NCBI RefSeq assembly: GCF_000317125.1 | Contig: NC_019695.1 | Span: forward strand, 5,196,336-5,260,335 | Origin: Chroococcidiopsis thermalis PCC 7203 | GTDB lineage: Bacteria > Cyanobacteriota > Cyanobacteriia > Cyanobacteriales > Chroococcidiopsidaceae | Reading direction: 5' to 3' | Length of the DNA stretch: 64,000 bases | Shown: positions 1 to 64,000 of the stretch, one piece after another | Layout: each line of letters starts with the position of its first letter | Position numbering within the stretch: the first letter of the stretch is position 1 | Translations under genes and position numbers: made by a program | Notes under the pieces: model-generated | What the model saw: only the letters and a program-made list of their open reading frames with translations | The model's database searches: none | What the model was told of the DNA's origin: nothing

Positions 1-511
1 AGTTAAAGTGACGAAACCTAACTCTATGGTCTCCAAAATTTGATTCGGATAACTCAAAGCTTACAGTAGACTTTGAATCTAAAAGAGCAGATTGATACGT
101 TTTAACTTGATTTTCTACTTGGTTAAGACGGATATTTTCTAGTAAAAGATGATGATTTCTAGGATTAGGCTCAAAAGCAAGTATAAAACCATCTTTACCT
201 ACTAAGTTAGCAAGCGTAATTGTGTACCAACCTAGATTTGCTCCTACATCAATTGCAAAGTCACCTTCTCTAACAATCGTTTTTATAAAGTTGGTTTCTG
301 ATTCTTCCCAAACACCTTCAAGTGCAATTCTCCACCCTACCGCTTTGTCACGAACATCAAAAGTAAACAAGCCTTCATTAGCTTGTGCAATTAACTGTTT
401 AATATGAGAACTAGATATTGTAGCTTGCGGCAAGTCAAAATCATTTGCTTGCTGCTTATGCATATTTCTAAAAGGGGTAGAGATTAATTTTTTTAAGGTT
501 TTTCCCATCAT
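1..511 (-). CDS. FkbM family methyltransferase, C-terminus cut by window edge
   Basis: A reading frame on the minus strand starts with ATGATGGGA at 511 (second ATG at 508) and stays open to position 1, so the C-terminus lies outside the window. Around residues 85-105 the translation contains GDFAIDVGANLGWYTITLA, a SAM-binding motif I followed by an FEPNPRN acidic loop, the usual layout of FkbM methyltransferases that O-methylate sugars or other surface compounds. The start lies 4 bases after the stop of the upstream ABC ATPase gene, so the two are probably co-transcribed. The family is clear; the substrate is unknown, although the place behind a polysaccharide exporter suggests capping or decoration of a glycan. 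Confidence 0.85.
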   Translation of the reverse strand, partial: MMGKTLKKLISTPFRNMHKQQANDFDLPQATISSSHIKQLIAQANEGLFTFDVRDKAVGWRIALEGVWEESETNFIKTIVREGDFAIDVGANLGWYTITLANLVGKDGFILAFEPNPRNHHLLLENIRLNQVENQVKTYQSALLDSKSTVSFELSESNFGDHRVRFRHFN

Positions 512-515
512 TTTT

Positions 516-1820
516 TTAAACCAACTGGGTGTAACTTAATTTATTAGTAACTTTCCATGCCCGCGGCTGGTAAAATGAACACTGATTCATACTTTTATTC
601 CCTTTCACTGTAAATCTGAAGGACTCGATCGCATCAAAAAGTGTAAGGGAGTTTTGAGCAATATGAACCTTCATACTGTAAACACCAGGTTTTAAACCTA
701 GATAAGGCATCTGAAGTTGAATTTCAGTATTTTTATCATCTATTTGTAATGGGCAATCATCCATGTATGCCGACAAATTTAATACAATATCATTTTCTCC
801 AGACATTTCTGTAATTAATATAGCTAAACTTAAATCATTAAGTTTTTTGGATACTTTACATCCCACACAAAAATAAGTAGGTTCACCAGTAATAGGATAA
901 TCAAGAATATTTTCTTCTTTATCCTTAAAACATAAGTATATGATATATAAATCAGATTCTGAATTCCCAGCTTTCTCTGATAAAAGCATTAATCCTGAAG
1001 ATTTTTCTAATCCATTCAAAAATAGATCTTGCTCGTATCTATTCATGACTAAATCAGTGTTACCTGTTGCTATCAAATTACCTTTGGATAAATACATAGC
1101 TCTGTCACAAATAGACAAGATTGAATGCGGGTTGTGTGATACTAGAATGAAAGATGTTCCTTGTTCGCGTAGCTTAGCTAGTCTACGGTAACATTTAGCC
1201 CTAAACTTTATATCTCCTACTGCCAGCACTTCGTCAATCAGGAGAATGTCAGGTTCCGTGTAAATCGCACAAGCAAACCCTAATCTTGCAGCCATTCCCG
1301 AACTATAAGTCTGCACTGGAGCATCAATTGCAGCACCAATCTCTGCAAAATCTAAAACAGCCTCAAATCGCTCGTCGATTTCTTTCTTAGACAAACCTAA
1401 AATAGACATATTGGCATAGATATTCTCTCGCCCTGTCAGTATTGGGTTAAACCCTGCTCCCAGCGCAATCAGTGGTGCTATTCGACCCTTGATTTCCACA
1501 AATCCACTGTCTGGCTTAATTAAACCACTAATAATTCGTAGTAGCGTGGATTTCCCACTGCCATTTGGTCCTACTAAGCCTAGTGCTTCTCCGCGTCGTA
1601 ACTGAAAGCTAACATCTTTAAGTGCCCAAAACTCGTCACGTCTTAGTTTTTCGCTCTTTTGTCGTATCCCTACTAACTCAGTAGCAATATCTTGTACTGC
1701 ATAAAGCAGCGATCGCTTCAAGTCTCGGCAAAATTTTTTGGAAACTCCTTCAACTGAAAGAACTACCTCATTATCCAATTGTTGTTCTGATGTTTCCTGG
1801 CTAGCAATACTAATTGTCAT
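516..1820 (-). CDS. wzt: Polysaccharide ABC exporter, ATP-binding subunit (Wzt-like)
   Basis: This is the ATPase of an ABC-2 exporter that carries finished, lipid-linked polysaccharide across the inner membrane. Residues about 20-260 form the nucleotide-binding domain: Walker A GPNGSGKST (about 84-92), signature SSGMAARL (about 173-180) and Walker B DILLIDEVLAVGD (about 191-203). After it comes an extension of about 170 residues that resembles the C-terminal carbohydrate-recognition domain of Wzt proteins, which reads the modified end of the glycan. The 434-residue length fits this long Wzt class and not short ATPases. The permease partner lies upstream on the same strand (2608-3474), with a methyltransferase gene between, which agrees with chain-end modification coupled to export. 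Exact substrate unknown. Confidence 0.92.
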   Translation of the reverse strand: MTISIASQETSEQQLDNEVVLSVEGVSKKFCRDLKRSLLYAVQDIATELVGIRQKSEKLRRDEFWALKDVSFQLRRGEALGLVGPNGSGKSTLLRIISGLIKPDSGFVEIKGRIAPLIALGAGFNPILTGRENIYANMSILGLSKKEIDERFEAVLDFAEIGAAIDAPVQTYSSGMAARLGFACAIYTEPDILLIDEVLAVGDIKFRAKCYRRLAKLREQGTSFILVSHNPHSILSICDRAMYLSKGNLIATGNTDLVMNRYEQDLFLNGLEKSSGLMLLSEKAGNSESDLYIIYLCFKDKEENILDYPITGEPTYFCVGCKVSKKLNDLSLAILITEMSGENDIVLNLSAYMDDCPLQIDDKNTEIQLQMPYLGLKPGVYSMKVHIAQNSLTLFDAIESFRFTVKGNKSMNQCSFYQPRAWKVTNKLSYTQLV

Positions 1821-1910
1821 TAAAAAGTTATCCTCCTACTAACTATAATCAAGAAAAAAGCTGAAGTAAGTGCATCTAACAGTCTGATAAAATATATACA
1901 AATATCTAAC

Positions 1911-2510
1911 TCATCGCTTCTTCGCTTTTAGCCAGTATGCAGCTGGAAAATTAGGCACAGAATTATCTATTGACTTGAGTTCGAGAATTTCGTAATCATC
2001 TCGCAGCAGATATCTCAGACCATGCTCGGTGAAACGCCAGTAATCATTTGGAGCCATATGAATTGCTTGTCGAAAAGGCAAACCGAGTAACAAAATACCT
2101 CCCGAGCGGAGAATTCTAGTTATCTCCTTTAAACCAGCAAGATAGTCATCAACATGTTCAAGTACACCAGAGCAGAACACGCAATCAAATGTGTTATTCT
2201 GAATTTGCGGCATCGATCGCACGTCAAGTACCAGATCGACATTGAACTCAGAAGTGGCTTCTGACGTGGTATATGACGAGCATTTCTGGAAATAATCTCG
2301 ATACCGTCCTCCGTCATTATCTTCGTCAGTATCGCTGCCAATAGAAAGAACACAACCCTCAATATTTGCTGCATGACACTTAAGCCATTGGTTTGATTCT
2401 TGCCTTGACTGTGAGGCTTTCGACAAGGTAGTGACTTTTAATGTGTTACGTCTGCTGAAAATATTTAGTATTGAAACAGGGAAGGAACGTTGTGTCAGTA
2501 CTTTAATCAT
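1911..2510 (-). CDS. Class I SAM-dependent methyltransferase (Methyltransf_11 type)
   Basis: The protein has 199 residues. The core motifs are VLSIGSDTDEDNDGG near residue 54 (an unusual motif I that lacks the usual GxGxG), VDLVLDVRSMP near 90, and FDCVFCSGVLEHVDDY followed by RILRSGGILLLGLPF, the post-motif pattern of Methyltransf_11 enzymes. No hydrophobic segment is seen, so it should be cytosolic. It sits between the permease and ATPase genes of the exporter on the same strand; in ABC-dependent O-antigen loci such methyltransferases can cap the non-reducing end and end chain growth. That role is inferred from position only. Confidence 0.8.
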   Translation of the reverse strand: MIKVLTQRSFPVSILNIFSRRNTLKVTTLSKASQSRQESNQWLKCHAANIEGCVLSIGSDTDEDNDGGRYRDYFQKCSSYTTSEATSEFNVDLVLDVRSMPQIQNNTFDCVFCSGVLEHVDDYLAGLKEITRILRSGGILLLGLPFRQAIHMAPNDYWRFTEHGLRYLLRDDYEILELKSIDNSVPNFPAAYWLKAKKR

Positions 2511-2607
2511 AAAATAATATTTCTAATTGGTAGAATGAGTTTTTAGCAAGAGGTAGATCGATCGATTTAAGTACTTAAAATTCTGCTTCTCGAAAATTTA
2601 ATTTCTT

Positions 2608-3474
2608 TTAAGAACTTATTCTCTCAACTACAAAAGGCATTGCTAAACGATATACTAGCCACCCTAAGAGCAATCCTATGATGGCAAGAAGACTGACAAG
2701 CCAAAATCCAAATGGATTTGATACCACACCTGTTGTCGTTAACTCCCGCGTCGTTACTAGTAAAGGAGTGACTGGATTCAGTTGTACAAGTGTTGCTAAT
2801 CCTCCTCCGTTAGGAAGTGGATAAACTACTGGCGTTAAAAATAGCCAAAAGCCAGTAATGTAAGTAATCCCTTTGAGAATGTCGTTATATAAAACTCCTA
2901 GAGGTGCTAGTAGCAAACCGAAACATGTTCCTAGTATGACTAAGTGAATTAATGCTACTGGCGCTAAGATCGCAGTCCAACTTACTGGGATCTGATACCA
3001 CAAAAACAACGTTATAATTAAAATTAACTTAATAGCAAAACTAAAAAATATCTGACCTAGTTTAGCTAGAATTAGTGCTTCTCGCGGAAAATTAATTTTA
3101 ACCAACATTTGCTTTGCACTAGTAACTGCTTGAATAGGGCTAGTTAGTGCTTCTACGAATGTCTGCCAAAGGGTCATACTAAACATCACGTAAGCTGGAT
3201 AAGGCATGTCTGTTGCTCCAATATTTACGATATTGGTATTGTTAGCAAAAGTGAAGCCCAAAGCTGTGATAATAGGTGGAATTACAGCCCAGCAGATTCC
3301 AAGTAAGGACTGGCGATATTGAGCGCTAATGTCTCGCACCATTAACTGCCATGCTAGTTCCCGAGAAGCAAGTAGATCTCGCGCCATCTCTTGACATAGC
3401 CGAACCGGATTTCTCAGTTGGCTATCGGGCTTGTAAACTACCTTAGACAATTTTTGGTTAACTAATCGAGTCAT
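2608..3474 (-). CDS. wzm: Polysaccharide ABC exporter permease (Wzm-like, ABC-2 type)
   Basis: This inner-membrane permease pairs with the Wzt-like ATPase downstream. It has 288 residues, a cytosolic N-terminus with the coupling stretch RELAWQLMVRDISAQYRQSLLG (in two parts, about 38-58), and then about six hydrophobic segments, for example ALGFTFANNTNIV, LILIITLFLWYQI and LLAIIGLLLGWLVYRLAM. Motif order and length are those of the ABC-2 family KpsM/Wzm. The ATG at 3474 is preceded by a weak GGGGT. The order permease, methyltransferase, ATPase, methyltransferase on one strand suggests one transcript starting in the 340-base gap upstream. Confidence 0.92.
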   Translation of the reverse strand: MTRLVNQKLSKVVYKPDSQLRNPVRLCQEMARDLLASRELAWQLMVRDISAQYRQSLLGICWAVIPPIITALGFTFANNTNIVNIGATDMPYPAYVMFSMTLWQTFVEALTSPIQAVTSAKQMLVKINFPREALILAKLGQIFFSFAIKLILIITLFLWYQIPVSWTAILAPVALIHLVILGTCFGLLLAPLGVLYNDILKGITYITGFWLFLTPVVYPLPNGGGLATLVQLNPVTPLLVTTRELTTTGVVSNPFGFWLVSLLAIIGLLLGWLVYRLAMPFVVERISS

Positions 3475-3814
3475 CTGCGGCTGTTTACCCCTTGTTTTAT
3501 ATATAAATTAGCTAGAATTCTAGATTAGCTTTTCAATTTCTCGCTCTAAGTTTTAATCTCTTCTTGAGTTAGTCGAAAGTAAACTTTTTTCAATATTGGA
3601 TGGCTTTAGATGTTGTTTACATGCTATTCTGGAGAGTGAATGATGTCGATACCATAAAGTTCAGTCCTAAGAGACTTGAATGACATTCATCTCTAAGTTG
3701 TAAAGATTGCTAAATTTTGTTCAAAAAAACACACTGTTCGCGCCGAACAAAATGAGAAAATAACGAACGCTAAAGCCAGAGCTTCTATTGAATTAATTCT
3801 GTCTTTACCTATAC
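3475..3814. other. Intergenic gap before the wzm gene
   Basis: AT-rich, with no open frame of note. It should hold the promoter of the minus-strand exporter genes, as the gene to its right also reads minus and ends here. The only structure seen is a short inverted repeat TGTTCG-CGC-CGAACA at 3735-3749, with too short a stem to assign a function. Confidence 0.5.
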
Positions 3815-4579
3815 CTATTGCATTTTCACAAAAATATCTCCATAATTGTATTCCTGGCGAGAACGAAAACTATTAGGAAAAGACTTAAGAAATTCTTTGA
3901 CGGGTAACCATTCTTGAAATGTAAACAGTAACGTTTCTGCTGGCGTAATGTTAATATGTAATTCTCCAAGGTGCGACAAGTAGTCAATACAGGCAAGGGT
4001 TTTATCAATATTATCTTGCTGAAGATGGTATTCAAATGAAATTAGCGGTATTGGTTGTGTTAATCCCTTTAAAACTTCATACTCCCATCCCTCAACATCG
4101 ATCTTGCAGTATCGTGGTTTGCCAAATTTAGCGATCGCGCGATCGAGAGTCACTACAGGTACATAAATACTAGATACAACCTCACTTACTGTCCAATTCT
4201 GGTCTAGGCTTGAGTGAGCGTGGTGAGTATGAACGTACAATTCAGTAATTCCAGGTTCTGCACCAACGGCGCATTCACATTTGGCTAATTTGCTACGATA
4301 GCGACTGCATCGTGCCGCAAGTTCTTTCATACAGTTAGGTTGTGGTTCAAATGCTACCACTCTCATACCGGCTTTGAAAAGTGCTTCTGTCTTCTCTCCA
4401 ATGTTTGCACCGATATCGAAGCATAGGCTGTCGGGTTCTAATAGCTGAGAGTAGAAGGTGACTTCTTGATGAAATTTTACTAGACGCTCTTGTTTTAGCA
4501 ATCGCCAATATAATGTTCGAGCTGGGTGATACAACCGATTAGACTGGTATAGATGTTTTATGGTAGAAAGGTTTGCCAT
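3815..4579 (-). CDS. FkbM family methyltransferase
   Basis: The protein has 254 residues. The SAM site is CFDIGANIGEKTEALFKAG (about 53-71), followed by VVAFEPQPNC, and the family hallmark YCKIDVEGWEYEVLKGL lies about 157-173. The last part (ISFEYHLQQDN onward) matches the usual FkbM C-terminal strand. The gene starts 3 bases after the stop of the GT4 gene upstream, so the pair is almost surely co-transcribed and probably acts on one glycan: one protein adds a sugar, the other methylates. The family is certain from motifs; the methylated position is not known. Confidence 0.88.
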   Translation of the reverse strand: MANLSTIKHLYQSNRLYHPARTLYWRLLKQERLVKFHQEVTFYSQLLEPDSLCFDIGANIGEKTEALFKAGMRVVAFEPQPNCMKELAARCSRYRSKLAKCECAVGAEPGITELYVHTHHAHSSLDQNWTVSEVVSSIYVPVVTLDRAIAKFGKPRYCKIDVEGWEYEVLKGLTQPIPLISFEYHLQQDNIDKTLACIDYLSHLGELHINITPAETLLFTFQEWLPVKEFLKSFPNSFRSRQEYNYGDIFVKMQ

Positions 4580-4582
4580 ATC

Positions 4583-5845
4583 TCAATTCCTAATAATTTT
4601 GTAGCCTACTCCAGGCATGATAAGTGTATTGTCAGTACACAGTTCAACCTTTTCAGAAGGTGTAGACAAATCTTGTTTTCTCTCCAGCATCTCAGTTATA
4701 AGTTCTCTAGCTTTGGCTACTGCAACCTGCCAATTTAAACGCTCTTGGTATTCTGAGCGTGTAGCTTTTGCTAGCCGAATATACAGATCGAAATTGCGAA
4801 AAGTCTCTTCAATGTATGTAGCATATGTAGAAGCGGGCGTGCTTGCTGGAAAAGACACACCATTTTTTCCGTTTTTAATAATGGTGGGAATACCACCCAC
4901 GGAACTCGTAACGCAAGGAATACCAAATGAACAAGCTTCACATAGAACGCAACCGTAAGCCTCTGCACGCGCTGGATGAACCAAAAAGTGAGATTGTTCG
5001 AGTAGATGCTGCAACTTTGTACTGCCTTCACTGGTAAACTTATCTACCCGTCCGTGAATGCGAACTTTATGACTGATTGCTGGATCGACTGCGAAGTCTG
5101 AACCGATAATATCCAACGTCGTAGGAATGCCCCTCTGATTGAGAATACGACAAATCTCAATAGCTGTATCACCACCTTTGCGTTCCCACTCAATACCAAT
5201 AAATAGTAAGCGGCACAAATCGCGCGATCTGCCAGTGATATAACGCTCAGTATCTTCTGAACTCACTACAAAATCATGGTTTGCACCAAACGGTACTACT
5301 GCGACTTTGGCAGATGGAATACCGTAAGTTGAAGTCGCAGTTTTATACGAACATTCAGAGGAGAATATATTTAAGTCTGCACGATTCATCGCCTTACGTT
5401 CGTGCTTATGAGCCCACTCAACGCTGAGGGGATGAAGATTTGAGTATACTTTGTAAGCGTCTTGTATGTCAGCAAAGTTAGCATCTCGCCAATAGACAAG
5501 TGGAATACTAGGCGGAAAGTAAGCCATCACAGTAGAATCTTGAGCGAGCAAAACATCTATTTTTCGATCGGCAACTAGCTGCTCTGCCTGCCGCGCCATT
5601 TGCTCTAGAATCACAGGATGGTATTTACCATAGACATGTGGGCTAAACACTTTTAACCGATTAAGTACTTTAATCCCAGTGTTCACAGACTTAGCTATTA
5701 AGTTCTGTTGAACTGGACCAATATATTCAACTCGATCTCCTTGAGCTTCAAATTCTTTAAGAACATGCCATATAATCCCAGAAAATGCTCGGCGGCGAAT
5801 CTCTGGATCTGCTAAATTCCATCGAGAAACAAATCCAATTCTCAT
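4583..5845 (-). CDS. Glycosyltransferase family 4
   Basis: A retaining GT-B glycosyltransferase of 420 residues. The N-terminal half (FVSRWNLADPEIRRRAFSG, then LLAQDSTVMAYFP) is the acceptor domain. The C-terminal half has the donor-binding pattern: RLLFIGIEWERKGGDTAIE near 215 and the E-x7-E motif EAYGCVLCEACSFGIPCV near 310, followed by GGIPTIIKNGKNG. No signal peptide or membrane helix is seen, so it should act on the cytosolic face. It leads a two-gene unit with the FkbM methyltransferase downstream. Donor and acceptor cannot be read from sequence. Confidence 0.88.
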   Translation of the reverse strand: MRIGFVSRWNLADPEIRRRAFSGIIWHVLKEFEAQGDRVEYIGPVQQNLIAKSVNTGIKVLNRLKVFSPHVYGKYHPVILEQMARQAEQLVADRKIDVLLAQDSTVMAYFPPSIPLVYWRDANFADIQDAYKVYSNLHPLSVEWAHKHERKAMNRADLNIFSSECSYKTATSTYGIPSAKVAVVPFGANHDFVVSSEDTERYITGRSRDLCRLLFIGIEWERKGGDTAIEICRILNQRGIPTTLDIIGSDFAVDPAISHKVRIHGRVDKFTSEGSTKLQHLLEQSHFLVHPARAEAYGCVLCEACSFGIPCVTSSVGGIPTIIKNGKNGVSFPASTPASTYATYIEETFRNFDLYIRLAKATRSEYQERLNWQVAVAKARELITEMLERKQDLSTPSEKVELCTDNTLIMPGVGYKIIRN

Positions 5846-6230
5846 TATTAACCTACTACAATCATTTTAGTTGCTTGTGAATCAAACGAGTTTTCAGTTA
5901 AAGGTTAAAAAATTGCGATCGCTAATCAGGATAGATTTATCTATACTATACTTGATATACATATATACGCTCGAAAAATTTTATTTTTAAAGTTTGGGGA
6001 AACGTTACGCTTATGATAGCTGTTAAGCTCAGACTTTGTTGATATGGAAAAGTTCTGATATTTTATGAAGGATAAGCAACGCTATGAATATATGGCGGTT
6101 CTATTTGAATTACGAACATCTAATTGAAAGATTTAATAGTTGATATTGGGTAAGTACGCTGACAATATATTATTCACTTTGCAATTGGTTGAGAAGCCTA
6201 TAAAACTATCTATAAGTAATAGAACTTATC
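5846..6230. other. Intergenic gap with no gene seen
   Basis: AT-rich DNA of 385 bases upstream of the minus-strand GT4 gene, which it probably serves as promoter region. No open frame, hairpin or repeat of note was seen. Confidence 0.4.
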
Positions 6231-6443
6231 TTATTCTTGAAGTTCTACAAAAAACTTACCATGTTCTCCACACACTAATTCTGCCACGGTAGAATTACTC
6301 TCAATAATTTGTTGTCGATCGCCTGAGTTACTCATAGGAAACAGAAATAATTTATGTTTTCCCATATACCATAACCGTCGATTACAATAGGGACAGTAAA
6401 TAGGTGGAATGTTTCGATCTTGTTCACAGTGCTTTTCAAGCAT
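6231..6443 (-). CDS. Small CxxC zinc-ribbon-like hypothetical protein
   Basis: A short protein (about 70 residues from the ATG at 6443; a longer form from a TTG at 6482 is possible). It has a CPYCNRRLWYMGKHKLFLF segment and a second Cys in ELVCGEHGKFF. One CxxC plus a later single Cys/His group could bind a metal, but a full four-ligand site is not obvious. No clear ribosome binding site precedes either start. I do not recognise the family. It stands alone between two gaps and may be a conserved small cyanobacterial protein. Confidence 0.55.
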   Translation of the reverse strand: MLEKHCEQDRNIPPIYCPYCNRRLWYMGKHKLFLFPMSNSGDRQQIIESNSTVAELVCGEHGKFFVELQE

Positions 6444-6944
6444 AAAAGAGTATAGTTGAATAAGGATATGTGTTGATGACAAGGAGTACTTTACTTTGAA
6501 GGAAAATACTCGTTGTCATCCTTGTCTTTTGCGATCGGTTATTATATTTCAACATTTATCACCTTTAACTCAAATGAAATTACTATGCGTACACGAGATA
6601 GTAATTTCATTTACACTAGAAATATAAGTTGAATAACTATAGCAGTTCTAAATGATTTATAAAGTATGCTTCTAGCCTGCGGCAGGCTGGAAGCCTGCTC
6701 CACGTTCATGAATCAAATAGGATTGCCACAGTAAATATATTGTTAAATTCACGGCTTGTTTAAAAGTAATATAGGTTAATAAAATATTGGATTTATTTTG
6801 TTTGAGTTTAAATTTAAAGAGCTAATTAAAAAAACATTGTAAACGATAAAAGCAAAACCTATTTTTTCAAACTAAATATGCAGTAGCTCATAGAAATAGC
6901 TACTACCTAACATTTTAGACCAAGTGGTTCAATTCAATATCAGG
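6444..6944. other. Intergenic gap carrying repeat copy 1
   Basis: AT-rich, about 500 bases. It contains the first copy of the 95-bp palindromic element (6637-6731). No gene was seen in the rest. Confidence 0.5.
6637..6731. repeat. 95-bp palindromic MITE-like element, copy 1
   Basis: First of three copies (others at 14084-14178 and 59211-59305). The centre is a hairpin, GCTTCTAGCCTGC (6668-6680) against GCAGGCTGGAAGC (6682-6694), with one mismatch in this copy. The outer ends, CTATAGCAGTTCTAAATGATT and the complement of AATCAAATAGGATTGC, form an imperfect terminal inverted repeat. It encodes no protein. Confidence 0.85.
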
Positions 6945-7805
6945 CTAATTGTTTAACATCCGAAGCTCTGAAGGAACGCGCTCGGCGATCGCATACCAAA
7001 CAGAAAGAATTTGAGCGTCAGTCAGACGCTCTATATGATTAATAAAAATCTGACAAAGCACGTCAGTATTATTATTAGCTAATAATGAGATTGTAGAGAG
7101 GTTAGCATTAGCTACGGTGTAACTCAAATGATTTTCATTCGAGTTTTGAAACAGCGATTGACCATACATGATTGGTTCTGAGGTATGGCTTTCAGACTGT
7201 AGTTCTTGCTCATCTATTAGTAAATTAGATGTAGGTACGATAGAAACAGAAGTAGGTTGCTGTGAAAAACTTACTGCTGAAGACCGATCTTTTTCTAAAG
7301 TTTTAGCTTCAATGTCAATTGTAGTTGATTCGGGTTCAGGTTGGATTACTTTTTTATATTTTTGAGTAATTACCTTAGCTTTAGAGTAAGTTATTGTCTC
7401 TCCTGAACTAGCGCGACGGAGAGCCTCTTGACGAGCTACTTCAGGCGTAGAAGGAGCAGCCAGAAGATAGAGGGCAGAATTAGCAATATTTAAATGGGTA
7501 AAATTTACACATTTAAACTGTTCGCTGACTTGGATGAATTTGGTTGAAGCAGAGACACTCCAATCAAATTCAGCTTTTAGCCACTTTCGGAAACGTCCAT
7601 GTTCTAGCTGTTGCTTAACTGCTCTCAACTTTTGTCCGATATGAATAATATCTTGAGAGGTACGACGCATTAAACTTTTGATCTCAGTGGTATTTTGCTG
7701 AATAGCGGCTCGCGTTTCACTGTCTAGTTCAGCATAGTTAAAAGTAACTATCTCAGTAGTAGATGATAGTTCTTGCAATTCAGAAGATAGCTGAGTTGAA
7801 GCCAT
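6945..7805 (-). CDS. DUF3102 family protein
   Basis: The protein has 286 residues. Residues about 25-135 match the DUF3102 pattern: IKSLMRRTSQDIIHIGQKLRAVKQQLEHG, then FRKWLKAEFDWSVSASTKFIQVSEQF, ALYLLAAPSTPEVARQEAL and ASSGETITYSKAKVI. This region resembles ParB-like or phage and plasmid replication accessory proteins; the molecular function is not known. The rest is low complexity, Ser/Thr- and Asn-rich, with no motif. The ATG at 7805 has a good GGAGA six bases upstream. No partner gene is adjacent, and the gene sits isolated between two long gaps, which suggests an accessory origin. Confidence 0.8.
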   Translation of the reverse strand: MASTQLSSELQELSSTTEIVTFNYAELDSETRAAIQQNTTEIKSLMRRTSQDIIHIGQKLRAVKQQLEHGRFRKWLKAEFDWSVSASTKFIQVSEQFKCVNFTHLNIANSALYLLAAPSTPEVARQEALRRASSGETITYSKAKVITQKYKKVIQPEPESTTIDIEAKTLEKDRSSAVSFSQQPTSVSIVPTSNLLIDEQELQSESHTSEPIMYGQSLFQNSNENHLSYTVANANLSTISLLANNNTDVLCQIFINHIERLTDAQILSVWYAIAERVPSELRMLNN

Positions 7806-8744
7806 AGTATTCTCCTTCTCTCAGAATTAAAAAATGCCAGAGCTATTGATGTTGCATTGAAGTATGGATTTTATTTAAGGAACAGCTCTTCATATAAACA
7901 AACTACTAATTTTAAATATGCGGAGTCTATTAACTACTGTCCAGTGGGGAAAGTTCAGGTATCTTATAGTAGTCGGATAATAGTATTATCAAGTGAATAG
8001 TAAGTTCATAGAATAAAAACTATTTATTACATTGTTGTTGTTGCGATCGCTAAATTACTAATATTGGCTCAAATAGAGAACTGCGGTTTTTGTTCAAGTA
8101 CGTATCTTTTTTGTGAGGGAGCGCGAAGGTACATAAACAATTAAAAAAGAATATTGGGATTTGCAAGGAGGTGCGATTACTATGGAATCTAGAATTCAAT
8201 AATTCTGAAATAGAAAACTAGTTATACTTAAACTTCTCAGTTCATAGTGAATGCTCTCTCTAAAGTTATAGATAATTGTTCTTTCTGCTACAGGCAATAA
8301 AATTTTATAAACTCTGGAACCGTTCCTGAACTTTCCTGTATCGACAACCTTTATAGAGAGGGAAATAATAGAATGTGTTTACTCAAACAGCACTCTTTAT
8401 TTTTTTGCCAATGAAGAAGGCAAACATAGCGAATGCTTTATGTTATTCATGATGCTCGGCAAATTCAAATAAATTGCGCATCTGTAGAAGACTTACGAGT
8501 TATTGTAAAATCTTGAATTCAATCGGATTTGCGATAGTAATGAAGTCAGTGCATCTAGCTCATGGAACCTAGAAGGCTAGCGTCATAAAAAATGTTATTA
8601 ATTAAGTTTTTCAAACTCAATTTTCACCATACTCTGTTGAATTCATCCAAAACAGCTTACTTACTGGTTTAGCTCCAACTAATTGTTCTGACAATTTGAA
8701 CAAATAGTATTGATTTAACAAAATTTATTATTTTTAGCTGTGAT
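7806..8744. other. Long intergenic gap between divergent genes
   Basis: About 940 bases between the minus-strand DUF3102 gene and the plus-strand WbsX gene, so it probably holds promoters for both. One stretch (about 8370-8516) translates, with a frame change, into short protein-like fragments such as LYFFANEEGKH and SVEDLRVIVKS, which may be a decayed gene; I could not identify it. Otherwise AT-rich, with nothing clear. Confidence 0.4.
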
Positions 8745-9875
8745 ATGCAAGCTCGCCTAATTGCTTTTTACCTTCCTCAGTATCACCCTATCCCAGAAAA
8801 TGATGAATGGTGGGGTAAGGGATTTACTGAGTGGACTAACGTCACTAAAGCTAAACCTTTATTCTCAGAGCATTATCAGCCTCATTTGCCTGCCGATTTG
8901 GGCTTTTATGATTTGCGTCTATCTGAGACTCGTCAGGCTCAAGCAGACTTAGCTAAAGAGTATGGAATTTATGGCTTTTGTTATTATCACTACTGGTTCA
9001 ATGGCAAGCGTTTATTAGAACGCCCTTTCAATGATGTTCTAAATTCTGGAAAACCAGATTTTCCTTTTTGCCTTTGTTGGGCGAACGAAAATTGGACGAG
9101 AAGATGGGATGGTAAAGAGCAGAATTTGCTATTCAAGCAAGTTTACAGCGAGGAAGACGATAGGCTACACATGCAGTGGCTTGCTAAGGCATTCTCAGAT
9201 CCTCGATATATCAAAGTTGATGGTAAGCCTTTATTTTTAGTGTATCGAGCTACTAAATTACCAAATCCGAAGCAAACCGTAAAAGTTTGGCGTGAGGAGG
9301 CAAAAAGACTTGGTGTTGGAGAAATTTTCCTCTGTAGAGTCGAAAGTTTTGCTAGCGAACAAGAAAATCCAGGATTGATTGGCTTTGATGCATCTGTGGA
9401 GTTTCAACCAGACTGGACTCAACTAGGTTTACCTCTGCAAAAAGGTAGGTTTTGGCATCTAGCTAGAAAGTTAGGACTAGCCCATCAAGCTTATGGAACT
9501 CACAACATATATGATTACTCTACTGTTGTTCAACATATGCTTGCGAAGCCAAATCCAAGCTATCAGCGATTTTCCTGCGTTACACCATCATGGGACAATA
9601 CTGCACGCCGTCAAGCTGGTGCAATAATTTTTCAAAATTCTACACCTCAAGTTTACGAGTCTTGGTTAAGAACGATTGTTGACAAAACTTTAGTCAATAA
9701 CTACTCTACCGAGAAAATTGTTTTTATCAATGCTTGGAATGAGTGGGCTGAGGGTAATCATCTTGAACCTTGTCAAAAATGGGGACATGCTTATTTAGAA
9801 GCTACTCGAATGGCACTGAGAGATAGGAAAACTGACTTTACAACCTCCTTATTAAGAGAAACATGCCTAAAGTAA
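8745..9875 (+). CDS. WbsX-like / glycoside hydrolase family 99-like protein
   Basis: The protein has 376 residues and the WbsX (GT_WbsX, GH99-like) signature from its first residues: ARLIAFYLPQYHPIPENDEWWGKGFTEWTNV, later YGIYGFCYYHYWFNGKRLLERP, CWANENWTRRWDG, and near the end VFINAWNEWAEGNHLEP. Such proteins occur in O-antigen and exopolysaccharide loci beside glycosyltransferases. The fold resembles endo-acting hydrolases, but the biochemical role is largely unproven. It overlaps the next GT2 gene by 13 bases, so the two are co-translated. Confidence 0.9.
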   Translation: MQARLIAFYLPQYHPIPENDEWWGKGFTEWTNVTKAKPLFSEHYQPHLPADLGFYDLRLSETRQAQADLAKEYGIYGFCYYHYWFNGKRLLERPFNDVLNSGKPDFPFCLCWANENWTRRWDGKEQNLLFKQVYSEEDDRLHMQWLAKAFSDPRYIKVDGKPLFLVYRATKLPNPKQTVKVWREEAKRLGVGEIFLCRVESFASEQENPGLIGFDASVEFQPDWTQLGLPLQKGRFWHLARKLGLAHQAYGTHNIYDYSTVVQHMLAKPNPSYQRFSCVTPSWDNTARRQAGAIIFQNSTPQVYESWLRTIVDKTLVNNYSTEKIVFINAWNEWAEGNHLEPCQKWGHAYLEATRMALRDRKTDFTTSLLRETCLK

Positions 9876-10807
9876 GCGTTATTATTCCAAATTATAATCA
9901 TGCTCAGTTTCTCGAACAACGCATCCAAAGTGTCTTAGATCAAACTTATCAAGATTTTGAAATTATTTATTTAGATGATGCTTCTACAGATAATAGTAAT
10001 GAGGTATTTGCAAAATTTGCTAACAACTCTAGGATTCGAGCAATTTACAATCAAACGAATAGTGGCTCTCCATTTAAACAATGGAATAAAGGAATTCGTT
10101 TAGCACAGGGAGAGTATATTTGGATTGCCGAGTCAGACGATTACGCAGATAAACGACTGCTTGCAGAGCTGGTTGACAAGCTAGATAATAATCCTACAGT
10201 TGGGTTAGCCTATTGCTTGTCATGGTTTATTGATGAGCGCGATCGCTCTATATTTAATAGTAAGGATTTACTCTATTTCCCCGACAAGGAACGATGGGAG
10301 AAAGATTTTGTAAATAATGGAATAGATGAATGTAGTAAATACCTAATTTTTGAAAACATAATTCATAACGCTAGTGCAGTTTTGATCAGGCGTAGTATAT
10401 ACGAAAAAGTAGGATACGCAGACGAATCTTTGCGGCTCTGTGGAGATTGGTTGCTGTGGGTAAAAATGCTTCTAGTTTCTGATATCGCTTTCATAGCAGA
10501 AACGCTTAACTATTACCGCGCCCATTCAGAAACAGTAAGATATGAAGCTAGTAGAAATGGGGTCTTTGCAGAGGAAAGCTATCAGATTGTACGTTATATT
10601 TTAGCTAATATAGACTGCCCGAAAGAGGTTGTCGAGCAAGTCTGCGAAACGAGAATTCATCGATGGTTGAAAATCATGTTTTCCAAGAATGAGAAAACAT
10701 CTTGGGAACGCCAATACAAGATCTATAAAGTTGCTAGCACGGTAGACTCAAAGCTTAATTTTAGGCTTACTAAAAAAATTATTAAAAAGCTTTTAGTAAA
10801 CGTTTAG
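9863..10807 (+). CDS. Glycosyltransferase family 2
   Basis: An inverting GT-A glycosyltransferase of 314 residues. It opens with KVSVIIPNYNHAQFLEQRIQSVLDQTY, then FEIIYLDDASTDNS with the nucleotide-binding aspartates, and YIWIAESDDYAD, which holds the metal-binding DxD-like group (SDD). A later LCGDWLLWVKML fits the catalytic-base region of spore-coat SpsA-like GT2 enzymes. No membrane helix, so cytosolic. It overlaps the WbsX gene, and both probably extend or process the same repeat unit. Donor sugar unknown. Confidence 0.9.
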   Translation: MPKVSVIIPNYNHAQFLEQRIQSVLDQTYQDFEIIYLDDASTDNSNEVFAKFANNSRIRAIYNQTNSGSPFKQWNKGIRLAQGEYIWIAESDDYADKRLLAELVDKLDNNPTVGLAYCLSWFIDERDRSIFNSKDLLYFPDKERWEKDFVNNGIDECSKYLIFENIIHNASAVLIRRSIYEKVGYADESLRLCGDWLLWVKMLLVSDIAFIAETLNYYRAHSETVRYEASRNGVFAEESYQIVRYILANIDCPKEVVEQVCETRIHRWLKIMFSKNEKTSWERQYKIYKVASTVDSKLNFRLTKKIIKKLLVNV

Positions 10808-10937
10808 TCTTGAAGCATTCAGTATAGTTCTTGCTTTTTCCCGCTTGTAGCCTAAACCTTTTATCCTAACGTCAGTTTGTTAGTACTGAATGAAAGAAGA
10901 ATAACTTACCGACCTAAAAAAAGAAAGGATAATCTTT

Positions 10938-11897
10938 ATGAAACTTGCAAGCTCAATCCGGTATGGTGGTCAATTAGTGGCAGCAGAAGAATGTAGTTAT
11001 GATGATTTTTTATTATTAGGTCTTCATTGCCCAGAATGTCAGGAACCTGTTATCCTCCGAAATACTTATCAACGACAACTCCAGAATGGAAAAATCGTTA
11101 ACATAAGTGCTGCATTTGTTCATAGAAAAGCGATCGATCCAGCCACAGCTCAATTATGCCATTTGCGCGTCAGTCGTTACGATAAAACAGAGATCGAGCA
11201 TCGTGCTTCGATCGCCAGGGGTCAACGAGAAAAGCTCTTAAATATGTGGTTTTGGGAGGTCTTTGGTGCTTATAGTCCTTCGTTTAATATGTATAAAAAT
11301 CTTTTACAAAAAGAGGGTTTTCCCAAACATTGGTCGCCAAGGCTAAAACTCTTTAAGCGATACGTTAAGGAAAATAAACAACAGATTCTCAAAACTGCTA
11401 AACTGCTTGTGGAGAGATCTCCAAGCGTTCTTGACAGAGCCACTTTACTAAATCCTTCTCCTGATGCAAAAGAGCAAAAAAATCATTTTTTAAAAGTTGC
11501 TAGGCGTGTTAGTAAACTTAATATCGAACTACACTTAGCTATTTGTTCAGAAGTTTTAGATTTTTTATCACAACCTCGCTCTAACGACCTACTCCTCAAG
11601 GTTGCAATGTTGTGCGTATTAGCAACGCACGCGAGTGAAGATAGCACCTCGCTAGCAATAGAAGAAGTACTACCGATATCATGGTTTGTATCATGGTTAG
11701 TTTTCACCCCATGGGCAGATGAATTTGCTAAATTATCTGAAAAATCTCGTCCAGAAGAACATACTACACAACAGCTCAAACAGGCAGAAAAGGCTCTGAG
11801 GCGTATGGTTAGACAGTGCAGAGCTAGAAAACAACCTTATGATGAGGCTCAGCTCAGGGAGCAGTTACTTTCTACTGCTTCAGTTGCTAGAAATTAA
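10938..11897 (+). CDS. Hypothetical protein with CoiA-like N-terminal zinc-finger
   Basis: The protein has 319 residues. Near residue 30 there is LHCPECQEPVILRNTYQRQ, and near 60 SAAFVHRK; a CPxC pair followed by a PxFxH-like group recalls the N-terminal finger of competence protein CoiA and related nuclease-associated proteins. Next comes EIEHRASIARGQREKLLNMWFWEVF and a mostly helical C-terminal part rich in Arg and Lys (EKALRRMVRQCRARKQ), suggestive of nucleic-acid contact. No nuclease catalytic motif could be named. It is flanked by sugar genes but has no obvious polysaccharide role; the start has AAAGGA nearby upstream. Function not known. Confidence 0.7.
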   Translation: MKLASSIRYGGQLVAAEECSYDDFLLLGLHCPECQEPVILRNTYQRQLQNGKIVNISAAFVHRKAIDPATAQLCHLRVSRYDKTEIEHRASIARGQREKLLNMWFWEVFGAYSPSFNMYKNLLQKEGFPKHWSPRLKLFKRYVKENKQQILKTAKLLVERSPSVLDRATLLNPSPDAKEQKNHFLKVARRVSKLNIELHLAICSEVLDFLSQPRSNDLLLKVAMLCVLATHASEDSTSLAIEEVLPISWFVSWLVFTPWADEFAKLSEKSRPEEHTTQQLKQAEKALRRMVRQCRARKQPYDEAQLREQLLSTASVARN

Positions 11898-11952
11898 CTC
11901 GACTAACGTAATAACTTACAGATTTAGATTAAAGATATAAAAGGTACTGAGG

Positions 11953-13032
11953 ATGCAAAAACAAAAGCGCGCGTTAATTACTGGCATCACAGGACAAGAT
12001 GGCTCTTACCTCAGTGAGTTTTTGCTAGAGCAGGGCTATGAAGTGCATGGTATTATTCGTAGAACCTCTACATTTAATACTGACCGAATCGATCACATCT
12101 ACGAAGATCCGCACCAGAAGGGAGCGCAGTTATTTTTGCACTATGGAGACTTAACTGATGGCACTACATTACGTCGCATTTTAGAAGAAGTTCAACCAAT
12201 AGAAATTTATAATTTAGGCTCTCAATCCCACGTGCGGGTGAGTTTTGACTCGCCAGAATATACTGTAGATTCGGTGGGAATGGGAACGCTACGCTTGTTG
12301 GAAGCGATTCGCGACTACCAGCATAGAACTGGAATTCAGGTACGGTTCTACCAGGCAGGATCTTCAGAAATGTTTGGTTTTGTGCAGGAAGTACCGCAAA
12401 AGGAAACCACACCATTTTATCCACGTAGCCCCTATGCCTGTGCTAAAGTTTACGCCCACTGGCAAACAATCAACTATCGCGAATCATATGGGCTATTTGC
12501 TTGTAACGGCATATTGTTTAACCATGAAAGCCCGCGACGAGGAGAAACTTTCGTCACTCGCAAGATTACACGCGCGATCGCTCGGATTGTCGCTGGTAAG
12601 CAAAAAGTTCTCTACTTGGGCAATCTAGATGCTAAAAGAGATTGGGGCTATGCCAAGGATTACGTCAGAGCCATGTGGATGATGTTACAGCATCCACATG
12701 CAGATGATTACGTCATTGCAACCGGTGAAACCCACTCGGTGAAGGAGTTCCTCGATCTCGCTTTTAGTTATGTCAATCTGGATTGGCAGCGTTATGTGGA
12801 ATTTGACGATCGCTACCTCAGACCAGCGGAAGTAGACTTGTTGATTGGAGATTCTACCAAGGCACAACAACAACTGGGCTGGAAACCTTTAATAACATTT
12901 GAGCAATTAGTAGCCTTAATGGTAGAAGCCGACTTAAGAGCTATAGGTCAAACTTCACCTAACTGTAGTGGTACGTATGCGATCGAGGATATTGCCACGA
13001 TTCGGCATGAAATGATTTCTTCCCATAACTAA
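11953..13032 (+). CDS. gmd: GDP-mannose 4,6-dehydratase
   Basis: Converts GDP-D-mannose to GDP-4-keto-6-deoxymannose, the branch point to GDP-fucose, GDP-rhamnose and related donors. Length 359 is normal. The Rossmann motif [21 protein letters not shown] starts near residue 10; [17 protein letters not shown] follows; SSEMFG holds the catalytic Ser region; YACAK gives Tyr161 and Lys165 as the YxxxK pair; and [17 protein letters not shown] is a family hallmark. The next gene is an SDR that may use the product. Confidence 0.96.
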
Positions 13033-13097
13033 AGTAGTCAGAAAATGACCTGTCGAAGTCATTATTTTTTTTATCTAATTGAGGTTGTTATCAACCA

Positions 13098-14033
13098 ATG
13101 GTTACTCAATCGAGATCGGTTTTAGTAACAGGCGCTGCCGGCTTCATTGGTCGATACGTCTCCCGTTACTTTTTAAGGCAAGGTTGGACTGTTATCGGTA
13201 TCGATACTTCTTCTGTTAAACATGCTTCCCTACTCAACTTATCAGCCTATTACCAAATTCATCTGCCAGATATGGCATTAGGCGATTTGTTACAAAAACA
13301 CTCGCCTCAAGTTTGCATTCATTGTGCTGGTAGCGCCTCCGTTAATTTATCTGTTACAGATCCAGCTAAAGACTTCTACGCTAATACAGGAGTGACATTT
13401 GAGCTACTTAATACTTTGCGTCTTAATGCTCCAGATTGTCGGTTTATCTTTTTATCGAGTGCAGCAGTTTATGGAAATCCGCAGTCACTACCTGTGAGTG
13501 AATCTCATTCTCCTCTGCCAGTTTCACCATATGGATTTCATAAATGGCAGTGCGAACAATTGTGTTTAGAGTTTACCAATGTTTATGGTTTACCAACTGC
13601 TAGCGCTAGAATTTTTTCAGCTTACGGTCCTGGTTTACGACGACAGGTAGTCTGGGATATTTTTCAAAAAATCATTACGCAAAGGTCGCCAACGTTACAA
13701 GGAACGGGTCGAGAAAGCCGTGATTTTATTCATGCTATTGATATCGCTGCGGCTTTATTTGTTATTGCCACTACTGGCTCTATGCAGGGTGAAGTTTATA
13801 ATATTGGTAGCGGTCGTGAGGTGACTATTGCAGAGTTAGTAAGTCTAGTTCTAGATACACTGTGCTACGACTGTAATCCGGAGTTTGACGGAGTTGTACC
13901 CACAGGTGTACCGCTTTATTGGAAAGCAGATACAACAAAATTAAGTACTTTAGGATTCGATCCAACTGTGAGTTTGGAACAGGGCATTAGCTCTTTTGCA
14001 AGCTGGTGTCGTGCGGAGTTAGTAGGGGTATGA
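13098..14033 (+). CDS. NAD-dependent epimerase/dehydratase, possible GDP-4-keto-6-deoxymannose reductase
   Basis: An extended SDR of 311 residues: glycine motif VTGAAGFIGRYVSRYF near residue 9, FLSSAAVYG with the catalytic Ser near 120, and YGFHK giving Tyr145 and Lys149. ARIFSAYGPG and SRDFIHAIDIAAAL are typical substrate-side segments of nucleotide-sugar epimerases. It lies 65 bases after gmd on the same strand, so a 4-reductase giving GDP-D-rhamnose or GDP-6-deoxytalose is plausible, but an epimerase for another sugar is equally compatible with the motifs. Confidence 0.85.
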   Translation: MVTQSRSVLVTGAAGFIGRYVSRYFLRQGWTVIGIDTSSVKHASLLNLSAYYQIHLPDMALGDLLQKHSPQVCIHCAGSASVNLSVTDPAKDFYANTGVTFELLNTLRLNAPDCRFIFLSSAAVYGNPQSLPVSESHSPLPVSPYGFHKWQCEQLCLEFTNVYGLPTASARIFSAYGPGLRRQVVWDIFQKIITQRSPTLQGTGRESRDFIHAIDIAAALFVIATTGSMQGEVYNIGSGREVTIAELVSLVLDTLCYDCNPEFDGVVPTGVPLYWKADTTKLSTLGFDPTVSLEQGISSFASWCRAELVGV

Positions 14034-14786
14034 CTTATATGTATACTATGATGCATAATAAGTGGCATAAAAAATTAATCTATCTATAGTAGTTCTAAAT
14101 GATTTGTAAAGTAGGCTTCTAGCCTGCGGCAGGCTAGAAGCCTGCTCCACGTTCATGAATCAAATAGGATTGCTATAGAAGATATATGTCTCTAACCCGA
14201 GGCGGACATAAATATATTATTTGTTTGAGATAACAAAACAATTAGATAGATTGATGTACAAATCAATTAATACTAACGATGAAGTTTCGAGGCTCGACCT
14301 GCTAATACACTAATCCAGTCAAGCTCGATTAACAATACATTTATTTTTACAAATTAACTTTTTTATTTTGCTATTGTTTGCTATTATTTAAAGTAAGTTA
14401 AAAAGGATAGTAACATTCAGGTAAGTCATAGTTGTTTGAGTCATGCATATCTGACTAGCTGACTTCTGTTGCAGTATGAGGTTTTCAAGAAAATATTCCG
14501 AATACATTTTAGCTACCTTAGATAAGATAAGTTAGTCTTTAACAGAAATAATGAAGTTGCCCGATCGCGATTTTTAGTATTTTTAGCTTCCGAAATACGC
14601 TATTGCGATCGCCAATTCTTGCAACTATCATTTTAATGTCAGCAAACCAATCTTATCGGCGCAGTGAGACAAAATCTTCTTTTTCGCACTGCTTTCAACT
14701 TAACGATAATTCGTTCTCTCTGCACCTCACTCCAACCACGTACTTGAAAGCATCTGTTAAAACATTTAACACTGAAGGAATTAGTG
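14034..14786. other. Intergenic gap carrying repeat copy 2 and leader of the BY-kinase gene
   Basis: About 750 bases, AT-rich. It holds the second copy of the 95-bp palindromic element (14084-14178) and presumably the promoter of the downstream exopolysaccharide genes. No gene was seen in the remainder. Confidence 0.5.
14084..14178. repeat. 95-bp palindromic MITE-like element, copy 2
   Basis: The most symmetrical copy. It begins CTATAG and ends CTATAG, and the inner arms GCTTCTAGCCTGC and GCAGGCTAGAAGC are perfectly complementary around a single G. Sequence is nearly identical to copies at 6637 and 59211. Confidence 0.88.
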
Positions 14787-17102
14787 ATGGCTGATACTAG
14801 TCTAGATAACGAGCGACTGTCCGTAGAGCATAGAGTAGAGAATAGAGCCAATGCAACCGATCTTCGGCAACTATTTACAGTTTTACTGCGTCGCCGCCTT
14901 TTGATCTTAAGTCTTTTCTGCATTCCTCTGTCCGCCTCAAGCTTTCTGGCACTGATGGCAAAGCCGACATATCAGAGTTCTATGCAGTTGCTAGTCAGCT
15001 CTAATCTTTACCAGGGACAAAACAGTAATGCACAAGGAGGAGTAGAGGAGAGTGATTTTACTGACTCAAATCTTAAAGTTGACTACACGGCGCAACTTAG
15101 CGTGATGACAAGTCCAAAGCTCGTAGAGAGGGCTGTGGAACTACTTCGTCCTGAGTACCCTAATATTACAGTAGAAGAGATCAACGGCAAACCAGCGAAA
15201 GTTAAACAATCACCGCTAAAAGTAACTCAAGTAGAAAGCGGAACAAAAACTTTGCAAACACTCAGTCAAGTTTTTGAAGTAACTTTTGTAGCAGGAGACC
15301 CTATTAAGAGTCAAAAAGTTCTTCAAGCACTACAAAATGTCTATCAAATTTATAATTTAGAACAGCAAAAATTACGCCTAACCAATGGACTTGCTTTTGT
15401 TAACGAGCAATTGCCCAAAATCCGAAAAGATGTGTCACAGGCTGAGGCGAACCTAGAAAATTTTCGCAAGCAAAATAAACTACTCGACCCAGAAGTACAG
15501 GCAAAAAATTTGTTGGATGCACTGGCGGCTGTCGAGAGCGAGCGACGAACAATTCGCGCCCAGTTTCAGGATCAACAAGCTCGCTACAATAAGCTACAGC
15601 AGCAAATAAGTCGATCGCCACAACAAGCACTCATTGCCTCTCGTCTCAGCCAATCTCCTCGTTATCAGTCATTACTGGATGAAATTCAAGCACTAGATGT
15701 CACTTTAGAAAAGCTGCGGGTGCAATACAGAGACGATTACCCCAAAGTTCAAGATTTACTCAAGCAGCGTCAAAACCTAATTGGTCTATTACGTACGGAA
15801 GCAGGGCGCTCTGCGGATCGATTACCTGCCCAACTAAGTACCACAGAAAAATCTCTGCCCAAACAACTACAGCTTGGCGATTCTGACCGGAAGCTAGTTG
15901 ATGCCTTGGTTGATGCACAGGTAGTTTGGTTTGGTTTGAGTGCCCGCGACCAAAGCCTTGCTAAATCGGAACAGCAACTGCGCTCTACTCTGCTTAAATA
16001 CCCACAACTATTAGCAGAGTACAACCGTCTCATGCCAGAAATTGCGATCAATCGAAAAACCCTGGAGCAACTTCTCCAGACGCAACAAAATTTGGGGATT
16101 AAAATTGCGCAGGGCGGATTTAACTGGCAAATCATCCGAGATCCCGAACCTGGCGTATACATGGGAACTGGCAGAATAATGCTTTTGGTATCAGGGGCAG
16201 TATTTGGTTTAGTTTTGGGTATTGGAGCTGCCTTTCTTCTTGAAGCACTCGATGATACAATTCACTCTTGCGACGAACTACAGAAACTGAGTTCCCTACC
16301 TGTATTAGGTATTACACCAAAATTACCAAACTTTGAGCTTAAGAAGCCGTCGATCGCTCTACCTTTCTTCAAACAGCAAAGTTTAACCTCTCAACGAATA
16401 CAAGCATTAAACTGGTTTCCTTTCCGCGAGTCGATGGATCTGATATATCAAAACATTCAAATCTTAGGCTCGCCCCTATCCTTCAAGTCTTTGTTACTAA
16501 CTTCAGCACTGACTGGTGAGGGTAAGTCAACACTGGCTGCGGGTATGGCACTGAGTGTAGCCCGTTTACAACGGCGAGTTCTCCTAATTGATGCGGATCT
16601 ACGACGCTCCAATATTCACAAACTACTGAATCTATCTAACGATCGAGGGTTATCTACACTATTGACTGAAGAAGCAGATGTACGGGAGCGGGATTGCATT
16701 CAATCTGTGCAACCTTCACTGGATGTTTTGACGGCAGGACCAACACCAACAGATATAGTTAAGCTATTAAGCTCTCATCGCATGAAGCATCTAATCGAGT
16801 CTTTTGAACAATCTTACGATTTGGTACTCGTAGATGCTCCTCCTATATTGGGATTGGCGGATGCCAGCATTGTTGCATCACTCTGTAGTGGTACTGTGGT
16901 AGTCGAACGCCTCAATCGCGTGACTCGATTTGACCTCAATCAATCTTTAGAAGCCTTAAGTAAGCTGAACGTTATTGGAGCCATAATTAATGAGTCTAAG
17001 GAGTGTAACAGTAGGTACACTGTATATGACGGGACTTCCCAGGACAATCTAGAGCGGGGTTTTACAACTAACCCTAATTTAGCAGGTAGAGGAATTTTCT
17101 AG
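14787..17102 (+). CDS. Polysaccharide copolymerase / BY-kinase (Wzc-like)
   Basis: An inner-membrane chain-length regulator and tyrosine autokinase for exopolysaccharide export. Residues about 25-60 hold the Wzz N-terminus and first helix (LLILSLFCIPLSASSFLAL). A long coiled-coil periplasmic part follows (about 180-430, with RKQNKLLDPEVQ), and a second helix lies near 452-475. The kinase has Walker A TGEGKST (Lys580), A' LLIDADLRRS and Walker B LVLVDAPPI (Asp683). The C-terminus has only two scattered Tyr (SRYTVYDG), not the usual tyrosine cluster. ATG at 14787 has AGGA seven bases upstream; a GTG at 14784 also fits. It leads a probable unit with the glycoside hydrolase and acylation genes. 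Confidence 0.93.
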   Translation: MADTSLDNERLSVEHRVENRANATDLRQLFTVLLRRRLLILSLFCIPLSASSFLALMAKPTYQSSMQLLVSSNLYQGQNSNAQGGVEESDFTDSNLKVDYTAQLSVMTSPKLVERAVELLRPEYPNITVEEINGKPAKVKQSPLKVTQVESGTKTLQTLSQVFEVTFVAGDPIKSQKVLQALQNVYQIYNLEQQKLRLTNGLAFVNEQLPKIRKDVSQAEANLENFRKQNKLLDPEVQAKNLLDALAAVESERRTIRAQFQDQQARYNKLQQQISRSPQQALIASRLSQSPRYQSLLDEIQALDVTLEKLRVQYRDDYPKVQDLLKQRQNLIGLLRTEAGRSADRLPAQLSTTEKSLPKQLQLGDSDRKLVDALVDAQVVWFGLSARDQSLAKSEQQLRSTLLKYPQLLAEYNRLMPEIAINRKTLEQLLQTQQNLGIKIAQGGFNWQIIRDPEPGVYMGTGRIMLLVSGAVFGLVLGIGAAFLLEALDDTIHSCDELQKLSSLPVLGITPKLPNFELKKPSIALPFFKQQSLTSQRIQALNWFPFRESMDLIYQNIQILGSPLSFKSLLLTSALTGEGKSTLAAGMALSVARLQRRVLLIDADLRRSNIHKLLNLSNDRGLSTLLTEEADVRERDCIQSVQPSLDVLTAGPTPTDIVKLLSSHRMKHLIESFEQSYDLVLVDAPPILGLADASIVASLCSGTVVVERLNRVTRFDLNQSLEALSKLNVIGAIINESKECNSRYTVYDGTSQDNLERGFTTNPNLAGRGIF

Positions 17103-17222
17103 AATTCAGTCGTGAGACAGTAAGAACACACAGGCTGCTAGATTCTCAGATGACTTGGAAGAATACATCGTATTCCAAGAGATTTTCCAACTTAGGTTCC
17201 ATCTAGTTTCACCTATAGACAG

Positions 17223-19514
17223 ATGAGATTGCTTAAACCTTCTGCCAAAAGAGCCGTCCTTTTCCATGTTGTCCTGGCGATCGCATGTACAGCAACAGTG
17301 GTTCTTTCTACTTTTAATGATGCTGTTAGTACGTCTGATGCTTTTCAAGTTAGGGTGAGTTCAAAACAACCTGGTAACTTATTTATTGAGTCTCAGCCAG
17401 TTGACTTAATGATTCAAGTTTCAGGAAATAAGCCTGACGTTGTAGAGTATAAGATCCGGGAGCATAATGGTTCTTGGACTAGCAATGCTAAGATTCCATT
17501 ACGATCTCAGGTCGATCCACTTAAAGGGATTCCGTTGCATCTTCAACTACCTAGTCGTGGATTGTATTACTTGACAGTTTCAGCCCGCGCAGGGCAGTCA
17601 AAAGTTGAGGCTAAAACCAGAGTTGGGGTGGTGTTCGATCCTAGTCCAGTTAACCCTGACTCTCGCTGGGGTTTGTTTACAATTCCTTATGATGGAGAAA
17701 ACGATCCTGCTAAAGCAGCCGCTTTAGCTCGCAGCCACCGACTACTGGGTGCTGCTTGGAGTCGCCTCAACTTTTGGCATTGGTCTTATGAAAATCTACA
17801 AGTTAAGCCGACCTCAGCTCAAGCGCGGGATTTAAAAATCTCTGCCTCTTCAAATCAACTTCAGCCAACAGATAAAACAGAGTCTGACAACTTTTTTCAA
17901 AAAATCGTTGCAAAAGCTGATTTTCTGAAACTGCATACTTTGTGTCCCTTGCTTAGTGCCAACAAAAATGATTCGCAGGTTTCAGTTAGTTTTAGCAAGT
18001 GGAAAGGAATAGCTCAGGCTCTGCATCGGGAAGGGATTAGCGTTATGGGCGAGTTTGCAGAAATGCCTCGCGAATTGTCTTCTCGTCCACAGGAAACCCA
18101 AGAAACAGGCGAAGGTGCAGCAGTATGGGCGCGTGTAAAGCCGAGAGACTATCAGTTATGGAATCAACTTGTGGAGAAAACTGCGCGGGAGTTTAAGCAA
18201 GAAATTCAATTTTGGGAAATCTGGAACGAACCAGATGCTAATAACTTTTGGTTAGGAACACCAGAGGAATTTGCCGAACTGATCCGGCAAACTGCCAGAG
18301 CAGTGAAATCTGCTAACCCGAAAGCTCAAATTGTTGCATCTGGTTTTACTAGTCATGGCGTGTCCTTTCTAGATCGAGTGCTAAAGCAAGGCGTAGCTCC
18401 TCTCATCGATGTCTTTTCTTTTCACACTAATGACTTAGCCCCTTATAAAGCCTTACTCTCAAAACACGGCGTGCCAGCGGAACGTCCCATCTGGGGAACG
18501 GAAGATCCAACTTTAGTTAGTCTTAGAGGGATGAAGGAAGGATATGCACGGCAATTTCATTTCTTCCACAAACGATTTGGCACGAATTACGATAGCTTTG
18601 CTGCACTTGTAGATCGCGACTTAACGCCGCTCCCAGATGGAATTACTTACTCAGTAGCGGCGCATATTATCGGTAATGCGCAGGTAGTGGAAAGCATAGA
18701 TCGCCCATCCGCGCAAATTTACGTCTTTCAAAAAGGCAACGAGGCGATCGCAACATGGAAAGTCTTACAAGCTGGTTTGAGTGGTGGAAGTGTCACATAT
18801 GCAGTAACACCTTTACCAGATAAAACTCCTCAGCTTATTGATGCCATGGGTCGCAGCAAACCCCTAAAGCTTAAGAATGGTGAGGTCACTCTACCAATCG
18901 ACCAAACGACTTTCATCCGAGATGCAAGTAAAATTAAAATAGCCAAGTACAGCCTACCGCGAGAGAAATCCGATCCTTTACAGTACGTATTTTTAGCCAA
19001 AACAGGTAAATGGACAAAGGAATGGATGTTGGCTCAACCTGGAAAGCACAATCCTCCACCTGCGAGTGACTTCTGGCAACCTTTTCTGCAAATATTTGCA
19101 AGCAGCGAACCCAGTCCAGAAGGATACTCAGTCGAGATCCCGATTAACGTGCCTAAGCCTGGACGTTACCAATTACTGTTTACGGGCATAACCACAAACT
19201 CCCTACTTGAGAAGTATCGTTGGACATCACCGTTTGCATGGAGTATTGATGGAGGTCAGAAGACACAAGTTACAGCTCCACTTAAAAGCTATTGGCGTGT
19301 CAATCGGCAGACACAAACTAAGAATGAATTGGTCAAACCAGAGGAGATGGCAGCTACGGGTGGTCCAGAACTTTATCAAGAACTTGGTGTTGTAGAGTTA
19401 TCTCAAGGTCAGCATACTTTTCGCCTTGAGTTGACCGCAGGACGGACGACTCCAGATAAACTCTATACCACTTTTTTTGAAGGTATTGTTCTCAGACCTA
19501 TTCAAGAAAACTAA
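17223..19514 (+). CDS. Secreted clan GH-A glycoside hydrolase-like protein
   Basis: The protein has 763 residues. The N-terminus (basic RLLKPSAKR, then AVLFHVVLAIACTATVVL) looks like a signal peptide or anchor, so it acts outside the inner membrane. A beta-rich region (about 40-145) comes first, then a TIM-barrel region with FWEIWNEPDANNFWLG carrying the likely acid/base Glu336 (Asn-Glu-Pro) and IWGTEDPT with the likely nucleophile Glu427, the layout of GH39/GH5-like enzymes. The C-terminal 200 residues look beta-rich and may bind glycan. It lies 120 bases after the BY-kinase gene; a hydrolase that trims the exported polymer or clears misplaced chains is the natural guess. Substrate unknown. 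Confidence 0.82.
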   Translation: MRLLKPSAKRAVLFHVVLAIACTATVVLSTFNDAVSTSDAFQVRVSSKQPGNLFIESQPVDLMIQVSGNKPDVVEYKIREHNGSWTSNAKIPLRSQVDPLKGIPLHLQLPSRGLYYLTVSARAGQSKVEAKTRVGVVFDPSPVNPDSRWGLFTIPYDGENDPAKAAALARSHRLLGAAWSRLNFWHWSYENLQVKPTSAQARDLKISASSNQLQPTDKTESDNFFQKIVAKADFLKLHTLCPLLSANKNDSQVSVSFSKWKGIAQALHREGISVMGEFAEMPRELSSRPQETQETGEGAAVWARVKPRDYQLWNQLVEKTAREFKQEIQFWEIWNEPDANNFWLGTPEEFAELIRQTARAVKSANPKAQIVASGFTSHGVSFLDRVLKQGVAPLIDVFSFHTNDLAPYKALLSKHGVPAERPIWGTEDPTLVSLRGMKEGYARQFHFFHKRFGTNYDSFAALVDRDLTPLPDGITYSVAAHIIGNAQVVESIDRPSAQIYVFQKGNEAIATWKVLQAGLSGGSVTYAVTPLPDKTPQLIDAMGRSKPLKLKNGEVTLPIDQTTFIRDASKIKIAKYSLPREKSDPLQYVFLAKTGKWTKEWMLAQPGKHNPPPASDFWQPFLQIFASSEPSPEGYSVEIPINVPKPGRYQLLFTGITTNSLLEKYRWTSPFAWSIDGGQKTQVTAPLKSYWRVNRQTQTKNELVKPEEMAATGGPELYQELGVVELSQGQHTFRLELTAGRTTPDKLYTTFFEGIVLRPIQEN

Positions 19515-19708
19515 GTTTGAGAATGAACCATTAACGAGCGATCGCCCCGCTGAAAGCTTGCACGAATCATTTAGCGATCGCCAATAGACCAATATTATCA
19601 GTTCCGATTAGCATCAAGCTGTGGATCAAATTTTTCACGACTGACGATCTTCAACACCTAATTACTAGTTACTAAACTATTCAAACCTTAGTCAAAAAAT
19701 AACAAGCC

Positions 19709-21196
19709 ATGTTATTTACAAGCCCAGAATTTGCTATTTTCTTTTTAATTACTTCTATAATTTATTACTTGCCGTTTTTTCAAAAACAGCAACCCATAAT
19801 CATCATTGCTGGAAGTTTCATTTTCTACGGATGGAACTCCTCATGGCTTACTGGATTGCTAGCGCTATCAATTAGCATTAACGCGATTGCTAGTTTTCAA
19901 ATAATCAACTTATTGAACAAACGCAAAAAACGCCTTTGGATGACTTTAGGCATAGTAGGAAACTTGCTTATTTTAGGTTTTTTTAAATACGGCATACTTA
20001 TAACTAATTTTATTACTACTACTTTTCATATATCAAATGTTTTGACCGATAGCATTATCACCTTGCTATCCGATCTACCAGTACCTATTGGTTTATCTTT
20101 TTACACATTTTTATCTATTGGTTTACTAGTCGATCTTACTAGAGAACAAAGTTTCGTTTTAAGAGGAAGTTATAGCAAAAAAATCAGTTTCAGGCATCAT
20201 CTTCTTAGCACGTCATTGTTTATGACTTTCTTTCCCAGCTTAATTTCAGGACCTATTTCAAGAGCAAGTGACTTTTATGCTCAAATTCAACCAAAATTTT
20301 TGAAGAATATACCTTGGTACGATGTTTTGCGATCGCTGATAATTGGCTATTATTTAAAAATGGTAATAGCTGACAATTTAAAGGATTACACGTACTGGAT
20401 TAGCTTTCCTTACTATCAAAGCTTAGGAACTATGACAAATATAGTTCTATTAGTTGGCTACTCAATACAGATATTTGCAGATTTTGCTGGTTACTCATTA
20501 ATAGCCATAGGTCTAGCTGCGGCTCTAGGTTATAGACTACCACAAAACTTTAATTTTCCTTATGTATCTCTCTCGCTGTCAGAATTTTGGAGACGCTGGC
20601 ACATTTCATTATCAACATGGCTAAGAGACTATTTATACTTTCCTTTGGGAGGGAATAGAAAAGGTAAAATTAGAACCTATATCAACTTGATAGTCGTTAT
20701 GACACTAGGCGGACTGTGGCATGGAGCAACATGGAACTATGCAGTATGGGGTATTTTCCACGGTTGCGGATTAGCTGTAGAAAGATTACTAGGTGTCAAC
20801 CAAACATCAAAAGAAATACAAGCTCGGTCAAATTCTTTTTGGCAGCAATTCTTATTAGATTTAATTCGTTGGTTTCTGATCTTTAGCTTTGTTTCAATAG
20901 GTTGGATATTCTTCAAATTAGTTAATTTTGATGCTGCAATAGATTTTTTCATTACTTTAACTAGAAATATTCATCAAAGGTTGTCTCTCGACCTCATCGT
21001 TCCTACTACTTTATTTGCTTTACCAGTTATTATCTCGCACTCATTTTATTTCTTAACTTATAAATATTTTTCTAATCATAAACTACTAAAAAATATTTCA
21101 TTAAAAAGTGGTATGGATTTAGTTTTAGGAATACTACTAGCACTGACTCTTCTCGATGCTGGCAGCACTGATACATTTATATACTTTCAGTTTTAG
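19709..21196 (+). CDS. MBOAT family O-acyltransferase (AlgI-like)
   Basis: A polytopic membrane protein of 495 residues with many hydrophobic segments. The family signature is clear: LSLSEFWRRWHISLSTWLRDYLYFPLGGN, then GGLWHGATWNYAVWGIFHG with His338 and His351, the conserved active-site histidines. AlgI/DltB-type enzymes pass acyl (usually acetyl) groups across the membrane for O-acylation of exopolysaccharides. The following SGNH gene begins 10 bases after its stop, matching the AlgI plus AlgJ/AlgX-like pairing in other acetylation systems. Confidence 0.94.
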   Translation: MLFTSPEFAIFFLITSIIYYLPFFQKQQPIIIIAGSFIFYGWNSSWLTGLLALSISINAIASFQIINLLNKRKKRLWMTLGIVGNLLILGFFKYGILITNFITTTFHISNVLTDSIITLLSDLPVPIGLSFYTFLSIGLLVDLTREQSFVLRGSYSKKISFRHHLLSTSLFMTFFPSLISGPISRASDFYAQIQPKFLKNIPWYDVLRSLIIGYYLKMVIADNLKDYTYWISFPYYQSLGTMTNIVLLVGYSIQIFADFAGYSLIAIGLAAALGYRLPQNFNFPYVSLSLSEFWRRWHISLSTWLRDYLYFPLGGNRKGKIRTYINLIVVMTLGGLWHGATWNYAVWGIFHGCGLAVERLLGVNQTSKEIQARSNSFWQQFLLDLIRWFLIFSFVSIGWIFFKLVNFDAAIDFFITLTRNIHQRLSLDLIVPTTLFALPVIISHSFYFLTYKYFSNHKLLKNISLKSGMDLVLGILLALTLLDAGSTDTFIYFQF

Positions 21197-21206
21197 GAGC
21201 GATCGC

Positions 21207-22121
21207 ATGTTTTTTATTTCTAACTTAAGTTTAGTAATTCGTCCGTTATTAGTTTGTATAGCTTGCCTTATTTTATATCAAAGTTCTATATTCTATGGTT
21301 TTTTACCTTCTAGTGAAGGAATCAATCAATGGCAAGCTAATATTATTAAAGCAGAAAAATATATTTACGATCGAAGCTCAACACCTATTGTTTTAGTAGG
21401 AAGTTCATTAGCAAATAATCTTCCTATTAAATATTTCAGCAATCGAGTAACTAATTTAGGTATGTCTGGAGGTTCTACCCAAACTGGCTTAGAGATTGTT
21501 AGAAGAAAAGACATAAAACCGCGTTTGTTATTAGTTGAATTAAATGATACTATCGGGCGAAAATTAGATACTAAGTTAGTCAATCCTTTATTTCATCCTT
21601 TAACATCATTTATGAAAATTCATTTTCCGATGTTTAGGCAAGAATATCGTCCTACTAGCGTTTTAATGCAGTATTTAGAAAATGAGTATAAACAAAGAAA
21701 TGCAAAAGACGTTGAACGCCAAGATGAAAAACAAGTTATTAATTCAGATTTTCGTAAAAAAATGATAGAACAGTTGGTTGAGGATCGTAATATTGAACTA
21801 GATACTCAACAAAAACAGTTGATAGTAAAAGAAGCTGAGTTTATCAAAAATCAAATTGCAGATATTCAAAAAGAAGCTGTTCGAGTTATTTTATTTGATA
21901 TACCTGGCGAACCAGTTGTTGATAATACTACAAAACAAAGGCAAATTAGAGAATTACTAAAATCGCTTTTTCCGAAAAACTCTTTTGAGTGGTTACCAGA
22001 ATTACCCGCTGGTAAATGGATAACGAGTGATGGAATTCATTTAGTCCAGTCAAATGCTAAAGAGTATGTTTCTCAACTCGATCGAGTAATTAATAAATTA
22101 CTGAATCAAAGTCACAACTAA
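21207..22121 (+). CDS. SGNH-hydrolase-like membrane-anchored protein (AlgX/DltD-like role)
   Basis: About 304 residues. The ATG at 21207 is chosen because AGGAG sits 7 bases upstream and overlaps the stop of the MBOAT gene; an earlier ATG at 21156 lies inside that gene. One N-terminal helix (LLVCIACLILYQSSIFYGFL) anchors it. PIVLVGSSLANNLP gives Ser66 as the block I nucleophile, and TSDGIHLV gives Asp275 and His278 as the DxxH pair, so an SGNH triad is in place. Paired with the MBOAT enzyme it probably transfers acetyl groups to a polymer on the outer face of the membrane. A Lys/Glu-rich stretch near 165-215 is probably a helix. Confidence 0.8.
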   Translation: MFFISNLSLVIRPLLVCIACLILYQSSIFYGFLPSSEGINQWQANIIKAEKYIYDRSSTPIVLVGSSLANNLPIKYFSNRVTNLGMSGGSTQTGLEIVRRKDIKPRLLLVELNDTIGRKLDTKLVNPLFHPLTSFMKIHFPMFRQEYRPTSVLMQYLENEYKQRNAKDVERQDEKQVINSDFRKKMIEQLVEDRNIELDTQQKQLIVKEAEFIKNQIADIQKEAVRVILFDIPGEPVVDNTTKQRQIRELLKSLFPKNSFEWLPELPAGKWITSDGIHLVQSNAKEYVSQLDRVINKLLNQSHN

Positions 22122-22208
22122 CTGATTTTTTCTGATTTTTTCTCCATTGAAACTTAGGTTTTGAAAATTTAGAATAAGGGAGTTAAAACTATTGCTGGAG
22201 ATGCGATC

Positions 22209-23042
22209 GTGCGAGCCTTAAATGTTGCTAAAAGTGCAGTAAAAAATTTTGCTTTTCACAAGTTGGGGAGATGTAATGTATGTGGAAAAATATCGTTATT
22301 CGTCTGCTTAGATGTGGATCTGGCACGCAATAATATGTACTGCATGTTTTGTCGTAGCTCGTCTAGAAAAAGACACGTTGCCAAAATCATTCTTAGTGAA
22401 GTTATTCAAAATACCCCTTCTATTTCTTGTATTCCAAAAAAACAAAGCTTAAAAATTTATAGTACTGACACGAACGATGCTTTTTATAAAGTATTAAGTA
22501 ATTATGACTCATACACATCCTCAATTTTCTCACCTAATATCAAAACAGGAACGGAAATTCATGAAAGAGTATTCTGTCAAAATTTAGAAAAATTAACTTT
22601 TGATAATGAAACTTTCGATCTTGTCATCACAGAAGATGTATTTGAACATGTAAGAGATTATCAAAGAGGATTTTCTGAAGTCAATCGAGTTTTGAAAACA
22701 GGAGGTTATCATATTTTTACTGTTCCTTGTTATTTTGATAGACCGACTCTTGTTCGCGTTGACACTTCTACGGATGAGGACGTATATCTTTTGCCTCCCG
22801 AATATCATGGAGATAAAATTCGCGGCAAGATTTTAGCCTATAGAACTTTTGGAATCGATCTTTTTCATTTCTTACACTCGCTCGGATTTGAGACAAGAGT
22901 GGATTTTTCTAATTACTCCGACCAAAAACTAGGAATTTTTAACAGCTATGTTTTTATTACTAGAAAGGTTTTTCATCATGAAAGTCTCTCTGTCGCTACG
23001 GTAGATCCTAGTTATTATCAACTTCATTCCAGCGGAAATTAA
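22209..23042 (+). CDS. SAM-dependent methyltransferase with N-terminal zinc-ribbon-like segment
   Basis: The protein has 277 residues; the GTG at 22209 has GGAG eight bases upstream. Near residue 20-55 it carries RCNVCGKISLFVCLDVD and MYCMFCRSSSRKRH, two CxxC pairs that could bind one zinc. The methyltransferase part lacks a classic GxGxG but has LTFDNETFDLVITEDVFEHVRDYQRGFSEVNRVLKTGGYHIFTVP (split here into the usual post-I motifs), typical of Methyltransf_11. Such two-domain enzymes occur in surface polysaccharide loci. It precedes the rhamnose genes by 42 bases. Substrate unknown. Confidence 0.82.
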   Translation: MRALNVAKSAVKNFAFHKLGRCNVCGKISLFVCLDVDLARNNMYCMFCRSSSRKRHVAKIILSEVIQNTPSISCIPKKQSLKIYSTDTNDAFYKVLSNYDSYTSSIFSPNIKTGTEIHERVFCQNLEKLTFDNETFDLVITEDVFEHVRDYQRGFSEVNRVLKTGGYHIFTVPCYFDRPTLVRVDTSTDEDVYLLPPEYHGDKIRGKILAYRTFGIDLFHFLHSLGFETRVDFSNYSDQKLGIFNSYVFITRKVFHHESLSVATVDPSYYQLHSSGN

Positions 23043-23084
23043 CGTAAAACTAGTCGTTTTACATCATCAACTGAGGTATATCAA

Positions 23085-24011
23085 ATGAAAGGCATTATTT
23101 TAGCTGGTGGCTCTGGAACTCGACTTTATCCTTTAACTCGTGTTGTTAGTAAGCAGTTAATGTCTGTTTACGACAAACCAATGATTTACTATCCCTTATC
23201 CATACTAATGCTAGCGGGGATTAGAGAAATATTGATTATTTCTACACCTAACGATCTACCGCTGTTTCAAGAGTTATTGAAAGATGGTAGTCAGTGGGGA
23301 TTGAAGTTTAGTTATATCGAACAGCCTAAACCTGAAGGGTTAGCGCAAGCTTTTATCTTAGGTCAAGATTTTATTCAAAACGAACCAGTTTGTCTGATTC
23401 TAGGTGATAACATTTTTCACGGACATGGGTTAAGTGAAATATTGGCTCGTGCTTCCATGCTTCGCAAAGGAGGATTAATATTTGGTTATCCAGTTAAAGA
23501 CCCGCGACAATACGGTGTAGTTGAGTTCGATCCTCGCGGACGTGCTGTCAGTATTGAAGAAAAACCTCTCATTCCTAAGTCCAAGTATGCAGTACCTGGA
23601 ATATACTTTTATGACTCTCAGGTAGTGAAAATCGCTACGAGCCTTAAGCCTTCTGCTCGTAATGAATTAGAAATTACAGATGTGAATTCAGTTTACCTTA
23701 ACCGAGGTCAGCTAAGAGTAGAGGTTTTGGGTCGAGGATATGCTTGGTTGGATACAGGTACACACGAATCGTTGCATCAGGCAGCTAACTTTATTCAAAC
23801 TTTAGAAGAACGGCAAGGACTCAAAATTGCTTGCATTGAAGAAATTGCCTATCGACAAGGATATATTGACTCAGTTCAGTTGCGCTACCTTGCTAAACCT
23901 ATGCTCAAGAGTAGTTATGGAAGATATTTGATGGAGCTTCTAGACGATGAATCTCATGTGATGACGACACTCAGCGAGCTAGAGCAGGCATTTTATGCGC
24001 TTAAAGGATAG
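23085..24011 (+). CDS. rfbA: Glucose-1-phosphate thymidylyltransferase
   Basis: First step of dTDP-L-rhamnose synthesis: dTTP plus glucose-1-phosphate gives dTDP-glucose. The protein has 308 residues; the N-terminal GxGxRLxP signature reads [23 protein letters not shown], followed by [25 protein letters not shown] with the metal-binding Asp, and [28 protein letters not shown] near 220 is another family hallmark. It is followed by rfbC and rfbD in tight order; rfbB is missing from the window. Confidence 0.96.
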
Positions 24012-24015
24012 AACC

Positions 24016-24561
24016 ATGAGAGTTATAGAAACTGCCATTCCTGACGTTCTCATAATTGAGCCGCACGTGTTCGGAGATAACCGAGGCTTCTTTTACGAAA
24101 GCTATAACGAAAAGGCTTTTTGGGAAAAAATCGGCATTTCAGCTCGTTTTGTCCAAGACAATCATTCTCGCTCTACCAAGAATGTATTGCGTGGTCTGCA
24201 CTATCAAATTCAGCAACCTCAAGGCAAGCTTGTAAGAGTTGTACAAGGAGCCGTATTTGATGTTGCGGTAGATTTAAGAAAGCAATCGAAGACTTTCGGT
24301 CAATGGGTAGGAGCCTTTTTAAGTGCAGAAAATAACCAGCAGCTTTGGGTTCCTAAAGGCTTTGCTCACGGGTTTATGGTACTCACTGAATACGTAGAGT
24401 TTTTATATAAAACCACAGATTATTATGCTCCACAGCACGAACGCTGTGTTTTGTGGAACGATCCCGATCTGGCGATCGCTTGGCCTCTTGAAAATGAGCC
24501 AGTTCTATCTGCCAAAGATCGAGCTGGGAAATTGCTACGAGAAGCAGAGGTATTTGCATGA
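24016..24561 (+). CDS. rfbC: dTDP-4-dehydrorhamnose 3,5-epimerase
   Basis: Third step of the dTDP-rhamnose pathway, a cupin-fold epimerase. The ATG at 24016 is preferred: AAGGA lies 7 bases upstream and the protein then begins MRVIETAIPDVLIIEPHVFGDNRGFF, the standard family N-terminus. QDNHSRSTKNVLRGLHYQ holds the catalytic His, and WVPKGFAHGFMVL follows. About 181 residues, the usual size. It starts 4 bases after rfbA and overlaps rfbD in an ATGA junction, so the three are one operon. Confidence 0.96.
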   Translation: MRVIETAIPDVLIIEPHVFGDNRGFFYESYNEKAFWEKIGISARFVQDNHSRSTKNVLRGLHYQIQQPQGKLVRVVQGAVFDVAVDLRKQSKTFGQWVGAFLSAENNQQLWVPKGFAHGFMVLTEYVEFLYKTTDYYAPQHERCVLWNDPDLAIAWPLENEPVLSAKDRAGKLLREAEVFA

Positions 24562-25472
24562 AAATTCTATTGACAGGTCTAACTGGGCAAGTAGGTTGGG
24601 AACTACAGCAGACCTTAATGCCTTTGGGTAAAGTCATCTCTACAGGACGCAGCACCAGTCAAAGAGCGCTGCAAATGGATTTGGCTCAACCAGACACTAT
24701 TCGTCGGACGCTGCGCGAAGTTAAACCCACCTTAATTGTTAACGCTGCTGCGTATACATCTGTGGACAAAGCTGAATTAGATTCGGATACAGCAATGGCA
24801 GTGAATGGAATTGCCCCTGGCATCATTGCAGAAGAAGCAAAATTACTAGGTGCAGCAGTCATTCACTATTCAACAGACTACGTGTTTGATGGTAAAAAAA
24901 GTACAGCATACACCGAGCTGGATTTACCCAACCCTCAAAATGTTTATGGTAAAACCAAACTCATAGGCGAGCAGGCTATTGAGGCAGTGGGTGGCTCGTA
25001 TTCTATCCTTCGCACTAGTTGGGTATATAGCCGACATCGGAACAATTTTCTGCTGACAATCCTGCGGCTAGCTCAGGAACGAGAGGAATTGCGAGTCGTT
25101 AACGACCAAGTTGGATCTCCCACCTGGAGTCGCTTAATTGCTGAAGCTACAGCACAAATTTTATTTCAAGCCACAAAACACAATCTATATGATTTCTTAG
25201 CTCATAAAAGTGGGATATATCACTTGAGTGCTACGGGACAAGTTAGTTGGTATGGTTTTGCTAAAGCGATTCTCGAACAAGAGCGAAAGTTTAACACGTT
25301 CAAGTTACAGAGGTTAGTCGCGATCGCCTCAGAGCAGTATTCTACACCAGCAAAGCGACCGGCTTATTCTGTATTGAACAATCAAAAGTTATCTGACACA
25401 TTCGGGATCGTATTACCAAACTGGCAAAGAACCCTACAGTTGTTACTAACTCCAGAAGCGATCGCGAGTTAA
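24558..25472 (+). CDS. rfbD: dTDP-4-dehydrorhamnose reductase
   Basis: Last step, NAD(P)H reduction giving dTDP-L-rhamnose. It has 304 residues with the glycine motif LLTGLTGQVGWELQQTL at the N-terminus, INAAAYT-like VNAAAYTSVDKAE, YSTDYVFDG carrying the catalytic Thr, and VYGKTKLIGE carrying the YxxxK pair. Later segments (ILRTSWVYS, RVVNDQVGSPTW) are RmlD hallmarks. ATG overlaps the rfbC stop (ATGA). Confidence 0.95.
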   Translation: MKILLTGLTGQVGWELQQTLMPLGKVISTGRSTSQRALQMDLAQPDTIRRTLREVKPTLIVNAAAYTSVDKAELDSDTAMAVNGIAPGIIAEEAKLLGAAVIHYSTDYVFDGKKSTAYTELDLPNPQNVYGKTKLIGEQAIEAVGGSYSILRTSWVYSRHRNNFLLTILRLAQEREELRVVNDQVGSPTWSRLIAEATAQILFQATKHNLYDFLAHKSGIYHLSATGQVSWYGFAKAILEQERKFNTFKLQRLVAIASEQYSTPAKRPAYSVLNNQKLSDTFGIVLPNWQRTLQLLLTPEAIAS

Positions 25473-25646
25473 CTGCTACAGCCCTTTCTGGTTGAGAACT
25501 ATTGAAAACTATCAGGGTGTTTTAGCATCGCGCTTCAGCTCTTAAAATGCTGACTGAATGCTAGTTTGAGATTTCACTTTTCGATCTACAGAATACCTCA
25601 AACTGAGCGATCGTCACGATACTTCACCTTAAGAACTACTCTTCCA

Positions 25647-26642
25647 ATGCTGTCAATTGTAATCCCACTTTTCAACGAAGAAGAGAATATTCCGAAGCTC
25701 TACGAGCGTATCGTTGGTGCTTCCCCTACTTGGAATTCTGCGTTTGAAGCCATCCTCGTAGATGATGGAAGTACCGATCGAACTCTTTCTCTTTTACGCA
25801 AACTCTATCAAAAAGATTCGCGTTTTAAGTATATTAGTTTTTCTCGTAACTTTGGTCATCAAACAGCTGTCAGTGCAGGTCTTCGTTATACAACTGGCGA
25901 TGTGATAGCTGTCATAGATGCTGACTTGCAAGATCCTCCTGAAGAACTTTACCGCTTTTTAGATAAGTGGCGACAAGGATATCAAGTAGTTTACGGAGTT
26001 AGAACTAAAAGAAAAGAAAATATCTTCAAACGCTCTGCTTACTACATTTTTTACCGCATACTAGCGTGGTGTTCGTCTATTAAGATCCCCTTAGATTCAG
26101 GAGATTTTTGCATTATGGATAGAACCATCGTGGATTGGTTGAATGTCATGCCCGAACGCAATCGTTTTGTCCGAGGACTGCGCTCTTGGATAGGTTATCG
26201 GCAAATTGGTATTCCCTACGAACGACATAAGCGTTTTGCTGGAGAGGTAAAATATACGTTTCAGAAACTTTTGCGTCTTGCCCTGGATGGCATGATCGAC
26301 TTCTCCTATCGACCTTTACAAGTTAGTGGCATTTTCGGTCTATTCATTTGTTTCTTTTCCTTAGTAAGTATTGTATTCTTTTTCCTGCATCGGATTTTAG
26401 GATTTAGGGTTTTCGGCTATTCTCCTCAAGATGTACCAGGCTTTACATCTTTGATTTTAGCAACTTTATTTCTTGGAGGCGCTCAACTAACAACGTTGGG
26501 ACTTTTTGGTGAGTATCTAGGGCGAATTTTTGATGAGGTGAAGCAACGTCCACTCTATATTGTCAAAGAACAGGATGGTTTTGAAACTAAAAAAGAGGCT
26601 TACAATACTGCGACACTTCTCCCAGGAGATATTAGAATTTGA
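25647..26642 (+). CDS. Membrane-anchored GT2 (dolichyl-phosphate mannosyltransferase-like)
   Basis: From the ATG at 25647 the protein begins LSIVIPLFNEEENIPKLYERI, the true GT2 start; a TTG further upstream adds a non-homologous leader and is rejected. DDGSTDRTLSLL, FSRNFGHQTAVSAGL, VIDADLQDPPEEL and the long VRTKRKENIFKRSAYYIFYRI pattern identify the DPM1/GtrB/ArnC-like class, which moves a sugar to undecaprenyl phosphate. Two C-terminal helices (about 235-260 and 275-300) anchor it. Stop and next start overlap. With the YbhN-like protein and a GT-C enzyme downstream it forms a plausible lipid-linked sugar pathway. Confidence 0.9.
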   Translation: MLSIVIPLFNEEENIPKLYERIVGASPTWNSAFEAILVDDGSTDRTLSLLRKLYQKDSRFKYISFSRNFGHQTAVSAGLRYTTGDVIAVIDADLQDPPEELYRFLDKWRQGYQVVYGVRTKRKENIFKRSAYYIFYRILAWCSSIKIPLDSGDFCIMDRTIVDWLNVMPERNRFVRGLRSWIGYRQIGIPYERHKRFAGEVKYTFQKLLRLALDGMIDFSYRPLQVSGIFGLFICFFSLVSIVFFFLHRILGFRVFGYSPQDVPGFTSLILATLFLGGAQLTTLGLFGEYLGRIFDEVKQRPLYIVKEQDGFETKKEAYNTATLLPGDIRI

Positions 26643-27595
26643 AACGCAATTCACTAGTTTGGTTAGGGTGGTTAATTAGTTTTATTTTTCTCTACTTTGT
26701 TTTCCATAGATTGGATTGGGTATCGGTAATAGAGGCTTTTAATAAAGTTTCTTTATCTACTCTCATAACGATGGTAGGAGTATATTGTTTAGGATTCATC
26801 ATCAGAGCGTGGCGCTGGAAATTTTTACTTCCTCATAGAGTTTCTATGGGTGATTCTTTGGGAGCAGTAGTTTTAGGATATGGAGCCAATAATATCTTAC
26901 CAGCTCGTTTAGGTGAAATTGTTAGGGCGCAGGCGATCGGTAAAAGTTGTCAAATTAGTCGCTCTTTTGCTCTAGCCAGTATCCTAGTCGAACGTATTTT
27001 TGATGGTTTAGTGCTAGTAGGATTGTTATATTTGGGAACGAGAAACAGTAGCATTCCTACATGGGTTTCGTCAGTAGGAGTTTTAGGACTCGCTATCTTT
27101 GGAGGAGCGTTAACAATAGTCATGCTGTTAACTTTGACTCGTTCTCTATGGGATACAAAAACTAATATTTTACCTTCGACAAAGTTACAAAATTTTCTCC
27201 AGCAGTTTGCCAAAGGATTAACATTAGTGTGGCGAACTCCATTCCTTCCTTTAACTATATTAGGATTGAGCCTTACTATTTGGTTAGTGGAGGGAATCGT
27301 TTTCCATATTGCTATTCAAGCTTTTGAACTGGAAGTGCCGCTAACAGCTCCCTTATTTGTAATGGGGTTAGTCAATTTAGGCATCCTAGCTCCAACTGCT
27401 CCAGGATATTTAGGAGCTTTTCAATATTTCGGAACGCTAGCTCTAAATGTTTGGCAAGTGCCATCAGAAACAGCTTTAGCCTGTATTGTAGTCATTCATG
27501 CCTGTCAGTATTTACCTATAACAATCTGGGGATTGAGCTACATTCCTTACTTTGGCTTTACGTCATTAACAAAGCTGAAAAGTGAAATTGAGTAA
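26639..27595 (+). CDS. Flippase-like integral membrane protein (YbhN/UPF0104, LPG_synthase_TM)
   Basis: The protein has 318 residues and about seven to eight hydrophobic segments. Family motifs include FIIRAWRWKFLLP, VLGYGANNILPARLGEIVRA (the conserved NxxLPARxGE-like stretch), SFALASILVERIFDGLVLV and GILAPTAPGYLGAFQYF. UPF0104 proteins include the transmembrane part of lysylphosphatidylglycerol synthases and are suspected lipid or lipid-linked sugar flippases. The likely start is TTG at 26639, overlapping the GT2 stop, with AGGAG upstream. Tight coupling to the GT2 gene suggests it handles the lipid-linked sugar made by that enzyme; this is inference. Confidence 0.88.
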   Translation: MKRNSLVWLGWLISFIFLYFVFHRLDWVSVIEAFNKVSLSTLITMVGVYCLGFIIRAWRWKFLLPHRVSMGDSLGAVVLGYGANNILPARLGEIVRAQAIGKSCQISRSFALASILVERIFDGLVLVGLLYLGTRNSSIPTWVSSVGVLGLAIFGGALTIVMLLTLTRSLWDTKTNILPSTKLQNFLQQFAKGLTLVWRTPFLPLTILGLSLTIWLVEGIVFHIAIQAFELEVPLTAPLFVMGLVNLGILAPTAPGYLGAFQYFGTLALNVWQVPSETALACIVVIHACQYLPITIWGLSYIPYFGFTSLTKLKSEIE

Positions 27596-27691
27596 ACCTA
27601 GCTTTTACACAGAGCAATTTTTAGACTGCAATTACAAAGTCCGAATAATTCAATCTATATCTAAATCACAAAAAGAGATTTGAACAAAGCA

Positions 27692-28984
27692 ATGAATCTA
27701 TTAATTATCGGAGGTGGTGCAACTGGCTTAGCATCTGCCTACATCGCAGCTAAACGTGGTGAAAAAGTAACTTTATTAGAGGCTTCTAGTAAGCTAGGAG
27801 GACTATTATCAACTTTTGACATTGGAGGAACAAAGCTCGAATGCTTTTATCATCACTTTTTTACTCACGACGCAGAGATTAACTGGCTACTAAAAGAACT
27901 AAATCTTTCTCAAGATGTACGATTTGTTGAAACAAAAATGGGCATGTATCGTTATGGAAATATTCATCCTTTCACAACAACAAAAGATTTATTACAATTT
28001 CCAAAATTAAGCTTATTAGATAAAATCCGCTTTGGGCTAACTAGTTTATTTCTATCTAAACAAAGAAAGTGGCAAAAATATGAAAATATTTCTGCTTTAG
28101 AGTGGTTTTATAAGTGGGCAGGGAGACGGGTTACCAATACTATTTGGTATCCAATGCTTGAAATTAAATTTGGTGAATACGCCGCTAAGATTCCACTTGC
28201 TTGGATGATTGGACGAATGACACAGAGGTTGAAATCTCGCTCCAAAGGAAAAGAAAAACTAGGATATTTAAAGGGAAGTCTACAAAGATTAGTTGATGCG
28301 CTTGAGGTTAAACTTAGAGAAAAGAAAGTAATTATTTTCAAAAATACTCCAGTCACAGAGCTACTCTTCGAGAACGATCGCGTTATAGGTGTAAAAACTC
28401 CTCAAGGAGAGTTTAGAGCTGATAAAATATTAGTCACTATTCCCACCATTTATTTAGCTAAGCTCATTCCAAGCAAATTTTCTAACTATCGCAAACAGCT
28501 AGAAAAAATTGAATATTTTGGGGCTATCTGCGTCGTTGTTGTTACAGAAAAACCTTTAAGTAACATCTATTGGTTAAATGTCGGAGATCCTGGTTTTGAT
28601 TTTGGAGGCGTAATCGAGCAAACGAACTTTTTATCTCCAAAGGAATATCAAGGGTTACACGTCACGTATTTATCTAGATATGCTACTTGGAGGGAACCAA
28701 TATTATCTAAAAGCGATCCAGAAATTATTAGTCTTTTTAAGAAACAGCTACAGTCAATTTATCCCGATCTAGAAACTAAAGGAATTAAAGATATCCAAGT
28801 CTTTCGCACAAAAACAGCTGCTACGGTTTGCGATAAAAATTTTTCTGACAAGATTCCAGCTTACAAAACTCCAATTCCCAATCTTTATATAGCTAGCATG
28901 GCACACGTATATCCAGATGAAAGGAGCGTGAATAATAGTATAAAAGTAGCACTCAATGCAGATGCTGTATTGCAAATTTCTTAA
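27692..28984 (+). CDS. NAD(P)/FAD-dependent amine-oxidase-fold oxidoreductase
   Basis: About 430 residues. The N-terminus NLLIIGGGATGLASAYIAAKRGEKVTLLEA is a dinucleotide-binding GxGxxG fold with the ribose-binding Glu; KLGGLLSTFDIGG is the second FAD motif. HHFFTHDAEINWLLKELNL, SKGKEKLGYLKGSLQRLVDAL and a C-terminal PNLYIASMAHVYPDERSVNNSIKVAL fit the protoporphyrinogen-oxidase-like branch often met beside DPM-like GT2 genes. The substrate is unknown; a role in sugar or isoprenoid-lipid modification is an inference from context. The ATG at 27692 is preferred to a TTG at 27680. Confidence 0.82.
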   Translation: MNLLIIGGGATGLASAYIAAKRGEKVTLLEASSKLGGLLSTFDIGGTKLECFYHHFFTHDAEINWLLKELNLSQDVRFVETKMGMYRYGNIHPFTTTKDLLQFPKLSLLDKIRFGLTSLFLSKQRKWQKYENISALEWFYKWAGRRVTNTIWYPMLEIKFGEYAAKIPLAWMIGRMTQRLKSRSKGKEKLGYLKGSLQRLVDALEVKLREKKVIIFKNTPVTELLFENDRVIGVKTPQGEFRADKILVTIPTIYLAKLIPSKFSNYRKQLEKIEYFGAICVVVVTEKPLSNIYWLNVGDPGFDFGGVIEQTNFLSPKEYQGLHVTYLSRYATWREPILSKSDPEIISLFKKQLQSIYPDLETKGIKDIQVFRTKTAATVCDKNFSDKIPAYKTPIPNLYIASMAHVYPDERSVNNSIKVALNADAVLQIS

Positions 28985-29062
28985 AACTAATTCAATATCG
29001 AGTTAGTTGAACTTAAAAACTTCTAATAAAAAATAATTTTCGATTCAATAGCAAAGGATGAA

Positions 29063-30925
29063 ATGAATACTCTACTTAGTTTTAAGCATCATAAAAAGAG
29101 TTTTGCTCTCATCATTTTATTAGTTGTCGCATTTTTCTCTTCTTTTCCTTGGTCATTTTATGGCATGAATTGGAGAGATTCAGCTTTATACTTTCATCTT
29201 GGCAATAGATTACTTCATAATGACTTTCCTTACAGAGACTATGTATTCCAAGTTGGTTTTATACCCATTATCTTTGACGCTTTCTTCCAAAATATTTTAG
29301 GTCAAAGTTACTATGCTAGCTTGTTCGCCGCTTTTATAGTTAAGACGACTAATTTGCTAGTTTATTATTTTATATTTCGTCAATTCTCATCTCAGGTTAT
29401 ATCAGTAGCCCTTTGTAGTGGATTTGCTTTGATGAACTCTTCACTAGTTCACTGGAGTACTTCTTACGTATACTTATTTTTGTCGATTTCCGCTCTTTTC
29501 ATTATTCTTGGGTTAAACAAGCTAGAAAAAGGAAGTTCTACTTTATCATTTCTATATATTGCTACTTCTGGATTCTCTCTTGCTCTCGTTATAGCAGCGC
29601 GTCAGAGCAATGGAACCCTTTGCATATTAGTAACATTAGGAGTTATCTTAATTTATTCCTTACGGAACCCAAAAAAATATTTACGTACTCTAACTACTCC
29701 TTTTATTACAGGTCTTCTATTAGGTTTAGGAGCATTAGTTTTATTCTTAGCTCTGAATCAAGCTCTTATCCCAGCCTTTCAACAGCTTTTTTTAGATGCA
29801 TCTGAGAAAAAGAGAGTTGGTGGATTTGCTGCATTAATAGATGTTTTCTTAGGTGGTATTAAATTTGATTCTTCTATTAAAGAAGTTGTCAAAGTTGTTA
29901 TTATTCCTATATTGTTATCTGCAATAGTCTTTAGATTAATTCAGTATCCGACCAAAGCAAATTCTAAATATAATGTAAACTTAATTGGGATACTGCTACT
30001 TCCTTCACTATTACTGATTGGAATGAGTATTTCACTGATAGGACATTTAATAAATACTCATAATTTACCAACTATAATTACTAGTACAGCCCTTTTATTC
30101 ACCTACGATTTACCAAGTACATTCTTTAGCTTCGCTCTTTTAGGAAGTTGTATTTTTCCTAAATTCAGTCAGAAACTTTTAGGAGTACCAGAGCCAATTT
30201 TTCCCTTACTAATAGCTCTCACCCTTGGCTCGACCTGGGCTATGCAGATGTCGTGGCCTGGCAGAGCATATTTAGACTCTGTAATGTTGATGCCACTAAC
30301 TATTATAACTATATTAATGTCATCTAAGGTTCCTACTTACTGGAAAAAAAGCTTTTGTTTACTATTTCTTGGAATTACAGTTATTATATTTACCGTGTCT
30401 CAAATAGGAGGATTTAGTAACAAGGGTTTATATGGGGATGTTCGCTATTCTCTAGATTCACCAATGACAAAATTTATTCAAGTTCCAAAAGATAAAGCTG
30501 TTGCTTTCTCAATGTTACGTCAAAATATTAAACCAGGTGAATCTTGTTTTATCTATGGTTCAGCACCTGTTCTTTATACCTTATTACAGTGTAAAAATCC
30601 AACATTAGTCGATACTACATATAGTGATTTTTATACTTTAAACGATATTAAAAAAGCCATTGCTTCACTTAGAGAAAATCCTCCAGAATGGATTATTAGT
30701 ACAGTCGGCGCTCGTCCAATTGATGATACTTTTGACGGCTCGCCAGATTTCTATGGCGGATTTAACCAAGCGGCTCCAAAGGAGTTACATGGATTCATCA
30801 AAGAATTCATTAAAGACTACCAACTAGTAAGTACAGTAAGAGATTTATTTCCTAATGGTAAAGATTTGAAAAGCAAAGATCTTGATGATATCCTCGATCT
30901 ACGTTTATACAGATATACAAAATAA
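29063..30925 (+). CDS. GT-C membrane glycosyltransferase (GT39/RgtA-like), putative
   Basis: The protein has 620 residues and roughly twelve hydrophobic segments, then a soluble C-terminal part of about 150 residues. The first loop NWRDSALYFHLGNRLLHNDFPYRDYVFQ contains an acidic residue after the first helix, and the G-x-P-Y-x-D pattern is typical of the GT39/PMT_2 family, which takes sugars from polyprenyl-phosphate donors on the outer face. Preceding genes supply a GT2 that could make such a donor and a possible flippase, so the four may form one pathway. The family call rests on topology and the first loop only. Confidence 0.75.
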   Translation: MNTLLSFKHHKKSFALIILLVVAFFSSFPWSFYGMNWRDSALYFHLGNRLLHNDFPYRDYVFQVGFIPIIFDAFFQNILGQSYYASLFAAFIVKTTNLLVYYFIFRQFSSQVISVALCSGFALMNSSLVHWSTSYVYLFLSISALFIILGLNKLEKGSSTLSFLYIATSGFSLALVIAARQSNGTLCILVTLGVILIYSLRNPKKYLRTLTTPFITGLLLGLGALVLFLALNQALIPAFQQLFLDASEKKRVGGFAALIDVFLGGIKFDSSIKEVVKVVIIPILLSAIVFRLIQYPTKANSKYNVNLIGILLLPSLLLIGMSISLIGHLINTHNLPTIITSTALLFTYDLPSTFFSFALLGSCIFPKFSQKLLGVPEPIFPLLIALTLGSTWAMQMSWPGRAYLDSVMLMPLTIITILMSSKVPTYWKKSFCLLFLGITVIIFTVSQIGGFSNKGLYGDVRYSLDSPMTKFIQVPKDKAVAFSMLRQNIKPGESCFIYGSAPVLYTLLQCKNPTLVDTTYSDFYTLNDIKKAIASLRENPPEWIISTVGARPIDDTFDGSPDFYGGFNQAAPKELHGFIKEFIKDYQLVSTVRDLFPNGKDLKSKDLDDILDLRLYRYTK

Positions 30926-31733
30926 AATTAATTTTTTTAAAAATTACGTGCTAAATCGAAGTTTTTCCTACTATTAAGTAGATTTTTCCTAGTAAAGTTT
31001 AAATTTACTAAATAGCTCGTCGCTTTTATCCTTGCAATCTCGTTACCAAGATAAAAATATGGCAATAACAGTCGTATTTTTAGATAACTCTTATTTGCGA
31101 TCGCCATCATTATTCAAAATCAATACTCATAATTTCCGATGTTTATTGAATTTATCGTATTGACAATATCTATAGACTAGAATTAAACTAATTTATAGCA
31201 AACTTTAAATATAAGTTTCTATCTTAACTTTAGATATTATTAAGCGCAATTCAGTTGCATAAAAGGTTATTCTGAAGCACGAGATCGATATTTGTGAAGT
31301 ATGCTTTCGATAAATGCTTTTGATAAAGTTTTCAATTGCTTCAAAACTTGAAAAAAATAATATCTATTAGTGTCGCTGCTACTAAGTTTAGGTGTTAAAT
31401 CTATACGAGCCAGTAATTATAAAAGAAAAAACTATAGCATTGTAGGCATATAGAACAACTTGAGTAGTTTTTACCATCTATAAAATAATTAACTGGTATT
31501 TTTAACTGAAGACATCAGTAGCTTGTTCGTCAAAGCAGAAACGTTACTTAGTCATCTGAAGATAACTGAGTTTGAAGTAGTTATTTCAAAAAAAGGAATT
31601 GCTTATGTAGATTGATACCTAGCAATATCTTCCATATCACCTTTATTCTCCAGTTCTATACAACAGATGGCTATTTTTAATAAGTCAACCTCATCTCAAG
31701 CACTAAATATCTTCTAAAACAAGGTTGTTAACA
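30926..31733. other. Intergenic gap of about 800 bases
   Basis: AT-rich (one HIP1-like site near 31098), with no open frame longer than about 40 codons noted and no hairpin identified. Likely the 3' end region of the polysaccharide unit plus the leader of the SGNH gene. I see no gene here. Confidence 0.4.
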
Positions 31734-33008
31734 ATGATTGAAGTATTGGCGGGAGCGATAATTCTCTATTCTACTTTTGAACGAAGCCCGACTTCCGAAG
31801 GCTGGATATTTCGTGGTCCTGGTGCTAGTTGGGTTATTGGGGGTACATCTGGTACTCGCTCCATTCGAGTTCAGCATCCTGGTCCTACAAACTATACATT
31901 TGATGATGCATGGTCGAGTCCTCTACTAAATACCACTCCCCTGCAATGGTATCGGCTCTCGTTCAACAGTAAAGCTCCTGGAACGACTAATAACCCCGGA
32001 AGTGTTGGTTATGGATATTGGTCGGCGACGTTCTATGACAAGCAAACTGGCAACCAATTACCAGATGCTACATTCTCTAGTGTTTTTCAGTCGAACAACT
32101 GGGTGCATAATGAATTTCGTTTCCGAACCAAAGCTACTGTTGGAGCGAACGGGAGCCTACTACCAGTTCAAATGAGAATCAATTTTCACTCGCTCGGTTC
32201 GCAGCCTCTTTTTATTGATGATATTACCGTACAGTCAACAACTTCCCAAGAGGTAGCACAGTGGGCTGACGGAATTTATAATAGCTTTCCTGCCAAACTG
32301 AATTATGTTCCCAAAGCCAGCCGATGGCAACGTATTCCGCTCACGATGCAAAAGTTACGCAATGGGCAGAATCTCCGCATCGTTATGCTCGGAGACAGCA
32401 TTCAGAATGATACAGCAACAGCACCTATCGATGTCTTTTTAGAACGCGAGTATCCTGGTAGTAAAGTTGAAATTATCCCCTCTGTAATAGGTGGTACGGG
32501 GGTTCAGTACTATAAAAATTGCGTGCAGGACTGCATACTGAAATATAAGCCAGATCTGCTGATAATTGGAGGAATCAGCAATGGCAATAACATAAGTGAT
32601 TTCCAAAGCGTAGTTAACCAAGTGAGAGCTAGCGATCGCGTCACTAAGCACAAAACCGAGATCTTGTTGTTGACGAAAGCATGGAGTCCTAACAACTATC
32701 CTAACCCAATTGACTATCAACTGAATCCAAGTATTAAGGAACTCGATCAAAATCCGACAAATAATACGACAATTCCTAATGATTATCGCGGTAACTTATT
32801 GTGGTTTGCTTATGCAAATAATCTAGAATACCTGGACATGACAGGAATTCAAAGTGAGTTTATCTATGGACCAGCTACCGCTGCTGGTCTCGGTTCACCA
32901 GATGCTAACGGTAATCCATATAGCATTTGGATGCGAGATAATTACCACTTAAATGATTATGGAAAACAAATACTAGGAAGGATATTGGAGACATACTTCA
33001 GTCTATAA
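31734..33008 (+). CDS. SGNH/GDSL hydrolase-family protein with N-terminal beta-sandwich
   Basis: About 424 residues. Residues about 20-165 (EGWIFRGPGASWVIGGT through PLFIDDITVQ) look like a carbohydrate-binding beta-sandwich. The esterase part follows: RIVMLGDSIQND gives block I with Ser222, LLIIGGISNGNN corresponds to block III, and DNYHLNDYG gives Asp402 and His405. So the catalytic triad of an acetylesterase-like enzyme is present. The N-terminus is only weakly hydrophobic, so export is not certain. It may remove or transfer acyl groups on a surface glycan, in keeping with the MBOAT/SGNH pair upstream. No neighbouring gene is close enough to be an operon partner. Confidence 0.8.
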   Translation: MIEVLAGAIILYSTFERSPTSEGWIFRGPGASWVIGGTSGTRSIRVQHPGPTNYTFDDAWSSPLLNTTPLQWYRLSFNSKAPGTTNNPGSVGYGYWSATFYDKQTGNQLPDATFSSVFQSNNWVHNEFRFRTKATVGANGSLLPVQMRINFHSLGSQPLFIDDITVQSTTSQEVAQWADGIYNSFPAKLNYVPKASRWQRIPLTMQKLRNGQNLRIVMLGDSIQNDTATAPIDVFLEREYPGSKVEIIPSVIGGTGVQYYKNCVQDCILKYKPDLLIIGGISNGNNISDFQSVVNQVRASDRVTKHKTEILLLTKAWSPNNYPNPIDYQLNPSIKELDQNPTNNTTIPNDYRGNLLWFAYANNLEYLDMTGIQSEFIYGPATAAGLGSPDANGNPYSIWMRDNYHLNDYGKQILGRILETYFSL

Positions 33009-33249
33009 ACCTATAGTATTAAATACGAGCAGGTAAAAAATCTGATAGCGATCGCAAAACTTGAAATCTGTATGAGCGATCGGCTAGCTTTCGCGATCGT
33101 GCTTCTACAGCAATCCTACTCCATGAGCGGTAGATCTCGATACAGATGCAGCAGGGACTCAGCTGTACCGTAAAGCATTATGACAACTCTATATGCGAGC
33201 GATCGCAAAAGCTACAGAATTGAAAATTATTATGAAATAAAAAAGTTAC

Positions 33250-34569
33250 ATGAAAGTAAATGATGTAGTAGAAACAGATTCGCTCAAGCGAGTGTTTGGA
33301 TTGCCAACTCTGGTTGTCTATGGAGTAGGTGACATTCTGGGTGCGGGAATTTATGCAGTAGTCGGAAAAATTGCTGGACTTTCCGGTACTTTGGTTTGGG
33401 CTTCGTTCTTGACCGCTATGATTGTCGCGGCATTCACGGCTTTAAGTTACGCCGAACTAGGCAGTCGATTTCCACAAAGTGGTGGAGTCGCCTGCTTTGT
33501 CCACAGGGCGTTTCGCATTGACTGGCTCTCGATCCTGGTTGGCTGGCTGATGTTTTGTACCTGCTTGGTTTCAATGGCAACGCTCTCGAAAGCATTTGCA
33601 GGCTATCTCAACGCTTTTGCGCCAGCTATTCCAGATTGGCTGATTATCATAGCGCTTTTTTCTGTGCTGGCATATGTCAATTTCAGAGGCATGAAGGAAT
33701 CCTCGGCTCTGAATATCTTTTGCACCTCTGTCGAGGTTTCGGGTCTTTTGATTGTAATTTTGGTTTCAACCTTGTTTTTGAGCGGTGGTGGCACGGTTAA
33801 TCCTGCTGCTGTTCCCAACGCGCCAGCAATCGGTTGGACGGCAGTGATTCAGGGAGCAGCACTGGCTTTCTATGCCTTCATTGGATTTGAGGATATTGTC
33901 AATGTGGCGGAAGAAGTCAAAAATCCCGAACGCAACGTGCCAAGAGCAATCTTACTTGCTTTGGCGATCGCGGGTGTCGTCTATATACTCGTCTCCTGGC
34001 TGGCAATTCAGGTACTCAATCCCTCAGATCTTGCTGCTTCTAGCGCTCCGCTACTGGATGTGGTGCGTCGAGCGCAGCCCAATTTTCCCCAGGTCATTTT
34101 TACAATCATTGCTCTGTTTGCCGTACTCAATACGGCGCTGCTCAATTTTGTCACAGCATCGCGGCTGTTGTTTGGGATGTCGCGTGAAGGACTGCTACCA
34201 GCTTGGTTAGGAAAATTACATCGACGTAGAGCCACGCCTTATCGAACGCTGTTGGTCATTTTACCCATTGCCATTTTTCTAGCGCTCTCCGGGACACTGC
34301 AATTTTTAGCAGGAACCACTGCCACCTTGATTCTGGCAATGTTTTGTCTGGTCAACCTTTCACTACTGTCGATCAAACGTCGAGAACCTGAAACTAGTGG
34401 GTTTCGGGTTCCTTATATAATTCCGGCGATCGCGTTACTGTTCGATCTCGTTTTGGTGGCTTTTGCTTCTCCTGCAAGTCACATTTTGGCGTTGATATTT
34501 GCAGGAATTGGAATGCTTTTAATTCTGATCCAAAAGGCTTTCCGAAAAGGACACATACCAAGCACTTAG
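33250..34569 (+). CDS. APC superfamily amino-acid permease
   Basis: The protein has 439 residues and about twelve hydrophobic segments. The first helix carries VYGVGDILGAGIYAVVGKIAG, the substrate-binding GxGxxxG-like signature of APC transporters; FYAFIGFEDIVNVAEEVKNPERNVPRAI is the conserved intracellular loop after helix 6; and ASRLLFGMSREGLLP is typical of helix 8. It is a proton-coupled amino-acid importer of the APA/CAT-like group; the substrate cannot be told. It stands alone; a hairpin downstream at about 34642-34665 may end its transcript. Confidence 0.93.
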   Translation: MKVNDVVETDSLKRVFGLPTLVVYGVGDILGAGIYAVVGKIAGLSGTLVWASFLTAMIVAAFTALSYAELGSRFPQSGGVACFVHRAFRIDWLSILVGWLMFCTCLVSMATLSKAFAGYLNAFAPAIPDWLIIIALFSVLAYVNFRGMKESSALNIFCTSVEVSGLLIVILVSTLFLSGGGTVNPAAVPNAPAIGWTAVIQGAALAFYAFIGFEDIVNVAEEVKNPERNVPRAILLALAIAGVVYILVSWLAIQVLNPSDLAASSAPLLDVVRRAQPNFPQVIFTIIALFAVLNTALLNFVTASRLLFGMSREGLLPAWLGKLHRRRATPYRTLLVILPIAIFLALSGTLQFLAGTTATLILAMFCLVNLSLLSIKRREPETSGFRVPYIIPAIALLFDLVLVAFASPASHILALIFAGIGMLLILIQKAFRKGHIPST

Positions 34570-34609
34570 CTGGCAAATTAGTTTGCAAAAAGGCGATCGC
34601 TCGATCGTG

Positions 34610-34682
34610 ACAGGAGTTACGCGCTTGAATTTTCAGATATCGATCCCCCAACCCCCTTCAAAAGGGGGCTTTGTTTTCCCCT
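34610..34682. repeat. Dispersed repeat with CCCCCTT/AAGGGGG hairpin
   Basis: The stretch GAGTTACGCGCTTGAA...ATCGATCCCCCAACCCCC followed by AAAAGGGGGCTTTGTTTT resembles the element between gmaS and mgsA at 43265-43440 (same GAGTTACGC...GATCCCCC order). The G/C hairpin followed by a T-rich tail could also act as terminator for the permease gene. Confidence 0.6.
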
Positions 34683-34901
34683 TGTCATTTAGAACAGGAC
34701 TACCGCGTCAAAGTTGAGGCGATCGCATTAGCCTAACGCGATATTCAATGATTTGCCCAACTTTACCACCTATCAGTACAGCACTCAAGTCCAGACAATA
34801 GACATCTCCACACCCATCAGAGGTGCGAGAAATCACCACTACTTGTACGCTATGTTGTACAATAGAGCAAAAACACATGAATTGCAAATATGGAAGAAGC
34901 A

Positions 34902-35183
34902 ATGGATGCTGTTTCTACATCTGAGGCTCGCACCAACTTATTTAGTCTCGTAGATCGAGTATCGGAAACTCACAAACCAATCCTGATTACAGGCAAGCGA
35001 AACAGCGCCGTTCTCATCTCTCAAGAAGACTGGAACTCTATCCAAGAGACTATGTACTTGCTGTCAATACCTGGAATGAAGGAGTCAATTAAAGACGGGA
35101 TGGCAACTCCAGTCGAAGAATGTATCTCTTGGGAGGATCTCAAGCGTGAGCTGGCAGATTCGATTGACGAAGCAAGCAGCTAA
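34902..35183 (+). CDS. Phd/YefM family antitoxin
   Basis: About 93 residues from the ATG at 34902 (an ATG at 34890 adds four residues). The N-terminus MDAVSTSEARTNLFSLVDRVSETHKPILITGKRNSAVLISQEDW is the YefM/Phd DNA-binding fold; the acidic C-terminal tail (VEECISWEDLKRELADSIDE) would wrap the toxin. It overlaps the toxin gene by 38 bases. Such pairs repress their own promoter, which should lie in the 34700-34890 stretch. Chromosomal in context, close to the permease gene. Confidence 0.92.
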   Translation: MDAVSTSEARTNLFSLVDRVSETHKPILITGKRNSAVLISQEDWNSIQETMYLLSIPGMKESIKDGMATPVEECISWEDLKRELADSIDEASS

Positions 35184-35409
35184 GGATGCAGTTAAATTAC
35201 GCTCTGTTGGGCTTTTTGATAAAATGGAGCAACTCTTAGATATTTTAGCTGACAATCCTTTTACCAACCCTCCCCCATATGAGAAATTGAGCGGCGATCT
35301 GGAAGGAGCTTATTCTCGTCGTATCAACATCAAACACCGATTAGTGTACGAAGTCATCAAAGAAGCGAAAACAGTCAAGATCTTGAGGATGTGGTCGCAT
35401 TACGAATAA
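35146..35409 (+). CDS. Txe/YoeB family toxin (RelE-fold mRNA interferase)
   Basis: The protein has 87 residues and begins at GTG 35146 with GGGAGGA eight bases upstream. The pattern MSWQIRLTKQAAKDAVKL, then LLDILADNPFTNPPPYEKLSGDLEGAYSRRINIKHRLVYEV and ILRMWSHYE, is the YoeB/Txe family: the Glu of PPYEKL, the Arg of SRRIN, His of KHRLVY and the C-terminal HYE make up the usual active-site set. It cleaves ribosome-bound mRNA when free of the antitoxin. The gene overlaps the antitoxin gene, so both are translated from one message. Confidence 0.92.
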   Translation: MSWQIRLTKQAAKDAVKLRSVGLFDKMEQLLDILADNPFTNPPPYEKLSGDLEGAYSRRINIKHRLVYEVIKEAKTVKILRMWSHYE

Positions 35410-35532
35410 GTGCGATCGCCTACTATCATAGTACATAAATACTACTAAAAGATTATAGATTTGAATCAATGCCTGTTTTAAGCATTCACTTTAGAGGGAT
35501 AATTAATATATGTTGACCAAATGCAAATTGTT

Positions 35533-35563
35533 CTGGTCACTGGTCACTGGTCACTGGTCACTG
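35533..35563. repeat. Heptamer tandem repeat (CTGGTCA, four copies)
   Basis: Four perfect copies of CTGGTCA ending four bases before the ATG of psb28. This is the STRR class of short tandem repeats known from cyanobacteria. It takes the place where a ribosome binding site would be expected. Confidence 0.9.
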
Positions 35564-35567
35564 TCTA

Positions 35568-35939
35568 ATGACTTCTGTAGCTGCAATTTATTTCTTTGAA
35601 GGGATTCCCGAAGAACTGAGTAACGTTAGCTTACGCCGCGATCGCCGTTCGGGAGTTCGTTCGGTTTTACTGCGCTTTGAGCAACTCAAATCTTTGGAAA
35701 GATTCAATAGTTTTACCAAAAAATTTAATAACTTCGTGCGTTTGGTCGATGAAGAAGGTGAAATCCAAGTCACGCCTGACTCGACAAAATTCATTTTTGG
35801 TGGCATGGACGGAGATGAATTTCAACGCTTAGATTGTACATTTGCGATCGAGCAAGAAGACCACTGGGAGAGATTTATGCGGTTTATGAATCGCTATGCA
35901 GAGGCTAACGGTATGGCTTTCAGCGAATCAAATAAATAG
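35568..35939 (+). CDS. psb28: Photosystem II assembly factor, Psb28 family
   Basis: The protein has 123 residues. The C-terminal half, with LVDEEGEI, a long beta region and HWERFMRFMNRYAEANGMAFS, matches the Psb28 signature (WxRFMRFMxRYAExNG). The N-terminal half (YFFEGIPEELSNVSLRRDRRSGVRSVLLRFEQLK) diverges from classic Psb28, so this is probably the second paralogue (Psb28-2 type). Psb28 proteins bind the cytosolic side of photosystem II intermediates during assembly or repair. This is direct evidence that the organism is oxygenic. A heptamer repeat lies right before the start, leaving no ribosome binding site. Confidence 0.88.
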   Translation: MTSVAAIYFFEGIPEELSNVSLRRDRRSGVRSVLLRFEQLKSLERFNSFTKKFNNFVRLVDEEGEIQVTPDSTKFIFGGMDGDEFQRLDCTFAIEQEDHWERFMRFMNRYAEANGMAFSESNK

Positions 35940-35945
35940 AATAAA

Positions 35946-35963
35946 GGCGCATAGCTATGCGCC
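35946..35963. terminator. 18-bp perfect palindrome after psb28, possible terminator
   Basis: GGCGCATAGCTATGCGCC is fully self-complementary, followed by CTTACT on the plus strand and preceded by AAA. It lies 7 bases after the psb28 stop. The T-run is weak, so it may be a dispersed palindromic repeat and not a true terminator. Confidence 0.55.
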
Positions 35964-35996
35964 CTTACTAAGAACGTAATCACACTCCCTAGATTT

Positions 35997-36914
35997 ATGA
36001 AAGTAGCAATTACTGGAGCCACTGGATTTGTTGGTAGTCGTCTGGTCGAACGACTAAAATCAGAAGGTCATCAAGTTGTCGTATTTAGTCGCAACGTCAA
36101 TAAAGCAGAAAAAGTATTTCCTAAATCTACTTTTCCAAATGTAGAAATTATTGCCTATACACCAACAGAATCGGGTGCGTGGCAAGATGCGATCGCGGGT
36201 TGTGATGGCGTAGTCAACTTAACCGGAGAACCAATTGGTGAAGGACGTTGGACACCCCAACGCAAACAAGAAATTCTCAATAGTCGCAAGCTAGGGACGC
36301 AAAAAGTTGTCGAGGCGATCGCCAAAGCAAATCCCAAACCTAGCGTGTTAGTCAATACCTCGGCAATTGGCTACTACGGGACGAGTGAAACTGCGACATT
36401 TGATGAATCCAGTCCTGCTGGTAGTGATTTTCTCGCCCAAGTCTGTCAAGAGTGGGAAGCAGAGGCGCAGAAAGTCAAGGAATTAGGGACGCGATTGGTA
36501 ATTTTGCGCTTTGGAATTGTCTTGGGAATGGGAGGTGCGATCGCCAAAATGATTACTCCCTTCAAACTTTTTGCTGGTGGTCCCATCGGTAGCGGTCGCC
36601 AGTGGTTTTCATGGATTCATCGCGATGACTTGGTAAACTTAATTATCGCAGCATTGACAAAACCGGAAATGGAAGGAGTATTCAATGCGACAGCACCAAA
36701 TCCAGTACGGATGTCAGAGTTAGCGCAGGCGATGGGAGAGGTGATGCAGCGTCCCTCCTGGTTGCCCGTTCCCAACCTTGCGATCGAGGCATTATTAGGA
36801 GAAGGGGCGATCGTGGTTTTAGAAGGGCAGCAGGTTTTACCCAAACGCACTCAAGCATCGGGTTTCAACTATCAATATCCTAGTGTTAAAGAAGCATTAA
36901 AAACAATTGTGTAG
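35997..36914 (+). CDS. TIGR01777 family NAD-dependent epimerase/dehydratase (YfcH/SDR39U1-like)
   Basis: The protein has 305 residues, typical for the family. KVAITGATGFVGSRLVERLKSEGHQVVVFSRN is the nucleotide-binding fold, followed by GCDGVVNLTGEPIGEGRWTPQRKQEILNSR, TSAIGYYG, FRFGIVLG-like ILRFGIVLGMGGAIAKM and WFSWIHRDDLVNLI, all family hallmarks. The C-terminal DUF1731 part ends with LEGQQVLPKRTQASGFNY. The reaction is not established; plant and bacterial relatives are linked with cell division or chloroplast functions. It follows psb28 by 57 bases on the same strand. Confidence 0.93.
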   Translation: MKVAITGATGFVGSRLVERLKSEGHQVVVFSRNVNKAEKVFPKSTFPNVEIIAYTPTESGAWQDAIAGCDGVVNLTGEPIGEGRWTPQRKQEILNSRKLGTQKVVEAIAKANPKPSVLVNTSAIGYYGTSETATFDESSPAGSDFLAQVCQEWEAEAQKVKELGTRLVILRFGIVLGMGGAIAKMITPFKLFAGGPIGSGRQWFSWIHRDDLVNLIIAALTKPEMEGVFNATAPNPVRMSELAQAMGEVMQRPSWLPVPNLAIEALLGEGAIVVLEGQQVLPKRTQASGFNYQYPSVKEALKTIV

Positions 36915-36954
36915 TCGGTAGGATTAGCTAGCAAAAGTGAAATTTGCTGACTGC

Positions 36955-37284
36955 TCATAGCCTGAAATTACTCGGTAGATCTCTAGCTGGATCGGGAGTA
37001 AAAGGACGATGTTCGAGGTCGAAAACTCTCCTTTGAAATTCTGCTTGAATGGGTTGGGCAAAAGTTCTAGTTTGTTCGATTTCGTATAGCGCTCTGGTAA
37101 TATCCGTATTAAATTCTGCTCTTTGCCGCTCGTTCCTTGCTTCTAACTCAGCCTCCGATTCTCCTGGTAACCGCAACTGAGTTTCGGAAAGATCGAAAAT
37201 CGGTTCTTCGTCCGAACGTGCGGGTTGGGCGATCGCTAGTGATGCGATCGCCAGCATTGCTGTCAGTAATCTTGCTAACCTCAT
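36955..37284 (-). CDS. Small secreted hypothetical protein
   Basis: The protein has 109 residues with a clear signal peptide, MRLARLLTAMLAIASLAIAQPARS, cut about residue 24. The mature part is charged, with Glu and Arg rich helices (GESEAELEARNERQRAEFN), and has no known motif. An AGGAGG-like sequence precedes the ATG at 37284. It is probably periplasmic. It lies downstream of the sugar ABC permease gene but with an 80-base gap. Family not recognised. Confidence 0.75.
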   Translation of the reverse strand: MRLARLLTAMLAIASLAIAQPARSDEEPIFDLSETQLRLPGESEAELEARNERQRAEFNTDITRALYEIEQTRTFAQPIQAEFQRRVFDLEHRPFTPDPARDLPSNFRL

Positions 37285-37361
37285 AGCTTTTCCTCCTTAC
37301 AGCGATGTAGCGTTTGGCTGTCTGGTGCGATCGAGCGAATATATGTATTATAACGTTTGGA

Positions 37362-38264
37362 TTAATTCGCCTTTTCGGAGAAAAAATAACGTTGCATTAG
37401 TGTAGTAATGGCGATCGCCAAAGCTAAAATCAAAGCAATTGCTGCGGCGTAACCCAGATCTAAGCTCTTAAAAGCATATTGATAAATCAGCAATACAACT
37501 GTTAAGGTCGAGTTATCTGGACCACCCGTACCGCGAGAGAAAATGTATGATTGATCGAATAATTGGAATGTACCAACAATCCCCATCACAACAACAAAAA
37601 ATGTGACAGATTTTAGACTTGGTAGAGTGATATAAACTAGTTTATCCCACCAACTTGCGCCATCAATTGCTGCTGCTTCGTAAAGACTTTCAGGAATATC
37701 TTGTAAAGCAGCTAGATAAATAACCATGAATAAAGGTGCTGTTGACCAAATATTCATAATTGTAATTGCTTTTAAAGCAACATTTGGATCGCCAATCCAG
37801 TTATAAGTTGGTAAACCTAAAAAAGCCAGAGCGCTATTTATTAAACCATTTGAATTATACATCCATAAAAAGATTATCGTTAATACTGCCGAGGAAGTAA
37901 CTGTCGGCATAAAAAAAATAATTCTAAACCAATTTTTACCTTTTAAGTTAGCATTTAGAATTAAAGCCAAGCCGAGAGCAATTATAGTTTGAATTGGGAC
38001 GACGATCGCCACATACTCAACCGTATTTCTGAGGGCAATCCACACGCGATCGTCATTGAGGAGACGAGTGAAGTTTTTGAAGCCGTTGAATCTGTAGTTA
38101 AATTCTCCTAAAATCTGAATTTTATAAAAAGCTAGAACCAAGGCAATCAGAATAGGTAAAAGTACAAATACTCCTAAAATAATAATTGTAGGAGCCATAA
38201 AAAGATAACCCACTGAGGTATTTCTCGGCTGAGGTTTATTTTTAAAAGTGCGATCGCCAATCAC
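37362..38264 (-). CDS. Sugar ABC transporter permease (MalF-like)
   Basis: Inner-membrane permease of a carbohydrate uptake transporter, 300 residues with six hydrophobic segments. The EAA motif reads YEAAAIDGASWWDKLVYITLPSL (about 212-234), the docking site for the ATPase. FMPTVTSSAVLTIIFLWMY and GTGGPDNSTLTVVLLIYQYAF are typical of MalF-type subunits. It follows the binding-protein gene by 14 bases. A second permease and an ATPase are not in the window, so the transporter must use partners coded elsewhere. Confidence 0.92.
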   Translation of the reverse strand: MIGDRTFKNKPQPRNTSVGYLFMAPTIIILGVFVLLPILIALVLAFYKIQILGEFNYRFNGFKNFTRLLNDDRVWIALRNTVEYVAIVVPIQTIIALGLALILNANLKGKNWFRIIFFMPTVTSSAVLTIIFLWMYNSNGLINSALAFLGLPTYNWIGDPNVALKAITIMNIWSTAPLFMVIYLAALQDIPESLYEAAAIDGASWWDKLVYITLPSLKSVTFFVVVMGIVGTFQLFDQSYIFSRGTGGPDNSTLTVVLLIYQYAFKSLDLGYAAAIALILALAIAITTLMQRYFFSEKAN

Positions 38265-38278
38265 TCTAATTCCTATAT

Positions 38279-39538
38279 CTACTTCGATAAAGCTATTTCT
38301 TTATTGGCAGTTTTCTGCGCTTTTGTCATTGCCGAAACTAAACTTTGCTGACCGATTATAGCACTGACAAATTGATTGTTAAAATTATTGAGAATAATTG
38401 GTAAGTCTTCATTTAGTTGCCAAATAGTAGCATATTCAGCTCCAGCAATAAAAGGTGAATAAAGAGGATTGCGATCGGCTTGTAGGGTATCAGTTACAGA
38501 TCTACGGGTAGGAAATACAGAACCTTGGCTCGTCCAGGCTTGCATTCCTTCTTGTCCGGTTAAGTAAGAGATTAATTCCCAGGCTGCTGCTTTATGTTTC
38601 GATTTTCGATTCATCACATAGGCAACTGTATAAGCCATTGTGCCTTTTTTCTGATTAATAGTTGGGACTTCAGCAGTAGCATACTCAAGCTGAGGAAAAG
38701 TTTCTTTTAAATAGGGAATTAACCAAGAACCATCGATCGCCATTGCGACTCTTTCTTGACCGAACATTTCACCTGCCGAACTCGTGCCAACATCAGAAGG
38801 TTGAGCTGCTGATTTATCTAAGCGATATAAATCTACTAGTAATTGTAGACCTTTTAAACTCTCTGGCTCGGCAAATGCAACTTCTCCATTCGAGTCGATC
38901 AACTTTCCCCCAAAAGCTTCGATAATAAAAACTTGGCGAGCAAGTTCTGGAACTAAAGCAAAACCATATCGATCGACTCTCCCATCGCGATCGCGATCGA
39001 CTGTTAATTTCTTGGCATATTTTCGCAATTGCTCCCAAGTTTGAGGCGGCTGAGATAGACCAACAGACTGAAAAGCTTTTTTGTTATAAAATAGGGCAAG
39101 GGTAGAATAATCTTTAGGTAAACCGTAAATTATTTGCTTTTTTTGAAATGCCTGAAGAAATTGAGGATAAAAATCTGCTAAGTTGAACTTTTTAGAAATA
39201 TAACTATTTAGCGGTTCTAATACCCCTGGACGCATAATTTCTGGAGCAGCAAAAGCTTCTAAATAGAAGACATCTGCGGCTGTTTCGCCAATCAGCCTAG
39301 TTTTCATCACATCCATATATTCATCAGCGATCGCATCATATTTCACCTTGATGCGTGGATGCTTGGCTTCAAAATCTCTCAAAACCTTTTGCAGCAGTTG
39401 TTTTTCGTTGAGATTGCTCCAACCGCTCAGAGTGATGGTGACAACTCCAGGTTCTAGCTGTCTAGCAGTCATGCAACCTGTAAAAGCGATCGTCCCAACC
39501 ACGAAGAGAATCAGAAATAACCAAACTTTTCTAAACAC
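38279..39538 (-). CDS. Sugar ABC transporter substrate-binding lipoprotein
   Basis: Extracellular solute-binding protein family 1, about 419 residues. The GTG at 39538 gives a lipoprotein signal: FRKVWLFLILFVVGTIAFTGC with the lipobox FTGC. A TTG at 39568 adds ten odd residues and is less likely. The mature part has ITLSGWSNLNEKQLLQKVLRDFE, GLPKDYSTLALFYNKKAF and AMAIDGSWL, hallmarks of maltose/glycerol-phosphate binding proteins. It is co-transcribed with the MalF-like permease. Confidence 0.92.
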   Translation of the reverse strand: MFRKVWLFLILFVVGTIAFTGCMTARQLEPGVVTITLSGWSNLNEKQLLQKVLRDFEAKHPRIKVKYDAIADEYMDVMKTRLIGETAADVFYLEAFAAPEIMRPGVLEPLNSYISKKFNLADFYPQFLQAFQKKQIIYGLPKDYSTLALFYNKKAFQSVGLSQPPQTWEQLRKYAKKLTVDRDRDGRVDRYGFALVPELARQVFIIEAFGGKLIDSNGEVAFAEPESLKGLQLLVDLYRLDKSAAQPSDVGTSSAGEMFGQERVAMAIDGSWLIPYLKETFPQLEYATAEVPTINQKKGTMAYTVAYVMNRKSKHKAAAWELISYLTGQEGMQAWTSQGSVFPTRRSVTDTLQADRNPLYSPFIAGAEYATIWQLNEDLPIILNNFNNQFVSAIIGQQSLVSAMTKAQKTANKEIALSK

Positions 39539-39685
39539 TGTGTAGCAGACTGAAGTAGAGTTCGTCAATTACCGATTTAAAAACATCATAACTAATTCTT
39601 AGCAACCTCTCTCTTGATAGAAGCTATATGATACCCAATCAATTTATAAGTATCTTGTACTACATGAATCAAATTGCATTACCTC

Positions 39686-40105
39686 ATGAGCGATCTTTTA
39701 GAAACTGCTGCCAACGCGGGAAACTTCAAAACTTTAGTAAAAGCTATTGATGCTCTCGAACTGAGAGAAACTCTTAGGAGTCCCGGCATTTTTACAATTT
39801 TTGCTCCAACCGACGAAGCCTTCGCCAAACTGCCAGAGGGAACTTTAGATTTGCTGCTGCAAGATCTGCCTAAACTGAAAAAAATCGTGACTTATCATGT
39901 TGCTTTTGGCGACGTGAGATCTGATGATTTGGGACAAATTGACGAAGTAGAGACAGTTGAAGGCTCAGTTTTAGCAATTGAGTCAGCTAACGGTACAATT
40001 AAAGTCAATAATGCCAGCATCCTCAAAACTGATATCGTGACTGACAACGGCACGATTCACGCTATTGATACCGTGTTGATGCCTGCAATCGTGGCTGGAC
40101 ATTAA
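39686..40105 (+). CDS. Fasciclin-domain protein
   Basis: One FAS1 domain of about 139 residues from the ATG at 39686. The H1 motif reads FTIFAPTDEAFAKLPEGTL and the H2 motif IVTDNGTIHAIDTVLMP; KKIVTYHVAFGDV lies between. Cyanobacterial one-domain fasciclins are small adhesion-related or stress proteins. No signal peptide is seen, so its location is uncertain. It is convergent with mgsC, with about 17 bases between the two stops. Confidence 0.93.
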   Translation: MSDLLETAANAGNFKTLVKAIDALELRETLRSPGIFTIFAPTDEAFAKLPEGTLDLLLQDLPKLKKIVTYHVAFGDVRSDDLGQIDEVETVEGSVLAIESANGTIKVNNASILKTDIVTDNGTIHAIDTVLMPAIVAGH

Positions 40106-40122
40106 GGGCTTTAAGCCAGAGA

Positions 40123-41487
40123 TTACATAGGTTGAACGCCAGGAATCCAGTCTGTCCCTGCCAGGGGAAGACGTGCCATCGCAGCAGCCTCGATCGTCAA
40201 CGCGACGAGATCCTCCCGTTCTAAGTGATGCACGTTTTGCTTCCCGCAAGCACGGGCGATCGTGGTTAGTTCCATATTCAGAGTTTGCAGATAGTTTTTG
40301 ACTCGCCGAGCGCCAACTTCTGGTTCCAAGCGTTTCTCCAAAATTTCGTCTTGGGTTGTCACTCCCACAGGACACTTTCCGGTGTGGCAGTGGTGGCAGT
40401 AACCTGGTGCTGTGCCGATCGCCGTATAGTCTTCTATTGCCGAATGATGCGTCCCCTTTTGCACGTAAGTTTCACTGTTGCAGCCCAACGCCATCAGAAT
40501 TGCTTGACCGATCGAAACCGCATCTGCACCCATCGCGATCGCTTTAGCAACATCGGCTCCCGTGCGAATGCCACCTGAAACAATTAGTTGTACCTCACCT
40601 TTCATATTCATGTCTTCCAGGGCATCCACCGCCTGCCGCACTGCTGCCAGGGTGGGAATACCAACGTGTTCGATAAACACGGTTTGCGTCGCCGCAGTCC
40701 CCCCTTGCATCCCATCGACGACCACGACATCCGCTCCGGCATGAACTGCCAGCTTGACATCGTTAAAAGTTCGTGATGCACCCACTTTGACAAAAATCGG
40801 TTTTTCCCAATCGGTCAATTCGCGTAATTGCTGAATTTTGATAGTTAAATCGTCGGGACCCGTCCAATCGGGATGACGACAGGCAGAGCGCTGATCCACA
40901 CCCTCTGGTAAAGTCCGCATCTGGGCAACACGGGGATTAATCTTCTGTCCGAGTAACATCCCGCCACCACCTGGTTTTGCCCCTTGACCTACCACAATTT
41001 CGATCGCATCTGCTTTGCGCACGTCGTCAGGGTTGAAGCCGTAGCGAGAAGGCAGACATTGATAAATTAAGGTTTTTGAAGACAGCCGTTCCTCCGTTGT
41101 CATGCCACCATCCCCAGTTGTGGTAGAAGTCCCGACTGCGGTTGCCGCACGTCCCAGGGCTTCCTTGACATTAGCCGATAGCGAACCAAAACTCATTCCC
41201 GCGATCGCGATCGGAATCTCCAATTGAATCGGTTTCTTGGCGTAGCGAGTGCCGAGAATTGTCTTGGTAGTGCATTTTTCCCGATAGCCTTCCAACGGAT
41301 AACGGGACATGGACGCACCCAGAAACACCAGATCGTCAAAATGCGGCAACCGACGTTTTGCGCCCAAACCGCGAATTTCGTAAAGACCGTGTGCCGCTGC
41401 GTTTTGAATGTAGTTGAGAATACGGCGATCGTAACCCCAGGATTCTTCGCGAGAGATAGATTGATGCGATTGAGACGGCAGATTCAT
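40123..41487 (-). CDS. mgsC: FMN-binding glutamate-synthase-like subunit, N-methylglutamate synthase MgsC
   Basis: The protein has 454 residues, the FMN-barrel half of glutamate synthase without the other GltB domains. Key parts: SFGSLSANVKEALGRAA, TTTGDGGMTTEERL, KPGGGGMLLGQKI, VVVVDGMQGGTAATQ, SGGIRTGADVAKAIAMGADAVSIG for the flavin phosphate site, and HHCHTGKCPVGVTTQ with the 3Fe-4S cysteines. In the N-methylglutamate pathway MgsABC turns gamma-glutamylmethylamide (or methylamine plus glutamate) into N-methylglutamate. Standing alone beside separate amidotransferase (mgsA) and GXGXG (mgsB) genes is the hallmark of this split enzyme. It is last of the eight genes. A rhizobial GlxD-like name fits the same family. 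Confidence 0.88.
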   Translation of the reverse strand: MNLPSQSHQSISREESWGYDRRILNYIQNAAAHGLYEIRGLGAKRRLPHFDDLVFLGASMSRYPLEGYREKCTTKTILGTRYAKKPIQLEIPIAIAGMSFGSLSANVKEALGRAATAVGTSTTTGDGGMTTEERLSSKTLIYQCLPSRYGFNPDDVRKADAIEIVVGQGAKPGGGGMLLGQKINPRVAQMRTLPEGVDQRSACRHPDWTGPDDLTIKIQQLRELTDWEKPIFVKVGASRTFNDVKLAVHAGADVVVVDGMQGGTAATQTVFIEHVGIPTLAAVRQAVDALEDMNMKGEVQLIVSGGIRTGADVAKAIAMGADAVSIGQAILMALGCNSETYVQKGTHHSAIEDYTAIGTAPGYCHHCHTGKCPVGVTTQDEILEKRLEPEVGARRVKNYLQTLNMELTTIARACGKQNVHHLEREDLVALTIEAAAMARLPLAGTDWIPGVQPM

Positions 41488-41523
41488 GATTAATACTTTA
41501 ATTTTAACGATGGGTGGTAATTA

Positions 41524-41548
41524 GTAATTGGTAATTGGTAATTGGTAG
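41524..41548. repeat. Heptamer tandem repeat (GTAATTG)
   Basis: Three perfect copies of GTAATTG plus a partial one, in the mgsB-mgsC gap. Same type as the tandem repeats at 55261-55302, which read as the complement (ACCAATT). Confidence 0.85.
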
Positions 41549-41555
41549 TTTTTTC

Positions 41556-41660
41556 TCCCTTGTCTCCCTTGTCTCCCCCCCTCTCCCTTGTCTCCCCCCC
41601 TCTCCCTTGTCTCCCCCCTCTCCCTTGTCTCCCCCCTGCTCCCTGCTCGTGCGCTCCCTA
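41556..41660. repeat. CTCCCTTGT / CTCCCCCC low-complexity tandem repeat
   Basis: Pyrimidine-rich array made of TCTCCCTTG units with extended C-runs, followed by CTCCCTACTCCC. It fills the gap from mgsB to mgsC and runs into the last codons of mgsB. The strand asymmetry (all pyrimidine on plus, all purine on minus) is complete over about 90 bases. Confidence 0.85.
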
Positions 41661-42353
41661 CTCCCTTTCTTCATTCCAGTGATAGAGTTGCTTGGCGGAA
41701 GCAACCCGTTTGAAATCTTGGGGATTGTGGGAAAAACCTGCTTTTGCTAATAGCTCGGCTACGGTTGCATAATCAGCTTCAGACATGGGTTCGAGTTGAG
41801 CATCAGCACCGAGCGATTTAATGCTACCTCGGACGTAAATTACGGCTTCGTAAAGCGAATCTCCCAGTGCTTCCCCTGCATTTCCACAGACTACAATCCG
41901 TCCAGCTTGTGCCATGAATGCGGCAAAGCTGCCCACACTGCCACCGACAACAATATCTGCTCCTTTGAGCGAAATGCCGCAACGCAGGCTGGCATCACCA
42001 TCAATAATTAATAACCCCCCGTGGGCGGAGGCTCCAGCAGAAACCGAGGCAAAGCCTTTGACATGCACCCGACCGGACATCATGTTTTCGGCAACACCCG
42101 TTCCTACATTCCCGGCGATCGTCACGTTTGCTAGCTGGTTCATGCTTGCCGCATAGTAGCCTGCATGACCGAGGATTTTTACCTCAACCGGAGCATTCAG
42201 TCCCACGGCAATATTATGCGCTCCATCAGGGTTGAGGATCTCGATCGCTTGTCCCCCAGTTTGAGTCAGGTTGTGATGCAGGTAGTGATTGACTGCGCGT
42301 AGTGGGGTTTGGGCGAGGTCGAATGTCACCTTTTCCATAGTTACACCGTCCAT
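41658..42353 (-). CDS. mgsB: GXGXG-domain subunit, N-methylglutamate synthase MgsB
   Basis: The protein has 231 residues and is the stand-alone GXGXG beta-helix domain of glutamate synthase. Repeating GxxGxxG turns are seen: IAGNVGTGVAENMMSGRVHVKG, LIIDGDASLRCGISLKGADIVVGGSVG and IVVCGNAGEALGDSLYEAVIYVRGSIKSLG. In glutamate synthase this domain is a structural scaffold between amidotransferase and FMN barrel. It overlaps mgsA by 13 bases (or starts at the second ATG, 42338). Its last codons and TAG stop lie inside a GAGTAGGGAGC repeat unit, so its C-terminus may have been reset by repeat growth. Confidence 0.88.
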   Translation of the reverse strand: MDGVTMEKVTFDLAQTPLRAVNHYLHHNLTQTGGQAIEILNPDGAHNIAVGLNAPVEVKILGHAGYYAASMNQLANVTIAGNVGTGVAENMMSGRVHVKGFASVSAGASAHGGLLIIDGDASLRCGISLKGADIVVGGSVGSFAAFMAQAGRIVVCGNAGEALGDSLYEAVIYVRGSIKSLGADAQLEPMSEADYATVAELLAKAGFSHNPQDFKRVASAKQLYHWNEERE

Positions 42354-43231
42354 ACGTATAACTCTTCCGGTGCGGGTTCGTAGAGATGGGCGTTTTTAAC
42401 ATCGGGTAGGTGTGCTAGAGAGCGAAATTCCGAGGCGATCGCCACATAGTCATCAGTTTCAGCAACCACCGCAGGTTTACAGGCAAAGGCATCCCGCACC
42501 AGAGCGAGTTTGTCTGCCGTTCCCATCAGAAATGTATAAAAGCCGTCTAACTCGACAAAGCCTTGTTTAATTGCGGTTTCTAAATCGTCCCCTTCCCGCA
42601 TCCGCCATTCCAAAAAGCGACAAGCTGCTTCCGTGTCGTTGTCGGTTTCAAAGTGAATCCCAAGCGGTTCTAAACGACGACGAATCGAGTAAGGATTGGA
42701 AAGAGAACCGTTATGCACTAGGCAAAAATCTTCTCCCGCCGTAAACGGGTGTGCGCGATCGGGAGTCACTGCTGATTCTGTTGCCATGCGGGTATGGGCG
42801 ATCGCGTGAGAGCCTTTCAGCGTTGAGAAATTGTAGCGCTCGGCTACCATAGCAGGTTTCCCCGTGTCTTTGTAGAGATCGATCGTCCGACCTGTTGACA
42901 ACAGGTGCAGGTTTGGATGTTTTGCTTTCAGCCATTGCTTGACGCGATCCGGTTCTCGATCCGAAGTTAGCACTGCCCGATTGCCATCGATCTCAATCTC
43001 AGGTGTAGTCCCGAAAACAGCTTGAAACGATCGCCTCAAATCCCAATCGAATTTGTCTTTTGAATAGAGGCTGTATTTGCGATGCGGCTCTGGCAGCGTA
43101 GCAGTAAATACAGCAAGTCCAGCAGAGTCGGGTCCGCGATCGCTCATGCCAATCAGCATGGGAACCATGAGTTCGCCAAGCGATTCTCGCCATTCTGGTT
43201 TTTTAATTAGTAGTCCGACAATTCCACACAC
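42341..43231 (-). CDS. mgsA: Class II glutamine amidotransferase subunit, N-methylglutamate synthase MgsA
   Basis: The protein has 296 residues. The GTG at 43231 makes Cys2 the second residue (MCGIVGLL), so the N-terminal nucleophile is exposed after Met removal, as in GltB and PurF. Other family segments: MSDRGPDSAGLAVF, GSHAIAHTRMATESAVTPDRAHPF, FCLVHNGSLSNPYSIRRRL and FETDNDTEAACRFLEW. In the N-methylglutamate pathway this subunit is proposed to handle the amide of the gamma-glutamyl donor. About 200 bases with a palindromic repeat separate it from gmaS. Confidence 0.88.
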   Translation of the reverse strand: MCGIVGLLIKKPEWRESLGELMVPMLIGMSDRGPDSAGLAVFTATLPEPHRKYSLYSKDKFDWDLRRSFQAVFGTTPEIEIDGNRAVLTSDREPDRVKQWLKAKHPNLHLLSTGRTIDLYKDTGKPAMVAERYNFSTLKGSHAIAHTRMATESAVTPDRAHPFTAGEDFCLVHNGSLSNPYSIRRRLEPLGIHFETDNDTEAACRFLEWRMREGDDLETAIKQGFVELDGFYTFLMGTADKLALVRDAFACKPAVVAETDDYVAIASEFRSLAHLPDVKNAHLYEPAPEELYVWTV

Positions 43232-43264
43232 GATCGCACCTACATTTATTTATTAGAAAACCTT

Positions 43265-43440
43265 GAGAGTTACGCACTGAAGTTAGAGATCTCGATCCCC
43301 CCTAATCCCCCTTTTTTAAGGGGGGAATGAAGCCTCTTTTTCAGGAAATATAGCGAAGAATTTACGTCGGTTGCTCCAACCTTAGAGAGGGAGGAATAAA
43401 TGCCCCCTTAAAAAGGGGGTTGGGGGATCTCACTATACAA
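43265..43440. repeat. Inverted-repeat element between gmaS and mgsA
   Basis: Two G/C-rich hairpins, CCCCC-TTTTTTAA-GGGGGG at about 43307-43326 and CCCCCTTAAAAAGGGGG at about 43403-43419, flank a 75-base centre. The left end GATCTCGATCCCCC and the right end GGGGGATCTCAC are inverted with respect to each other. Related sequence lies at 34610-34682. This looks like a small non-coding mobile element; either hairpin could slow RNA polymerase inside the operon. Confidence 0.75.
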
Positions 43441-43448
43441 AAACTTTT

Positions 43449-44777
43449 TTAGAAAAACTCCAAGTATCGTTCCACTTCCCACTGCGAAACATGACGCATA
43501 TATTCCACCCATTCCATTCGTTTCAAGTTAATAAATTCATTTGCCAACACGCCCAACGCACCTTTGATGACTTCATCTGATTCCAGAGCGGCGATCGCTT
43601 CGTGCAAGCTCTGGGGTAAAGTGCGAATACCCTTGTCTTTAAGGTCTACCTCCGATAAATCGTACAAATTCAAGTTATAGGGTTCGCCAGGATCGATTTC
43701 TTTATCAATGCCATCTAATCCAGCAGCGATCGCGGCAGCAGTGGCAAGATAAGGATTGCAGGAGCCATCGGCAAGCCGCAGTTCTAAGCGTCCGCTGGGA
43801 ATCCGTACCATGCTGGAACGATTGTTGTCGCCGTAGGTGATGTAAGCTGGAGCCCAAGTTGCACCGCTGAGCGATCGCCCCACGACGAGCCGCTTATAGG
43901 AATTAATCGTTGGGGCGCAGATAGCAGTGAGTGCTTCGGCATGAGCGAGTAAGCCACCCAGAAAATGATACGCCAGTTTCGAGAGTCCTAAATGCCGCGA
44001 GTCGTTGTCGTCAGCAAATAGATTCGAGCTGCCATCGCTTATGGACATATGAATGTGCATTCCCGTACCCGTGCGGTTGGCAAACGGTTTCGGCATGAAC
44101 GAGCAAATTAGTCCCAGTTCTTTAGCAATTTCTGACGCTGCCATTTTGAAAAAGATGTAGCGATCGGCAGTCGTGAGGCAGTCGGTGTAGGTATAGTTAA
44201 TCTCAAACTGTCCGTTAGCATCTTCGTGGTCGATTTGATAAATGTCAAAGCCAGCTGCTTGCAGGTGAGTGACGAGTTTTTCCAGAAAAATCGCACTGCG
44301 CGACAATCCGCGAAAGTCATAGCAGGGTTTCTCCAAGGTATCGGTAGCATCAAACGGGTAAATCTGCCCCCGTTCGTCTTTACGAAGTAAGGCAAATTCT
44401 GGCTCGACTCCGGTATTAAGCGTCCAGCCTCGCTGCTGCAATCGCTCGATCTGCTGCATCAAGATATAGCGAGCATCGTAAGGGTAAGGTTTGCCTTTAA
44501 CGTGACCGACACAAGCAATTCGCGCAAATCCAGGCATCCAGGAAACGAGCGATAGAGTTGAGAGATCGCCAACTGCCATGTAATCTGGACTGTGCGGCTC
44601 CATACCCAATCCCCACACCGCAAATCCGGCGAATCCGGCTCCTGGATGCAAAATATCTTCAAAGTGAGCCACGGGTACGGCTTTGGTTTTCGCAACTCCA
44701 TGAATATCGACAAATTGCGCCAGCACGAACTTGACTTGATGCGATTCGAGAAATGTTTTGGCTGCTGCTAAATTCAT
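43449..44777 (-). CDS. gmaS: Glutamine-synthetase-family gamma-glutamylmethylamide synthetase (GmaS)
   Basis: About 442 residues from the ATG at 44777, which has GGAG eight bases upstream; a TTG at 44810 is possible. It is of the GlnT/GS-III-like group: N-terminal [31 protein letters not shown] with the metal-binding Glu pair, [30 protein letters not shown] with the metal-binding His, NSYKRLV, and [21 protein letters not shown]. In the N-methylglutamate pathway GmaS ligates methylamine to glutamate using ATP. That assignment rests on gene context, since the sequence class also includes ordinary GlnT proteins. Confidence 0.87.
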
Positions 44778-44833
44778 CCGATTGGCTCCAGGTTGACTCG
44801 ATCTGTTCAAATTTCATGAATAGAGTAGCTTTG

Positions 44834-45487
44834 TCACAAAAATGATTCTGTGCCGATCGCGCCACCTCCTAACTCTGTAGCAATTTGAACCAGGGTTTGC
44901 CAAAAATACGTACCAAACGTGCGATCGCACCAGACGCGAATGCATAACTTTCTCTCGATGTCAAGCGGGATAACGGTGACTGTGACACCAATTGCATTAG
45001 TCAAAACGACCGGACGATCGCCAAGTGATAATGCCTGAAAATTAAAGCTACAGGTTTGGCGTAAAAGCTCGTTGACGCGATCGCCCACTAGTCCTAAAGC
45101 GAGATCTTGCCGTAAAACCGGGTAAACTTTTGCGGGTGGAGACTTACAGGCAGTTGCTAACTGGGGAGCGATCGCGCTGTTGAGGCTATCTTCGATTAGA
45201 AATTCGGTCAGTCCCAACCGAGCAATAATCCCACCTTCGGGTAAGGGATGCCAAGTATTAGGGCGATCGGGAATTGGCAGTTTGCGATCGGCTAACCATT
45301 GGGCTGCATTCGCTCCTTTCACACCAAAGCGGGTCAAAAATGACAGATCGGCAATCCCTAACACAGAAACAGACTGGCGATCGCCTGGTAGCTTTACTAA
45401 GGAAGGCATACCGTTAGTGTCGCACCACACACCGTTAAGCGACTGGAGTGAATCGTGAATTGGACTCAGACGCAAAGGAGTATTCAT
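44834..45487 (-). CDS. mgdD: Sarcosine-oxidase gamma-like subunit, N-methylglutamate dehydrogenase MgdD
   Basis: The protein has 217 residues. It is of the SoxG family (GcvT-like fold): VSVLGIADLSFLTRFGVKGANAAQWL near residue 40 and ARLGLTEFLIEDSL later. It overlaps mgdC by 4 bases, so stoichiometric translation is likely. In heterotetrameric sarcosine oxidases the gamma chain helps form the cavity that leads to the folate site. It is the fourth gene in the unit and precedes gmaS. Confidence 0.85.
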   Translation of the reverse strand: MNTPLRLSPIHDSLQSLNGVWCDTNGMPSLVKLPGDRQSVSVLGIADLSFLTRFGVKGANAAQWLADRKLPIPDRPNTWHPLPEGGIIARLGLTEFLIEDSLNSAIAPQLATACKSPPAKVYPVLRQDLALGLVGDRVNELLRQTCSFNFQALSLGDRPVVLTNAIGVTVTVIPLDIERKLCIRVWCDRTFGTYFWQTLVQIATELGGGAIGTESFL

Positions 45488-48384
45488 GCGATCGCCTCCT
45501 GGCGTTGTGCCGTTTCTTGCTGGCGTTGGTTTTCAGGGTCGTAGAATGGTGTGGGACTGACTGTTGCCTTAACGAGTGCGCCATCAGATAAACGAATCGA
45601 AATGCGATCGCCGATCGCCCCTAATTCTGGTTTGACGTAGGCAAGTCCGATATACTGCTGAAGCGTGGGACTAAAAGCAATACTGGTAACGCGACCTGCA
45701 ATTTCACCGCGATCGATGACCAAATGACACTCTTGGGGCGCAGTTCCTTGATTAGGGTCGAGCGTAAAACCAACTATCTTTTGCGCGATCGGTCGTTTAG
45801 CAATAGCTTGCAGGCTGCGCTGACCGATGAAAAATGGCTTATCTAATTTAACCGCCCATCCTAAATTAGCCTCCCTCGGAGTTGTCAAACCATCGGTATC
45901 TTGACCGACAATCAAATGTCCTTTTTCCAACCGCAAAAGCCGTTGTGCTTCCACGCCAAAGGGCGCAATCCCGTAAGCCTTACCTGCGGCGAAAAGAGCA
46001 TCCCAAACAGCCGGAGCCGACTCAGCCGCAACGTGAATTTCGTAACCCCACTCGCCTACAAAACCAACTCGGATTAAAATCGCTTCAATTCCCGCCACCA
46101 ATGCTTCTCGTACAGCCAAGTAGGGAAAAGCAGCACTGGAAAGATCGCAATCCGTCAGTTGTGCCAAGACATCGCGAGCATAAACTCCAGCAAGGTTCAT
46201 TGCCGATCGCGCTCCAGTTAAATTTACCAAACCGCAATCTAACCCCCACATCGTATTCAGCCGCGACAGTTCTCGGTAAATCGTCGCTGCACCGGAAGTC
46301 GTCGTCGTGAAATAAAAATGCTCGGCTCCCAGTCGCGCAATGACACCATCGTCAATAATTATGCCTGTCTCGTCTAGCATCAGTGCATAGCGCGACATCC
46401 CCAATTTCAAATTGCTGTAGCGTCCAGTGTAAACTCGCTCTAAAAACTCGGCAGCATCCGCCCCGCGCAATTCTAATTTTCCTAACGTCCCAACATCGAT
46501 CGCACCTACGCGAGTCCGCACGGCTTTCACTTCAGCCCGAATGCAATCTTCGCGGCTCTTTCCAGGTTGGGTGTAGAATTCAGGTCGTCGCCATACCCCT
46601 GCCAGCACGAACTCAGCACCCAAGGCAGCATGACGACTATGCAAAGGAGTATAGCGCTCTGGCGTAAAGCCCCGTCCGGCTAAGTGAGATAAGGGGACTG
46701 GATGAAAGAACGGTCGAGCGGTGGTTGTACCCACTTCAGCAGGAGATTTTCCCGTAATGCGTGCCAAAATTCGCAATGCATTCATGTTAGAGTGCTTACC
46801 CTGGCTCGGTCCCATGCCTACAGTGGTAAATCGCTTCAGCAATTCAATATTGTCAAATCCTTCCTGAATCGCATTCGGAAAATCTTTCAACTGAAGGTCT
46901 TCATCAAAATCGACAAAGTTCTTACCTGCTGGATGTTCTACGATCGCCCACGAATGTGAGGGGGATTCTGAACCAGAAGCGGCGGCGATTTCGACTGGTT
47001 CTGTCAATCCCAGAAAAGCAGCCGCCTCCAATCCCGCCCGACGACCATCGAGTAGCTTGCGATCGAATTCGTACACGCCATTCACCCGTCCGCAGGCAAA
47101 CACGCCCGTAGGTAAGCGATCGGGAACGAACTGTTGCAAGCCGTTATCGAAGCGCATTTTCGTTCCAGCTTGGGAGAGCAAATTTGCCGCGCCTGCCCAG
47201 CCGACACTCATAATCATCCCATCGCAGGCGATCGCTTGTTTGAATTCTGTCTGCGGTTTGCCGTTGGCATCAAGCGGACAAATTACCGCACCCGAAACGC
47301 CGTCACTTGCCGGATTCGTCTTGGCTTCGTAAATACAATGGCTGGTAAAAATGGGAATACCAAGCGCTTGTAAGGCTTGAGTAATTGAGTTAGTTGTGTA
47401 GGTCGATCGTAAATCCGCGATCGCCTTCACCTCAACGCCATGCTTTGCTAAATCTAAAGCAGCCTCATAACCATGACTGTTTGCTGTCAATACTACAGCT
47501 CGATGCATCGGTTTGACAGCATAGCGATAAATCAACCGTTGCGCTGCCGAAGCTAACATCACTCCTGGTAAGTCGTTATTGCGAAACACGGCAGGCTGTT
47601 CGTATGCCCCATTTGCCATGATGACCGCTTTTGCCCGCAATTTAGTCAGACGTTCTCGATCCACTAAGGGAATCCAGCGATCGGCATAATACGCAGCAGC
47701 TACAGTTTCGGTGTAAAGACGGATGCGATCGCAATTTTTAACTGCTTCCACGAGTTCTTGCGTCTGCGTCAATCGTTCGCCAGAACCGCCTGCCCTGGCA
47801 TTCTCATCCACAATCACTACATTTGCCCCTGCATCGGCTGCGGCTAATGCTGCTGACAATCCCGCCACACCTGCGCCAATGACTAGCACGTCGCAAAAAT
47901 CATACTGCTTTGCCGTGCGAATATGCGGTGTAGAGAAATCGACTTTGCCCAATCCGCTTAGATTGCGAATCGTGCGTTCCCAGAAGGGAAACAGTCGTTT
48001 ATTGTGAAAGGCTTTGTAGTAAAACCCGACTGGGAGCAGAGGCGAGAAAAAATCTAAAATGCTGTGGCGATCGCCCATCACTCCACCATGCGTATTCACC
48101 GCATACAGGGACATTCCCGCCTCTAATGGCGTGACATCGGCTCGGACGTTGAGCTGTTGCCCATTTTGCATCAAAGTATTAACATCGTGACTCGCCAAAC
48201 TCAAAATTCCGCGCGGACGGTGGTATTTGAAACTGCGTCCCAGTACTCGTTGTCCAGCAGCCCATAACGCACTGGCGATCGTGTCTCCGGCATAACCCCA
48301 AAAGCGATTTCCTTCAAAGGTGAAATCAATTCGCTGGCTGCGATCGATCCATTCACCGGAGATGGGAGGTAGGCGATTGCTCAT
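45484..48384 (-). CDS. mgdC: Sarcosine-oxidase alpha-like subunit, N-methylglutamate dehydrogenase MgdC
   Basis: The protein has 966 residues, normal for the family. Residues about 15-100 are the Fer2_4-like N-terminus (GYAGDTIASALWAAGQRVLGRSFKYHRPRG). Next is a dinucleotide-binding domain, DVLVIGAGVAGLSAALAAADAG near 170, and VILTANSHGYEAAL near 305. The C-terminal 370 residues are a GcvT-like aminomethyltransferase (GKLELRGADAAEFLERVYT, GARSAMNLAGVYARDVL, GFVGEWGYEIHV, RLEKGHLIVGQDTDG), the site where tetrahydrofolate would accept the oxidised methyl group. The product would be 5,10-methylene-tetrahydrofolate, or formaldehyde without folate. Confidence 0.9.
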   Translation of the reverse strand: MSNRLPPISGEWIDRSQRIDFTFEGNRFWGYAGDTIASALWAAGQRVLGRSFKYHRPRGILSLASHDVNTLMQNGQQLNVRADVTPLEAGMSLYAVNTHGGVMGDRHSILDFFSPLLPVGFYYKAFHNKRLFPFWERTIRNLSGLGKVDFSTPHIRTAKQYDFCDVLVIGAGVAGLSAALAAADAGANVVIVDENARAGGSGERLTQTQELVEAVKNCDRIRLYTETVAAAYYADRWIPLVDRERLTKLRAKAVIMANGAYEQPAVFRNNDLPGVMLASAAQRLIYRYAVKPMHRAVVLTANSHGYEAALDLAKHGVEVKAIADLRSTYTTNSITQALQALGIPIFTSHCIYEAKTNPASDGVSGAVICPLDANGKPQTEFKQAIACDGMIMSVGWAGAANLLSQAGTKMRFDNGLQQFVPDRLPTGVFACGRVNGVYEFDRKLLDGRRAGLEAAAFLGLTEPVEIAAASGSESPSHSWAIVEHPAGKNFVDFDEDLQLKDFPNAIQEGFDNIELLKRFTTVGMGPSQGKHSNMNALRILARITGKSPAEVGTTTARPFFHPVPLSHLAGRGFTPERYTPLHSRHAALGAEFVLAGVWRRPEFYTQPGKSREDCIRAEVKAVRTRVGAIDVGTLGKLELRGADAAEFLERVYTGRYSNLKLGMSRYALMLDETGIIIDDGVIARLGAEHFYFTTTTSGAATIYRELSRLNTMWGLDCGLVNLTGARSAMNLAGVYARDVLAQLTDCDLSSAAFPYLAVREALVAGIEAILIRVGFVGEWGYEIHVAAESAPAVWDALFAAGKAYGIAPFGVEAQRLLRLEKGHLIVGQDTDGLTTPREANLGWAVKLDKPFFIGQRSLQAIAKRPIAQKIVGFTLDPNQGTAPQECHLVIDRGEIAGRVTSIAFSPTLQQYIGLAYVKPELGAIGDRISIRLSDGALVKATVSPTPFYDPENQRQQETAQRQEAIA

Positions 48385-48396
48385 GCAACATTCTCC

Positions 48397-48654
48397 TCAC
48401 CGAATAAATAAATATAAGTAGGTACGCAAGACCTCATCAGTCAGCGTATTGCGCTCTGCAATAAACCAGGTATTACTTGGCGTATGACACCACCATTCCT
48501 GTTTAATTCCAGGTACGCTAGTGCGATTAAAGACGTACTCCGCCCACGTTGCATCGTCAACTGTTTGCGGATCGGGCATGGAGCGAACTTCCCCGCCACA
48601 GATAAACTCAGAAATCGGTCTTGTCCCGTTAATCGGACAGGTCATCATTTTCAT
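48397..48654 (-). CDS. mgdB: Sarcosine-oxidase delta-like subunit, N-methylglutamate dehydrogenase MgdB
   Basis: A small zinc-fold protein of 85 residues. It reads TCPINGTRPISEFICGGEV, where many sarcosine-oxidase delta chains have CPxCGxR; here Asn replaces the second Cys of that pair. The later WAEYVFNRTSVPGIKQEWWCHTPSNTWFIAERNTLTDEVLRTY is the conserved delta-chain tail, with one further Cys and a His as possible ligands. The variant CPxNG form is, as far as I recall, common in the N-methylglutamate dehydrogenase branch. It lies between mgdA and mgdC with short gaps of 2 and 12 bases. Confidence 0.87.
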   Translation of the reverse strand: MKMMTCPINGTRPISEFICGGEVRSMPDPQTVDDATWAEYVFNRTSVPGIKQEWWCHTPSNTWFIAERNTLTDEVLRTYLYLFIR

Positions 48655-48656
48655 CG

Positions 48657-49898
48657 TTAATGCCCCACTGATGCTGCACCCTTTTCACCCACCAACGCAT
48701 AATTTTTAAATCGATCGAGAGAGAATTTTGTAATTAATTCGTGAGTGCGATCGCTCGCCACGGTATACGCCATCGTTTTGCCACACACCGGAGTTGCCTT
48801 AAAGCCCCAAGTCCCCCAACCAGCATCGAGATAAAATCCCGCGATCGCGGTTTTACCCATAATTGGCGCAAAGTCAGGTGTCATATCTGCCATCCCTGCC
48901 CATTGCCGCACAACTTTAACGTGAGAGAGAAACGGAAAGAGTTCCAGCATATGCGCTGCTAATCCCTCTACAAAATCCAAGGTCGATCGCGTGGAATGTA
49001 ATTCATAAGGATCGAGTGAGGCTCCCATGACTAACTCTCCCCGTGCGGTTTGACTGACGTAGACGTGCAAGCTACCCGAAACAACGATCGGATCGAGCCA
49101 GGGTTTCATTGGTTCGCTGACCATTGCTTGTAATGGATGGACGTAAATGGGCGATCGCAGTCCTACCATTTGCAACAGGCGTGGTGTAAATCCGGCAACC
49201 GCACACAAGACTCGCGGTGTCGAAATGTTGCCGCGAGTTGTTTGTACTCCTGTCACTTTGCCCGATTCAACTTGAATACCCAAAACTTCTGTTTGCTGGT
49301 GAATTTCGACTCCCCGCCGATCTGCACCACGACCGTAACCCCACGCTACCGCATCGTGACGGGCAATGCTCCCGGGTGCGTGATAGAGTGCGCCCATGAC
49401 TGGAGCCTTGCCACCACACGTCAAATCCATGTGCGGGCAAGCTTTTTTAATTTCATCCGGCTCGACTAATTCGCTCTCAATGCCGAAATGCTTGTTAACC
49501 TCCGCCCGCCAGCGCATCGTTCGGATTGCAGAGTCAGTATGAGCGAGCGTGAAATGTCCCCGCGTGGAATAAAACAAATTCAGGTCAAAATCTTGCGCTA
49601 AGTCTTGCCAGAGTCGCAGCGATTCATCGTAAAACTTTACGCCTTCTGGGGTGAGATAGTTGGAGCGAATAATCGTCGTGTTGCGTCCCGTATTTCCGCC
49701 GCCAAGATAACCTTTTTCGAGAACAGCTATATCGGTCATGCCATAATCTCGCGCCAGATAATAAGCGGCTGCCAGTCCGTGTCCGCCTGCACCAATGATG
49801 ACAGCATCGTAATTTGGTTTGAGGCGATCGCGATGGCGGAACATTGCGGGTTCTGGATGCTGCTTCGCCAGCGCAAATTTCAGCAGATTCAGAGGCAT
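48657..49898 (-). CDS. mgdA: Sarcosine-oxidase beta-like subunit, N-methylglutamate dehydrogenase MgdA
   Basis: A DAO-family flavoprotein of 413 residues. YDAVIIGAGGHGLAAAYYLARDYG near residue 30 is the FAD fold; AVLEKGYLGGGNTGRNTTIIRSNYL is the conserved beta-subunit segment that follows; TPDFAPIMGKTAIAGFYLDAGWGTWGFKATPVCGK is the C-terminal FAD signature. It oxidises the N-methyl amine to the imine. It is the first gene of the unit: its ribosome binding site (AGGAA, seven bases upstream) overlaps the palindrome at 49906-49918, so a bound regulator there could also affect translation start. Confidence 0.9.
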   Translation of the reverse strand: MPLNLLKFALAKQHPEPAMFRHRDRLKPNYDAVIIGAGGHGLAAAYYLARDYGMTDIAVLEKGYLGGGNTGRNTTIIRSNYLTPEGVKFYDESLRLWQDLAQDFDLNLFYSTRGHFTLAHTDSAIRTMRWRAEVNKHFGIESELVEPDEIKKACPHMDLTCGGKAPVMGALYHAPGSIARHDAVAWGYGRGADRRGVEIHQQTEVLGIQVESGKVTGVQTTRGNISTPRVLCAVAGFTPRLLQMVGLRSPIYVHPLQAMVSEPMKPWLDPIVVSGSLHVYVSQTARGELVMGASLDPYELHSTRSTLDFVEGLAAHMLELFPFLSHVKVVRQWAGMADMTPDFAPIMGKTAIAGFYLDAGWGTWGFKATPVCGKTMAYTVASDRTHELITKFSLDRFKNYALVGEKGAASVGH

Positions 49899-49900
49899 CG

Positions 49901-49971
49901 TAAGTTTCCTGACAGGAACCTTTGCTGAATATCATGCATCAAAGATTTCTGGGTGTCAACAAAGTTTCCTG
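49901..49971. promoter_or_regulatory. Candidate operator array of the methylamine unit
   Basis: In the 152-base gap between mgdA and its divergent regulator are four related 11-mers: TAAGTTTCCTG (49901), an inverted copy reading AAAGGTTCCTG on the minus strand (49913-49923), AAAGATTTCTG (49941) and AAAGTTTCCTG (49961). The first two form the palindrome TTCCTG-A-CAGGAA (49906-49918). The direct copies are spaced by 40 and 20 bases, near whole turns of the helix. A binding site for the XRE-cupin regulator is inferred. No perfect NtcA site (GTA-N8-TAC) was seen in the gap. Confidence 0.6.
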
Positions 49972-50050
49972 CTATGATTCAAAACGATGTAAGGTGAAAT
50001 GGTAGCCAGCGCTGTTTCTCTACACTGCTCCCATACTATGAGGTAAGCGC

Positions 50051-50695
50051 ATGACAGATGCTACGGCAAATGGACTGGAGCGTTCCCAAGTACCAGCCGT
50101 CGATCCGCTCGAACGCTACATCGGCAGTACGATTCGAGAAATGCGTCAAAAACTCGGACTCACCATTGCTGAAATTTCGGAACAGACGGGAATTTCGCGG
50201 GGGATGTTGTCCAAGATTGAAAACGCTCAAACTGCTACGAGTTTGGAAACATTGACCAAAATTGCCCGTGCTTTAGGTATTTCCCTGTCAGCCTTCTTTC
50301 GCAATTACGACGTACCCACAGGCAGCGCCCAGCATGTGAAAAACGGTGAAGGGATGGAAGTCGTGCGTCGCGGTACAAAGCGAGGACATACCTATCACCT
50401 GCTAGCATACGATCGCGGTTCGACAAAACTATTTGAGCCTTTTCTGATCGCTATGGATGACGCTTCCGAAGTGTTTCCCACCTTCGAGCATCCTGGGGTT
50501 GAGTTCATTTATATGCTGGAAGGAAAGCTTGAATACCGTCACGGACAATCAACTTACTTACTAGAACCTGGTGACGCATTGACTTTTCGCGGTGATATTC
50601 CTCATGGTCCTGAAAAACTGATCGAGTTACCGATTCGCTTTCTTGCGATAATTCACTATGCCACATCTGATGGCGATCGCATGAGTAGGGAGTAG
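50051..50695 (+). CDS. XRE-cupin transcriptional regulator
   Basis: The protein has 214 residues. Residues about 25-80 are a helix-turn-helix, IREMRQKLGLTIAEISEQTGISRGMLSKIENAQTATSLETL, followed by KIARALGISLSAFF. Residues about 130-200 are a cupin: HPGVEFIYMLEGKLEYRHG, YLLEPGDALTFRGDIPHGPEKL, with His and Glu residues that could bind a metal and a small effector. This is the PuuR-type architecture that controls amine and polyamine use. It is divergent from mgdA and so the likely local regulator. Its final codons and stop fall within a GAGTAGG repeat (50683-50696). Confidence 0.92.
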   Translation: MTDATANGLERSQVPAVDPLERYIGSTIREMRQKLGLTIAEISEQTGISRGMLSKIENAQTATSLETLTKIARALGISLSAFFRNYDVPTGSAQHVKNGEGMEVVRRGTKRGHTYHLLAYDRGSTKLFEPFLIAMDDASEVFPTFEHPGVEFIYMLEGKLEYRHGQSTYLLEPGDALTFRGDIPHGPEKLIELPIRFLAIIHYATSDGDRMSRE

Positions 50696-50744
50696 GGAGC
50701 AGTGATGTATAGAAAAAACTCGATCTTATAGGACAAGGTAAAAA

Positions 50745-50770
50745 AATAGGTGGGCATTTACCCACCTATT
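50745..50770. terminator. Intrinsic terminator between regulator and clpB
   Basis: A perfect 10-bp stem AATAGGTGGG / CCCACCTATT with loop CATTTA. Reading on the minus strand it is followed by a run of seven T, so it is a good terminator for clpB (whose stop lies at its edge, 50773); it may also stop the convergent regulator transcript. Confidence 0.85.
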
Positions 50771-50772
50771 AA

Positions 50773-53400
50773 TTAATTAGATTGTGTCGTTAATATCTCC
50801 ACGGGCAAACGCTTAAAAGCAAGACGTTCGTTTTCCACATCAACAAAAATCGTATCGCCGTCGTTGAATTCATTCCGCAGAATTGACTTAGCAATTTGCG
50901 TTTCCAATTCCCGCTGAATTGCTCGTTTTAAAGGACGCGCACCAAATACGGGATCGTAACCTACTTCTGCCAAGAAATCTAAAGCAGCATCAGAAAGACG
51001 CAACGACATCTTGCGATCGCCCAGTCTTTGCTCCAATCGCTGAATTTGCAACTTGACAATCTGCCGCAATTCTTGTATTTGTAGAGCGTGGAAAATAATG
51101 ATCTCGTCAATTCGGTTGAGGAATTCTGGACGGAAACTATTACGCATCGCTTCCATCACCCGACCGCGCATTTCTTCATAGCGCGAGTCATCCCCGGCAA
51201 TATCTAAAATGTATTGCGAACCGATGTTGCTGGTCATAATCACAATGGTATTCTTGAAATCCACTGTATGACCTTGAGCATCCGTCACCCTACCGTCATC
51301 TAAAATTTGCAGCATGACGTTGAAAACATCTGGGTGTGCTTTTTCGATTTCGTCGAATAACACGACAGAATACGGACGACGGCGAATCGCTTCAGTCAGT
51401 TGTCCCCCTTCGTCATAACCTACATAACCAGGAGGCGCGCCAATTAAACGCGATACGGCGTGTTTCTCCATGTACTCCGACATATCGATCCGTACCAACG
51501 CCTCTTCGGTGTCGAAGAGATATGCGGCTAAAGCCTTCGCCAATTCGGTCTTGCCTACACCCGTGGGACCGAGGAAAATAAAACTAGCAATCGGACGATT
51601 TGGATCGGCTAAACCAGCACGCGATCGCTGAATCGCATCAGCTACAGCTGTCACTGCTTCATTTTGCCCGATGACACGATGGTGCAATTCGTCTTCTAAG
51701 TTGAGTAGTTTCTCTTTCTCAGTTTCGACTAACTTACTGATTGGAATACCCGTCCACTTAGAAATAACTTCAGCGATATCGGCTTCAGTAACTTCCTCCC
51801 GTAGCAGCGATTTACCCGTTGTTTGCGTTTGGGTTAACTGACTTTCAGCGGCTTCCAATTGTCGATGCAAATCGGTCAATTTTCCATATTTTAATTCTGC
51901 CGCTTTATTGAGATCGTAATCTCTTTCTGCTTGCTGAATTTCGACGTTGACGCGATCGATCTCTTCTTTGACAGACTGAATTTTATTAATAACATCCTTT
52001 TCAGACTGCCATTGAGCGTTAAGCGCCGCTTGTTCTTCCTTGAGATCGGCAACTTCTTTTTCTAACCGTCCTAACCTTTCACGCGAAGCCGGATCGCTCT
52101 CTTTTTCTAAAGATAAGCGTTCCATTTCTAATTGCAATATCTTGCGATCGATCTCGTCTAATTCTTCCGGCTTTGAGGTGATTTCCATTTTCAGCCGCGC
52201 CGCCGCCTCGTCTACCAAGTCGATTGCTTTGTCGGGTAAAAAGCGATCGCTAATGTACCGATTTGACAGAGTAGCTGCTGCAACCACAGCACTATCGGAA
52301 ATTCTTACCCCGTGGTGGACTTCATACCGTTCTTTCAAACCGCGCAGAATCGAAATTGTATCTTCTACGCTGGGTTGATCGACATAAACTTGTTGGAAAC
52401 GTCGTTCCAACGCCGCATCTTTTTCAATATATTTGCGGTACTCATCCAAAGTTGTCGCCCCAATACAACGCAGTTCACCCCGCGCTAGCATTGGTTTGAG
52501 CAAGTTCCCTGCATCCATCGCCCCTTGGGTAGCACCCGCACCGACAACGGTATGAATTTCGTCGATAAATAGGACGATATTACCTTTAGACTCGGTGACT
52601 TCTTTCAATACCGCTTTTAGACGTTCTTCAAACTCACCCCGAAACTTCGCCCCTGCAATTAATGCTCCCATATCTAAGGCGATTAACTTGCGGTCTTTAA
52701 GCGACTGGGGTACGTCACCAGCGACAATCCGCTGTGCTAAGCCTTCGGCGATCGCAGTTTTACCGACACCAGGTTCGCCAATCAGTACGGGGTTGTTTTT
52801 AGTGCGGCGAGACAAAATTTGGACTGTGCGACGAATTTCATCGTCCCGTCCGATTACGGGATCGAGCTTACCTTGACGGGCAGCGTCAGTCAAGTCACGT
52901 CCGTACTTTTCGAGTGCTTCGTATTTGCCTTCTGGATTTTGGTCGGTCACTTTCTGATTTCCACGCACTTGTTTAATTGTATTTTTTAGTTTGTTTTCGT
53001 CTAACCCAAACTCTTGAAATAAACTCCTACCGAAGCGATCGTCCTTAGCGTAAGCTAACAACAAATGCTCGATCGAAATGTATTCGTCAGCAAATTCCTG
53101 ACGGTAAGCATCAGCTCTATCTAATAGGGTATCGAGGCTGCGTCCTAGATAAACAGAGCTAACGCTACCAGAAAGTTTGGGCTGACGTTTAATAAATTGC
53201 TCGGTGCGATCGCGTAACTTCGTGACATTAACACCAGCTTTATTAAAAATACTACTTGCCAAGCCTTCTTGGTCCAGCAGCGCTTTCATTAAGTGTTCGC
53301 TTTCAATTTGCTGCTGCGGAACGGCTTTAGCAATATCTGGGGTATGGGCGATCGCTTCCCAGGCTTTTTCGGTAAATTGATTGGGATTAGTGGGTTGCAT
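50773..53400 (-). CDS. clpB: ATP-dependent chaperone ClpB
   Basis: A disaggregase of 875 residues that pulls proteins out of aggregates with DnaK. The N-domain begins [20 protein letters not shown]. The first AAA module has Walker A GEPGVGKT and [17 protein letters not shown]. The coiled-coil middle domain (about 410-530) separates it from the second module, Walker A GPTGVGKT and [20 protein letters not shown]. It lacks the ClpP-binding IGF loop expected in ClpA/ClpC. No CIRCE element is visible upstream, so heat control may use a different system. Cyanobacteria often carry two ClpB; which one this is cannot be told. Confidence 0.96.
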
Positions 53401-53549
53401 CCGTTACTGTCCCCTCCGCTAAAATCTACTAACCATTAGAGCTATTTCTGGCTCATGCCTCCCTCTATCGTCATTGTAGAAATACAGACATAGGATGCAA
53501 GATCGGTGTTTACGCAATCCATACGGGGTATTCCCGAATGATTAGTGAC

Positions 53550-55133
53550 CTAATGCAAAAAGTGCCTTACACCTGTCAACACCATCACAATTCCCAATTC
53601 ATTTGCTGCCTTAACTGAATCTGCATCCCTGAGACTTCCACCAGGTTGAACGATCGCAGTTATGCCAGCAGCGGCGGCTGTTTTGACTGAATCATCAAAA
53701 GGAAAGAACCCATCGCTAGCTAATACTGCACCTTGCGCTTTTTCTCCGGCTTGTTCTAAAGCAATTTGTACCGAACCGACGCGATTCATTTGTCCCGCCC
53801 CTACACCCAGAGTAGCGCGATCGCGGCTCACGACAATGGCATTTGATTTAACGTGCTTGCACACCTTCCAAGCAAATAGCAATTCCTCTAACTGGGCGGG
53901 AGTTGGTTGTTTTTCTGTCACCATCTGCCACTGTTTAGTATCGGCAACAAGATCGTCAGATGCTTGTACCAAGAAACCACCCGCGATCGCTTTTATTGTA
54001 TGTAAAGACGTTTCATGTAACGTCTCTAAATTTGGTAATATCAAAACCCTAACTTTAGATTTACTAGCTAGAATTTCCCGTGCTTCTGGTTCGCATTCTG
54101 GGGCAACGACGCATTCTAAAAATGTTTTTGTCAACGCTGTAGCTGTAGCTGCATCAATTACCCGATTTAAGGCAACAATTCCCCCAAAAGCTGAAACTGA
54201 ATCTGCGTTAAAAGCCTTTTCATAAGCTTCAGAAATTGTAGTTCCCAACGCCGTACCGCAGGGATTTGTATGTTTAATAATTGTCGCCGCAGGGAGATCG
54301 GTAAATTCTGTAATTATGCGCCTTGCTGCTTCTAGATCGACTAAATTGTTATAACTCAATTCCTTCCCTTGGAGTTTCGTCGCAGCCGCCCAACCCGTTG
54401 CACTCGTTCCCGTTTGATACCATGCCGCAGGCTGATGCGGGTTTTCCCCATAGCGTAGAGACTGTACTCGTTCGCCTGAAATTGCAAACTGTTGCGGTAA
54501 TTCTTCCCGACTCCCCTGTACGGGCGCACTGCTGCGCGCCCCTACCGACTCCCGACTCCCCAAAAAAGAAGCGATCGCGCGATCGTAATTTGATGTATGC
54601 CAGAATGCTTTTTGGGCGCAAGCGGCGCGAAATTCAAATGAGACTTCCCCTTGTTGGCGTAATTCCTGCAAATATGTTGCGTACATTGCTGGTTCGCACA
54701 ACACGGTTAAATGGGCAAAATTTTTAGCCGCTGCTCGGATCATTGCGGGTCCACCAATATCGATTTGTTCTACCGCTTCTGCTAAAGTTACGTCAGGCTT
54801 GGCGATCGTTTGCTCGAAAGGATAGAGATTGACTGCCACTAGATCGAAAGGGCGGATATCATTAGCCTCCAGATCTGACACGTCTTGCGGTACGTCCCGT
54901 CGTGCTAAAATGCCACCATGAATCCGAGGGTGAAGAGTTTTGACCCGCCCGCCGAGAATTTCTGGCGAACCAGTGTAATCTGCAACTTTAGTTACTGGTA
55001 TTCCTGCTGCTTGAATGGCTTGAGCCGTTCCACCGCTGCTCACAATTTCAAAACCAAATTCTTCTACCAAACTACGGGCAAAATCGATCAGCCCTGTTTT
55101 ATCAGATACACTCAGCAGCGCCAAACGTGCCAT
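53550..55133 (-). CDS. purH: Bifunctional AICAR formyltransferase/IMP cyclohydrolase
   Basis: Last two steps of de novo purine synthesis, with 10-formyl-tetrahydrofolate as donor. The ATG at 55133 gives the standard start MARLALLSVSDKTGLIDFA; an upstream start adds 25 odd residues derived from repeat-rich DNA and is rejected. About 527 residues. The MGS-like N-domain has SSGGTAQAI and KTLHPRIHGGIL; the formyltransferase part has GERVQSLRYGENPHQ, TIIKHTNPCG, SAFGGIVALN and KVCKHVKSNAIV. Two stretches look like inserted repeats: residues about 190-211 (SRESVGARSSAPVQGSREE) and the palindromic segment near residue 370. Confidence 0.95.
   Translation of the reverse strand: MARLALLSVSDKTGLIDFARSLVEEFGFEIVSSGGTAQAIQAAGIPVTKVADYTGSPEILGGRVKTLHPRIHGGILARRDVPQDVSDLEANDIRPFDLVAVNLYPFEQTIAKPDVTLAEAVEQIDIGGPAMIRAAAKNFAHLTVLCEPAMYATYLQELRQQGEVSFEFRAACAQKAFWHTSNYDRAIASFLGSRESVGARSSAPVQGSREELPQQFAISGERVQSLRYGENPHQPAAWYQTGTSATGWAAATKLQGKELSYNNLVDLEAARRIITEFTDLPAATIIKHTNPCGTALGTTISEAYEKAFNADSVSAFGGIVALNRVIDAATATALTKTFLECVVAPECEPEAREILASKSKVRVLILPNLETLHETSLHTIKAIAGGFLVQASDDLVADTKQWQMVTEKQPTPAQLEELLFAWKVCKHVKSNAIVVSRDRATLGVGAGQMNRVGSVQIALEQAGEKAQGAVLASDGFFPFDDSVKTAAAAGITAIVQPGGSLRDADSVKAANELGIVMVLTGVRHFLH
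54006..54025. repeat. Dispersed palindrome inside purH
   Basis: AGACGTT-TCATGT-AACGTCT, a form of the GAGACGTTNCATGNAACGTCTC repeat I recall from intergenic regions of many cyanobacteria. Here it lies in frame within the formyltransferase domain. Confidence 0.7.
54500..54565. repeat. In-frame repeat insertion in purH
   Basis: On the minus strand GGGAGTCGGGAGTCGG leads into GGGGCGCGCAGCAGTGCGCCC, a palindromic core, then GGGGAGTCGGGAAG. The GGGAGTC heptamer also occurs three times at 55222-55242 just upstream of the gene. It encodes about 22 residues between the two catalytic domains without breaking the frame. Confidence 0.75.
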
Positions 55134-55221
55134 AGTTCCCAGTCCTTTGCAATTCAATTCAGACAAAGAACTATTGTACGTTGTTAGTTGTTGGTTGACA
55201 GTTATCAATTGTCAGCGATCG

Positions 55222-55302
55222 GGGAGTCGGGAGTCGGGAGTCGTGGTAAAAATACAGATAACCAATGACCAATTACCAATTACCAATTACCAATTACCAA
55301 TT
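55222..55302. repeat. Two heptamer tandem arrays upstream of purH
   Basis: GGGAGTC three times at 55222-55242, and ACCAATT-type units six times at 55261-55302 (first copy ACCAATG). They lie in the divergent gap between purH and the DUF937-like gene, so they may influence both promoters. Confidence 0.9.
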
Positions 55303-55348
55303 CATGGTATTAGACATTATGGAGATGTTAAATGGAGGATTAGAGTAA

Positions 55349-55873
55349 ATGGGACTCTTCGATCAAATCGTCAGTGCAGTCGGTAACTCTAACCAAGCTG
55401 GTAGCGCAGGTCAAATTGGTGCTATTGTCAACACGATCCAACAGCTCAGCAACAATACTGGTGCAGACCCTTCTACCCTACAATCAGTATTATCATTAGT
55501 GGGTGGTCAGGTACGCTCATCCTTACAACAGCAACGCGCCGTGAATGGCGAAGCACAAGCACAGGCGATCGTCAATCAATATAGCGGTACGGAACCCAGC
55601 CCTCAAGCTGTGAATACTCTGTTTTCTTCTAACCAACAGCAACAACTGATCCAACAAATTGCCCAGATGACAGGACTGAATTTGGGTTCGATCCAGCAGA
55701 TGCTACCCGTACTCGTACCGCTAGTATTAAATTTGCTGCAATCTGGGACTCAGACTCAAAACCCCCAAGGCGGCGCTAATCCCGTCCTCAATGCTTTTCT
55801 AGATGCCGATCGCGATGGAGATGTGGATGTAGCTGATGCAATGCAAATGGCAAGTCGCTACTTGAGTCGGTAA
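55349..55873 (+). CDS. DUF937-like protein with EF-hand/dockerin-like tail
   Basis: The protein has 174 residues and begins GLFDQIVSAVGN, as DUF937 (YidB-like) proteins often do. It is rich in Gln, Asn and Ala, with helical repeats QSVLSLVGGQVRSSLQQQ and TLFSSNQQQQLIQQIAQMTGLNLGSIQQMLPVLVPLVLNLL. The C-terminus DADRDGDVDVADAMQMAS is a DxDxDG calcium-binding loop of the dockerin/EF-hand kind. No signal peptide is seen. Function unknown. Confidence 0.82.
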   Translation: MGLFDQIVSAVGNSNQAGSAGQIGAIVNTIQQLSNNTGADPSTLQSVLSLVGGQVRSSLQQQRAVNGEAQAQAIVNQYSGTEPSPQAVNTLFSSNQQQQLIQQIAQMTGLNLGSIQQMLPVLVPLVLNLLQSGTQTQNPQGGANPVLNAFLDADRDGDVDVADAMQMASRYLSR

Positions 55874-55921
55874 TACAAGAGTGTGGGGTGTGGGTTGTGG
55901 GGTGTAGTCAGTTAATTGTGA

Positions 55922-55966
55922 CTTGTCTCCCTTGTCTCCCTTGTCTTCCTTGTCTTCCTTGTCCCC
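55922..55966. repeat. Nonamer tandem repeat (CTTGTCTCC, five copies)
   Basis: Five units of CTTGTCTCC/CTTGTCTTC/CTTGTCCCC, ending about 20 bases before the fmt start. The same unit type fills the mgsB-mgsC gap at 41556. Confidence 0.88.
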
Positions 55967-55987
55967 CTCGCCCCCAAGCATTCCCTG

Positions 55988-56980
55988 ATGAAAATCATCT
56001 TCTTCGGTACTCCCGAATTTGCCGTTCCAACTCTAGAAAAGCTACTCAGTCATCCAGAGTTTGACGTTGTAGCGGTTGTCACTCAACCAGATAAGCGTCG
56101 AGGACGAGGCAATGAATTAACACCCTCACCCGTAAAAACTGTTGCGACAGCACGGCAAATACCTGTGTGGCAACCTTCAAGGGTGAAAAAGGATGCTGAA
56201 ACTCTGAATTTATTAGAACAGTCTGGGGCAGATTTTTTTGTTGTTGCTGCCTACGGACAAATTCTTTCTCAGCAGATTCTCGATCTGCCACGCTTGGGTT
56301 GTATTAACGTGCATGGCTCGATTTTACCCAAGTATCGCGGTGCTGCGCCCATACAGTGGTGTTTGTATAACGGCGAGACGGAAACCGGAATCACGACGAT
56401 GTTGATGGATGCGGGAATGGATACGGGGGCAATGCTGCTGAAAGCATATACGCCAATTCATATCCTAGACAATGCCTACGAGTTAGCCGCCAGACTATCA
56501 ACGTTGGGGGCAGATTTATTAATAGAAACGCTGTTGCAATTAGCAAGTCAGGCGATCGCACCCGTTCCCCAAAATAACGACGAAGCCACATACGCGCCTT
56601 TGATTAAAAAAGAGAATTATGCCCTCGATTGGTCAAAAACTGCGATCGCGCTGCACAATCAAATTAGAGGTTTCTATCCCAATTGCACGGCTACCTTTCG
56701 CGATCGCGCTCTCAAAATACTTGCTACTGTACCTTTAGATGCTGCCTATACGTCGCAGCTATCACCAGAGTTGCAGCAGCTAATTCATAACTTTGCCGAT
56801 TTGTCAAGCGATCGCCGTCCTGGGGAAATCGTTCAGACGGTTAAGGGTATAGGAGCCGTCATTCAAACTGGTGCAGGTTTAATATTATTACGGGAAGTCC
56901 AGCCAGCAGGAAAACGCCCTCAGTCAGGCTGGGATTTTGTCAACGGCAACCGCTTAACTGTGGGAGAGGTATTCTTGTAG
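55988..56980 (+). CDS. fmt: Methionyl-tRNA formyltransferase
   Basis: Formylates initiator Met-tRNA with 10-formyl-tetrahydrofolate. The protein has 330 residues: [18 protein letters not shown] at the N-terminus, [23 protein letters not shown] with the tRNA-recognition loop, and [19 protein letters not shown] with the catalytic Asn-His signature (the distal Asp is in [13 protein letters not shown]). A C-terminal OB-like domain follows. A nonamer repeat lies immediately upstream, so no clear ribosome binding site is visible. Confidence 0.96.
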
Positions 56981-57000
56981 AGGTGCAATATTTTGCCTTT

Positions 57001-57354
57001 CTACATATGGGTTTCATAATAGCGACAGCGATCGCACGGTCCCTCTGGGTTTACCGCACAGCGGATCAACTCAGAATGGGCGTTGAAGCGACAGCTAGCA
57101 TCGCCAATCACCCAACGTCCCTCTACAAAACTTTTCTCTGCTGGTCGCGCCGCTGACTGTACGTAAAGAGCAATCTTATTTAAACGATAACGCCCCGCTT
57201 TCAATTGATAGCGGTGGCGACGTTCTAAAACAGCGTAGGTTTTTCCTTCTAAATCTAAATAGTTCCCTGGTTGGGGAGTCCAATCGAGCATAACTTTGCC
57301 GAGGGACTGACGCGGATGCGTCAGAATAACCTCGGTTAGTAAATCTGGTTCCAT
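57001..57354 (-). CDS. DUF6464-like cyanobacterial conserved protein
   Basis: The protein has 117 residues. The central GKVMLDWTPQPGNYLDLEGKTYAVLERRHRYQLKAGRYRLNKIALYVQ and the ending VIGDASCRFNAHSELIRCAVNPEGPCDRCRYYE match, from memory, a conserved cyanobacterial family (DUF6464). Four cysteines near the end (SCRF, IRCAV, CDRC) could bind metal. Function unknown. It is convergent with fmt, with 20 bases between the stops. Confidence 0.82.
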   Translation of the reverse strand: MEPDLLTEVILTHPRQSLGKVMLDWTPQPGNYLDLEGKTYAVLERRHRYQLKAGRYRLNKIALYVQSAARPAEKSFVEGRWVIGDASCRFNAHSELIRCAVNPEGPCDRCRYYETHM

Positions 57355-57586
57355 AACTCACATTCAGGTGTAATGCCGACTACTTTTTGGATGGTATCGC
57401 ACAATCACCTTTGTCTGGGCAGTTTGAGACGATGTTTTAGGATTGGTAAACTAGAAACATCATGCTTAAAGCCTCGATCGCAATACTAAGTCGCCATGCA
57501 TTTAACTTGCGCGATTGGCGCGATTGAACCGCTTGCCACTATCAGTCCCAGACATTTTGACTTTTGCCTTCTAACTTTTGACTTAC

Positions 57587-59020
57587 TTAATACGCACCTT
57601 TGCGACCCAGCACTACCGCGATCGTTTTGAGTAGGATTTGGATATCCAACCCCAGCGACCAGTTTTCCATATACTTGACATCTAAATTGACAACCTTATC
57701 GATTTCATAATCATCAGTATTAGACCGACTAACTTGCCATAAGCCAGTCATACCGGGTAAAACTTGGTAGCGAATAAAATGGCGATCGGCAAATTTCTCT
57801 ACATCTGAGTTTGGTACTGGTCGCGGTCCAACTAAGCTCATCTCACCGCGCACGACATTAAATAGTTGTGGTAGTTCGTCTAAACTATAGCGCCTCAAAA
57901 ATTTGCCTATACGAGTAATACGTGGGTCGTTTTTTGTTTGAAACAAAGCACCATCTTTCCACTGATGACTGAACTCTACACTTTTTTGCGATCGGTCTGC
58001 ATCAGTTTTCATAGTCCTAAATTTCCAGATTTGGAAAGTTTTGCCGTGCAACCCCATACGATTCTGCTTATAAAAAATAGAACCAGATGAATCTATGGCG
58101 ATTAGCAATGCTATCAACAAATAAGCGGGGATTAACAGCAAAATAAATGCGATCGCAAAAATGAAATCAAAGCATCTTTTGATTAAAAAATCGCCGCCTA
58201 TGGTTAAGTAAGAGCTGAGTTCAAAAGTGGGAATACTGCCTAAAAATCTCAACTTAATCTTTTGCTCAACAACTTGCAATGCCGTAGGTAAAACATGTAT
58301 ATTAACCCCTGCATTTTTGAGTTTGATATAGAAAAGAGGTTGAGAAGTAATACCTTCCCAAGAATAGATCAAAACATCTGACACTTTCGATCTATAAATA
58401 TCTTGTAAGACACTATCTCGTTCATTTATAGTAGTAATATCTACCCAACCAGCAAAATCATATCTTCGATCGCTATCTAACAACTTAATAGCTGAGTTTT
58501 TATCTTCGAGCTTAGAGATTAAATATATAGGATAACGAAGAAAGCCTTGTTCTCGCAGATTGTCAATGGCAATATCTATGCTATATCTAAAGCTGCAAAC
58601 CAAAGTAACACTTAAAACTCCAGAGAGGATTAAAGATTGATGCAAAATATTTCTTGAATCTTGAAAAAAGAAGACGACCGATAATAGTAGTAAATGAGCG
58701 ATTGTCAGAGTTTTAGCAATATTAATATAATCTCGGCGTTTGTCCCCAGCTTGATATAGCTCTTGTGAAGCTAGTAGACTAACTTGAAATGCAATAATTG
58801 TGGCGATCGCGAGTAAACTATCTTTATTGTCATTAAGTAAATAAAAAGGCTCGCCAAAGCTTGCTGTCACTTGCCAGGATATCAGTAAAGCAAAAATATC
58901 AAATAGCAATAATGTAATCAGTCTTCTCCAGCGCTGACCTATTCTTTTTCCGAGTTGGCTAAATAACGGAGCGCGTAAATCCCGAGCGTACCGATCGGAT
59001 AAAACACTAGTAGATGTCAT
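57587..59020 (-). CDS. Undecaprenyl-phosphate sugar phosphotransferase (WbaP/CpsE-like)
   Basis: Initiating enzyme that moves a sugar-1-phosphate to undecaprenyl phosphate, the first step of repeat-unit assembly. The protein has 477 residues: four to five N-terminal helices, a CoA_binding_3-type soluble domain (about 150-260), then the catalytic region: KRCFDFIFAIAFILLLIPAYLLIALL (reentrant helix), IFYKQNRMGLHGKTFQIWKFRTMKTDAD, FLRRYSLDELPQLFNVVRGEMSLVGPRP and LPGMTGLWQVSRS. Being on the minus strand beyond the glycosyltransferase genes, it is probably the last gene of the second polysaccharide locus or has its own promoter. Confidence 0.94.
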   Translation of the reverse strand: MTSTSVLSDRYARDLRAPLFSQLGKRIGQRWRRLITLLLFDIFALLISWQVTASFGEPFYLLNDNKDSLLAIATIIAFQVSLLASQELYQAGDKRRDYINIAKTLTIAHLLLLSVVFFFQDSRNILHQSLILSGVLSVTLVCSFRYSIDIAIDNLREQGFLRYPIYLISKLEDKNSAIKLLDSDRRYDFAGWVDITTINERDSVLQDIYRSKVSDVLIYSWEGITSQPLFYIKLKNAGVNIHVLPTALQVVEQKIKLRFLGSIPTFELSSYLTIGGDFLIKRCFDFIFAIAFILLLIPAYLLIALLIAIDSSGSIFYKQNRMGLHGKTFQIWKFRTMKTDADRSQKSVEFSHQWKDGALFQTKNDPRITRIGKFLRRYSLDELPQLFNVVRGEMSLVGPRPVPNSDVEKFADRHFIRYQVLPGMTGLWQVSRSNTDDYEIDKVVNLDVKYMENWSLGLDIQILLKTIAVVLGRKGAY

Positions 59021-59210
59021 AATCTATGAATGGTAAACTGAAAATTGGGAAACATATTTGCGAATAGAGATTGATGCATTCGATCTCATATACTCTGCTT
59101 TGGCTTAAAGATCGAGAAGAATTAATATATCTATTGCTTGTCAGAATACAATTTGATTTGCGATCGAATTAAGCCTCTATTTCTGATTGAGATGGTTGTT
59201 TGTAGTGTGT

Positions 59211-59305
59211 ATATAGCAGTTCTAAATAATTTGTAAAGTAGGCTTCTAGCCTACGGCAGGCTAGAAGCCTACTCCACGTTCATGAATCAAATAGGATTGC
59301 CATAT
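59211..59305. repeat. 95-bp palindromic MITE-like element, copy 3
   Basis: Same length as the other copies. Paired changes in both arms of the stem (CCTAC/GTAGG-type, reading GCTTCTAGCCTAC here and GGCTAGAAGCCTAC later) differ from the CCTGC form of copies 1 and 2. Confidence 0.88.
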
Positions 59306-59433
59306 AAGTGATAAATTAATAGTAAAGTCGGCTGCCAATTTTTCAGTGCAGCAAATATACGGAAAATTTTTGCTTTTAGATAAATGATTTATCAAGAAAC
59401 TCGGTGAATTCAAGTATGTAGAATGAAAAGATA

Positions 59434-59473
59434 CAAAATAGAGGTGCGCAGCGAACCACGCACCTCTATTTTG
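59434..59473. terminator. Strong hairpin, probable terminator of the GT4 gene
   Basis: A 15-bp perfect stem, CAAAATAGAGGTGCG against CGCACCTCTATTTTG, with a 10-base loop. On the minus strand the stem ends in TTTT, as expected for an intrinsic terminator. It lies about 115 bases downstream of the GT4 stop at 59588. Confidence 0.8.
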
Positions 59474-59507
59474 CACTCAGCTTAACCTTAGAATAGTTAA
59501 GACTCAC

Positions 59508-59611
59508 TTAGGCAATAATAAAATCGCTAGCACTGAGAGTAAGTTTACCTGAGAGCTGAGCGACGGCTGACTCTCCTCCTAATATGCCTAGATCTGGATT
59601 GTAGAAAGAGA
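59508..59611 (-). pseudogene. Possible C-terminal remnant of a secreted calcium-binding-type protein
   Basis: In a frame different from the GT4 gene, the minus strand reads FYNPDLGILGGESAVAQL then SGKLTLSASDFIIA and a stop at 59508. The closing S-x-S-D-F-I-I-A pattern recalls the ends of RTX or filament-type surface proteins. There is no start codon, and the upstream part overlaps the GT4 end. It could be chance. Confidence 0.3.
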
Positions 59612-60727
59612 TGTGTATAACTTATTTAAAGACTGCATCATGCGATCTGCTGAAAAAATTTCCTCAAATCGAAGTTTTGATGCTCGACTCATAGATTGAC
59701 GTAATGGCGAAGATGTAGCTAGTTTTCTCATTACGTCCACTAATTCAGTTACATTTTCTGATTCTACAATAAAACCATTGACTCCTTCAATTACTAAATC
59801 GCAAGCTCCAAAAGTTCGAGTACAAATAATTGGTAATGAAGCCGCCATCGCCTCCATAGCAGATAGAGAGAGTCCTTCATAGCGACTTGGTAAAACAAAA
59901 ACATCAAAAACATTAAGTAAGTTTGGAACGTCAGTTCTCTCACCTGTAAAAATTACGCGAGGATTAGTTGTTTGTTTGAGGCTATCTAGTAACTCTCCAG
60001 TACCAACAAATAGAAGATAGCTTTGGGGATGATTGAGATTGTGAAAGGCTTTGAGTAAAAGTTCGGGATTTTTTTGATATGTTAATCGACCTGTAAAGCC
60101 AAAAACTAAAGCATCGTCAGGAATACCTAACTCTTGTCGAATCACCTGACGAGGATGAGAAGGACGAGGCAAGGAAATACCATTTTCTATAACCTTAACT
60201 TTATTAGAATTGAATTTAAAAGTTTTTAACATATAAGCTTGTTCGTCCTGAGATACAGCGATAACTTTTTGACACGCTAAATAACCTAGCAATAATTCAG
60301 CTAGCCATATTAGTAATGCTTTAAATCCTACCGCTTCAGTCGATAATGTTGCTAAACCATTGGGAGTATAGAGTGTTTTGTGACTCATGCCATTCAATAT
60401 TGAGGCGATCCGTCCAGTCACTCCTGCTTTTGAACTATGACAGTGGATAATATCAAAAGGACCATTTTCACGCATATAGTTTGAAATTGCTTGAATCGTT
60501 TTCCAGTCTGATACTAAGTTGATATTGCGTGACATCTGAATTTCTTGAAGCCGTACACCAATATTACTAAAATGTAATAACTCTTTTTGAAAAGAGGCAT
60601 CCGCTCTTGCAGATGAATAAAGCAAGTGAACCTCGTGGTTTTTAGCTAAATTATTGCAAATTATGCAGACATGACTACCAACTCCAGTAAGACATGACTC
60701 AACAATAAAGGCAATTTTCATTTTCAA
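59588..60727 (-). CDS. Glycosyltransferase family 4
   Basis: A GT-B enzyme of 379 residues. The N-terminus KMKIAFIVESCLTGVGSHVCIICNNLAKNHEV has the Gly-rich acceptor loop; the donor domain has FGFTGRLTYQKNPELLLKAF, and the conserved PSRYEGLSLSAMEAMAASLPIICTRTFG with the Glu-x7-Glu pair. HCHSSKAGVTGRIAS is typical for the CapM/WbaZ-like subgroup. Cytosolic. It belongs to the second surface-polysaccharide locus. Donor and linkage are unknown. Confidence 0.92.
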   Translation of the reverse strand: MKMKIAFIVESCLTGVGSHVCIICNNLAKNHEVHLLYSSARADASFQKELLHFSNIGVRLQEIQMSRNINLVSDWKTIQAISNYMRENGPFDIIHCHSSKAGVTGRIASILNGMSHKTLYTPNGLATLSTEAVGFKALLIWLAELLLGYLACQKVIAVSQDEQAYMLKTFKFNSNKVKVIENGISLPRPSHPRQVIRQELGIPDDALVFGFTGRLTYQKNPELLLKAFHNLNHPQSYLLFVGTGELLDSLKQTTNPRVIFTGERTDVPNLLNVFDVFVLPSRYEGLSLSAMEAMAASLPIICTRTFGACDLVIEGVNGFIVESENVTELVDVMRKLATSSPLRQSMSRASKLRFEEIFSADRMMQSLNKLYTSLSTIQI

Positions 60728-60873
60728 TATTGTTATAAGAATGAAAGTTTTTGAACGAACAATAAATCAAACGTGTACTAGGCACTATCTTGACTGATAG
60801 CCTGTCAGCATAACCATATTGTGTACTGAGAATGCGAGCAATGGTTAACTTCAATGACTCTAATAGACTTTAA

Positions 60874-61968
60874 TCATTTGCCTGCATCTAATAAAACATT
60901 CAATGTAAGTTGTGCAGTTTTTTCCCAGCTAAATTCGTTTACTTTATTTTTTCCACACTCCGTTAAAGTATTTCGTAATTCTGCATTGTTCATCACCGAT
61001 AACATTGCATGGCTTAAACTATTGACATCTCTGGGTTGAACTAAAATCCCTGCATTACCCATAACTTCCGGTACTGAACCGCCGTTAGCTGCTATGACAG
61101 CAGTTCCTAGCGCCATTGCTTCTACAAGAGTTAACCCGAACCCTTCGTATTCAGATGGATTAACTAAAGCTATTGAACCAGCAATAAGACTATTTAACTG
61201 ACTTCTATTCAATTCACCAAGCACCTGAATGTATTCTTTTGCGGTGGAGGATTGAATTCTAGAAGCTATGTCATCTGAATGGTTATAGTTATGCCTACCT
61301 GCAAGAATCAATTTCGGACGAACTTTCTGATTTGCACAAGCAGCATCTACTAATTCAAATGCTGCTATCAAATCGGGTACTCGCTTCCAAGGTTTCCAAT
61401 TTCCAACGTAAACGAAGTATGGCAGATCGAGTTGTTGTGATATATTAGGATGTTCGCGTGTTAGGTTGACTCCGTTATAAATTATTTCTATTCGATTGGA
61501 ATTTACACCTGTCCAATGAGAAAAATCTGATGCAGTACTTTTTGAAATACAAATAATTCTTTTACACTTCCAAGCTGCTAGTTTCAGCATGACTAAGAAG
61601 TACAATCGAGCTAACTGAGAGGTAGCATATTGAGGATAATTTAGCCAAATTGTGTCATGCACAGTGAGAACTTTTGAACAAGATGAAAAAATAGGAAAAG
61701 TTACATGGGGACTAAAAAATATATCTGGTTTGTATGTTCGACAAAACTTTGCCAACCATATCTGTTCTCTTATAGAGAACATTTTTGGTCCTCTAATTAT
61801 ATTCACACCCTCTAGTTTAAGAGCTTTAATTGTGCTGAAGTCTTCCTCGTTAATTGCTATAACCAAAAAACTTAGATTTTTTTCATGAGTTATTCTATTT
61901 AAAATTTCTCTGATATATTCTCCAATACCACCTTTAGAAATATGCCTAGCATCAATAGCAATTCTCAC
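60874..61968 (-). CDS. Glycosyltransferase family 4 (mannosyltransferase-like)
   Basis: The protein has 364 residues. It starts MRIAIDARHISKGGIGEYIREIL, the pattern of the WbdA/MtfB-like GT4 branch, then FFSPHVTFPIF and VHDTIWLNYPQYATSQLARLY. The donor site has YFVYVGNWKPWKRVPDLIAAF and NPSEYEGFGLTLVEAMALGTAVIAANGGSVPEVMG. It lies 146 bases upstream of the next GT4 gene on the same strand. Donor sugar unknown. Confidence 0.92.
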   Translation of the reverse strand: MRIAIDARHISKGGIGEYIREILNRITHEKNLSFLVIAINEEDFSTIKALKLEGVNIIRGPKMFSIREQIWLAKFCRTYKPDIFFSPHVTFPIFSSCSKVLTVHDTIWLNYPQYATSQLARLYFLVMLKLAAWKCKRIICISKSTASDFSHWTGVNSNRIEIIYNGVNLTREHPNISQQLDLPYFVYVGNWKPWKRVPDLIAAFELVDAACANQKVRPKLILAGRHNYNHSDDIASRIQSSTAKEYIQVLGELNRSQLNSLIAGSIALVNPSEYEGFGLTLVEAMALGTAVIAANGGSVPEVMGNAGILVQPRDVNSLSHAMLSVMNNAELRNTLTECGKNKVNEFSWEKTAQLTLNVLLDAGK

Positions 61969-62084
61969 TAATATACTCCGATAAATTTCTCGATTACAGT
62001 CCAGACGTATGTAGAGTTAAGGCAAATATAATCGTATCGTTTGAATATGCTTATACAAAGATAGTTATACAGCAAAAGTCATAC

Positions 62085-63137
62085 TCAATAGTTATTATTC
62101 AAATTCGTGCTTGCTTCAAAAAACTTCATGATACTAGATCGCAACTGGAACCATTTTTTCTCACCCATGAGAAAACGAGTTACACATCTTACTAATAAAG
62201 TTGCTGATTCTAAAGTAACAGAGGGATTAATCATTACTGCGGACTTAAGTTTAACCAGTGCTTTAGAAAAATTTCCTATCTCCATATACATTTTGGCAGA
62301 CAAAAGATTCACGCAACTTTGTGCTTGCTTATCATCTAAAATTCCTCTTTTCTTAGCTCTACTTAATACTTCTGCAATATCATTAACCAAGCTTGTAGTG
62401 ATAGTAAATGTTTTCGATGCTGAGTGTAGGCGAAATAGAGCTAAGTTATAAGAAATATGTTTTAATGGTATTTTTTCAGCTAACTTAATCCATAGGTCAA
62501 AGTCCATTGCATAATGGAGTGATAAATCTATTCCTCCAACTTCACGAACGGACTCTACTGGAGCAAAGACAGCTGGTTGCGGTAAGTGATATTTCCAAGC
62601 TATAATTTTTTCAAGTGTCATATCTGGACACTGGCGAGGACAGAGACCAAGATCGTTATCGCATTCATCAATAAATCTGGCTAATCCATAAATAATACTA
62701 GGTTGCTCTGCTTCCATCCATGCGGAAACTACTTTAAAAAGTGCATTCTGAACTAGAACATCATCAGAATTAAGCCAAGAAAAAATTTCTCCTTTAATTC
62801 TAGCAAGTCCTTTGTTGATAGCATCACTCTGACCGCGATCGCTTTCACTTATCCAATGAAAACGTGAATCGCTTTCGTATTCTTTTAAAATAGATATTGT
62901 TTCATCTGTGCTACCTCCATCGATTACCCAATACTCAATTTTCTCGTAATTCTGCGTTAGAACGCTTTCAATCGTCTTCCTAATAAACTTTCCTTGGTTG
63001 TATGATGGCGTAATAATACTAACCAAGGGTAGAGATAAATTAGTTTTAGCTTTTAACAAATCATACTCAGACATTAAATAGCTAGCCTCTAAGTTAGAAT
63101 TTATTTTCACTTGATGTTGGTAGCAAAAATTCAACAT
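62085..63137 (-). CDS. Glycosyltransferase family 2
   Basis: A GT-A enzyme of 350 residues (a later start at Met 22, position 63074, is possible because the first 21 residues are not typical). PLVSIITPSYNQGKFIRKTIESVLTQNY and YWVIDGGSTDETISILKEY form the nucleotide-binding part; GEIFSWLNSDDVLV holds the DxD-like metal site; YAMDFDLWIKLAEKIP is the ED-like catalytic region. A helical tail of about 100 residues follows. It lies 5 bases after the polymerase gene upstream. Confidence 0.9.
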   Translation of the reverse strand: MLNFCYQHQVKINSNLEASYLMSEYDLLKAKTNLSLPLVSIITPSYNQGKFIRKTIESVLTQNYEKIEYWVIDGGSTDETISILKEYESDSRFHWISESDRGQSDAINKGLARIKGEIFSWLNSDDVLVQNALFKVVSAWMEAEQPSIIYGLARFIDECDNDLGLCPRQCPDMTLEKIIAWKYHLPQPAVFAPVESVREVGGIDLSLHYAMDFDLWIKLAEKIPLKHISYNLALFRLHSASKTFTITTSLVNDIAEVLSRAKKRGILDDKQAQSCVNLLSAKMYMEIGNFSKALVKLKSAVMINPSVTLESATLLVRCVTRFLMGEKKWFQLRSSIMKFFEASTNLNNNY

Positions 63138-63142
63138 ACTAG

Positions 63143-64000
63143 TTAAGAGTTAAACTGCGTGTATGCCTCATCTATTCTTCGATCTTTTTTGTAGATTTTA
63201 CGTTTAACAAGAACACATCTACTTAAGTAAGTAGATAGATATACGTACAAAAACCAAATAATGCTTTGCCTTGCAGACAAGACTCCAACATCAGTTAAGT
63301 TAGAAATGATTACAAAAGTAATCAGAGTTATCGGCAAGATAGATTCAAGCTTACTAAACCGTTGTAACTCACCTATGGCTATAAAAATATTTCTCACTAA
63401 TGATATTAATAAAGCTAACATACCAAGTAAGCCCAATTGCAAACCTACATCTAATAATCCATTGTGGGCATGAGGTGCTTGCCATCTGATTCTTTGCCAG
63501 ATATCAGCACAAGGACCATCTAAACCTGTCCAAAAAGCATTCAGTCCATAGCCTAATACTGGACGTTCCATAATTTTTTCCCAAACCATTCCCCAAAGAA
63601 TTGTCCGCCCAGTACCCGTAGTATCACGGCGAAAAAAGTCGAGGACGGTTTCATGATTTGTAGCTAATAAAGTAATTACTGAAGTAATAAAAAATAAAAT
63701 AAATGAAATTAAAACAACGTTTTTTGTTTTGAGAGTTCGTAATAATAACAAAATAATTAAGATCTCCAATAGTGATAAATAGGCACTGACAGTATTTGTA
63801 ATTGCTAACGAAACTGTACATATGGCAACAATGCTCCAGCTGATGGCTCTATAATGTTTCGTATGCAACGCATGAATTAACCATAGAACTATACCTAGTA
63901 CCATTATTCGTCCGCAATTTGTTGGATGACTTAATAAGCCTTGAAAACGCAACCCGGTACGCAAGTCAAGCAAAAAGGCATTAGCTGGCATAAATAGAGC
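63143..64000 (-). CDS. O-antigen ligase/polymerase-family membrane protein, N-terminus cut by window edge
   Basis: The frame remains open to the right edge (three more codons past the first ATG at 63991), so the start lies outside. At least 285 residues with six or more hydrophobic segments. The Wzy_C signature is visible: a periplasmic loop with RRDTTGTGRTILWGMVWEKIMERPVLGYGLNAFW, then WQAPHAHNGLLDVGLQLGLLG, the H-N-G-x-L-D motif shared by WaaL and Wzy. It either polymerises repeat units or ligates chains to a carrier. With WbaP and the GTs it completes a Wzy-type assembly set. Confidence 0.88.
   Translation of the reverse strand, partial: ALFMPANAFLLDLRTGLRFQGLLSHPTNCGRIMVLGIVLWLIHALHTKHYRAISWSIVAICTVSLAITNTVSAYLSLLEILIILLLLRTLKTKNVVLISFILFFITSVITLLATNHETVLDFFRRDTTGTGRTILWGMVWEKIMERPVLGYGLNAFWTGLDGPCADIWQRIRWQAPHAHNGLLDVGLQLGLLGMLALLISLVRNIFIAIGELQRFSKLESILPITLITFVIISNLTDVGVLSARQSIIWFLYVYLSTYLSRCVLVKRKIYKKDRRIDEAYTQFNS

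Follow-up and report, generated by a model that had tools for sequence, protein, structure and literature searches.

A phased array of TTC-N7-GAA dyads at the mgdA promoter and a candidate XRE-cupin regulator of the N-methylglutamate operon in Chroococcidiopsis thermalis

In Pseudomonas aeruginosa the XRE-cupin proteins PauR, PsdR and ErfA are local inhibitors that act at palindromic sites beside their own genes, and XRE-cupin proteins of this species are thought to quit DNA on sensing a pathway metabolite (PMC7901475). The cyanobacterial system described here resembles them in its palindromic sites, its own-gene neighbourhood and its place in small-molecule metabolism; it differs in that their consensus varies among the three, that they serve other pathways, and that the excerpted text of that paper mentions no phased multi-site arrays (PMC7901475).

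PuuR, the XRE-cupin repressor of the gamma-glutamylated putrescine pathway in Escherichia coli, likewise joins a helix-turn-helix to a cupin domain and regulates locally, and by annotation its cluster holds a glutamate-amine ligase and a gamma-glutamylamine oxidase, a chemistry that parallels the operon studied here. However, it shares 21% identity with our regulator, which scores 44.5 bits against a cut-off of 211 with the NCBIfam PuuR model and so falls short of the score that marks a PuuR equivalog. The idea, suggested by a PuuR consensus, that the E. coli operator is the same motif was not borne out by a scan of the puu region, where our matrix (below) finds a best site of only 3.2 bits.

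Arrays of operators are familiar from phages of the lambda and 434 type, in which HTH_3 proteins occupy a row of neighbouring operators at intervals of roughly two helical turns. Our regulator has weak sequence similarity to the 434 repressor; the array described here differs in being metabolic rather than phage, in being paired with a cupin-containing protein, and in having up to four sites over divergent promoters.

For the pathway itself, TmaR of Ruegeria pomeroyi is an AraC-type activator of the mgd and gmaS-mgs genes in Roseobacters, the same genes that our candidate regulator would control, but it comes from a different protein family (PMC13390433). The text of a study of M. universalis reports a 6-10-fold rise on methylamine of the methylamine genes together with a putative regulator from the same cluster, whose family the text does not state; the q-values of the pathway genes in Table 3 of that paper are 0.65-0.75 (PMC5023235). 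Such a rise would fit relief of joint repression, though as evidence it is weak. An XRE-family gene is among those recurring in methylamine clusters in a Rhodobacteraceae paper (partial text; PMC7574528), and a term search of a Methylobacterium paper on the N-methylglutamate pathway returned no mention of a regulator (PMC5023228). Within the open-licence literature, outside which most subscription papers lie, we found no paper on the operator or on control of the pathway in cyanobacteria.

An N-methylglutamate operon beside an XRE-cupin gene

The window, that is the whole 64,000-nucleotide (64-kb) stretch of C. thermalis DNA that was analysed, contains the following genes around the gap of interest.

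40123..43231, minus strand: mgsA, mgsB and mgsC-like genes (amidotransferase, GXGXG and glutamate synthase domains)
43449..48654, minus strand: mgdB, mgdC and mgdD (soxD-, soxA- and soxG-like) and a gmaS-like glutamine synthetase gene (profile matches)
48657..49898, minus strand: mgdA (soxB-like), first gene of the N-methylglutamate operon (DAO domain; 478 bits with TIGR01373 soxB, below the cut-off of 529)
49899-50050: gap between mgdA (minus strand) and the XRE-cupin gene (plus strand)
50051..50695, plus strand: XRE-cupin regulator gene (HTH_3 and Cupin_2, Pfam matches above cut-off)

From its start at 49898 on the minus strand, mgdA is followed by the soxD-, soxA- and soxG-like genes, the type III glutamine synthetase-like (gmaS-like) gene and three mgsABC-like genes. 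With the soxA, soxB, soxD and soxG models the window proteins score below the respective cut-offs, while the gmaS-like protein passes the gln_synth_III model at 645 against 469.6. Judged by gene content, with putative mgdABCD, gmaS and mgsABC all present, this is a complete N-methylglutamate operon. Close mgdA genes (E up to 1e-120) have a patchy distribution, occurring in only 29 of 291 sampled genomes of the cyanobacterial class and in 21 of 131 genera. The regulator has the domain order of an XRE-cupin transcription factor, an N-terminal HTH_3 (62.1 bits, cut-off 23) and a C-terminal Cupin_2 (41 bits, cut-off 27.2); among the matches listed, its closest named relatives are cyanobacterial.

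The TTC-N7-GAA dyad as the repeated unit

A sequence-only reading of the gap had described four related 11-mers, with direct copies 40 and 20 bp apart and a first, inverted pair forming TTCCTG-A-CAGGAA. All four lie where that reading placed them:

49901-49911, plus strand: 11-mer 1, 1 mismatch to AAAGTTTCCTG
49913-49923, inverted: 11-mer 2, 1 mismatch
49941-49951, plus strand: 11-mer 3, 2 mismatches
49961-49971, plus strand: 11-mer 4, 0 mismatches

The two spacings were reproduced on re-measurement, and the first pair indeed reads TTCCTG-A-CAGGAA at 49906-49918. The 64-kb window holds 40 matches to the 11-mer with up to two mismatches and four with up to one; three of these four are inside the gap, and the array is the window's densest 71-bp span. 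A motif-agnostic count finds no 11-mer family in the gap larger than four members, a size never reached in 300 dinucleotide shuffles of the gap (largest family of one in 70, two in 211 and three in 19). Genome-wide, AAAGTTTCCTG has six exact matches, so that the bare 11-mer is not specific, and 251 matches with up to one mismatch against 95 for a reversed control, which makes it 2.6 times commoner.

The unit was sought in relatives. Regulator orthologues were found in 8 of 19 genomes of the family, the window genome counted, and these loci with 80 from named genomes (among the matches listed) gave a set of 88, window included, that splits into 33 cyanobacterial and 55 proteobacterial loci. Fifteen of the 88 (5 cyanobacterial, 10 proteobacterial) were dropped when no divergent mgdA or purU was recognised beside the regulator, as were 13 of the remaining 73 that were more than 85% identical to a kept locus, leaving 60 distinct gaps, 23 cyanobacterial (window included) and 37 proteobacterial.

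These gaps were scanned for TTC-Nk-GAA, with k from 0 to 15, against shuffles. Only k = 7 stood clearly above them, with 59 sites spread over 35 of the 37 gaps from proteobacteria (shuffles: mean 2.5, sd 1.5, maximum 7) and 15 sites in 15 of 23 cyanobacterial gaps (mean 1.7, sd 1.3, maximum 6), an enrichment that is partly after the fact, above all in the proteobacteria, because the dyad had first been noticed by eye in the same gaps. Cleaner tests of the dyad are the Comamonas-type loci and the O1-anchored count given below. The repeated element of the gaps is the 13-bp dyad TTC-N7-GAA. The sites of the sequence-only reading are real and phased, but their unit is this dyad; the 11-mer was discarded as a binding unit because 11-mers 1 and 2 form one dyad, the spacer scan picks TTC-N7-GAA, and the bare 11-mer is common genome-wide.

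The scan found no exact TTC-N7-GAA dyad in 8 of the 23 cyanobacterial gaps, and two of the 15 cyanobacterial dyads (L025, L028; L numbers denote loci) are out of register and look like expected chance matches. At k = 12 the cyanobacteria have five sites, the same as the largest shuffle. In two cyanobacteria with purU first (L020, L022) the left half of the first site seems, by eye, to be shifted to give TTC-N12-GAA, the same spacer as the only other one near the shuffle maximum.

A symmetrised 23-bp matrix was built from the 59 proteobacterial sites only; in it the seven middle bases of the dyad are weakly conserved, at about 0.1-1.0 bit each. Across 63,978 positions of the window it places the dyad centred on 49912 first (17.5 bits) and that on 49972 fourth (11.6 bits). 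Between them rank 30670, within a long gene, and 25629, within a called open reading frame but possibly ~20 bp upstream of where a glycosyltransferase-like gene really begins, so the window scan alone would not single out the second of the two gap sites. A whole-genome pattern scan for further sites was uninformative: allowing one mismatch, it gave 2,139 matches, and the reversed control 1,919. Like other XRE-cupin factors, our regulator would have palindromic sites beside its own gene, in the window and in orthologous gaps alike.

Four phased positions on the mgdA promoter

Two further, poorer positions complete an array that overlies the promoters of the gap.

49906..49918, centre 49912: O1, strong dyad TTCCTGACAGGAA (matrix rank 1, 17.5 bits)
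49926..49938, centre 49932: O2, degenerate TGAATATCATGCA, overlapping the mgdA -10 (-6.1 bits, rank 924)
49947..49959, centre 49953: O3, weak TTCTGGGTGTCAA (1.7 bits, rank 85)
49966..49978, centre 49972: O4, dyad TTCCTGCTATGAT (rank 4, 11.6 bits)
49931..49959, minus strand: mgdA promoter, TTGACA (49959-49954), 17-nt spacer, CATGAT (49936-49931), 10 of 12 matches
49973..49978, plus strand: likely -10 of the regulator gene, TATGAT (by eye; similar letters in cyanobacterial gaps; no good -35)

The centres of O1 to O4 are spaced 20, 21 and 19 bp, 60 bp in all, so that the array has several sites at whole helical turns. The phasing claimed by the sequence-only reading stands, with a step of about 20 bp and four positions, one of which (49932) was missing from its list. 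O1 consists of 11-mers 1 and 2; O3 has its left half within 11-mer 3 and its right half on the mgdA -35; O4 has its left half within 11-mer 4, and its right half overlaps the regulator's likely -10.

The mgdA promoter is the sole promoter-like pair returned by a promoter scan of 49850-50110, and mgdA transcription should therefore start near 49924; the regulator's TATGAT is absent from the output of that scan. Relative to this promoter, O1 covers the predicted first transcribed bases and the mgdA Shine-Dalgarno, O2 the -10, and O3 the spacer and -35, while O4 lies just upstream. The -35 letters GTCAA are present in the gaps of most relatives. O2 and O3 are poor matrix matches that overlap promoter hexamers, and part of their conservation is for that reason owed to the promoter. 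The sites sit, phased, on the promoters of both genes, as had been expected for a dimeric XRE-cupin protein.

The phasing recurs in relatives. Distances were taken between all sites no more than 90 bp from each other. Of the cyanobacterial pairs, which come from seven gaps outside the training set (the window among them), 8 of 9 are separated by 19-22, 39-42 or 59-62 bp, and of the pairs in the proteobacterial training set 73 of 88 are; a uniform distribution would put a fraction of 0.15 there. The earlier anchored alignments, including the one made with this count, had their anchor partly picked by O2-like letters, which makes their O2 columns circular. We therefore anchored on the first exact dyad alone, using gaps with such a dyad and enough sequence on either side (14 of 23 cyanobacterial, 31 of 37 proteobacterial). 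At +20 the right half reads GCA in 9 of the 14 gaps from cyanobacteria and 22 of the 31 from proteobacteria, and the left half reads TTC in 0 of 14 and 13 of 31. TTC is found at +40/41 in 8 of 14 and 2 of 31 and at +60/61 in 8 of 14 and 16 of 31; at other offsets it occurs at most 2 times in cyanobacteria and at most 3 times in proteobacteria. Thus both groups keep O2, chiefly its right half, and only the cyanobacteria keep O3. In some relatives all four positions score well (L063, spaced 20, 21 and 20 bp; L046, 20, 22 and 20 bp). The comparison of orthologous gaps that the sequence-only reading had proposed accordingly finds the sites kept in two phyla.

The register is not absolute, since there is a second spacing class with 53 bp from the second to the last site in L074, L083, L084, L094 and L095, and 54 bp in L077. 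In the gap of L027, O1 and O4 are 73 bp apart rather than 60, and the 13 extra bases resemble a second O2. At L014 an HNH-type open reading frame, identified by eye at 541-1509 in regulator-forward orientation, is inserted in the gap and separates O1 from the regulator.

Six mutually related Comamonas-type loci, all outside the training set, have the regulator upstream of mgdA in tandem on the same strand. In 6/6 the best two sites of the whole locus are exactly 20 bp apart and lie before mgdA, at about 47 and 67 bp, indicating that the array belongs to the mgdA promoter and not to the divergent layout. The dyad, its spacer, phasing, conservation and place on the mgdA promoter are direct results of these computations.

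The array also keeps to the first gene of the operon, lying before mgdA, or before purU where purU leads. In many relatives, though not in the window, a purU gene (formyltetrahydrofolate deformylase, recognised by its N-terminal motif) lies between the regulator and mgdA and leads the divergent operon; this is the arrangement at 9 of the 33 loci from cyanobacteria and 38 of the 55 from proteobacteria (for instance L018 and L060). Sites occur ahead of other genes as well, the names of which are our reading of translations. In L197 two sites 62 bp apart (between 2073 and 2336) precede a glnK-amtB pair downstream of a regulator homologue, and in L199 one or more precede mgsA. Extra strong dyads are found near 6148 in L045 (13.0 bits, some 30 bp upstream of a gene for an APC-type permease) and near 6108 in L052 (13.3 bits). 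From their translations these look like pathway or uptake genes, and the L045 permease is a possible regulon member.

A candidate regulator and its reach

Taken together, the results suggest that the gap probably holds a phased four-site operator array to which the adjacent PuuR-like XRE-cupin protein binds cooperatively, repressing the N-methylglutamate operon and itself. The binding protein, its cooperativity, repression over activation and the ligand we infer as follows. Dimers of the XRE-cupin protein are predicted to occupy O1 and O4, the strong sites at either end, and would fill the degenerate O2 and O3 between them with the help of neighbours on the same face of the DNA. Four cooperating dimers would cover the mgdA promoter from about -55 to +20 together with the regulator's -10, and this coverage would repress both the methylamine (N-methylglutamate) operon and the regulator gene. 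The cupin domain may sense a pathway metabolite (methylamine, gamma-glutamylmethylamide or N-methylglutamate), leading to release.

The same protein could instead bind the dyads as an activator, with O4, near -48 of mgdA, recruiting RNA polymerase and O1 tuning the response. In many relatives O4 does lie a similar distance upstream of the -35, TmaR activates the pathway in Roseobacters (partial text; PMC13390433), and the putative regulator of the M. universalis methylamine cluster is reported in the text to rise with the operon (PMC5023235). However, the mgdA promoter is near consensus (10/12, 17-nt spacer) and should need no help, O1 to O3 lie on or after the core promoter, and the XRE-cupin relatives covered by the excerpted text of PMC7901475 are inhibitors. 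We consider activation unlikely.

That the sites belong to another protein, such as a nitrogen or C1 regulator, with the XRE-cupin gene merely adjacent, we likewise regard as unlikely. In its favour is L121, where an array precedes mgdA (2739-2892), a methyltransferase-like gene takes the regulator's place, and no regulator was found in the genome (96% complete, 5% contamination). Against it, cyanobacteria and proteobacteria have this dyad in common and also share the regulator (64-78% identity for the proteobacterial loci, among the matches listed), and a second dedicated regulator common to both phyla would seem less likely. The helix-region sequence SRGMLSKIENAQTATSL is, moreover, unchanged among the window protein, those of two other cyanobacteria and seven of the proteobacterial orthologues displayed; it is altered in the seven more distant of the 14 non-cyanobacterial homologues displayed and strongly altered in PuuR. 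In L161, one of these seven, the helix region differs and the dyads and array are still present.

Regulator and array also tend to occur together. Of 89 loci of the mgdA type, 4 had too little sequence upstream and were left out; the 28 bearing a regulator (a hit of more than 50% identity in the locus) have a median best score of 11.1, and the other 57 one of 1.4 (Mann-Whitney p 2.4e-8), a weak test in that loci are related, the 28 include the window and two training loci, and some repeat earlier loci. It is weakened further by the fact that 24 of the 32 genomes picked for probing hold a regulator homologue somewhere; a site of at least 8 bits within 1.5 kb before mgdA is present in 7 of these 24 and in 0 of the 8 without one. 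No array was found near the regulator homologues of L078, L080, L190-L193 and L196, and at most array remnants near those of the cyanobacterial loci L035 and L038. In L078, L080, L192 and L193 the homologue follows what by eye is the end of mgsC, and its promoter may therefore lie further off. Since protein and array usually travel together, linkage alone is no proof of binding.

The sequence-only reading had drawn attention to the overlap of the first pair with the mgdA Shine-Dalgarno, and a plausible one, AGGAAA (49910-49905, minus strand), does lie within the O1 dyad. The overlap is incidental, because the distance to the start codon varies and the leader fold is ordinary: the O1 centre is 9 (L039) to 86 bp (L012) from the start codon in relatives, with some at 9-16 bp, others at 20-30 and a few beyond 50 (L012, L046, L047, L058), and leader RNA folding showed nothing unusual (z 0.34 and -0.02). 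An RNA hairpin of TTCCTG-A-CAGGAA that masks AGGAAA in the predicted leader was rejected on these fold scores and distances, and with the dyad's seven middle bases so weakly conserved we give it next to no probability. Chance repeats in a short gap have a negligible probability too, for although the genome has many copies of the bare 11-mer (6 exact, 251 near), 0 of 300 shuffles gave a family of four and conservation across phyla already refutes them.

In summary, repression by the adjacent XRE-cupin protein is the reading we prefer. Beyond it, we judge the chances about even that one cis-trans code, in which an XRE-cupin protein whose recognition helix is well kept is matched to TTC-N7-GAA sites in four steps of 20 bp, runs methylamine use in both phyla, moved between them with the operon, and forms a small regulon that in some lineages adds purU, glnK-amtB and an amine permease. 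The XRE-cupin regulator, the palindromic operator and the phased array are known kinds; what is new, as far as the open-licence literature shows, is the operator itself, the casting of its regulator as a candidate switch for the N-methylglutamate pathway, and the operator's conservation across phyla.

With two strong and two degenerate sites, the array makes a good test case for cooperative binding. If the proposed repression is true, it would name a switch of the N-methylglutamate pathway outside the Roseobacters controlled by TmaR, provide an operator that can be searched for, and suggest how some cyanobacteria control their use of methylamine.
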